DNA from: a virus
Length of the DNA stretch: 31,747 bases
Reading direction: 5' to 3' (one strand)
Virus record (IMG/VR): IMGVR_UViG_3300017748_000054
Coordinates: 1-31,747 of that record
The first letter of the stretch is position 1, and every line of letters begins with the position of its first letter. The notes under the pieces were generated by a model, which worked only from the letters and a program-made list of their open reading frames with translations, had not been told where the DNA came from and did not search any database. The position numbers were made by a program, and so were the translations under genes. This document shows, piece after piece, positions 1-31,747 of the stretch.

Positions 1-1
1 A

Positions 2-154
2 AAAGACAGTTTTGATTACAACGTTGGTATTATGCATAACAAGAATGGTAATTATTATGCCATGATTGATAGAACAGAGTATTTATCAAGCGATTTATCT
101 GAAATAGAAGAACATATAATAAATTTTATTCAAAAGGAGAAAATCTATGGATAA
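2..154 (+). CDS. 3' end of an unknown phage protein (5' truncated)
   Basis: An open frame runs in from the left edge without a stop and ends with TAA at 152-154. It encodes at least 50 residues, acidic near the end (SEIEEHIINFIQKEKIYG). Its last eight bases overlap the start of the next gene, whose Shine-Dalgarno sequence AAGGAG lies inside this coding region, as is typical of translationally coupled phage genes. The start is outside the window. I do not recognise the family. Support is the intact frame, the coupled junction and the shared downstream terminator. Confidence 0.55.
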   Translation, partial: KDSFDYNVGIMHNKNGNYYAMIDRTEYLSSDLSEIEEHIINFIQKEKIYG

Positions 155-407
155 ACCTACCAAGATTGTTTCTAAAGATAAAGTCACTCAAAAAGAAGTT
201 GATTTACTTATTGAAAAACATGGCTTTGATATGGAACTTATTAAAAAGCAATTTGATGTTATTAAAGAACCTACACAAAGAAACTATGAGTTTAAGGTCG
301 AACATGAAAGGCAATATGCAATTAAAGTTCTTAATGTTATTTCTAATTTAACTCAATTACAAAGACATAGAGTATTGCAGAGGGCTATAAAATTGAATAA
401 AGTATAA
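147..407 (+). CDS. small hypothetical phage protein (86 aa)
   Basis: This 86-residue, Lys/Glu-rich and mostly helical protein has no recognised domain. The ATG at 147 is preceded by AAAAGGAGAAAATCT, a strong Shine-Dalgarno sequence at good spacing, and overlaps the end of the upstream frame. There is no signal peptide or membrane segment. It is the last gene of a rightward unit that stops at the terminator at 433-471, where it converges with the leftward late operon ending at 551. The function is unknown. Confidence 0.75.
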   Translation: MDKPTKIVSKDKVTQKEVDLLIEKHGFDMELIKKQFDVIKEPTQRNYEFKVEHERQYAIKVLNVISNLTQLQRHRVLQRAIKLNKV

Positions 408-432
408 GGGAGGTATCCTCCCCAGACCTCAG

Positions 433-471
433 ACCCTAGTCATTTTTTCTCATTATATGGCTAGGGTTTTT
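433..471 (+). terminator. rho-independent terminator, rightward
   Basis: An 11-bp stem pairs ACCCTAGTCAT (433-443) with ATGGCTAGGGT (457-467), with one G.T wobble and a 13-nt T-rich loop, and is followed by a T run (467-471). A second perfect hairpin, GGGAGG-TAT-CCTCCC (408-422), starts directly after the stop codon of the 86-aa gene. The T run lies only on the plus-strand side, so this terminates the rightward genes. I see no matching T tract for transcripts arriving from the converging leftward operon. The 472-550 gap holds nothing else I can name. Confidence 0.8.
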
Positions 472-550
472 ATCTTCCTAAGAACGTCAATCAGTTATGG
501 TTAATTGTTTTCTTGTTATATCATACCACAGTATTTTAGGGTTATTGTCG

Positions 551-1831
551 TTATTCTGGAAAAGGTCCCTCAAAGACTTGTTCTGCGATATCGTCTGGCG
601 ACCTACCTTCTTTTATTAATTTGTTATAATATTCTTCTATAGCATTCGACATATTGTCTGATGCCTTTGCATCTTTATATACCATAATTCCTGCATACTC
701 TGCATCTGTTTGTATTAATTCACTTGGTTCTGCGCCATCTTTAATTGCTCTTTTTTGTAATGCGCTTCTAAATTCATTATCGTAATCGCCTCCAAAATCA
801 ACTGCAGAATCAAATACAATTTTATCATTTAACTCATTTGGTTTAATATGCAAACCATCTTTAACACCATAATTTTTTTCTACTAATTTTGCTTTTTCTT
901 CTAAAGGTAAATCTTCAAAGTCGCCTAATGCACCTCCCTTATCTTTATTAAATAAACCATCGTATATATTTGCAGTAATACTATTTTCTTCAAAGGCATT
1001 TTCGTCATCTATTGGCAAATCTTCAAATTCTGTTTTGCCACTTCTACCAATCATTTTATTATTTTCAATAACCTCGTTTAAATAATTACGGTATAATGGT
1101 GCAGTAAACTTTTTTAATGATGTATTAAAATTTATTTTCGGTATCTTTGGTATTTTTTTAGCAATTTTTGTATTCTTTAACATTTTAATTGCATCTGGAA
1201 CTTGTGTTGCAAGAAGACCTAATGCTCCTATCGCTCCAGTATCTTTTACAAACTTTCTCCTAGATTGGTCAATTTCTTCATTTTTTACTGGTACTGTGTT
1301 CGTAGAAACGTCGCCTGATGTTGGTAAAGATGTTTGTTGTGTAATCATACCTACGTCTTTTGATGGCTCTGTAGCTTTAGCTTTCAGCGATTTAAAGAAG
1401 CCTTTGATTGGCTTTGTTACTACATAACCAAAAGGGATTGCTTCTATTCCACCAAGTGCAATATCTGTTGCAGGTAAACCTATATCTGGTCTATCTATTA
1501 TTGTTTGTAGAGGTTGTCTTAAATAATTTAATAATGCCATTTGTCTTTTAAAAGCATTTGGTTCTGCTTTATTGATAGCATCTTGTCCTTCTTCAGCGGC
1601 GAAATATGTACCAAATGGAGTAAAATCTAATAAACCAATGTTTTCTGATAATTTATCGCTTTTTACATCACCAGTAAAACTTCTGGCGATATCCATTGTT
1701 GTTGCATCACCTTCTCGTACTGATTTATCTACTATATTATAGTTTTCTCCTAGATAATCTAAAGCATTAGCTATCTTTCTTTGTACTGATTCTCTTGATG
1801 TTAAATTAGGTGATGTATTTTGTAATTCCAT
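551..1831 (-). CDS. unknown virion-associated protein with internal Tat-like motif (426 aa)
   Basis: This is the last gene of the long leftward operon. The N-terminal half (about 1-150) has phrases such as GLLDFTPFGTYFAAEEG and DIALGGIEAIPFGYV, which resemble stretches of large multi-domain phage polyvalent or ejection proteins. A linker rich in Ser/Thr/Asp follows. At residues 190-207 is SRRKFVKDTGAIGALGLLA, a close match to the twin-arginine consensus S-R-R-x-F-L-K plus hydrophobic core, but internal rather than N-terminal. The C-terminal half is acidic. The start overlaps the upstream stop as TAATG. A virion or injected protein is inferred from the neighbouring 970-aa gene. The function is not known. 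Confidence 0.75.
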   Translation of the reverse strand: MELQNTSPNLTSRESVQRKIANALDYLGENYNIVDKSVREGDATTMDIARSFTGDVKSDKLSENIGLLDFTPFGTYFAAEEGQDAINKAEPNAFKRQMALLNYLRQPLQTIIDRPDIGLPATDIALGGIEAIPFGYVVTKPIKGFFKSLKAKATEPSKDVGMITQQTSLPTSGDVSTNTVPVKNEEIDQSRRKFVKDTGAIGALGLLATQVPDAIKMLKNTKIAKKIPKIPKINFNTSLKKFTAPLYRNYLNEVIENNKMIGRSGKTEFEDLPIDDENAFEENSITANIYDGLFNKDKGGALGDFEDLPLEEKAKLVEKNYGVKDGLHIKPNELNDKIVFDSAVDFGGDYDNEFRSALQKRAIKDGAEPSELIQTDAEYAGIMVYKDAKASDNMSNAIEEYYNKLIKEGRSPDDIAEQVFEGPFPE

Positions 1832-2019
1832 TATACTTGCCCTGCAGTTAACTCTCTCGCTAAGATTTTCAAAGTTTGATTAAAGCTTTTATCTAGTTTA
1901 CCTGCTAATTGTGCAAAGTCTTTAGGGCTGATTTCGTCTGTTTCTATTTTTCTTCGTTCAAGAAACTTTTTCGCCGCTCTTATTTCTGCATTAGCAATTT
2001 TTTTAACTTTAGATGCCAT
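1831..2019 (-). CDS. small basic hypothetical protein (62 aa)
   Basis: This 62-residue helical protein is Lys/Arg/Ala-rich and is sandwiched between two large late genes, with TAATG stop/start overlaps at both ends. The N-terminal part has the heptad-like stretch KKIANAEIRAAKKFLERRK, which could form an amphipathic or coiled-coil helix. There is no membrane segment. Its position suggests a virion-linked accessory of the 970-aa or 426-aa protein, but nothing in the sequence fixes a role. Confidence 0.7.
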   Translation of the reverse strand: MASKVKKIANAEIRAAKKFLERRKIETDEISPKDFAQLAGKLDKSFNQTLKILARELTAGQV

Positions 2020-4931
2020 TATATCCCATTATCCTCTGTTATTATATCTTCTTCACTTCCCATTAATCTATTGGCTGTTGCACCTGCAAGACCTGTTGCT
2101 ACTATTGGTGTATATAAAGATGTACCAGAATTAATATATTCTTTTACTTGAGGTGTTAAGTAAATTGTTGGTGTGTCTTTAATAAAACCACCATTAGGTA
2201 AACCTGTTCCAGTTTTTAATTGATTATTTATGTCGTATTTATCTATATCTAAGGCAAGTTCTCCTCTCTCTGCATTTTCTAAGAAGTCCATATCAGAAAG
2301 AATTGTTTTATATTCTAATTTTGCATCTGTACCTTTAAGTAAATTTTTGGCAACTTTTGGTATAACAACATCATAATATTGTTTCAGTTGTGGTTGTCGC
2401 CATCTTTTATCATGTATAAGACCGCTAGAGAATGATACACCATCATAACCATTGTCGTTTGCATACTTCATTAACCTTTTGATTGCCAACTCTGTAAAAC
2501 GCTCTGATGTCCCTATAAATGGTGCTGATGGTATGTCGCTTATAGGTTGTAGTTTATTATTATACTGAATAGCCTTAATTAAATTAGAATTAAGTTCTTT
2601 TAAACCTTCATGTACTTCATCTATCGCATTATCTGAATAATCAAAATTTTGTGCTTTTGCATTTGCAAAATCTGTTATAGATGTTAATTTTTGTAATTTA
2701 TCTGCTATAATTTTATCTATACGCATTTGTATAAATTCTTTTTCATAATCTGCTTTTGATACTTTTGTTAATTCTTTATCATCAATTACAATACCAGATG
2801 GAATATCAATAATATCTGCATCATTTAATGCCTCATATTCTGTTCGGTTTACAGAAGTAAATGAATCATTACTAAGGGCTTCGTCTCGAGCAGTTTTCAT
2901 AAATTGTTTATAGTCTTGTTTTGTAAGAGCCTTTTGTAACATCTTATTGTTCCAATCTGGTAACTCTCCTTTTTCAAACTCATAAGCATTTCTAACACCA
3001 AATTGTTTGTCATATTCTCTATCGTATATTTTACTAAATGCTTGTTTTTCAAAGGTATTTGTTTTTTCTCTTACAAGTGATAAATCTACATAATCTGAAA
3101 TATCATCATATATACCTTTTGGTATATTAATGCCTTGTTCTTCTATTATGCTTTCATCTAAAAGATTTACGTTTGATTTATCTATGCCAGAATTTGAAAA
3201 TATATTTACGTTTTTATCTTTTGTTGTAATAAATTTATATTTTGTCTGAAATTTTTTTATAATATCTTCAAGAGAATGTGCTTTATCCCAATTAAGTCTA
3301 TTTATAACAGAACTAGAGCCAATGTTTGCAATAACGTCTGTATCGTTATCAAAGCCAACTACTGTTTTAGATATTGGTCGCCTTCTAGGTTCAATAGAAG
3401 AACCTTTTAAACCTTTTAACTCACTTATATTAGTTGTCTTTTTTAATTTATCTATTGAATCTAATAAATCACCATAGATAACTGGGTTATTTTTATTTAT
3501 AAAACTTTTCTTCTCTTTTTCTCCCATAACAAGACCTTTACTTCTGCCTTGTTGAGACATATCTGATTGTATTTCTTCGGCATAAAGTATTTTTCTACCA
3601 TCTTCGTCTACTCTATCTTTTGTTCTTGTAAAAACTACAACATTTTCTTCGTCGCCAGTATGTGATGAATTTGTGTAGTCTTTTTTTAATAACTCAACTT
3701 TATTTGTATCTTTATTTACTCTAAGTACTCTTTGACCTCTGTTTGTATCTATTGTTACCTTATTACCTGCTTTTAAATTTTTAACAGTACCTTTATCAAG
3801 TGTAACATCTGATGGACTACCAGTTATTGGATTAAGACTTATAATTCCACCAAATCTATCTTCTTGTAGTATTTCATCTACATTACCTAAATTAGCTTCA
3901 ACATTATCTATTGGTGTTTCCATTTTAAGAAGTATTTCTTGGTAATTCTCACCACCCGGCAATGTATAAGAACTGTGCATAGGCCTTAAATCTCTAATAT
4001 CATCAGCACTACTTTCTATCTTTTGTCTACGAAATCCATTTAATTGTACTAATGCCTCATTAAAGCTATCTGCTTCACCAATCAATTCATCATTGTCTAT
4101 GGCATCTTTTGCTAAATTTTCTCCTCGCATGATTTGAAAACCAATATTGTCATTACCTCTTATTGTATAAGCGTTTTCATCACCTAATAATGAATCATCT
4201 ATAAATCTAAATTTAATCAGATTTCTGGTGTTTACGTCAAACATTCCTTTAGCCAATTCTTCTTTATTGGCATAATTATTATTATCAAGCACTTCTTGGT
4301 CTGATTTTTCTGCAATTTTATCATATCTGTCTCTTATACGAGATTGAAAAATATCCGAAAATTCATCAAAAGAAGCCTTTTGGATAAAAGGGTTATCTAT
4401 TGTACCTTTTCTATTGTCATCATTAGCAATATCGTCAAACAATCTAACACTGTAGTCATCATCGCTTGAAAGATTATTTATAAAACCTTCTGTCTGTTGA
4501 CTTCCTGCAATTTCACCTTCGACACCATCAATATTTCTTCTAATGTCATAAATGGTTGTTGGTACAAAATTTTGAAAGTTTTCTACTGCCATTTGACCTG
4601 CATCACTAGCAGTTTTATCGCTTTTTATTATTTCTTCTACTCTTGTTTTATTACCTGCTAGATAGTCTTTTAATTCTTTTGATGTAATAGAACCACTATC
4701 TGGTAAACCTAGTATCTTATCTTCAAGACCAGTGAAAACCATTTCATCTGTTACACCTTTACCAAACTTTGATAAAAGACCTTTAGTTTGTCCTTCTTCT
4801 AGTCTTAATAAATCTCTGGCAGGGAACTTGTCTTGTCCTAGTAAATCAATGGCTTTTTCTGTAGGCGAGAACATACCTAAGTCGTTTAAAACACCATAAC
4901 CAAATTTAAATATACCACCTGCTTTTGACAT
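2019..4931 (-). CDS. large phage polyvalent-type protein (970 aa)
   Basis: The protein carries the conserved blocks of a domain common in phage and plasmid polyvalent proteins, which are large proteins delivered with DNA into the recipient cell. They are GGENYQEILLKM (about 326-337), a block with VVVFTRTKD followed by ILYAEEIQSDMSQQGRSKG (about 431-466), APFIGTSERFTELAIKRLM (about 803-821), GYDGVSFSSG (about 828-837) and a terminal TIYLTPQVKEYI (about 922-933). In the usual form the EEIQSD block and the ELAIKR block are close together. Here about 330 mostly polar residues lie between them. There is no membrane segment. It sits late in the structural operon, and the next gene starts with TAATG. 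The assignment rests on motif recall; biochemical activity is unknown. Confidence 0.75.
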   Translation of the reverse strand: MSKAGGIFKFGYGVLNDLGMFSPTEKAIDLLGQDKFPARDLLRLEEGQTKGLLSKFGKGVTDEMVFTGLEDKILGLPDSGSITSKELKDYLAGNKTRVEEIIKSDKTASDAGQMAVENFQNFVPTTIYDIRRNIDGVEGEIAGSQQTEGFINNLSSDDDYSVRLFDDIANDDNRKGTIDNPFIQKASFDEFSDIFQSRIRDRYDKIAEKSDQEVLDNNNYANKEELAKGMFDVNTRNLIKFRFIDDSLLGDENAYTIRGNDNIGFQIMRGENLAKDAIDNDELIGEADSFNEALVQLNGFRRQKIESSADDIRDLRPMHSSYTLPGGENYQEILLKMETPIDNVEANLGNVDEILQEDRFGGIISLNPITGSPSDVTLDKGTVKNLKAGNKVTIDTNRGQRVLRVNKDTNKVELLKKDYTNSSHTGDEENVVVFTRTKDRVDEDGRKILYAEEIQSDMSQQGRSKGLVMGEKEKKSFINKNNPVIYGDLLDSIDKLKKTTNISELKGLKGSSIEPRRRPISKTVVGFDNDTDVIANIGSSSVINRLNWDKAHSLEDIIKKFQTKYKFITTKDKNVNIFSNSGIDKSNVNLLDESIIEEQGINIPKGIYDDISDYVDLSLVREKTNTFEKQAFSKIYDREYDKQFGVRNAYEFEKGELPDWNNKMLQKALTKQDYKQFMKTARDEALSNDSFTSVNRTEYEALNDADIIDIPSGIVIDDKELTKVSKADYEKEFIQMRIDKIIADKLQKLTSITDFANAKAQNFDYSDNAIDEVHEGLKELNSNLIKAIQYNNKLQPISDIPSAPFIGTSERFTELAIKRLMKYANDNGYDGVSFSSGLIHDKRWRQPQLKQYYDVVIPKVAKNLLKGTDAKLEYKTILSDMDFLENAERGELALDIDKYDINNQLKTGTGLPNGGFIKDTPTIYLTPQVKEYINSGTSLYTPIVATGLAGATANRLMGSEEDIITEDNGI

Positions 4932-5189
4932 CTACCAAGCCTTACAAGACCAATACCTAGCCGTTGTCTTATCGTTTGCAGTATCACAATTATGCCTTGC
5001 TCTAAACGATTTTCTTCTAGCAGGTGAGGTCTTTTTAATTCTCATGTTAGGGTCGCCAAATGTTATCTTCTTTACTTTGCCTTTATCCATAACATAAACC
5101 ATAGTTTTCTTTTTACCATATGAAGGTTCGCCTTTTGCTATTCTTCTAGGTTTATTTAATGTTACTTTTCTACCTTTATATTCAGCCAT
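4932..5189 (-). CDS. small basic phage protein with SFRARHNCD...ARYWSC motif (85 aa)
   Basis: This 85-residue basic protein has the sequence GDPNMRIKKTSPARRKSF (about 46-63), then RARHNCD, KTTARYWSC and KAW at the very end. This arrangement, with invariant-looking Cys and Trp residues, is familiar from small proteins, or C-terminal segments of larger ones, in marine T4-like and other phages. I know no established function. The start overlaps the upstream stop as TAATG, and its own TAG is immediately followed by the ATG of the 970-aa gene. The two Cys (68 and 82) with nearby His could bind a metal, which is inference only. Confidence 0.8.
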   Translation of the reverse strand: MAEYKGRKVTLNKPRRIAKGEPSYGKKKTMVYVMDKGKVKKITFGDPNMRIKKTSPARRKSFRARHNCDTANDKTTARYWSCKAW

Positions 5190-5608
5190 TATTCGTCACC
5201 AAAAAAATAATTTTCTAATATTGAATCAACTATTGCATTAGGTTCGCTATCTGATGCACCAAAATCTTCTAGTTTTTCTTGTATTTTATCCATATATACT
5301 TTTGCATCATCATAACTACCAGTTTTGATAGCATTTATAATCTCGTCATTCATGGTTTTATTAGCAAATTCGTAACCATCTTCATCTTTAAATAACTGAA
5401 AGTCTATAGCTCCTATACCTTTCGCCTTTAATGGTTGCTCTGCTCCTAACATACCTTTTTCTTCAAACTGAACAACGCTACCTTTTTCGGGATTAGCTAT
5501 ATTTTGATTATCTATATTACCTAATGCACCAACATTAACATTAGGCATCATCTTATCTTTTATCAATTCACCTAAAACACCTTTTAATATTTTAAGTTTA
5601 CCTGCCAT
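5189..5608 (-). CDS. acidic hypothetical protein (139 aa)
   Basis: This 139-residue protein has a hydrophobic/basic N-terminus (KLKILKGVLGELIKDKMMP) and a markedly acidic remainder ending in ENYFFGDE. It contains no recognised domain. It starts with a TAATG overlap behind a 56-aa basic gene and ends with the same kind of overlap. An acidic partner or chaperone for the very basic proteins encoded on either side is conceivable but not shown. Confidence 0.7.
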   Translation of the reverse strand: MAGKLKILKGVLGELIKDKMMPNVNVGALGNIDNQNIANPEKGSVVQFEEKGMLGAEQPLKAKGIGAIDFQLFKDEDGYEFANKTMNDEIINAIKTGSYDDAKVYMDKIQEKLEDFGASDSEPNAIVDSILENYFFGDE

Positions 5609-5778
5609 TATGCATTTGCTCTTTTCTTAGCAGTAGGTGATAAATCTTTTTTGTGAACAAGATATTTACTAGATGATGTATGAGTTTTACCAGACATAAC
5701 TCTACCTTTAGCATCTTTATGTGTAGCACCTTTATGTTCTTTACCATTTTTAAAATAATGTTTTACACCTTTTGCCAT
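5608..5778 (-). CDS. tiny Lys/His-rich phage protein (56 aa)
   Basis: This short gene encodes 56 residues beginning MAKGVKHYFKNGKEHKGATH and ending KKDLSPTAKKRANA. It starts at the ATG complementary to 5776-5778, behind AGGAGTTTAAA, a clear Shine-Dalgarno sequence, and ends in TAA that overlaps the next ATG by one base. Small proteins of this composition (K/G/H-rich, with NGK, KGATHK and THT-like elements) recur in marine phage late operons. The function is unknown. The strong ribosome site and the coupled junctions on both sides are the main support. Confidence 0.7.
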   Translation of the reverse strand: MAKGVKHYFKNGKEHKGATHKDAKGRVMSGKTHTSSSKYLVHKKDLSPTAKKRANA

Positions 5779-5787
5779 TTTAAACTC

Positions 5788-6036
5788 CTATGTTTTTTTC
5801 TTTTTACCTTTACCAAGTAAATCGGCATCTGCTTTTCTAGCTCCACCTTTACCTGTTACAAACGATTTAACCCTACCCATAGCCCATTGTTGTGCTGAAA
5901 CCTTTGGTCTACTGCCAGAAGAATAATATGCTCCTAGTCCTCTCTTATAGACCTTATCTAGTTTTTCTTTTGAAAATCTACCTGCACCCTTAATACCAGA
6001 ATATTTACCACCTTTTTTCTTTTTGGTTTCTGCCAT
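5788..6036 (-). CDS. small basic phage protein, GRFSKEK/SGSRP/WAMGRV family (82 aa)
   Basis: This 82-residue, Lys/Gly-rich protein has the conserved order YSGIKGAGRFSKEKLDKVYK (about 13-32), SSGSRPKVSAQQWAMGRVKSF (about 39-59) and a KADADLL tail. I recognise it as a small protein family frequent in cyanophage, pelagiphage and other marine phage genomes. I believe it is one of the virus-specific DUFs (possibly DUF5824, from memory). There is a good Shine-Dalgarno AAAGGAG upstream and a TAATG start. Nucleic-acid binding or virion packing is plausible from its charge, but not established. Confidence 0.75.
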   Translation of the reverse strand: MAETKKKKGGKYSGIKGAGRFSKEKLDKVYKRGLGAYYSSGSRPKVSAQQWAMGRVKSFVTGKGGARKADADLLGKGKKKKT

Positions 6037-6233
6037 TACGACTTACTCCTTTGTTTACTAATTTTATCCATCATAGCTTTTGTAAGTTTGCCTTCTTTGT
6101 ATAATTTAGCAGTACGTTTTATTTCTCTTTCTCTCGCCTTAGGGTTCTTTGCACCTGCGAGATATTTCTTAGGAGTACCTTTCTTGGTCTTTGGTACCTT
6201 TTTAAACTTTCTTTGTTTTGGTTTTTTTACCAT
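6036..6233 (-). CDS. tiny Lys/Arg-rich phage protein (65 aa)
   Basis: I chose the start MVKKPKQRKF at 6233. The longer frame back to 6281 would add 16 residues (MLLLVLILQNLKRRRK) that are only the shifted reading of the preceding gene. The product is very basic, with KKYLAGAKNPKAREREIKRT (about 23-42) and a C-terminal KLTKAMMDKISKQRSKS resembling other marine-phage small proteins. It overlaps the upstream 46-aa gene by 32 nt. Ribosome-site support is modest (AAGAAG about 6 nt upstream). The role is unknown; nucleic-acid binding is likely from its charge. Confidence 0.7.
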   Translation of the reverse strand: MVKKPKQRKFKKVPKTKKGTPKKYLAGAKNPKAREREIKRTAKLYKEGKLTKAMMDKISKQRSKS

Positions 6234-6342
6234 TTTTCTTCTTCTTTTTAAGTTTTGCAAAATCAGCACCAGTAATAGCATTTCTAGGTTTTGCTACCCT
6301 AGCAAGTGCTTTTTGTTTTTTTGAATACTTTGTAAAAGGCAT
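6202..6342 (-). CDS. tiny basic phage protein (46 aa)
   Basis: The protein runs from MPFTKYSKKQKALARVAKPR to a Lys-rich end (KKKKKNGKKTKTKKV). The ATG (complement of 6340-6342) overlaps the previous stop as TAATG, and the TAA is at 6202-6204. The pattern KQKALARVA...ITGADFAKL is reminiscent of small marine phage proteins found next to the GRFSKEK family. It belongs to a run of four or five adjacent basic micro-proteins between the portal-side genes and the 970-aa gene. The function is unknown. Confidence 0.65.
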   Translation of the reverse strand: MPFTKYSKKQKALARVAKPRNAITGADFAKLKKKKKNGKKTKTKKV

Positions 6343-6623
6343 TACATATCTACTTTTGGTGAGCCATGACCAAGAATGTCATTCATCATTTCATGCATGT
6401 TTCCAGAGTCCATTTTGATGACTTTGACTTTCATGTCGCCATGATGTTCGTCATCTTCTTCTATTTCTTCTTCTGGTAACATCATTGTTTGATGACAAAG
6501 AAGTAAAAAATTAACTAGCTGTTCGTCGCTTAGTTCTAGGCCTTCCTCGTCTCTTTTGAAGCCCATCTTCTCCTCGAATAGTTCTTCGTTCTTCTCCATG
6601 TTGCCTATTTCTATTGCTTCCAT
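6342..6623 (-). CDS. acidic hypothetical protein (93 aa)
   Basis: This 93-residue protein is rich in Glu, Asp, Met and His. The segment MLPEEEIEEDDEHHGDMKV (about 48-66) is strongly acidic. It starts at the ATG at 6623 behind AGAAGGAGAAAAAC, one of the best Shine-Dalgarno sequences of the operon, which argues that this is a real gene even though 113 nt overlap the 3' end of the 414-aa frame. It ends in a TAATG overlap. The His/Asp-rich tract could bind metal, which is inference. I do not recognise the family. Confidence 0.7.
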   Translation of the reverse strand: MEAIEIGNMEKNEELFEEKMGFKRDEEGLELSDEQLVNFLLLCHQTMMLPEEEIEEDDEHHGDMKVKVIKMDSGNMHEMMNDILGHGSPKVDM

Positions 6624-7755
6624 GTTTTTCTCCTTCTGGTTTAATGAATAATCCTATTCCGTAACAAATAGCCTCTCCCAGAAACTTCATCGCTTTAATT
6701 GAATATCTTTTTTTCCCTACCTTACCATCAGACATATCAAATGCCATTTGTTCAGCCCATCTCATAGCTATTGGTGTTATTATATTATATATAAAACCTC
6801 TATTTCGCATCTTTTGTGCTATTGGTTTTCCCCATATAGCATAACCATTGTATATTTTTTTATTTACTTGTTGTCCGTATCTCTGGTCGTATTTATAAAT
6901 ACCTATAGGCATTTGACCCATTTCGTATAAAGCAGTACATATAAAAGTAGATTCTGAGGCAGTATCATTACCTGCTTCTTGTCTATTTTCTAATGTTACT
7001 GCTCTAGCAAATGCAGGGTCATAAGTTCCTTTTGTTGGGTCATAATTTATTATGTTTGTTTGATTAATTTTATCTTCTGCAAAATCACTTACTGATTTAA
7101 TTTCATTATCATAATAACCACCTCTCATGGCATCACCAAAACTACTGTAACCTGATATTACTTGGTCTTCTTCTATCATGGCTCTATCTTGTGGACTTAT
7201 ACCACTTCTAAAACCTGTACTTGTAATGTTTTGTGCAGTTCTACCACTTGAATATGGCTGTGTAGTATATACTTGTTGGTCACCAAAACGACCACCTCCA
7301 TCGCCTTCTGCAATTTCAGATTTTGTATACATACGATTTTGAATTGGTGCCAAATCTAAGTCTGGTTTGTTCTGCATCATAAAATTTTGTATATCATCAC
7401 GAGTTATATTAGATGTAGTAGAATAAGGGTCATTCTCTTTAAATGCCTTGATTTCTTTAATTAAAGAATTTGTTGCACTATCATTCATACCAGAACTAAT
7501 TGATGTATCTTTAAATCCTTTATCAACACCATAAAATTTATTGGCAGAGTCTTCTAATTGATATTTACCTATTGCCTGACCCATATTGGTCAAACCTCCA
7601 ACAAAAGGTAATGCACCAAAAACAGTTTCTGGTCTAAGTGTGAAATCTAAACCAAGTTTTTTAAAAGGCTGAAAACCTGCTTGTTCTGCTAATATACCTT
7701 CTTTAATAGTTCCTAAATCACCTAAGGTAAATTCTGGTTTTGATTTCTCTGCCAT
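6511..7755 (-). CDS. unknown late protein, CxATA-like C-terminal domain (414 aa)
   Basis: The N-terminal part (about 1-130) contains FGALPFVGGLTNMGQAIGKY, a Gly-rich hydrophobic stretch often seen in phage virion proteins. The middle is polar. The C-terminal domain (about 265-375) reads FICTALYEMG, then IYKYDQRYGQ and YNGYAIWGKPIAQKM, resembling a phage domain related to the CFIATAAYG-type cysteine motif followed by two helices. The last roughly 38 residues are an Arg-rich extension produced by reading through the next gene in another frame, so the ancestral end was probably near residue 376. It lies between the portal-side genes and the small cargo genes. A virion role is inferred. Confidence 0.7.
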   Translation of the reverse strand: MAEKSKPEFTLGDLGTIKEGILAEQAGFQPFKKLGLDFTLRPETVFGALPFVGGLTNMGQAIGKYQLEDSANKFYGVDKGFKDTSISSGMNDSATNSLIKEIKAFKENDPYSTTSNITRDDIQNFMMQNKPDLDLAPIQNRMYTKSEIAEGDGGGRFGDQQVYTTQPYSSGRTAQNITSTGFRSGISPQDRAMIEEDQVISGYSSFGDAMRGGYYDNEIKSVSDFAEDKINQTNIINYDPTKGTYDPAFARAVTLENRQEAGNDTASESTFICTALYEMGQMPIGIYKYDQRYGQQVNKKIYNGYAIWGKPIAQKMRNRGFIYNIITPIAMRWAEQMAFDMSDGKVGKKRYSIKAMKFLGEAICYGIGLFIKPEGEKHGSNRNRQHGEERRTIRGEDGLQKRRGRPRTKRRTAS

Positions 7756-7763
7756 TTATGTCT

Positions 7764-8411
7764 CTATGTACCCATTGCTTCTTTTTGCATATCAAGGCTT
7801 TGAGTTCTATCTGCATCAAACATATTAGCTTCTGTATCTGACATAGAACCACCAGTTCTAGTAGGTAGAGAACCTAATGCACCTTCTGGCATTGTCATTG
7901 GGTTTGTTTCTGGTTTTCCTAATGCACTAGCCAATCCCTCTGTTTCATTCAAGGTTTCTAATGCAGTTTCTAAAGGTATACCCATACTTATTAATGCTGA
8001 AACGGCTTCTCTTATTTCGTCTGAAACAGAACCACCCAAAGCATTTTCTAATGCCTTCATCTCTGTATCACTCATCGCACCCATTCCTGCCATTGTTCCT
8101 GCCATTGCTGAATTTTTTATTGCATCTAATTCTGCATTTGACATTGAACCTTTACCACTTTGAATTTCTCGCATTATCATTTCTTCACTTCGTGGTTGTA
8201 TTCTCATTTTAGAAAGATTTGGGTCACCTTTAATAATAGATTCAATATTATCTTGTCGCATCAAAGAATCCATACCCATATTTTGTTTTGCAGGTATTTT
8301 TTCTTCTCCCATTCTATCTAACATTTTCATTTCTGCGTCAGTTAATGCACCTTTTCCCTGCATCATTTCCATTCTTTTCATCATATTTAAATATTCTTGT
8401 TTACTAGCCAT
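7764..8411 (-). CDS. Met-rich repeat protein next to portal (215 aa), scaffold-like candidate
   Basis: The protein contains four copies of a short unit of the form G-(A/S)-(L/M)-(S/T)-(D/N)-x-E: GALTDAEMKMLDRM at about 21-34, GSMSNAELDAIKN at about 88-100, GAMSDTEMKALENA at about 111-124 and GSMSDTEANMFDAD at about 188-201. It is acidic, Met-rich and predicted helical, with no membrane segment. It starts in a TAATG overlap directly after the portal gene. Phage scaffolding proteins often sit between portal and capsid genes, but no capsid gene follows here, so that reading is weak. Confidence 0.7.
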   Translation of the reverse strand: MASKQEYLNMMKRMEMMQGKGALTDAEMKMLDRMGEEKIPAKQNMGMDSLMRQDNIESIIKGDPNLSKMRIQPRSEEMIMREIQSGKGSMSNAELDAIKNSAMAGTMAGMGAMSDTEMKALENALGGSVSDEIREAVSALISMGIPLETALETLNETEGLASALGKPETNPMTMPEGALGSLPTRTGGSMSDTEANMFDADRTQSLDMQKEAMGT

Positions 8412-10843
8412 TATAAAACTCCTTTATCGATTTGTTTAGCTAAGTTTTTTTCTCTTAATATTGCCAAGTCTGCTTCTAACTTTGCAAATTTGGCATTTAT
8501 ATCTGCCTGTGTTTTAGCCTGTTCCATAGCTAAATCTTGTTGAAATTCTGCATCTTTAATCTGCATATCTTGTTTCGCTTTTGCTGATTCTATCTCAAGG
8601 TCTTGTTTGGTCTTCATCTGTAACATTTGCGCTTCTAATTGTGCTAATTGTTGTGCAAATTGTAAAGGATTACCTTGTTGTTGTTGTTGACCTAGATTTG
8701 TAATAGCATCTATTTGTGCCATTTGAGGTGATTGTGCAACGACTTGTGATGCTCTTTGTGAAATCTGCATATCAAGTTCTGGCGATAAATCTTCAAATTT
8801 AAATTTAGGGTCTCTTATATCTGGTAGTGGTGCTAATTGCATACCGATAGCTGTTTGCATTCTTTGTCTATACAATAAGGCAATATGTTCTGCTATATGT
8901 GCAATTAATACTGGTTGTAAATTTCTTGCACCGGGATTTCCACCAAGCGATGGGTCTTGAATAAATTGCATATGAACTGCAATATGAGCATCGTGGTCTT
9001 GTTCTGGGAATGCTCTTATAGGTTTACCATACATAACAGACATATTTTCATCTACTGGGTCAATTCTAACGGCTTCTTCTGGCTCTTTTAAAACCTCGCC
9101 AATATTTGGTATTCTTAATGCCTCTAACATTCTTTTATGAGTATCGTACATATCATAAAGTTGTGGTGCTGATTGTGATAATTGTAAAACGCTCTGTGCT
9201 TGTGCAATTCTCTGTGCAGTACTGAAAACATTAGGGTCTGAAACTGGTACAATATCAATCGTACTATCAAAATCAGTAGAGAATATTTTGGTTGTTACAC
9301 CAGATATTGCAAATTCAAATTGTTCTGGTAAATATTTTGCATTAGATTTCGCTATTAATTTAAATTCTTGTCCTTGAGAATAATGTAGTCTTTTATGAAT
9401 AGCACTAAATGCTTTACTACCTTGTTCTATAAGAGCAACAGTAGAACCAACAGGTGCATTTGGATTTACGTCACCAACATTTAAATCAGCAGTACTAGCA
9501 AATCTCTGTCCTGCTTGAACAATAGCATTCATTAAATTAAACAAAGTTCCTGATGGCTCTTTAAATGGTAATGGCATTATAGCCTTATTAACATCATCAA
9601 CAGTAGCATCTAAATCAGCAAACTCACCGGGATTTACTTGTAAGTCTCCACCAGTAACTCTGCCTTTAAGTTTAAATCCGCCTTGCATATTACTGAAAGC
9701 CGCCGAATCTAATAATGCTCTTAGTGAACCAGTCGCCGCTTTTCCAAGACCTCCTATTAAATGAAATAGACCAAATCCATAGAAACCAGTACCCGGCAAA
9801 AATCTATATGAAATAAAATAGTTCTGTCTTAATTTCTTTTCGTCTTCTTGTTCCCAGTTTCTTCTTACTGATACAATCTTTTGTGAATCATAATCTATTG
9901 TTACTACATAGGGAAATGCCACCATATCTTGGTTTTCTTTATCATCTGTAATACCATCAATACCATCAAAAGTTTCGTAAACGTGCATTTCTATAAGTGT
10001 TACTGTTTCGTTATGTGCTTCGTCTCCTTGAGAAACACCTTCTATTTCTTCGCCTATATTTCCTGCAGGGTCTATTTCACTACCCACATATTTGATAGGT
10101 AAATAATATCCGCCTTCAACATAACGATTATAGTCGTTTCTTGGCATTCTTATTATGTGTGAATATCTAATAGATGTAAGTAAATCTTTACTATCTGGTG
10201 CAACTATAAAATCTTCTGCTTTAACGAATTGAGAACATTGTCTACCTAAATTTGTATCGAAAAATACTTTCTTAAAAGCATGACCAATAAGTGGTAATTG
10301 AAACAACATTGTATCTAAATCTGGGAAATACTCAGGCATTTCTTGTGTTATCTGATAGTTCATGTAATCTTTAACACGTCTTGCTTGGTCTTCTAATTCC
10401 TCTGTAGGTTCACCAATAATAGTTGTTTTTACTGGTCCTCCAGATGGATATAATTCTGCAATAGCTTTCGCATTAAATTGAGTTGCCGCTTCAGCAATCA
10501 TAGGGTGTACGACAGTACTTAAACCTCTTGTTGCTCTCTGTTCTTCTTCTTCTGAAAGACCACCATCTGGTTCTAATGTTTCTAAACCTTGTTTGTACCT
10601 ATATTCCCATTCAGACCTAGCCTCTTTATCACTTTCAAAAGCTTCAAGTAAATTCTGTGCTTTTCTTGCTGAATCATTTTCATCTAGTTCTTCTGCTAGG
10701 TTTTGGTCGTGTTCATCTGTTATTTCTACAATGTCATCTAATGATGCATTACCGATTAAGACTTCATCGCCTATCTGCTCAACCTCTAATTCGTCTGCAG
10801 GAGCGCCTTCTTGGAAAGGTATTACATTCGGTTGTTTAGCCAT
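8411..10843 (-). CDS. portal protein, P22/N4-like superfamily
   Basis: This 810-residue protein matches the large portal proteins of podovirus-type phages. After an acidic N-terminus come VVHPMIAEAATQFNAKAIAE (about 114-133), the block with EYFPDLDTMLFQLPLIG and HAFKKVFFD (about 172-200), and SYRFLPGTGFYGFGLFHLIG. The C-terminal about 95 residues hold a Gln run (GQQQQQ near 718) and a long charged helix, probably a coiled coil, matching the extended barrel end of such portals. It forms the dodecameric ring at the packaging vertex. It overlaps TerL by 8 nt upstream and the next gene by TAATG. I am sure of the portal role and less sure of the exact subfamily. Confidence 0.9.
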   Translation of the reverse strand: MAKQPNVIPFQEGAPADELEVEQIGDEVLIGNASLDDIVEITDEHDQNLAEELDENDSARKAQNLLEAFESDKEARSEWEYRYKQGLETLEPDGGLSEEEEQRATRGLSTVVHPMIAEAATQFNAKAIAELYPSGGPVKTTIIGEPTEELEDQARRVKDYMNYQITQEMPEYFPDLDTMLFQLPLIGHAFKKVFFDTNLGRQCSQFVKAEDFIVAPDSKDLLTSIRYSHIIRMPRNDYNRYVEGGYYLPIKYVGSEIDPAGNIGEEIEGVSQGDEAHNETVTLIEMHVYETFDGIDGITDDKENQDMVAFPYVVTIDYDSQKIVSVRRNWEQEDEKKLRQNYFISYRFLPGTGFYGFGLFHLIGGLGKAATGSLRALLDSAAFSNMQGGFKLKGRVTGGDLQVNPGEFADLDATVDDVNKAIMPLPFKEPSGTLFNLMNAIVQAGQRFASTADLNVGDVNPNAPVGSTVALIEQGSKAFSAIHKRLHYSQGQEFKLIAKSNAKYLPEQFEFAISGVTTKIFSTDFDSTIDIVPVSDPNVFSTAQRIAQAQSVLQLSQSAPQLYDMYDTHKRMLEALRIPNIGEVLKEPEEAVRIDPVDENMSVMYGKPIRAFPEQDHDAHIAVHMQFIQDPSLGGNPGARNLQPVLIAHIAEHIALLYRQRMQTAIGMQLAPLPDIRDPKFKFEDLSPELDMQISQRASQVVAQSPQMAQIDAITNLGQQQQQGNPLQFAQQLAQLEAQMLQMKTKQDLEIESAKAKQDMQIKDAEFQQDLAMEQAKTQADINAKFAKLEADLAILREKNLAKQIDKGVL

Positions 10844-12347
10844 ATAAAGTTAACCTCTTCTGTTCTGCAAATTCATCATCTTCGTCGCTATCAGATGAAT
10901 GTGTTATAAACCAACCTTTTCTCAATCTAAGCCATGCTTGAGTACATGTATCTACTATATCATCATTATCGCCTTGTGGAAAGGCTGAACATATATCTAT
11001 TAAATTTTTTGCCCACTTCTTGTTTTTAGGATACCATATTCTACCATCTTCTAGCAAGGCAGAACTTGCATGTGCTCTTGCTTGTTTATCTCTATCTGGC
11101 GAATATTCCAATATTGGTATACCTGCCATTCTTAAATCTTGTATTAAACTTTGACCACTAGCTTTCTTTTCTATCAGGACAACATCAGGTTCATAATCTT
11201 CGTAGGCTTCTTGTGCTATTCTTCTTAAATCTGGATAACTAACTCTATCGTACCACATATCTACAACTATCGCATTGAAATACCCATTGTGTTTAAAGAC
11301 ACCCCAAGTTGTTCTTGCACTATATGAACTGTTTTCTTTTGTACTATAGGCAGTATCATAAGACTGAATAAGGTATTCTATATCTGGTAAATCGTCATAT
11401 TCCCATTCACTCCACCATTCAGCTTTAAGTATTCCTCCACCTCTTGGCATTGGTCTTTGTTGTAATTGACCTGCAGAACCATAAGAACCAAGACTTTTTT
11501 CAAGATTTGTTATTGTTTTTTCGTCTATTCTATCTGGCCATAATAATTCGCCATGTTCTTGTCTTGGGTCTACAAACCCTAATGATGAACGAGTTATTGT
11601 AGGGTGGTCTGGTTCATATTTAGCAGGTAAACATAAATGGTCCCAATCTTGAAATTCATTTGCCAATATATGACCAGTTAAATCACTTTCATGTACTCTT
11701 TGCATAATAATAATAAAAGCACCATTTTTTGGGTCATTAAGTCTGGTTTGCATTGCTTGGTCCCACCAATCTAATACACCTTGTCTAACAAGACCACTTT
11801 CTGCTTCTCTTACATTGTGTGGGTCGTCAATAACAATTATATCTCCACCCTCTCCAGTTAATGCACCATCAACAGATGTAGCAATTCGCATACCTGTTCT
11901 GTCATTTTCAAATCTTTGTTTCTGGTTTTGGTCTGATGTAAGTTTGAATGTATCGCCAAATGTAGTCTTGTACCATTGACTATCAATCAATCTTCTACAT
12001 TTTACACTATCTCTAATGCTTAGAGAACCTGCATAACTTGCATATAAAAATTTCTTTGTTGGGTCATTTGTCCATGTCCAAGCAGGTAAAGCTACTGAAA
12101 CAGATATTGACTTCATATGTCTAGGTGGAACATTTATAATTAATCTTTTTACATCACCATTGGCAACAGCTTGTAAATGGTCTGCAATAGCATCTATATG
12201 CCAGTTATCATTATACTCACGATTAGGTTCTATTGTTCCCCATGCTTCCTTGATGAATAGTTTGAGCGACCTTCGCATTTTCTCCGCTCTCACTCTCGTC
12301 AACGAGTGCATATTTAAGTGTTCTTTCAAGATTGTTGAGGTCGTCAT
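10836..12347 (-). CDS. terL: terminase large subunit (packaging ATPase/nuclease)
   Basis: The N-terminal ATPase domain shows the Walker A-like VPPRHMKS (about 73-80) and Walker B IVIDDPH (about 171-177). The hinge motif QLQQRPMPRGGG is near 294-305. The RNase H-fold nuclease shows its acidic residues in SYDTA (D331), LIEKKASG (E393) and GDNDDIVD (D463/D466). It powers DNA translocation into the prohead and cuts the concatemer. The longest frame is given, but no Shine-Dalgarno precedes 12347. ATGs at 12311 and 12278 (the latter behind GCGGAGAAA) are credible alternatives that would shorten the 125-nt overlap with TerS. Confidence 0.95.
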   Translation of the reverse strand: MTTSTILKEHLNMHSLTRVRAEKMRRSLKLFIKEAWGTIEPNREYNDNWHIDAIADHLQAVANGDVKRLIINVPPRHMKSISVSVALPAWTWTNDPTKKFLYASYAGSLSIRDSVKCRRLIDSQWYKTTFGDTFKLTSDQNQKQRFENDRTGMRIATSVDGALTGEGGDIIVIDDPHNVREAESGLVRQGVLDWWDQAMQTRLNDPKNGAFIIIMQRVHESDLTGHILANEFQDWDHLCLPAKYEPDHPTITRSSLGFVDPRQEHGELLWPDRIDEKTITNLEKSLGSYGSAGQLQQRPMPRGGGILKAEWWSEWEYDDLPDIEYLIQSYDTAYSTKENSSYSARTTWGVFKHNGYFNAIVVDMWYDRVSYPDLRRIAQEAYEDYEPDVVLIEKKASGQSLIQDLRMAGIPILEYSPDRDKQARAHASSALLEDGRIWYPKNKKWAKNLIDICSAFPQGDNDDIVDTCTQAWLRLRKGWFITHSSDSDEDDEFAEQKRLTLYG

Positions 12348-12744
12348 CAGTTAATCTGCTAATATCTAGCACCTTTCTATCTTCAATGTTGATGTCTTGT
12401 ACTATTTCTTGTTTATCTGTTTGACCTAACATTTGTTTACCAAGCCAAATCGCCATTGTAGGATTATTCGTTTCTTCCATAATTTGTATTTGTCTTCGTC
12501 TTAAAGAAAGTTTACCAGTTGCTCTACCTTTCTCTATTGCCTTTCTAACATCTAATTCGTTTGTAAACTTATCTTCTAATGTCCTTAATGGTATATCAAA
12601 GTAAGCAGATATTTCTGGGATAGTGCAATTCAACCTTGAAAGTCTTTCTAATTCTTCAAGATTCAAATTAATCTTAGGTCTACCAACTTTATTTGTTGGC
12701 TTTTTCTTCTTTTTAACTGGTTTTATTTGTGTAATTTCATTCAT
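12223..12744 (-). CDS. terS: terminase small subunit
   Basis: This 173-residue protein has a Lys-rich head, a GRPKINLNLEELERLSRLNC helix-turn-helix start (about 21-40) and the recognition-helix region IPLRTLEDKF (about 51-60). The family-typical central part follows: KGRATGKLSLRRRQIQIM (about 72-89) then AIWLGKQMLGQTDK (about 98-111). It recognises the packaging site and loads TerL. The gene lies immediately upstream of terL and its 3' end overlaps it by up to 125 nt. The upstream ribosome site is weak (A-rich). The call rests on the HTH plus the WLGKQMLG motif and the position. Confidence 0.88.
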   Translation of the reverse strand: MNEITQIKPVKKKKKPTNKVGRPKINLNLEELERLSRLNCTIPEISAYFDIPLRTLEDKFTNELDVRKAIEKGRATGKLSLRRRQIQIMEETNNPTMAIWLGKQMLGQTDKQEIVQDINIEDRKVLDISRLTDDDLNNLERTLKYALVDESESGENAKVAQTIHQGSMGNNRT

Positions 12745-12770
12745 CTTTTTTTTAATACCACGAAAATTAA

Positions 12771-13661
12771 TTAAGTTTCAATCTTTTTAAGCTTCATTCC
12801 ATAATTATTTACACCTTTTTTAGGTTTATAATCATCACGAAATATAAGTTTATTCTCTCGTTTAAATTTATTGTAATTCACATAATGATGATGTCTTCCA
12901 TATCTCCATACAAGTTTAGTTACATCTGGGTGTAATCTCATTTGCATATTAGATTTAGGAATAGTGCCTTCTTCAGCATAGAATTCGTCTGTATTTCCAC
13001 CTTTCAGCGTTTGTGTGTTGGCTTTCTCTTGAAGAAACACATTAAACTGTACAGTACACCAACCTTTCTTAAGTATTCGTAAAGACAAATCGGTATCTTC
13101 GTTATATCTTCCTCTCCATCTATCAGGTAAAGGTAAATCGTTTTTAATAAGGTTACATGAATATATTCTAGTATTTACTGTGAATGGTCCATATTGGTGT
13201 GCCCATTTATCAATTACAAAGAATGTATAGTTTGGTCCTGCCATACCTATATTTTTATATCTAGTAACAAAATCTTCCATTACCTTGAAAGGTGTTCCAT
13301 CTATACATTTTATTTCAAGATTATTTTGCCATCTTCTAAAACATTTAATGTTATCGTCCATTACCCAATGGTACTCATAACCTCTATCTATTGAATTTTG
13401 CCAAATAAAATTACGAGCGGCTCCGGGTCCCTTAGATTTTTTATCGCCTAAATCGTCACACGTATCATAATCGTCTTGGTATGTCTTATCTAACACGAGT
13501 ATATTCTTTTTCGGTACAACCTTCGCATACTCCGAGTACTCTTGTTCTTCAACAACTACTGTGTAAGGAACTTTCATTTCTTCTAAGGCTTTGATGGTAA
13601 GTCTACTATCTGCTCTGCCCTTAGATGGTATATAAATGGGAAATCTATTTTTAACTTTCAA
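12771..13661 (-). CDS. TET-associated-type glycosyltransferase (GT-A fold)
   Basis: This 296-residue protein opens with IYIPSKGRADSRLTIKALEE (about 9-28), then PYTVVVEEQEYSEYA. It has GPGAARNFIW (about 78-87), the nucleotide-sugar metal motif WVMDDN (about 99-104) and YNEDTDLSLRILKKGW (about 186-201). This set matches the phage TET-associated glycosyltransferases, which decorate oxidised pyrimidines in DNA. No TET/JBP dioxygenase or hydroxymethyl-pyrimidine synthase is visible here, so the acceptor is unknown. The only usable start is TTG at 13661, because an in-frame TAA lies five codons upstream. It overlaps the ParB-domain gene by 11 nt, implying co-translation. Confidence 0.8.
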   Translation of the reverse strand: MKVKNRFPIYIPSKGRADSRLTIKALEEMKVPYTVVVEEQEYSEYAKVVPKKNILVLDKTYQDDYDTCDDLGDKKSKGPGAARNFIWQNSIDRGYEYHWVMDDNIKCFRRWQNNLEIKCIDGTPFKVMEDFVTRYKNIGMAGPNYTFFVIDKWAHQYGPFTVNTRIYSCNLIKNDLPLPDRWRGRYNEDTDLSLRILKKGWCTVQFNVFLQEKANTQTLKGGNTDEFYAEEGTIPKSNMQMRLHPDVTKLVWRYGRHHHYVNYNKFKRENKLIFRDDYKPKKGVNNYGMKLKKIET

Positions 13662-14274
13662 AAGCCTTATCCTTTATTACATTCTTTTCAATCTTTGGGT
13701 ACCAAATATACTTTGTCTTATCTGTATAATCTTGTTTAATTAATTGAAAAAATTTATCCATTGAATCTTGGCTTACAAAATTAATAGTTAATGACCTAAA
13801 TGGTGATTGGTCTTCGTGGTCAAAAGCAGGCATATCTTGCCAATGTTCTTCATGTTCTAACCAATCTCTGGATTTATGGTCTGGTTGAAATACTATTGTT
13901 TCTAATTCTTGTTTCTCAAAACCTAAATCGTCAAGGTCAAAACCTATGTCGTTTAATAAATCCATTTCAAATTTCAGTAATTCGTAATCCCATGTACTAT
14001 CTTCTGATAGTCTATTATCAGCTATTCTATATGCTTTAACTTCATCTTCTTTCATATCAGTAGCAACATGAACTGGTACTTGTTTCATTTTTAGATGTTC
14101 TGCACCCATTAATCTTGTATGACCAACAATAACTACATAGTCTTTATCAACTACGATAGGTTGCCTCCAACCATATTTTTCTAAAGATTTGGCTATTTTT
14201 TCTCCATTTTGATTTTTACGAGGATTTTTTTCATATGGTTTGATTTTCTCAATATCAATCATTTCAATTTTCAT
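13651..14274 (-). CDS. ParB/Spo0J N-terminal-domain protein with C-terminal DNA-modification-associated domain
   Basis: The ParB-like domain (about 1-115) has IEKIKPYEKNPRKN, KYGWRQPIVVDKD, VGHTRLMGAEHL and YRIADNRLSE, the usual order for this fold. The C-terminal region (about 138-200) has HWQDMPAFDHEDQSPFRSL, then TDKTKYIWYP, a segment I recall in mobile-element proteins next to PSKGR-type glycosyltransferases, exactly as here. I chose the ATG at 14274 behind GAAGGGAAAG. The longer frame to 14319 reads inside the endolysin gene. It could be a DNA-binding or CTP/ATP-using factor of base modification, or a methylase partner. The role is inference. Confidence 0.82.
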   Translation of the reverse strand: MKIEMIDIEKIKPYEKNPRKNQNGEKIAKSLEKYGWRQPIVVDKDYVVIVGHTRLMGAEHLKMKQVPVHVATDMKEDEVKAYRIADNRLSEDSTWDYELLKFEMDLLNDIGFDLDDLGFEKQELETIVFQPDHKSRDWLEHEEHWQDMPAFDHEDQSPFRSLTINFVSQDSMDKFFQLIKQDYTDKTKYIWYPKIEKNVIKDKAFES

Positions 14275-14707
14275 TTTCTTTCCCTTCAATTTCCCATTTA
14301 TAAAATATGTGGTCATCAATTCTTAATACGTATTTTTTAACCTTTGCCCAACTAGGGTTTACATAATAAGCATGATAATGTGTTGCACCTTCAACAAAAT
14401 CACCAATATGTCCATTATAAACACCATTCGCAACGTGCATTGCATCTCTCCATGCTTTAGGCTCTTCGGGTTTATCGCTTTTCCCATCACAGTACCAACT
14501 AAATTGACATTTATTCTTAATAGGTATTGTAGGTTTATACTTATATGTTTCTGCTTGTTTGACTACATCACAAACTGTATTAGGGTATCTTTCATCTTTA
14601 ACCCTATTCATTACAACTTGTGCTACTGCTACTTGTCCCATAAAACTTTGATTTTTGGCTTCATGATAAACATTTAATGCAAGACATATTAATGATTCAG
14701 CTAACAT
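14264..14707 (-). CDS. SleB/CwlJ-type cell wall hydrolase (endolysin)
   Basis: This 147-residue single-domain enzyme corresponds to the Hydrolase_2 (SleB) family. It shows NVYHEAKNQ with the catalytic Glu16, GQVAVAQVVMNRV (about 24-36), YPNTVCDVV (about 41-49), CQFSWYCDG (about 67-75) and GATHYHAYYVNPSW (about 107-120), ending with HIFYKW. It cleaves peptidoglycan and is the best lysis enzyme in the window. There is no signal peptide or membrane anchor, so it would need a holin or other export route. Embedded between the replication and ParB genes, it overlaps the latter by 11 nt. Confidence 0.9.
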   Translation of the reverse strand: MLAESLICLALNVYHEAKNQSFMGQVAVAQVVMNRVKDERYPNTVCDVVKQAETYKYKPTIPIKNKCQFSWYCDGKSDKPEEPKAWRDAMHVANGVYNGHIGDFVEGATHYHAYYVNPSWAKVKKYVLRIDDHIFYKWEIEGKENEN

Positions 14708-14716
14708 TTCTTTTCT

Positions 14717-14944
14717 CTAAAATAATTTATATTGTTCTTTTTCATCAATTTTAACATCTTTATTTAAACTGTTTCTTAATTTATAAACATCTGCCAAACT
14801 AAGTTCGTTTTCTCTAAGTCTTTGATATAACTGAAAATTAATTATTTCAACCTTTGACATAAGTGCTTCGTATGCTTCGTCCATTACTGCTTGTTGTTTT
14901 GGTGTCAAACCATTATCAAAAATATCAACCATATGTTTGCTCAT
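14717..14944 (-). CDS. small hypothetical protein (75 aa)
   Basis: This 75-residue acidic, helical protein (LTPKQQAVMDEAYEALMSKV, then LRENELSLADVYKLRNSLNK) lies between the primase-helicase and the endolysin. It overlaps the helicase 3' end by 20 nt, and a second in-frame ATG at 14932 would shorten the overlap. The ribosome site is weak, so translation coupled to the helicase is likely. No family is recognised. Confidence 0.65.
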   Translation of the reverse strand: MSKHMVDIFDNGLTPKQQAVMDEAYEALMSKVEIINFQLYQRLRENELSLADVYKLRNSLNKDVKIDEKEQYKLF

Positions 14945-16643
14945 AACATCTAGTTCTAAAGTTAAAAGTAAACTCTCTTTGTCCTATATCTCCATATACA
15001 CCTTGTTCTCTAATCTTTTTGGTAATAATCTTTGTTGAATTATTTTCAAAGTCTCTGTGAACTACCAATCCAACATCTGCCATATTCGCCCAATGTGCTG
15101 AACCACTTACTTGATATAAGTCTGGTGGAGGTATAATTCCTGCATCATTTCTATGTAATTTATGAGGGTGAGCAACCATACAAACCCAAATATCATGGTT
15201 TCTTGCAAATTGTTGGCATTTAGCAATCACATCTCTTATATGTTCATCTTCTCTTTTATGAGCATCTCTGTTTGAACTTACTTGATTGAATGGGTCTATT
15301 ACCAATCCCTTGATACCAAATCTTTGTTTAGATGCCTTTGCCTTTTGAAGTATATAATCAATCGTTGGTATATCATCTTTTGCTTCAAGAAACTTAAAGT
15401 GTGTGTTTAAAAAGTCTAAACCACTATTTAATTGTTCTTGGCTTATTCTCTCGTAAACTCCAATATCAAAAGGTTTTCTACATCTTTTCTCTAGTAATCG
15501 CCTTATATGATTAGGAGTTGAATGTTCTGGTGAATAAATAAGAAACTTCCAATGTTGTTGTTCTGCAAGATTTAGTAATATTTGGTCAAGAAAGTTACTT
15601 TTACCATGATTGGGAATGCCAGTTATAAGATTAAATGTGCATGGCATTATCTTATATATCTCGTCTAACTTCTCAAAACCAGTTGATATAGCTTTCTGTA
15701 CGTTCCCATCATACATATTTTGTATCTGGTCTTTATATTCTACTGCAGAATGTAAATCTTCAATAGGGAAGTCTCTAGCATTGGCGATTGCCATACCTAA
15801 AGTTTCTTCTCCATGTTGAACCAAACATTCATTTGCATCTTTAATAAAAGTATCGTTATAATCTGGAAAACTTACAACCTTACAGATGTCGCGACCAAAC
15901 CTATGAATCAACTCAAGACCAAGAGCCTTACCTGCCTCGTCATCATCGGTGCAAAGTATTACTTCTTCAGCCTCCCATATCCATTCAGTCTGCTCAAAAG
16001 CACTAAATCTCTTGTCTTTCATATCAAATTTAGGTGTTTTAGGTGCACCATCTGGTAAAGATACAACATCTTTTATACCTATTTGCATTAAAGATAATAC
16101 GTCCATCTCGCCTTCTACAAATATAACTCTTTTCTTTGCATCAGGGTTTTCTTCCCAACTCTTTTTAAGATTATCTGCATTATATAAACATTTTAAAGCA
16201 TCTTTTTCTTGATGAAACCTTTTATCTTTACTTCTATATTTTATATTTACAATTTTACCATCAAGATAATAAGGAAAACAAAGTTTCTCATTATGAGTAT
16301 ATAATTTCATTTCAGTAATAACTGTTGGGTCTATACCTCTACCAATAAGCCAAGAATAAGCATTATCTGATAATGTTTGTTTTTTTGGTACAAATGGCAT
16401 TACATTTTCTTTTTTCTTAAATTTAGAAAAATTATTAGGACTTATTATATTATCGTGAACAGAACCTTTCCATTCACAATGATGGCAATGCCATAAAGCC
16501 ATATCGTTCTCTAAACTTACAGAAAGACAAGGTTCTTGTTTATTTCTTCTAGTATGTGAGCATTGAGGACAAGTCACCTTTTGTTGTGCTTGTTGTGAAT
16601 TAACTCTTATGCCTTCTTTAATTAATTGTTCGTGAATATTCAT
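14925..16643 (-). CDS. replicative primase-helicase, T7 gp4-like
   Basis: This 572-residue protein combines three parts. A zinc-binding N-terminus has CPQC (25-28) and CHHC (53-56). A TOPRIM primase domain has FVEGEMDVL (about 175-183) and the acidic CTDDDEAG (about 231-238). A DnaB/RecA-type helicase has Walker A GIPNHGKS (342-349), Walker B GLVIDPFNQ (about 446-454) and a motif around VAHPHK (490-495). It unwinds the fork and primes lagging-strand synthesis. The ATG at 16643 follows GGGAGAAAACAATA. No DNA polymerase gene is visible in the window, so replication depends on a gene elsewhere or on the host. Confidence 0.93.
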   Translation of the reverse strand: MNIHEQLIKEGIRVNSQQAQQKVTCPQCSHTRRNKQEPCLSVSLENDMALWHCHHCEWKGSVHDNIISPNNFSKFKKKENVMPFVPKKQTLSDNAYSWLIGRGIDPTVITEMKLYTHNEKLCFPYYLDGKIVNIKYRSKDKRFHQEKDALKCLYNADNLKKSWEENPDAKKRVIFVEGEMDVLSLMQIGIKDVVSLPDGAPKTPKFDMKDKRFSAFEQTEWIWEAEEVILCTDDDEAGKALGLELIHRFGRDICKVVSFPDYNDTFIKDANECLVQHGEETLGMAIANARDFPIEDLHSAVEYKDQIQNMYDGNVQKAISTGFEKLDEIYKIMPCTFNLITGIPNHGKSNFLDQILLNLAEQQHWKFLIYSPEHSTPNHIRRLLEKRCRKPFDIGVYERISQEQLNSGLDFLNTHFKFLEAKDDIPTIDYILQKAKASKQRFGIKGLVIDPFNQVSSNRDAHKREDEHIRDVIAKCQQFARNHDIWVCMVAHPHKLHRNDAGIIPPPDLYQVSGSAHWANMADVGLVVHRDFENNSTKIITKKIREQGVYGDIGQREFTFNFRTRCYEQTYG

Positions 16644-16661
16644 TATTGTTTTCTCCCTTTT

Positions 16662-17303
16662 TTAACCAACTAATTGGTTTAAGTTTATTCGTTCTTCATT
16701 TTGATTGTCTAAGGTCTCCCATCTTCTTTGATTTAACCATGTGGTCAAATGAGGTATAAATCGTAACTCTTTGTTTTTATTTAGTTTATTATACTTTTTA
16801 ACTTTTTCAAATAACTCTTTTTTTATAATTACTATATTTGGTTCAGATGTTAGTTTTTGCCATGTTTCATGTGCTTTCTTTTTCGAACCATCTTTTCTAG
16901 GATATTCATTCCAAAGTTCTACAAATTCAATTTCGTACTTTAATGGTTTATTATGATTGGTTATATGGGGTTTCATAGTGATACTAGGGGGGGTTTCAAA
17001 TTGAACAGGGTGGGTGTCAGCCTGATACCCTACCTTTAAAGTATATAAATTTGATGTTTGTCTTTTGGCTTCATTAAAATCGGCAAATCGTTCTTCAATC
17101 TCAATTAAACCTACTTCTTCTAGGCTCTTTAATGCTCTTATTATGGTTGACCTACTCATTTCTGTAATTGAAATAAGTGTTTTATAACTTGGGAAACAAG
17201 TATTTTTATCATCTGCATAATTTGCAAGGCAAAGTAAGACTAATTTATTAGTGCCATTTCCAGTTTTTTGTTTAGATGCCCAATCTAAAGCAGACCAACT
17301 CAT
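16662..17303 (-). CDS. winged-helix replication protein (213 aa)
   Basis: The N-terminal HTH resembles phage O-like or HTH_36 replication proteins: LVLLCLANYADDKNTCFPSY (about 21-40), then MSRSTIIRALKSLEEVGLIE (about 49-68). The C-terminal region (about 127-200) has FVELWNEYPRKDGSKKKAHE and the conserved end IPHLTTWLNQRRWE, common in replication initiators and helicase loaders. It probably binds an origin or helps load the helicase encoded next. GGAG sits 6 nt upstream of the ATG, and the start overlaps the DUF1064 stop as ATGA. Confidence 0.83.
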   Translation of the reverse strand: MSWSALDWASKQKTGNGTNKLVLLCLANYADDKNTCFPSYKTLISITEMSRSTIIRALKSLEEVGLIEIEERFADFNEAKRQTSNLYTLKVGYQADTHPVQFETPPSITMKPHITNHNKPLKYEIEFVELWNEYPRKDGSKKKAHETWQKLTSEPNIVIIKKELFEKVKKYNKLNKNKELRFIPHLTTWLNQRRWETLDNQNEERINLNQLVG

Positions 17304-17623
17304 AATATCTCCGTTATTATTATAGGTGGAGTATATGTAGCTAATATCTTTTTTCTTAAAATATAATCTCTTGTTCTAGTAATTTTAGATTTAACATCTT
17401 CAATTATTTCTTCGCCATCTTTATTTTTATATTTAAAATCAGCAGTATAACGACCAATCTTAATACCATTAACTAATAAAGGGTAAACTGGGTGTATCTC
17501 TAATTCTGATATATAATTCTTCATTTGCATCTGTTCCAATATTAAATATCTATTTAGTTCTTTTTTAGAATCAAACCTTATTCCTTTGTATAATTGCTTT
17601 TTTGCGTTGTATTTGTTCCTCAT
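17300..17623 (-). CDS. DUF1064 PD-(D/E)XK-like nuclease (107 aa)
   Basis: The protein matches DUF1064: KYNAKK, then GIRFDSKKELNRYLILEQ (about 14-31), IHPVYPLL, RYTADFKYKNKDG (D62) and IEDVKSKIT (E75, D76, K78), followed by a basic helix. The E...D...ExK order is that of small Holliday-junction or endonuclease-like PD-(D/E)XK folds. It probably trims or resolves replication or recombination intermediates. It overlaps the regulator gene by 53 nt and the replication gene by 4 nt. No good Shine-Dalgarno precedes the ATG, so coupling is likely. Confidence 0.85.
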   Translation of the reverse strand: MRNKYNAKKQLYKGIRFDSKKELNRYLILEQMQMKNYISELEIHPVYPLLVNGIKIGRYTADFKYKNKDGEEIIEDVKSKITRTRDYILRKKILATYTPPIIITEIL

Positions 17624-17801
17624 AAAGGTCTGTCCCTGTTACTTGATTATCTGTAAATATAAAAAGTTTCTCTGCCTCAGCCCATCTAGGCATTCTATCG
17701 CCTTTCGCCCAAGATTCAATATTCCTATAATGAGTATCTAATTCTTTTGCGAAACTCTTATAGTTATAACCATTCATTTTTATATATTCTTTTAATCTCA
17801 T
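17571..17801 (-). CDS. Cro/CI-type HTH regulator (76 aa)
   Basis: This 76-residue single-domain protein has MRLKEYIKMNGYNYKSFAKE and LDTHYRNIESWAKGDRMPRW (about 21-40), the helix-turn-helix of the Cro/CI/XRE class, then FTDNQVTGTDLYEE, which matches the common TxxxVtpxDly end of small phage repressors. AAGGT lies just upstream of the ATG. It is the first gene of the leftward operon and faces the rightward operon across a 106-bp divergent region holding an inverted repeat, so it is likely to regulate one or both promoters. Confidence 0.85.
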   Translation of the reverse strand: MRLKEYIKMNGYNYKSFAKELDTHYRNIESWAKGDRMPRWAEAEKLFIFTDNQVTGTDLYEEQIQRKKAIIQRNKV

Positions 17802-17830
17802 AATTACCTTTTAAAATAAAAAAAAGAATA

Positions 17831-17859
17831 AGTAAACACAAAAAAGGTTTACATTACAA
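17831..17859 (-). promoter_or_regulatory. candidate leftward sigma70 promoter
   Basis: Reading the minus strand, TTGTAA (17859-17854) and TTTACT (17836-17831) are separated by exactly 17 bp, with 4/6 matches each to TTGACA and TATAAT. The predicted start would be near 17824, leaving a short leader with the AAGGT ribosome site before the regulator gene at 17801. The region is A/T-rich, so chance matches are easy. Confidence 0.4.
17832..17852. promoter_or_regulatory. candidate operator: inverted repeat GTAAAC-N9-GTTTAC
   Basis: A perfect 6-bp inverted repeat with a 9-bp A-rich spacer (GTAAAC at 17832-17837, GTTTAC at 17847-17852) is centred in the divergent region. One arm overlaps the candidate leftward -10; the other overlaps TTTACA (17848-17853), a possible rightward -35. 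The geometry suits a dimeric Cro-like protein such as the one encoded at 17571-17801. A separate direct repeat, AACGAA-T-AACGAA (17881-17893), lies closer to the rightward gene. Confidence 0.45.
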
Positions 17860-17883
17860 TTTAATTTGGTACTATGTGATAAC
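17848..17883 (+). promoter_or_regulatory. candidate rightward promoter of the recombination operon
   Basis: Elements include TTTACA at 17848-17853 and an extended -10-like TGTGATAAC (17875-17883), ahead of AGAGGT (17898-17903) and the ATG at 17908. Their spacing is longer than ideal (24 bp), so the extended -10 may act alone or another register may be used. A promoter somewhere in 17840-17890 is required by the divergent gene layout; the exact boxes are uncertain. Confidence 0.35.
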
Positions 17884-17907
17884 GAATAACGAAGAATAGA
17901 GGTAAAT

Positions 17908-18678
17908 ATGAAAAGTAATAATCCCTTCGCCATACATGGCATTAATCATTTATCACACAGTTCTCTTAATACTTGGCTTCAAGACCCTGCAAGATTTATT
18001 GCAGATAAACTCTTTGGTCTTAGAGATAAGGGTTCTGCATCTATGCATAGAGGTACATCAGTAGAATTTGGTTTGGCTCAAAAATATATAGATGAAGATT
18101 TCCAAATAGATAACTCTGTTATAGAAAATAAATTTAATCAATTATGTCAAGATAGCTTAATAGATGTAGAAGATGACAGAAGAACAAAAGAATTTGGTAT
18201 GTTAAAAGAATACTCTAATATGCTCAATCAACAATTTGATTATTCTGATATGGAAGATTACCAAACCAAAATAGAAGTTACCTTTGATGATTTGCCCGTA
18301 CCAATAATAGGTTATATAGATTTCATATTTAAAGATGTAATAGTAGACCTTAAGACTACTGCTAGAATGCCATCTAAACCTACAGATGCTAATAAAAGAC
18401 AAATGGCTATATATTCTCTAGCATATCCTAATTATAGAGCAGATGTATTTTATGCATCACCAAAAGCTAGTAATAAATTTATTATAGATGAAGAAGATAT
18501 TAAGAAACACCAAAAGCAAATACATTCTCTTGCTATTGGTTTGATGAAATTCCTTGCAATCAGTGATGATAAAGAGGAATTAGCTTCAATTATCCACCCT
18601 AATTACGACGCGTGGACTTGGAGTGAATATATGAAAGAGCAATCAAGCAAAAACATAAAACAGTGGAGTTATGTATGA
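17908..18678 (+). CDS. RecB/Cas4-like PD-(D/E)XK exonuclease
   Basis: This 256-residue protein has LSHSSLNTWLQDPARFIADK (about 15-34), the start typical of RecB/Cas4-family nucleases, then HRGTSVEFGL (about 47-56), GYIDFIF (D138), VIVDLKTT (D147, K149) and the family signature QMAIYSLAY (Q165xxxY169). It should degrade one strand of duplex ends to give single strands for the annealing protein encoded next. There is no Cys cluster of the Cas4 type. It starts the rightward operon behind AGAGGT, and its TGA overlaps the next ATG as ATGA. Confidence 0.87.
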   Translation: MKSNNPFAIHGINHLSHSSLNTWLQDPARFIADKLFGLRDKGSASMHRGTSVEFGLAQKYIDEDFQIDNSVIENKFNQLCQDSLIDVEDDRRTKEFGMLKEYSNMLNQQFDYSDMEDYQTKIEVTFDDLPVPIIGYIDFIFKDVIVDLKTTARMPSKPTDANKRQMAIYSLAYPNYRADVFYASPKASNKFIIDEEDIKKHQKQIHSLAIGLMKFLAISDDKEELASIIHPNYDAWTWSEYMKEQSSKNIKQWSYV

Positions 18679-19238
18679 ACGAAGAAAATATAGAACAACC
18701 TAAAAAGGTTGAAGAAGAAGTTAAGGCTCAAAAGAAAGAGCCAAAGGTTCAAAAGATAGAACCAAGCAAAACGTTAGTTGATGCACTTAACAGATTTCAA
18801 GAATTAAATATAAGTGCATTAAAATCTACAGATAATACATTTTTTAAGAGTACCTATGCTGATTTAACATCTGTTATTGATGCAGTAAATCAGGGTGCTA
18901 AATATGGATTATGTTTCACACAACAAGTTCAATATAAGAATATGGTTCTTGATAAACAAATGGTAGATAATTTAAAAGATGGCACTACCAAAACTACTAG
19001 TGGTCAAGTTATCATTAGGGATATATGGGTAAATACTACCATTTATCATACTATAGACGATAAAACTATAGAATGTGATGTGCCAGTTTTAATTAACAAT
19101 GCAGAGAAAGATAACCCACAGAAAATGGGTTCTGCCATAACCTATGCAAAAAGGTATGGTTTACAAGCATTATTTGGTCTTGGTCAAGATGATGATGCAA
19201 ACGAAGCAACTGGTAACAAGGGAGTTAAAAATGGATAA
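18675..19238 (+). CDS. erf: ERF-family single-strand annealing protein
   Basis: This 187-residue protein has a Lys/Glu-rich leader (1-32), then NTFFKSTYADLTSVIDAV (about 54-71) and the strongest ERF block NPQKMGSAITYAKRYGLQAL (about 147-166), followed by FGLGQDDDANEA. ERF proteins coat and anneal single-stranded DNA in phage recombination. I chose the ATG at 18675, preceded by GGAG at 6 nt. It lies between the exonuclease and the SSB-like gene, forming a Red-like cassette. Confidence 0.9.
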   Translation: MNEENIEQPKKVEEEVKAQKKEPKVQKIEPSKTLVDALNRFQELNISALKSTDNTFFKSTYADLTSVIDAVNQGAKYGLCFTQQVQYKNMVLDKQMVDNLKDGTTKTTSGQVIIRDIWVNTTIYHTIDDKTIECDVPVLINNAEKDNPQKMGSAITYAKRYGLQALFGLGQDDDANEATGNKGVKNG

Positions 19239-19653
19239 TAACACAAAGCAATACGACGAAACTAATCGTGGTGTTTTATTTAACATAAGCGAAGATTGGT
19301 CATTAACCCAACAAGGCAAAATAAATATTAATGGTGAATCATTAAGAGTTATAGGTGTCAAAAGGCTCAATAAAGAGGGAAAAGAAATAATTGAACTCTA
19401 TAGGGCAATGGGTACATTGAAAAAAGCAGATAAAAATGGTGAGAAAGACCCAGATGCAAAAGGTGTTGTAAATGCCCTTGTTGATAAAGGTGCTATGATT
19501 ATATCTGCATGGAAAGAAAATAGTGAACGAGGTAATAAATATATATCGTTAAGACTTCGTGAATTTTCAAACGATAATCCAAATCAACAACAGTCTAATA
19601 ATAATCAATCAACTTCATCTACTGATGAAATTGAAGACATTGATTTATGGTAA
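19231..19653 (+). CDS. SSB-like protein with acidic C-terminal tail (140 aa)
   Basis: The body (about 12-111) is predicted beta-rich: RGVLFNISEDWSLTQQGKI, SLRVIGVKRL, IIELYRAMGTL, GAMIISAWKE and YISLRLRE. A low-complexity Asn/Gln/Ser linker and the end TDEIEDIDLW follow. An OB-like core, Q/N-rich linker and acidic tail with a terminal aromatic is the architecture of bacterial SSB and T7 gp2.5. It directly follows ERF (8-nt overlap) and has GGGAG before the ATG at 19231. No clear SSB sequence motif is visible, so the function is inferred from architecture and context. Confidence 0.75.
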   Translation: MDNNTKQYDETNRGVLFNISEDWSLTQQGKININGESLRVIGVKRLNKEGKEIIELYRAMGTLKKADKNGEKDPDAKGVVNALVDKGAMIISAWKENSERGNKYISLRLREFSNDNPNQQQSNNNQSTSSTDEIEDIDLW

Positions 19654-19664
19654 GGGAGGTTTAA

Positions 19665-19880
19665 ATGCCAAAAGTAACACAATATGAAAATGTCAAAAAT
19701 TATTTAGAACAAGGTAATAAAATTACACCTATTGAAGCCTTGAATAAGTTTGGCAGTTTTAGATTAAGTGCAATTATATTTAATTTAAGACAAAATGGTT
19801 ATCCAATTAAAACTCATAATAAAACTGAAAATGGTAAAACATTTGCAGAATATGAATTAACTTACGATAAAACAAATTGA
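19665..19880 (+). CDS. small winged-HTH protein (71 aa)
   Basis: This 71-residue protein matches a small helix-turn-helix family frequent in phage recombination and replication operons: YLEQGNKITPIEALNKFGSF (about 13-32), RLSAIIFNLRQNGYPIKTH (about 33-51), then a hairpin wing with GKTFAEYEL (about 58-66). It may regulate the operon or assist replication. The ribosome site is GGGAGG, and the end couples to the next gene through a TTGA overlap. Confidence 0.75.
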   Translation: MPKVTQYENVKNYLEQGNKITPIEALNKFGSFRLSAIIFNLRQNGYPIKTHNKTENGKTFAEYELTYDKTN

Positions 19881-20206
19881 AACCAATAATTAAACAAAAG
19901 AAGATAAAGAACAAAAAATTTTTAGAATATGTTTCTAATCAAGAATGTTGTTTATCTTCTTACTCTACTTATCCTTGTAATGGTAATGTTCAAGCACATC
20001 ATTTGTTAAAACCATATGAGGGTGCAAGAGGTATGGGTATGAGGTCAAGTGATAATAATGCAGTTCCTCTATGTTATTCACATCATGCACAATTACATGA
20101 CAGTTTTGGTAATGAAGATATGTTTTGGTTGTTATTTAGATTATCAGAAGATTATGGCAGAAAGACTGCAAAAAAATACTGGGAGAAATTCAATGCGAAA
20201 AATTGA
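19877..20206 (+). CDS. HNH-type nuclease-like protein (109 aa), TTG start
   Basis: The zinc/HNH pattern is ECCLSSYSTYPCNG (Cys24/25, Cys34), QAHHLLKPYEGARGMGM (His41/42), SSDNNAVPLCYSHHAQLHD (Asp59, Cys66, His69/70, His74). It resembles the DUF968/HNH group in recombination cassettes, with a role in processing branched DNA. The start must be TTG at 19877: an in-frame TAA lies at 19868 and the next Met is after the His motif. Translation is probably coupled to the preceding stop (TTGA overlap), as no Shine-Dalgarno is visible. Confidence 0.8.
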   Translation: MKPIIKQKKIKNKKFLEYVSNQECCLSSYSTYPCNGNVQAHHLLKPYEGARGMGMRSSDNNAVPLCYSHHAQLHDSFGNEDMFWLLFRLSEDYGRKTAKKYWEKFNAKN

Positions 20207-20522
20207 CGAAGAAGATATACATAAAGCCGTTGCATGGTTAAGAGATACGGCACAACATTGTGCAGAGGCTAGAGCAACAAGACTTTATTTAGATGCTTTT
20301 ACTAAATCTTTAAAAGCAATTTTAATGAGTAAATATAACGAACTGCCTATTTCTGCTCAAGAACGTGAAGCATATTCAGATGACGAATATGTCAAACATT
20401 TGAAAGCATTAAGAATAGCAGTTGAAAGAGACGAAAAAAATAGATACCTTAGAGAAAGTGCTATGGTCAAAATAGAGACATGGAGAACACAAGAGGCTAA
20501 TTTAAGAGCTATCAAACTTTAA
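20193..20522 (+). CDS. helical hypothetical protein (109 aa)
   Basis: I chose the ATG at 20193 behind GGGAGAAATTC. Upstream in-frame Mets lie inside the HNH gene and add an unlikely hydrophobic leader. The product is highly charged and helical: VAWLRDTAQHCAEARATRLY, DAFTKSLKAILMSKY, EREAYSDDEYVKHLKALRIA, then KIETWRTQEANLRAIKL. I recognise this as a small family accompanying phage recombination genes, without a known activity. It overlaps the HNH gene by 14 nt. The 20523-20608 gap is AT-rich with nothing clearly identifiable. Confidence 0.75.
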   Translation: MRKIDEEDIHKAVAWLRDTAQHCAEARATRLYLDAFTKSLKAILMSKYNELPISAQEREAYSDDEYVKHLKALRIAVERDEKNRYLRESAMVKIETWRTQEANLRAIKL

Positions 20523-20608
20523 GCGACCTACCAGTTTGTTCTTATGTCTGTGTATGATTATACAAAAAAAATGATTTCGGCAGTTTTTAACTCTAGTATA
20601 GGTTGTAG

Positions 20609-20854
20609 ATGTCAACAAAAAAAGAACAAAAAAACGAAGAAATGTTTGAAGACTGCCCTCTAGCAGTAAAAGAGTACGAGGCTGAGAAAGATGTTAAAGG
20701 TTATATAGAAAAACCTTACATAGAATTTTTTGTTCAATCGCTAAATAATTCAGATGATTATGAAGTAAAAATTCCCAAAGGTACTGAAGCAAGTTATGGC
20801 AGTTACTCTGAAATCGGTCATGTAAAAAAAGTTTTTACAAGTATAAAAAAATAG
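20609..20854 (+). CDS. acidic hypothetical protein (81 aa)
   Basis: This 81-residue protein has a Lys/Glu-rich N-terminus, MFEDCPLAVKEYEAEKD, and a likely beta-rich C-terminal part (YIEFFVQSL, DYEVKIP, SEIGHVKKVF). There is no known domain. Ribosome-site support is weak (GGTTG upstream). It ends just before a candidate promoter at 20856. The function is unknown. Confidence 0.65.
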   Translation: MSTKKEQKNEEMFEDCPLAVKEYEAEKDVKGYIEKPYIEFFVQSLNNSDDYEVKIPKGTEASYGSYSEIGHVKKVFTSIKK

Positions 20855-20855
20855 G

Positions 20856-20883
20856 TTGACTGGTACTAGTTACAATTTACCAA
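20856..20883 (+). promoter_or_regulatory. candidate promoter, paralogue of the 22567 promoter
   Basis: TTGACT (20856-20861) is followed after 16 bp by TACCAA (20878-20883), with TACAATTTA at 20871-20879. The same TTGACT / TACAATTTA pairing occurs at 22567-22591, and both are followed by TTCATGGGAGAAAACAA before a start codon. The -10 here is poor, so it may be weak or need an activator. Confidence 0.4.
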
Positions 20884-20918
20884 TAGAATCATTCATAATA
20901 TTTCATGGGAGAAAACAA

Positions 20919-21119
20919 ATGAATGACATAACAAACGACCTTAATAAACTTTACGAACTTAACGCAATATCTTTTGAACTGCGTAATAGTTCTTTTCAAG
21001 ATTTTCAAAAAATAATTTCACCAATGATAAAAGAAAAAGAAGAAATTATTAAATCTTTTGAAAAAGAAATTCCATTACACATTGAAGAATTAAATAATAA
21101 ATTGAAAGGAGTTGCATAA
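20919..21119 (+). CDS. small hypothetical protein (66 aa)
   Basis: This 66-residue helical, acidic protein starts with MNDITNDLNKLYEL and has a charged C-terminal coiled-coil-like region (IKEKEEIIKSFEKEIP, then IEELNNKLKGVA). The ATG at 20919 follows GGGAGAAAACAA, and the frame back to 20856 reads through the promoter-leader. It ends with a TAATG overlap onto a zinc-ribbon gene. No family is recognised. Confidence 0.7.
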   Translation: MNDITNDLNKLYELNAISFELRNSSFQDFQKIISPMIKEKEEIIKSFEKEIPLHIEELNNKLKGVA

Positions 21120-21286
21120 TGGCTAGATTTCAAAATAGTTATCTTGTAGATAATTTTTCAGAATGTGATGGTTGTAATAATTTATTCAATGATGATGAAA
21201 TTATACCATCTATACAAGAACCATATTATGTTTGTCAAAATTGTGAAACAGATTTGAAGAAACAAATGGAGAATGATAATGTCTAG
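21119..21286 (+). CDS. tiny zinc-ribbon protein (55 aa)
   Basis: The protein has two Cys pairs, SECDGCN (Cys16, Cys19) and YVCQNCE (Cys39, Cys42), separated by an acidic stretch, typical of a single treble-clef or ribbon zinc site. The start overlaps the previous stop (TAATG) and has AAAGGAG upstream. Its end (TAG 21284-21286) overlaps the start of the 415-aa gene. The role is unknown; such micro-proteins often bind nucleic acid or host RNA polymerase. Confidence 0.7.
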   Translation: MARFQNSYLVDNFSECDGCNNLFNDDEIIPSIQEPYYVCQNCETDLKKQMENDNV

Positions 21287-22526
21287 ACCTATTCTTGCAT
21301 CAGAAATTTTATCTGGTTTAACACAACCAAAAAGAGCAATCGCCCTCTATCAAGGGGGCAGAATTGCCGAAGAAATGGTGAGAAAACAACAAACATCTTT
21401 TGTTGATGCTCAAAAATTTGTAATCAACGACAAGATTGTTCAAAATGCTTTTGATATGTCTATACAGAAACCATCTATATTACTAGAGATGCTAGAAGAT
21501 GTTAAAATGCCTTTTGATAATCTTTGGCTTGAATGGGACGAGAATGCAAGGCAATCTTATATGAAAGAACATTGGGATAAAACTCCACATAACTTTCAAT
21601 TAAAAGACGAACACCCAGATAGGGTTGGTTACCATATATCTAAATTTACTGATGAATTAGATGAAACTTATTTTCTATATGAATCATGGTTTTATATGGA
21701 AGATAATTCAAGAACTGACCATGAGAACTATAAATTTTTAAATAAAAAGTTTTATTCTCCTACCATGTGTATGGTCATTAATGAAGAAGAAGTAAATTTT
21801 GAAGATGAATTTGCCAAAGTACAACTTTTAGATGAACTACCAAGATGGGGCAGAATAGATGACCCAGAAGAATATAAGGTTAGATGCTTGGCTCTTGGTT
21901 CAAAATTTCTTGGAGGTTGGTATTTTCAACAAAATATGCCTAAACATTTTTGGTTAAATAGAAAATTATCCCCAAAAGAAGAAATGGCACATTTAAAGAA
22001 AATGGTTCAGTACAATAAATCTCACGAATTTAATTGTTTCAAAGAACTTTGTTACAGATTAAGTATTTGCCAATCTGCATCAATGCATTGGTCTGTTCCA
22101 CAATGGAAATTTGAAGAAGGTTATACTACCGAAGAAATAGAAGTACATGAATCAAATTTGGTACATTCTACTGAGGGAGATGCCAGATTTTTAATTTCTT
22201 TATTTTCTCTATTAAACCAAAGTATTCATACTCAAGAGATTGTACAACCTAACCAAAAGATAATACATACTAAATTAGGTAAAAGAGTACCAAGAAATGA
22301 ATATAAGGTTCTTGATATAGACCTTTCAGACTCAAAGATTAGAAAGGTATATAAGACAAGGTTTCAAGGTAAAGGTAATCCGAAAAGAGAACATACAAGA
22401 CGTGGACACTACCGAAGACTACGAGATGTAAATGGTAATATCACTAGAAAGATATGGATTAAATCTTGTATTGCAGGAAATGCAGAACTTGGTTCTTTGA
22501 AAAAAGATTACAATTTAAAATCTTAA
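21279..22526 (+). CDS. unknown protein with AcrVA2-like C-terminal motif (415 aa)
   Basis: I chose the ATG at 21279, with GGAG 7 nt upstream. The N-terminal region includes LEMLEDVKMPFDNLWLEWDE. The middle is aromatic-rich (LGGWYFQQNMPKHFW). The last about 45 residues are basic: REHTRRGHYRRLRDVNG, then RKIWIKSCIAGN. An H-x-RRGH-x basic end followed by a hydrophobic W-containing strand resembles the C-terminus of the AcrVA2 anti-CRISPR family as I remember it. Overall identity looks low, so the link is tentative. There is no membrane segment. The gene couples to the zinc-ribbon gene and is followed by a strong promoter for the next gene. Confidence 0.75.
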   Translation: MSRPILASEILSGLTQPKRAIALYQGGRIAEEMVRKQQTSFVDAQKFVINDKIVQNAFDMSIQKPSILLEMLEDVKMPFDNLWLEWDENARQSYMKEHWDKTPHNFQLKDEHPDRVGYHISKFTDELDETYFLYESWFYMEDNSRTDHENYKFLNKKFYSPTMCMVINEEEVNFEDEFAKVQLLDELPRWGRIDDPEEYKVRCLALGSKFLGGWYFQQNMPKHFWLNRKLSPKEEMAHLKKMVQYNKSHEFNCFKELCYRLSICQSASMHWSVPQWKFEEGYTTEEIEVHESNLVHSTEGDARFLISLFSLLNQSIHTQEIVQPNQKIIHTKLGKRVPRNEYKVLDIDLSDSKIRKVYKTRFQGKGNPKREHTRRGHYRRLRDVNGNITRKIWIKSCIAGNAELGSLKKDYNLKS

Positions 22527-22566
22527 AATAAAAATGTATAAATATAAAAATAATACCTTTATTGTG

Positions 22567-22595
22567 TTGACTTCTATATTTATACAATTTATAAG
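22567..22595 (+). promoter_or_regulatory. sigma70-type promoter
   Basis: TTGACT (22567-22572) and TATAAG (22590-22595) are separated by exactly 17 bp; each box has 5/6 consensus matches. It sits in a 101-bp gap directly upstream of the 183-aa gene, whose ATG at 22628 follows GGGAGAAAACA. This is the clearest core promoter in the window. Confidence 0.7.
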
Positions 22596-22627
22596 TAATT
22601 ATGTTATTAAATTCATGGGAGAAAACA

Positions 22628-23179
22628 ATGACAAAATATACTAAAAATCAATTAGAACTTAAATCTCATATCGAGAAACTAAACCAAGACCATATGGACA
22701 AGGTTAGGGCAAATACAAACCCTAACATTCAATACTGTACTGTTCCAGAGGTTGTACCATTTTCTGAAATAGATAAATTGGCAGAATTTGGTATTACGAC
22801 CATTGAAGATTACAAGAAAGACGAATGTGTTACTTGGATTTCTGAAATGGGAAAAAATGCTACTGGTTCAAGAGTAAGGGTTGACCGAAATGAACATTCT
22901 TTAAAAGAACTTGAAGAAATGGCTGATTATTGGTCTGAACAATCAAATGAGGCTTTTGAAGAAGAAAAAATTCAAGAGCAAAAAAGGGTATCAGAATTTG
23001 CAAAAAGAATTAAATTCACTTGTAAATTAGGTGCTAAAAATTACAGAACTGCCATTGAATGGATATTAGTGGCAGATAACATTGCTCATGACAATACATA
23101 CGGAGGAGGTTCTATTTGTTATGACCTAAATTTACCATATAGACATTCTAAATTATTTAGAACTGCAGGAGTGGCATAA
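22628..23179 (+). CDS. hypothetical protein (183 aa)
   Basis: The start at 22628 is set by GGGAGAAAACA; the longer frame to 22601 would begin in the leader. The protein is charged and helical in the middle (LKELEEMADYWSEQ, then an EEEKIQEQK stretch). The C-terminal end, AIEWILVADN followed by TYGGGSICYDLNLPYRHSK, is a likely folded motif. No family is recognised. It is flanked by its own promoter (22567) and a terminator overlapping its stop, so it looks like an independently controlled single-gene unit. Confidence 0.75.
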   Translation: MTKYTKNQLELKSHIEKLNQDHMDKVRANTNPNIQYCTVPEVVPFSEIDKLAEFGITTIEDYKKDECVTWISEMGKNATGSRVRVDRNEHSLKELEEMADYWSEQSNEAFEEEKIQEQKRVSEFAKRIKFTCKLGAKNYRTAIEWILVADNIAHDNTYGGGSICYDLNLPYRHSKLFRTAGVA

Positions 23180-23197
23180 AGCCACTTCTTTTAATTT
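23168..23197 (+). terminator. rho-independent terminator overlapping a stop codon
   Basis: The stem GGAGTGGC (23168-23175) pairs with GCCACTTC (23181-23188), with one G.T wobble and the loop ATAAA, followed by TTTTAATTT. The loop contains part of the TAA stop of the 183-aa gene, so a terminating ribosome would cover the hairpin. It separates that gene from the DUF932-like gene, which has no obvious promoter of its own; some read-through is expected. Confidence 0.65.
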
Positions 23198-23217
23198 AAC
23201 TTAAAAGGGAGATATAA

Positions 23218-24120
23218 ATGTTAAATACTGAATTATTCGATAAAGAAATGGAAAAGATAATCTTTCCAATAGATATAAGAGAAATACCTACAATTCCTAC
23301 AGAAATGAGTCGTGTATTGGTAAGAACTGATACTGATGCACCTTTAGGTCTTGTTAAATCTAAATATAAACCAATTCTTCATAAAGATGCCTTTCAAGGT
23401 GCATTGGTTCAAATGCAACAAGGAGGTCTTACTCTTAAAGATGCAGAGGTTAAAATAGATTCATATGAAAATGGTGCGATGGCTAAGATGGAGGTATTAT
23501 TACCAGAACTATCTACCAAAGTTGGAGAGCATAATCTATCATTAAAATATGTTGCTAGAAATTCTTATAATTCTAAATGGAAATTTCAAGCATTCTTTGG
23601 TTGGTTAAATCATGTTTGTTTTAATACATTGGTAACTGGTCAAAAATTGGCATATACCTCTAATAGACATACAAAGTCTTTTGACATAGACCAATCAAAT
23701 AAAAAAATAACCAATGCCATAAAAGCAGTAACTACTGAATCTGAAAGATTTAAGACTTGGTGGCATACTTCTGTTGAAGATGAACAGATAAAAAATCTTT
23801 TTGAAAAGACTATTGCCAAACAACATCTTTCAAGAGGTAGTAAAATGGCAGGTGTTAATGAAACCAATAAAAAGCAATTATCTATTTTAATGGGATTATA
23901 TCACGAAGAGGTAGCACAAATGCATGGTAAGGGAGATTATGGCAGAAAGAATGCTAAAGGCTCTCTATGGTGTGCATATCAATCAGCAACTGCATGGTCT
24001 ACTCATCTCAATGATATACAAAGAGATGATACAAAAAAATACCTTGTTCAAGTAGATAGGCAGAAAATGGTATCAGAACTTATCGAAACTAATAATTGGA
24101 AGGAGCTAGAATATGCTTAA
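23218..24120 (+). CDS. DUF932-like phage protein (300 aa)
   Basis: This 300-residue protein shows LGLVKSKYKPILHKDAFQ (about 42-59), GAMAKMEVLLPEL, LSLKYVARNSYNSKWKFQA and FFGWLNHVCFNTLVTG (about 128-143), in the order seen in DUF932 phage/plasmid proteins. A helical C-terminal region with an NAKGSLWCAYQSATAWSTHL block follows. DUF932 members accompany recombination and anti-defence genes; their activity is not settled. AAAAGGGAG precedes the ATG. Its stop overlaps the lipoprotein start by 8 nt. Confidence 0.8.
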   Translation: MLNTELFDKEMEKIIFPIDIREIPTIPTEMSRVLVRTDTDAPLGLVKSKYKPILHKDAFQGALVQMQQGGLTLKDAEVKIDSYENGAMAKMEVLLPELSTKVGEHNLSLKYVARNSYNSKWKFQAFFGWLNHVCFNTLVTGQKLAYTSNRHTKSFDIDQSNKKITNAIKAVTTESERFKTWWHTSVEDEQIKNLFEKTIAKQHLSRGSKMAGVNETNKKQLSILMGLYHEEVAQMHGKGDYGRKNAKGSLWCAYQSATAWSTHLNDIQRDDTKKYLVQVDRQKMVSELIETNNWKELEYA

Positions 24121-24385
24121 GACACATAAAACAACTTTGTTGTATATTATATCAACTTTAATGGTTACTGCTTGTAGCAGTAGCCAACCTCCAACAAAGA
24201 TGAAATTGGTTACAAACGATAAAATGTTTCAAATGACTAGACAAGAAGTAATAAATGGTATTGAAGATTGTCGTTCTGTTAAATTAAGACCAGTTTTATA
24301 TCATGGTAGAGTTTTGGTCACAGATAGATATGTACCTATTGTTGTAGATATACAATGTGCTCCAACACATAGGGATTATAAATAA
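24113..24385 (+). CDS. phage-encoded lipoprotein (90 aa)
   Basis: The protein has a basic N-terminus (MLKTHK), a hydrophobic core (TTLLYIISTLM) and a lipobox VTAC with the acceptor Cys21, followed by SSSQPP. This is a type II signal peptide, so the mature protein of about 70 residues should be membrane-anchored in the host envelope. The mature part contains RQEVINGIEDCRSVKLRPVL and PIVVDIQCAP, with two Cys that could form a disulfide. GGAG precedes the ATG. A superinfection-exclusion or receptor-masking role is known for other phage lipoproteins, but there is no direct evidence here. Confidence 0.8.
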   Translation: MLKTHKTTLLYIISTLMVTACSSSQPPTKMKLVTNDKMFQMTRQEVINGIEDCRSVKLRPVLYHGRVLVTDRYVPIVVDIQCAPTHRDYK

Positions 24386-24391
24386 AAATAA

Positions 24392-24452
24392 AGGGGTGGT
24401 TGCTGAGGACAAGACCACCCCTCTACAGATGCAATCAATCATAACATAGAGG
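24392..24452 (+). other. structured intergenic RNA candidate with two competing hairpins
   Basis: Hairpin 1 pairs AGGGGTGGT (24392-24400) with ACCACCCCT (24414-24422), a perfect 9-bp GC-rich stem with a 13-nt loop. Hairpin 2 pairs CCTCTA (24420-24425) with TAGAGG (24447-24452). Both need bases 24420-24422, so they are mutually exclusive. Hairpin 2 would cover the GAGGAG ribosome site of a 19-codon frame at 24457. No T run follows hairpin 1 on this strand, so it is not a standard rightward terminator. In a leftward transcript it would be followed by TTTATTTTTATTT and could stop antisense read-through from the converging operon. Confidence 0.5.
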
Positions 24453-24456
24453 AGAT

Positions 24457-24516
24457 ATGATTAATTATAATTATTGCATAAAATGGTTTACTTATCTAGT
24501 CCTTTTGATACTCTAA
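24457..24516 (+). CDS. possible 19-aa hydrophobic peptide
   Basis: The frame MINYNYCIKWFTYLVLLIL lies behind GAGGAG in the 161-bp gap between the lipoprotein and the 74-aa gene. The ribosome site is close to the ATG (about 3-4 nt). The peptide is mostly hydrophobic and could insert in a membrane or act as a leader peptide. A 12-bp palindrome, TAATTATAATTA (24462-24473), lies within it. A frame this short can easily arise by chance in AT-rich DNA. Confidence 0.25.
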   Translation: MINYNYCIKWFTYLVLLIL

Positions 24517-24546
24517 TATTATAAATAAAGTTTTTGGGAGAAAACA

Positions 24547-24771
24547 ATGACATATCAAGAATACGAAAATCAATTATTACAAAATATTTCACACTACGTG
24601 GTAACTCAACATTTAGGTAGAGGTCAATATAAAAAGACCGAATGTACCGACATTGAACATGCCAGAACTTATAAGAAACATATTATAAACGACAACCCTC
24701 TTGCAAGAGTTGCAATATATGCTTGTTGCACACCTCCATCAAGACCTCTTGTTAATATAATTGTTGAATAA
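24547..24771 (+). CDS. small hypothetical protein (74 aa)
   Basis: This 74-residue protein (MTYQEYENQLLQNISHYVVT start) has a C-terminal part that looks like a small alpha/beta unit: CTDIEHARTYKKHIINDN, then ARVAIYACCTP and RPLVNIIVE. Its ATG follows GGGAGAAAACA, the recurring ribosome-site motif of this operon. No known family. It is followed after 6 nt by a zinc-ribbon gene. Confidence 0.7.
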   Translation: MTYQEYENQLLQNISHYVVTQHLGRGQYKKTECTDIEHARTYKKHIINDNPLARVAIYACCTPPSRPLVNIIVE

Positions 24772-24777
24772 AATATT

Positions 24778-25047
24778 ATGGCTAGACCAGTTATATTTAT
24801 TAATCAGACTAGGTGTGCTGAATGCGACAAAGAGATGGAACCAAGAAAACATAAAAAGCCATTTAAAAAACTTTGTCCAGAATGTAAATCTAAAGCACAT
24901 CAAGGTAATGCTGAACTTAAAAAAATGTTTCAAGATTTAAAGAAACGAAATTCTAAAATGACAAATGAAGAATTAGGTATTTCAAATAAATCTTTTAAAA
25001 ACAATGTTAAGAATGACGATACTATATTTAGAAAACAAAAATGGTAA
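24778..25047 (+). CDS. zinc-ribbon protein (89 aa)
   Basis: The N-terminus has TRCAECDKEM (Cys13, Cys16) and KLCPECKSKA (Cys33, Cys36), a classical CxxC-x16-CxxC zinc ribbon, followed by a long basic helix (AELKKMFQDLKKRNSKM) and a Lys-rich end. It is probably nucleic-acid binding or a transcription-associated factor. No Shine-Dalgarno precedes the ATG, so translation may depend on the upstream gene or an A/U-rich leader. Confidence 0.72.
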   Translation: MARPVIFINQTRCAECDKEMEPRKHKKPFKKLCPECKSKAHQGNAELKKMFQDLKKRNSKMTNEELGISNKSFKNNVKNDDTIFRKQKW

Positions 25048-25058
25048 GGGAGAAACCA

Positions 25059-25223
25059 ATGGATAATAGATATTTTATAAAAATAAGGCTTTTTGATAAT
25101 TTACCAGATATGCCAGACCATGGGAAATATAAACAAATTATGGTTGAAGCTGAATCTGTTGAAGAAGTAGAAATGTTAATAGACGATAAACATAGAATTA
25201 CTATGTGCGAACAAGTAGATTAG
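25059..25223 (+). CDS. tiny hypothetical protein (54 aa)
   Basis: I chose the ATG at 25059 behind GGGAGAAACCA; the longer frame starts inside the preceding gene. The product is acidic, with a beta-alpha-beta-like pattern (YFIKIRLFDNLP, KQIMVEAESVEEVEMLI, HRITMCEQ). No family is recognised. Confidence 0.65.
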   Translation: MDNRYFIKIRLFDNLPDMPDHGKYKQIMVEAESVEEVEMLIDDKHRITMCEQVD

Positions 25224-25232
25224 GAGTTTAAT

Positions 25233-25487
25233 ATGACAATTATGAGTATAATTAATGGTAAGACTAGTATTTACGATTTATTGGTTGATGCCTATGCACA
25301 ACAACATTTTCAACGTGGTTACTATATAACTAGGCTTATGGTAAAATCAAAAGTAGATTTGAACCATTTTATTTCATATTTAGCAAAAAAAAGAACTAAT
25401 AATCAAATGCTTAATAAAAATAGAAATCATCAGTTTTACAGAAATTGTTTTGCAATTTTCTTATGGCAAGGTAAAATAAAAAAATAA
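25233..25487 (+). CDS. small basic hypothetical protein (84 aa)
   Basis: This is the last gene of the rightward operon. The 84 residues are basic and include TSIYDLLVDAYAQQHFQRGY (about 11-30) and a Lys/Asn-rich C-terminus. AGGAG precedes the ATG at a suitable distance. It has no known domain. The 73-bp convergent gap 25488-25560 that follows holds a GGCGAA direct repeat (25542-25557) and, on the minus strand, a copy of the GGGAGAAAACA motif without a start codon. I see no strong terminator there. Confidence 0.65.
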   Translation: MTIMSIINGKTSIYDLLVDAYAQQHFQRGYYITRLMVKSKVDLNHFISYLAKKRTNNQMLNKNRNHQFYRNCFAIFLWQGKIKK

Positions 25488-25560
25488 ATTGGTTTGGGTC
25501 GCCTTGGAAACTATGTTTTCTCCCACCCCACTACCAGACATGGCGAAGATTGGCGAATAG

Positions 25561-25770
25561 TCATGTCTCTTTATTACCTAATAAATATTGAACTTTCTTC
25601 TCTAAATCTTCAACAGGCTTAAGATTTACAAGTTTTGTTTTAGACCTTTCTGCAACAGACATTTCATTAACTATAAAATAAGTACAAAGAATCTCTACTA
25701 ACTTAAGTTCTTTTGTATTTAATTTCATTCTTTTAAGTTGATTTAAAGATATAAGTATTTTTTCTGCCAT
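25561..25770 (-). CDS. small helical hypothetical protein (69 aa)
   Basis: This is the last gene of the right-hand leftward late block. The 69 residues are mostly helical and basic (SLNQLKRMKLNTKELKLVEI, then NLKPVEDLEKKVQYLLG) without a membrane segment. It follows the 248-aa membrane protein directly, with adjacent stop and start. The family is unknown; a partner of that membrane protein is possible from position only. Confidence 0.65.
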   Translation of the reverse strand: MAEKILISLNQLKRMKLNTKELKLVEILCTYFIVNEMSVAERSKTKLVNLKPVEDLEKKVQYLLGNKET

Positions 25771-26517
25771 CTATTTAGCAATACTCCTAAGACTTTCCAT
25801 TACTTTATCAATATCTGGCTCTTCACCATTAGGATTATAAATACATTTGTATTGTTTAGGGCAGTTTCTCTCTATCATCATTTCAAATGTTTTATTACCA
25901 CCTTGATATATACATGCTTGTTGTCCAGTAATTTGTGATTTAACTATTTTTTTAAGTCTGCAAGTTGTATATTTTCTTTCTTGTATTTTCCCCTGCCATA
26001 TTTTTTGTTGTCTTGTGTAATCTTTACTTTTGTACTCATATGCAAACGCTCTTACTCCTAAAAGCAACAACAACATCAAAACACCAACACCAATAAAGGT
26101 ATATGCTACCCATTTTAAGGTATCCATAATTTCTTCTTGTTTTTTTCTGGCTTTAATTCTTTGTTGACGTTGTGCTTCTTTAGCTTGGTTTATTCTTTCA
26201 GCTCTTTCATTTAATATCTGGTCCCATGCAGTCGGTCCAAATCTAAGATTAATTATTTGTTTTAACTCTTGGCGTTTTTCTTCTAAGAGTTTTCTATCTA
26301 TAAAATCTGTGGCACTTGATTCGATTGAGCCAAACTGCTCTAATATAGACATACCTTTACCTTGACCTTTATTCATTTGTTCTTCACCAAGAAAAAAGCC
26401 ATCTATCTGTTTAGCTATACCAGATATGTCTTGTACTGTATTAATATTTTCTTTTATAAAGTCTACGGATTTTTTTATGAGGGCAATGCCAGTTAAAGTA
26501 GCAGTAACAATTTCCAA
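25771..26517 (-). CDS. single-pass membrane protein with four extracytoplasmic Cys (248 aa), TTG start
   Basis: The N-terminal region (1-130) is helical and includes IALIKKSVDFIKENINTVQD, DFIDRKLLEEKRQELKQII and NLRFGPTAWDQILNERAERI, segments I recognise from a conserved marine phage protein of unknown role. A basic stretch (KARKKQEE) then a transmembrane helix (about 136-160) predict N-in/C-out. The outer part has Cys186, 202, 219 and 225. An in-frame TGA four codons upstream leaves TTG as the only start, with GAGG 7 nt before it. Virion or lysis-related function is inferred from context. Confidence 0.78.
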   Translation of the reverse strand: MEIVTATLTGIALIKKSVDFIKENINTVQDISGIAKQIDGFFLGEEQMNKGQGKGMSILEQFGSIESSATDFIDRKLLEEKRQELKQIINLRFGPTAWDQILNERAERINQAKEAQRQQRIKARKKQEEIMDTLKWVAYTFIGVGVLMLLLLLGVRAFAYEYKSKDYTRQQKIWQGKIQERKYTTCRLKKIVKSQITGQQACIYQGGNKTFEMMIERNCPKQYKCIYNPNGEEPDIDKVMESLRSIAK

Positions 26518-26521
26518 TGTA

Positions 26522-26689
26522 CTACCTCACTAATAAACCTATTAACATTACTATTGCAGTTCCCGAAGTTGCTATCATTATATGCTCCATACGTTTAATA
26601 CGAAGTATTGTCTCTTTCCATCTTTCATCACTTACTGCTATATGCTTTTCTAATGTAACATGGATTTCTTGTGTTGTTGGTTTACTCAT
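26522..26689 (-). CDS. tiny one-pass membrane protein (55 aa), holin-like candidate
   Basis: The gene starts at the ATG complementary to 26687-26689 (ATGA overlap with the 751-aa gene stop) and ends in TAG at 26522-26524. The product has a charged amphipathic N-terminal half (THVTLEKH-like region, SDERWKETILRIKRME) and a C-terminal hydrophobic helix (IMIATSGTAIVMLIGLLV, about 37-54). XhlA-like and other small phage lysis or holin-associated proteins have this layout. Its short, single-helix form next to another membrane protein makes it the best holin candidate here, though the endolysin is far away at 14264. Confidence 0.65.
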   Translation of the reverse strand: MSKPTTQEIHVTLEKHIAVSDERWKETILRIKRMEHIMIATSGTAIVMLIGLLVR

Positions 26690-28941
26690 TCTACATCACT
26701 CAATTCTGTACTATTTAATATTTTCATTTTAGCTGACATTGGTAATTTTTTTAAAAATGCAGATGTGTCTTTGTTTCCTCCACCTTCTTCTCTTACTGGA
26801 GCTTGTGAAATTGAAGAAAATAAAGGTGCTTTTTTTCTTTCAAGATAACCTGCTATTGCATCTCTTGCTGTATTTTGTGTTCCTATCTCTTTAAATGTAG
26901 CAGGGTCAACTAATTGCCCAATAATTGGGAATTTACCTGCATAATTAAGTATTCCCTTATTCATAAGACTAAACATCATCATATTTGCTGAATTTGACGG
27001 GTTCATTTTAATTTCAGCCCAAAGTGTAGGTAGTACATTATCTTTAAATTCTTCTATCTCTTTTAATTCTTTTTTAGAGAACAACCTATTTATTAAATTT
27101 TGGTTTCTTTTAAATGTTTCATTATAATTATTAATGATATTGGTTCGAGTTACACCTGATTTACCAGAACCAGAAAATGCTTTTGTTAAAACACCATCTT
27201 TAACTAATGCCAGTACTTCTTTAAATTCTTTTTCTGGAATACCTTGTTGTATCTTTGTTAAAACATTATTCATAACAGATGCAGGTTGAAACTTTGAATG
27301 TCCAAAAAATTTATTAACTACGGCATCGGCATCTAGTCTTGGGTCTGTTAACTTTTTTAATATTGCATTTGTGGCACTTTCAACTGCATCACCACCTCTA
27401 AGGTTTTTGCCTGATAATCCCATATATTGACGATATGCTTTATTTGCCTTTAAAAGTTGGTCTATTACAACATCATCTCCAACCATAAAAGCATTATCAA
27501 TACCATTATTTATAAAATCATTTAATGTTGCGGAAACCTCACCTATAGCTATAGATTCTTTAGACGATGGGTTTTTACCAAAGGCAATACCTCTAAGATT
27601 ATTAAGTTGTTCTTGGTAATCTCTAAGAACACTAAATGGTTGTTGTTTAAATTTAGGATTACTGCTTAATTTTGCAATTCTTTTTAAATCTTTACGAATT
27701 TTTGCAAATAAAGGCATTTGATTTTCAACATAATTACCTATTCTAAATTTTTCTAGGTTTTTAAGTGCAGTATTTGCAAATGTATTCACACCTTTTGGTG
27801 TAAGGCTTACAGAAGTTAGGTCGTTACTTTCATAAAGTTCTTTTGCCTCTTTTTTTAAGGCATTATTACGCTTTGTAACAATATTCTTTATACTTGTAGC
27901 ACTTTCAATGGGTACTAATTCTTTATCTTCGCTAACTCTACCTGTGCCTTGTTTCTTGGTAATAGCCTCAGCATCTTGTCTTATTAGGCCAAGTTGTTTT
28001 TCATCAAAACCAGTAATTATATCTGAACCTTTTTCTTTAGAATAACGAATTCTATCTTCTTCCATTATTTGTTTTGATGATTGTGCTTGTGCATCACCAG
28101 AATCCGCTCTGGTAAGTGCCTTTGTTGTAGCTTGACCTTTGCTCAAAGGGTACTTTGATTTTGTAACCACTTCCCATACATCTTGTGTCATTTTAGGTAA
28201 ATTAATTACCTCTGCTATTTTATCTGGTATCATGGCTCTTAAAGCTTTACCACCTGCCTTTGCAACTGATGGCATTATTACATCGGCTCCAGTCCCTATT
28301 GCAGTACTAACTCCAACTTCACCTGCTCTATCTGCTACAGATTTTGATTTTGATGTTTCTGGTGCAATTATTTCTTCTGCAGTGATATTTGCACCTTCTG
28401 TTACTCCGTAAGATGGAACACCTCTGGCGATTGTACCTAATAGTGATTTAGCACCAGATACGACTTTTGTAGCAGGGTAAAATTTAATAACTTCATTCAA
28501 AACATTATTAAAATCCATATCAGAAAAACCCGGCTTATTAATATAAAAAGGTTTTTTATTCCAAATAATAAACGGATTATTAAAATCATCTACATAAGCA
28601 CCACCAAATCTTTCATCATCGGCATATGTGTCTTTAATTATTTCAGCTTTACCTGCATCACTTCTGACAAACATTCCCTTAAAACTAGGTATTAAATCTT
28701 CCCAAAAACCCATCTCAATTTCAGATATACCATCTGCTTTAGGAAAACTTAATTGAACGTCTTCACCTGTGTATGCTTTTTTAACACCAGTAGCCACATC
28801 AGATGCACTTGCTAATGCAGAACCTATAAATGGCACATCATCTATAGTCTTTTTTGATGTTGGTTTATCATCACCACCAAGTATAAAAGAAAGAAAATCG
28901 TCATCATTTAATTTTGAGGTATCTACTGATTCATCTGCCAT
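26686..28941 (-). CDS. large virion / DNA-ejection-type protein (751 aa)
   Basis: I chose the ATG at 28941 behind TTTGGGAATTAAT; the frame back to 28953 would start on TTG inside the previous gene. The N-terminal part contains DDVPFIGSALASASDVATG and a segment FWEDLIPSFKGMF. The middle is Lys-rich with many helices (VTKRNNALKKEAKELYES). The C-terminus has YAGKFPIIGQLVDPATFKEI, then ARDAIAGYLERKKAPLF. It resembles the long, mostly helical internal virion or ejection proteins of podovirus-type phages. No enzyme motif, lysozyme or protease signature is visible. Confidence 0.72.
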   Translation of the reverse strand: MADESVDTSKLNDDDFLSFILGGDDKPTSKKTIDDVPFIGSALASASDVATGVKKAYTGEDVQLSFPKADGISEIEMGFWEDLIPSFKGMFVRSDAGKAEIIKDTYADDERFGGAYVDDFNNPFIIWNKKPFYINKPGFSDMDFNNVLNEVIKFYPATKVVSGAKSLLGTIARGVPSYGVTEGANITAEEIIAPETSKSKSVADRAGEVGVSTAIGTGADVIMPSVAKAGGKALRAMIPDKIAEVINLPKMTQDVWEVVTKSKYPLSKGQATTKALTRADSGDAQAQSSKQIMEEDRIRYSKEKGSDIITGFDEKQLGLIRQDAEAITKKQGTGRVSEDKELVPIESATSIKNIVTKRNNALKKEAKELYESNDLTSVSLTPKGVNTFANTALKNLEKFRIGNYVENQMPLFAKIRKDLKRIAKLSSNPKFKQQPFSVLRDYQEQLNNLRGIAFGKNPSSKESIAIGEVSATLNDFINNGIDNAFMVGDDVVIDQLLKANKAYRQYMGLSGKNLRGGDAVESATNAILKKLTDPRLDADAVVNKFFGHSKFQPASVMNNVLTKIQQGIPEKEFKEVLALVKDGVLTKAFSGSGKSGVTRTNIINNYNETFKRNQNLINRLFSKKELKEIEEFKDNVLPTLWAEIKMNPSNSANMMMFSLMNKGILNYAGKFPIIGQLVDPATFKEIGTQNTARDAIAGYLERKKAPLFSSISQAPVREEGGGNKDTSAFLKKLPMSAKMKILNSTELSDVE

Positions 28942-28942
28942 A

Positions 28943-30301
28943 TTAATTCCCAAATCTACTTGTAAACATAGGTTTTATAAACTGTAATGCATCGGTTTCT
29001 TGTCCATCACTATCTGTGAAGAAATATTGTTGCTTAACCGCTTTTCTAATAGCGCTTGGTTCAAAACCTTTGACTCTTAAATCTTTAACAAAATCTTTTC
29101 TATCTTGTACTAAAAAGTCATATAAGTTCTTTTCATCTTCAATTAAAAATTTATTCCATTCAGTTCTTAATTTTTCACCTAATTTTAAACTTTCTTGTGT
29201 ATTCGAACCCATGGCTGTTGGACTAGTGCCATCTGGTATTTCTTCTTTTTCTTTAAAGTCTTTAAAAAATTGATTCCATTTTAAATTCTTTTTTAATCCT
29301 TTTTCTGCAGTCAATAATATTAAGTAGTTACCAGCTTTTGTATTACCAATATTTGCTTGCATACTTTGTAAGAACCCAAGTTCTCTATCAGATAAAGCAC
29401 CTTTCATTTGCGATACACTTTGTAAAACCATTCCACTAGTTAAGGCTTCTAAACTATCACCTAATCCTATTTTTGTTTCATCAAAGTCAAAGCCAAATCT
29501 ATTAAATAATTTTTTAGCTGAATTTATAGTTGATTGACCAAATCCAGTATCTGCATTATTTAAGAAGCTTCTAATAGTACCAATTTTACTTAAATCGCCA
29601 CTAGCCTTGACTGCCTTTTCTGAAATTCCCGGTTGTCTATTCGCACCAGTACCACTTCCATCATAAAAATCAAATAAATTTTTAACTCTTAATTTTCCAT
29701 ATTCTTTATCTGTAGTATTTTCTTTAGTGTTAATGTTTATTTTAGGGGCACTACCACTTCCCTTTGGTGCTTGAAAGCTACCGATTATATTACCATCGAC
29801 ATTATATGTTTGGTAATTATAAAGAATATTGTTATTTTTATCATAAAGAGGTTTGCCGTCACGACCCGTTGCAACACCAACCTGTACTGTTTTAGGTACT
29901 CCAGTTTTTGGTTTTAATGCTGATGCTAGTGTTAATCCTACTTTCATCTTTGCTTGTTCATTTGCTTCTTGTAAAGCATCATCTTTTAATTTTGCACCTA
30001 CACCTGCTTGAATACCAGAACCGAAACCACCTATTGCAGTCGCACCGGGCTGTGATGATGCTTCTGCCATTTTTGAAAAGCCAATTAAAGCTAACATTGC
30101 AGGGTCTATTGGTTTTCTATCTGGTACAATTTTATCTATAATACCACCTAATGCACCACCTTCTAACTTTGTAACGTCATTTCCACCAACACCATATATA
30201 GATTCTAATGTTTTAAGAAAATTTTTACTTCCACTGTTTTGGTTCTGTTGAATTTGTTTAGTTAATAATTCAAGCATTGTTGCATTTTGTGGTTCAGCCA
30301 T
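28943..30301 (-). CDS. virion / DNA-ejection-type protein (452 aa)
   Basis: The protein has an N-terminal Gln/Asn-rich segment (TMLELLTKQIQQNQNSGSK), a Gly/Ala-rich hydrophobic stretch (MLALIGFSKMAEASS through GFGSGIQAGVG, about 79-112), a central polar part and a charged helical C-terminus (KNLYDFLVQDRKDFVKDLR). The layout and position among similar genes fit an internal virion or ejection protein. It starts with TAATG after the 336-aa gene and ends one base before the next ATG. The exact function is unknown. Confidence 0.7.
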   Translation of the reverse strand: MAEPQNATMLELLTKQIQQNQNSGSKNFLKTLESIYGVGGNDVTKLEGGALGGIIDKIVPDRKPIDPAMLALIGFSKMAEASSQPGATAIGGFGSGIQAGVGAKLKDDALQEANEQAKMKVGLTLASALKPKTGVPKTVQVGVATGRDGKPLYDKNNNILYNYQTYNVDGNIIGSFQAPKGSGSAPKININTKENTTDKEYGKLRVKNLFDFYDGSGTGANRQPGISEKAVKASGDLSKIGTIRSFLNNADTGFGQSTINSAKKLFNRFGFDFDETKIGLGDSLEALTSGMVLQSVSQMKGALSDRELGFLQSMQANIGNTKAGNYLILLTAEKGLKKNLKWNQFFKDFKEKEEIPDGTSPTAMGSNTQESLKLGEKLRTEWNKFLIEDEKNLYDFLVQDRKDFVKDLRVKGFEPSAIRKAVKQQYFFTDSDGQETDALQFIKPMFTSRFGN

Positions 30302-31311
30302 TATCCTCTCCTACCTAAAGCATATAAACTAGCTAATGAACCTAAACCTCCTAAGGTTTGTCCATATATACTAGGTTGTTGCATATACTGATTACCAGTT
30401 GCTTGTGCTCTAGTTAATGTTTCGTATGGTATTCCTTGTAATGCACCTAAAGCAAAATTTAACATTTCAAACGGATATTGTTTTTGTTCTAAAAAATCCC
30501 CATAAGCCAAATCTAATGCTCTTTGGTCTAATTCTCTTTGTGCTTGACCTGCTGTAATCATTCCTGAGGCGGCTTGTTCATTAAGACTTTGTGCCAAAGG
30601 TGCAAGACCACTTAATGTTTCTGTTGCTCTTAATTTACTAGCCTCGTCTGTCTCAAAAGCACCTCTCATAGCATCTTCTGCACCAAATCTGGCTGTTCTA
30701 TCTGTATCGTATCGATTAGAAGCAAAAGTTAATGCATCTCGCCCTGCTTGTCTTCGTAAATCAGAACCTGCTCTTGCTATTTCAGCATCTGTTGTTGCTT
30801 CTCTTAAACCTAACCTAGAACCTCCAAAAGCACCTGCTCTTATTGCATCTGCTGAATTCTCGTTTTGTCTTGCTTGTCTTTCTCTTTCTAATTGTTCAAG
30901 AGCAGGGTCAATAGAAGTCTGAAATGTGTCCATATATTGATTAACTGTTTCTGGTGAAAAGGTATCGCCTAACAATTCATCTCTAGTTGCTCCAGTATAA
31001 CCACTACCAAGTGTGCCTGCCATAGCTTTTGCATCATCAAGTAAACCAGTATAAGTTTCATCACCTTTTGCTAATAAATCAAGACCTGCTCTTTCTGTCT
31101 CATTCATTCTGAATGGGTTTCCATCTGCATCTGTACCATAGGTTGCTATTCTATCACCTTCATATGCAGGAAATTCTGACTTTGTAAGTTCTCTGGCTTG
31201 CTCATAAAGTTCTTTACCACCTGCAGAAACAAAAGCAGGTATTGATGTGCCTGTTATTGTATCTTTATAATCTGGTAATACTATTGGTTGGTTAGTACAT
31301 AATGCACCCAT
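30301..31311 (-). CDS. marine-phage structural protein with AFGGSR motif (336 aa)
   Basis: The sequence includes LPDYKDT near the N-terminus, then a helical Ala/Arg/Glu-rich body with ADAIRAGAFGGSRLGLREA (about 153-171), DALTFASNRYDTDRTARFG and LGALQGIPYETLTRA near the end. The FGGSR element with following Arg/Glu-rich helices and the DFLEQKQYPFEML phrase are typical of structural proteins in many marine podovirus-like genomes, probably internal or head-tail linked. It ends with a TAATG overlap. I cannot name its homologue exactly. Confidence 0.72.
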   Translation of the reverse strand: MGALCTNQPIVLPDYKDTITGTSIPAFVSAGGKELYEQARELTKSEFPAYEGDRIATYGTDADGNPFRMNETERAGLDLLAKGDETYTGLLDDAKAMAGTLGSGYTGATRDELLGDTFSPETVNQYMDTFQTSIDPALEQLERERQARQNENSADAIRAGAFGGSRLGLREATTDAEIARAGSDLRRQAGRDALTFASNRYDTDRTARFGAEDAMRGAFETDEASKLRATETLSGLAPLAQSLNEQAASGMITAGQAQRELDQRALDLAYGDFLEQKQYPFEMLNFALGALQGIPYETLTRAQATGNQYMQQPSIYGQTLGGLGSLASLYALGRRG

Positions 31312-31747
31312 TTAAGCCTCCACAAACACAGAACCGGCCTTAACAAAACCCATTCTAGTAAATAATTTATCTTTTCTTTCTAAGTCACCAGAGAAAATAT
31401 GCCCTAATCTTACTTTTAGTTTAGCATCATTTGCTTGTTTTATATAGTCTACAAGTAAACTTTTTGCTACACCACTAGTTCTTTGGTCTTTAAATACATA
31501 AAACCAAGCATCTGCAATATAATTTTCTTCACTCCACCAGTCTTGAACTATTTGCCCTGCTATTGAACCTTGTATTTTATTATTTTCTACCGCAACTAAT
31601 ACAAGACCTTTATGAATTAACTCGTTGATTTTATTTACTAATTTAGCACTATTTATCTTTGGTACAATCACTTCGGTTTCCTTATGCATACTATCTAACA
31701 TTATAATTAATGCTGATATGTCTAAAACAGTAGCCTTTCTTATTGTC
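31312..31747 (-). CDS. GNAT-family N-acetyltransferase, 5' end cut by window edge
   Basis: The frame stays open to the window edge. Before the internal ATG at 31701 it reads IRKATVLDISALIIMLDSMH, the usual beta1-alpha1 start of a GNAT domain, so the true start lies to the right of the window. Then come LVLVAVENNKIQGSIAGQIV, the acetyl-CoA loop region KDQRTSGVAKSLLVDYI (Q/RxxGxA-like) and LFTRMGFVKAGSVF. GNATs acetylate small molecules or proteins. In phages they are often found in late operons, with unknown targets. It precedes three virion-type genes. Confidence 0.82.
   Translation of the reverse strand, partial: TIRKATVLDISALIIMLDSMHKETEVIVPKINSAKLVNKINELIHKGLVLVAVENNKIQGSIAGQIVQDWWSEENYIADAWFYVFKDQRTSGVAKSLLVDYIKQANDAKLKVRLGHIFSGDLERKDKLFTRMGFVKAGSVFVEA

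Follow-up and report, generated by a model that had tools for sequence, protein, structure and literature searches.

This locus raises the question of whether a phage recombination cassette carries its own single-strand DNA-binding protein (SSB) in the form of a 140-residue protein, here called P0001, encoded directly behind an annealing protein, and, if it does, whether the body of that protein is built like an OB-fold SSB. The window, by which we mean the whole stretch of DNA analyzed, is a 31,747-base virus record, and matches in it to a portal protein, a large terminase and a DNA ejection protein (PHROGs) suggest a tailed, probably short-tailed phage. A preliminary description of the DNA had set out a cassette running from an exonuclease through an ERF annealing protein, the 140-aa protein, a helix-turn-helix (HTH) protein and an HNH-type nuclease to a helical protein, and when the ORF coordinates were checked the six genes were found in that order, all on the + strand:

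17908..18678, + strand: PD-(D/E)XK exonuclease, 256 aa, opening the cassette (Pfam PDDEXK_1, 1.2e-8; phrog_69 exonuclease, 1.2e-9; phrog_10230, 1.3e-21)
18675..19238, + strand: ERF-type single-strand annealing protein, 187 aa, starting within the exonuclease stop (Pfam ERF, 2.5e-17; phrog_155 Erf-like, 1.5e-27)
19231..19653, + strand: SSB-like protein P0001, 140 aa, with two predicted tandem beta units, a flexible linker and an acidic Trp-ended tail (phrog_7364, phrog_18154; AlphaFold2 model)
19654..19659, + strand: Shine-Dalgarno sequence GGGAGG before the HTH gene (sequence)
19665..19880, + strand: winged helix-turn-helix protein, 71 aa (Pfam HTH_39, 8.1e-10; phrog_4973, 1.5e-18)
19877..20206, + strand: HNH-type nuclease, 109 aa, TTG start (Pfam DUF968, 1.5e-9; phrog_96 HNH endonuclease, 9.6e-9)
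20193..20522, + strand: small helical protein, 109 aa (Pfam Timeless PAB, 4e-4, under the curated cut-off)

Adjoining ORFs either overlap by 4-14 nt (4 nt for exonuclease and ERF, 8 nt for ERF and the 140-aa gene, with overlaps also among the HTH, HNH and helical genes) or have a strong Shine-Dalgarno sequence in front, and the arrangement is operon-like. The helical ORF gave zero matches in PHROGs, and its below-cut-off match to Timeless PAB was the sole notable one in Pfam. A similar-looking ORF stands at the cassette end in a distant relative (contig L045, 7026-7424), and both contain the motif ISAQEREAYA. A counterpart of the HNH nuclease also lies behind the family member in L045.

P0001 matches two PHROGs families, phrog_7364 (1.4e-6, residues 6-129) and phrog_18154 (3.3e-6, residues 59-119). 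Both are labelled 'single strand DNA binding protein', so the SSB idea for this family is already known and is not new here. The family is large and found mostly in marine phages; IMG/VR scans gave 11, then 30, then 264 relatives, with the best 80 of the 264 kept. All 21 members scanned matched phrog_18154 (best 9.9e-9), and 17 of the 21 matched phrog_7364. In the record of phage VpV262 the label is based on the phrase 'similar to single strand DNA binding protein C-terminus' alone, so that it says little there about the body, and because it derives from the C-terminus there may be some circularity in the PHROGs label. The proteins of these two families (phiVC8 p31, VpV262 ORF24) have a body homologous to that of P0001 and a tail of the same kind; phiVC8 p31 shares the two units, and the C72C1 member sits directly behind a Sak annealing protein. 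On the other hand, P0001 matches them only at about 1e-6, and several of them combine a single unit with a canonical DDDIPF end, whereas in P0001 the first unit has diverged and the tip ends in Trp.

The core had been described as lacking an obvious SSB sequence, and indeed the Pfam SSB profile (PF00436) gave no match at E<=1 in the 21 members. Homology of P0001 to T7 gp2.5 was found neither in Pfam nor in PDB sequences nor among the listed PDB folds, the two-unit family was absent from the bacterial genomes scanned, and the literature searched yielded no family member with an experimental DNA-binding test. Other candidate relatives were rejected: Pfam Cas9_PI_C (0.016) and several PDB chains (RecA fusions, BcR103A, FUS) match at chance level, and the match in Moraxella phage Mcat is to a CI-repressor-like gene that is no relative of P0001.

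The resemblance to SSBs is most direct at the C-terminus, which comprises two segments:

19567..19623, + strand: N/Q/S-rich linker, residues 113-131 (sequence; low model confidence at residues 114-116)
19624..19650, + strand: acidic SSB-type tail DEIEDIDLW, residues 132-140 (tail statistics; DDDIPF/DDEIPF ends of relatives)

A beta-rich core, an N/Q-rich linker and a TDEIEDIDLW tail had been reported for this protein, and all three are there. The reported likeness of the tail to SSB tails goes far beyond chance. Under a rule that asks for an aromatic final residue and at least three acidic residues among the eight before it, the pass rate is 70 of 87 for family ORFs and 20 of 1704 for the remaining ORFs in these loci (Fisher p 1.9e-90, uncorrected for relatedness), and several of these background ORFs are themselves recombination-linked or have an SSB-type tip. 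After dereplication at 75% identity, 24 of 29 family ORFs still pass, and 28 of 29 do so with at least two acidic residues. Near relatives end in EDIDLW, LEDIDW, LEDLDW or NDEIPW and distant ones in DDDIPF, DDEIPF or DDKIPF, and the DDDIPF and DDEIPF ends are the bacterial SSB tip. As in bacterial SSB (PF00436), the acidic, aromatic-ended tip of P0001 follows a flexible polar linker, and relatives carry exactly DDDIPF; the P0001 clade differs in having Trp where bacterial SSB has Phe. The acidic tail of T7 gp2.5, like that of P0001, has an aromatic residue at its end. Its body is an OB fold (PMC9917605).

An apparently unrelated protein of ~144 aa (L066, 3668-4099; also L067 and L068) ends in AKPLDDEIPF, an SSB-type tail on another body; its match is confined to the tail of P0005, and it was set aside as a different protein. 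A phrog_7838-like recombination gene (L111, 5327-5770, with similar genes in L091, L097 and L110) encodes a protein whose own tail is acidic and closes with Tyr (NDEDDY), and genes of this kind lie upstream of some family members.

An SSB usually has an OB-fold body, and such a fold had been implied for 19231-19653. An OB barrel that has diverged past sequence and fold recognition would accommodate both the all-beta core and the SSB-type tail. We modeled residues 1-116 with AlphaFold2 from a 59-row alignment (pLDDT 85.3, pTM 0.71), a first model from 21 close relatives (pLDDT 50) having been dropped in its favor. The body is predicted to consist of eight strands, which, judged on strand order, form two similar four-strand sets in matching order:

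19267..19407, + strand: P0001 unit 1, residues 13-59, predicted strands 13-16, 24-33, 36-46 and 52-58 (AlphaFold2)
19411..19566, + strand: P0001 unit 2, residues 61-112, predicted strands 61-65, 76-81, 88-97 and 103-111 (AlphaFold2)

A Foldseek search of the PDB gave no match to this model at E<=1e-3, the best being a PR-10 allergen (E 0.036, TM 0.27), and no OB protein stood among the best 50 fold matches listed. Together with the unmatched Pfam SSB profile and the single-unit relatives, which have about 50 structured residues, this confident two-repeat model argues against the OB barrel, and we consider a divergent OB-fold SSB quite unlikely. The core shows no obvious OB fold in the prediction and probably has a non-OB architecture, a difference from bacterial SSB that adds to the lack of a sequence match between the two bodies. 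As modeled, the body resembles no solved structure, and neither its sequence nor its fold matched any solved DNA-binding protein. In a search of viral models the best matches were two unnamed proteins (9.6e-8, TM 0.75), and further ones covered 54-58 columns at 1.4-2.4 A, fitting one unit. Of the divergent SSB that had been proposed, the SSB-like cassette member and the SSB-type tail are supported, with the DDDIPF ends of relatives, the PHROGs label and the lack of a canonical SSB in the 30 contigs considered below in their favor; the OB fold is not supported.

Relatives with one unit, 80-113 aa long, are encoded by phages C72C1, VpV262 and PMBT28 and by IMG/VR contigs, and comparison through these intermediates supports an internal duplication as the origin of the P0001 body. 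A profile of the single-unit proteins matches unit 2 (3.4e-18) and, less strongly, unit 1 (1.6e-5), scores that 0 of 200 column shuffles reached for either unit. Against the PMBT28 protein, Z was 8.4 for unit 1 of the window protein (0/2000 shuffles) and 5.3 for its unit 2 (1/2000), and the two units of a relative, L070, scored Z 16.8 and 6.1. The strong unit 1 score owes part to a common N-terminus (MAEYDNTN). The phiVC8 protein shows a direct match between its own two units (Z 7.3, 0/2000 shuffles). The two halves of P0001 gave no significant match when compared directly by simple alignment and a marginal one by profile (0.002, 1/200 shuffles), and the direct unit-against-unit test of the B. 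vietnamiensis protein also fails (106/2000 shuffles). Because these own-half comparisons fail, the duplication rests on the intermediates.

Gene neighborhoods were compared in 30 contigs with a family gene, which may be fragments and include some near-duplicates. ERF was matched in 19 of the 30, and in all 19 the family gene closely follows it in the same orientation; PDDEXK_1 was matched in 12. Among contigs with no ERF match, L045 has a Pfam Sak annealing protein (7.7e-30) in its place, and in L098 and L147 the family gene is preceded by a YqaJ exonuclease together with a phrog_7838 gene. Pfam SSB was matched in 0 of the 30 contigs and in 10 of 14 control genomes; since the contigs may be incomplete, the missing second SSB is no proof. 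In PMBT28 and phiVC8 the family gene adjoins DNA polymerase genes. These positions bear on the proposal that P0001 is a regulator or structural adaptor with no role on single-stranded DNA, its acidic, aromatic tail having arisen by chance or to serve other partners. That an HTH gene comes next in the cassette, and that DUF736, to which the body can be linked, has no known function, would fit such a role, but literal DDDIPF tips throughout the family and the repeated position behind annealing proteins make chance unlikely, and we regard this proposal as very improbable.

The link to DUF736 came from a tblastn search with a family member, which returned plasmid proteins of that name (best named match 9e-5). 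A profile built from six plasmid proteins matches unit 2 at 5e-17, a value that overstates the link to Pfam DUF736 because the profile mixes short DUF736 and two-unit proteins and was assembled from matches chosen by similarity. Against Pfam DUF736 itself (PF05284) P0001 scored 14.8 bits (E 0.026), under the cut-off of 22.1 bits, and the best of 21 relatives (E 1.2e-3) was also below the Pfam cut-off. The alignment of DUF736 with unit 2 extends over about 50 residues (APDY...AWK-x-S...Y-x-S). Two-unit relatives on plasmids have DEDIPF or DDEIPF tails, as in the phage family, the Caballeronia and Paraburkholderia proteins ending in EDEDIPF and EDDEIPF; the short DUF736 proteins, unlike P0001, have no acidic tail. 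Two-unit, SSB-tailed proteins (DEDIPF, DDEIPF) annotated as DUF736 or hypothetical are encoded on large Burkholderiaceae plasmids (L155, 1273-1770; L160, 1270-1770). DUF736 proteins occur on plasmids and integrative elements, and were present on all Mesorhizobium elements compared in one study (PMC8627217). A PF05284 search gave zero matches in one Verrucomicrobia genome and zero in control genomes too, and hence is uninformative.

Given that tail-less DUF736 relatives exist on plasmids, that the body has no recognized DNA-binding fold, and that the likeness to SSBs is best supported at the tail, the VpV262 label having come from it alone, P0001 could instead be an adaptor or decoy whose body binds a phage protein, for example ERF or the exonuclease, while its tail engages or competes for host enzymes that bind SSB. 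This we judge unlikely: the body has a net positive charge, the gene lies between annealing and nuclease genes and, in PMBT28 and phiVC8, beside DNA polymerase genes, and no other Pfam SSB occurs in the 30 contigs.

It is likely that P0001 has an SSB-like function, and we favor the reading that the phage uses it as an SSB-like protein of its own in single-strand-annealing recombination and in replication, where it would coat single-stranded DNA and recruit ERF through its tail. We infer both that P0001 binds single-stranded DNA and that its tail contacts partners and loads the annealing protein. The exonuclease would resect duplex ends, and the exposed strand would be coated by the positively charged two-unit body, putatively a fused pseudo-dimer of the single unit found in other phages. 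The flexible, acidic, Trp-ended tail would then recruit the ERF annealing protein much as the bacterial SSB tip does, and perhaps further phage or host partners. Such a role fits because the beta core carries a charge of +6 (residues 24-111) and the tip -5, and because the gene stands among exonuclease, annealing and nuclease genes.

The closest precedent in print is phage HK620, whose SSB needs its final six residues (NDYPPF) both for Sak4 to bind single-stranded DNA coated with it and for annealing to be stimulated (PMC5928155). As in the window, this system pairs a phage SSB-like gene encoding an acidic, aromatic-ended tail with an annealing partner (PMC5928155); the HK620 SSB has been tested experimentally with Sak4 as its partner, whereas P0001 is known from sequence and the annealing gene beside it is ERF. 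Polymerase-SSB pairs (PMC10061031) were dropped as a lead, those SSBs being OB folds.

What the present analysis adds to the known family is an architecture of two units that is probably non-OB, a tip that ends in Trp and a connection to DUF736. A broader proposal, to which we give somewhat less than an even chance, is that one or two four-strand units define a widespread non-OB class of single-strand DNA-binding proteins in marine phages and DUF736-type plasmid proteins, perhaps also integrative elements, in which the SSB tail is convergent and recruits annealing proteins and the two-unit form is a fused pseudo-dimer. Phage proteins of this kind are labelled SSB on little evidence from the body. 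If the body binds single-stranded DNA, it would represent an SSB architecture unlike any solved so far, point to a function for DUF736 that can be tested, and provide recombineering with annealing proteins and SSBs that are matched to each other; should it fail to bind, the SSB label is wrong in many phages. A familiar job, the coating of single-stranded DNA and the recruitment of partners, may thus be done by an unfamiliar fold.

Two further observations concern the genomes that carry family members. In PMBT28 (L153, 3001-5377) the single-unit member has DNA polymerase I on one side and, on the other, an adenylosuccinate synthetase gene with a nucleotide pyrophosphohydrolase after it. These neighbors look like the 2-aminoadenine (Z) genome pathway, which is also known in phiVC8, a phage with a two-unit member. 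In the window itself, an ORF on the - strand (12771-13661) matches phrog_842 (beta-glucosyl-HMC-alpha-glucosyltransferase) at 1.2e-46 and adjoins a ParB-like gene (13651-14319), and a role of this ORF in DNA modification is possible.
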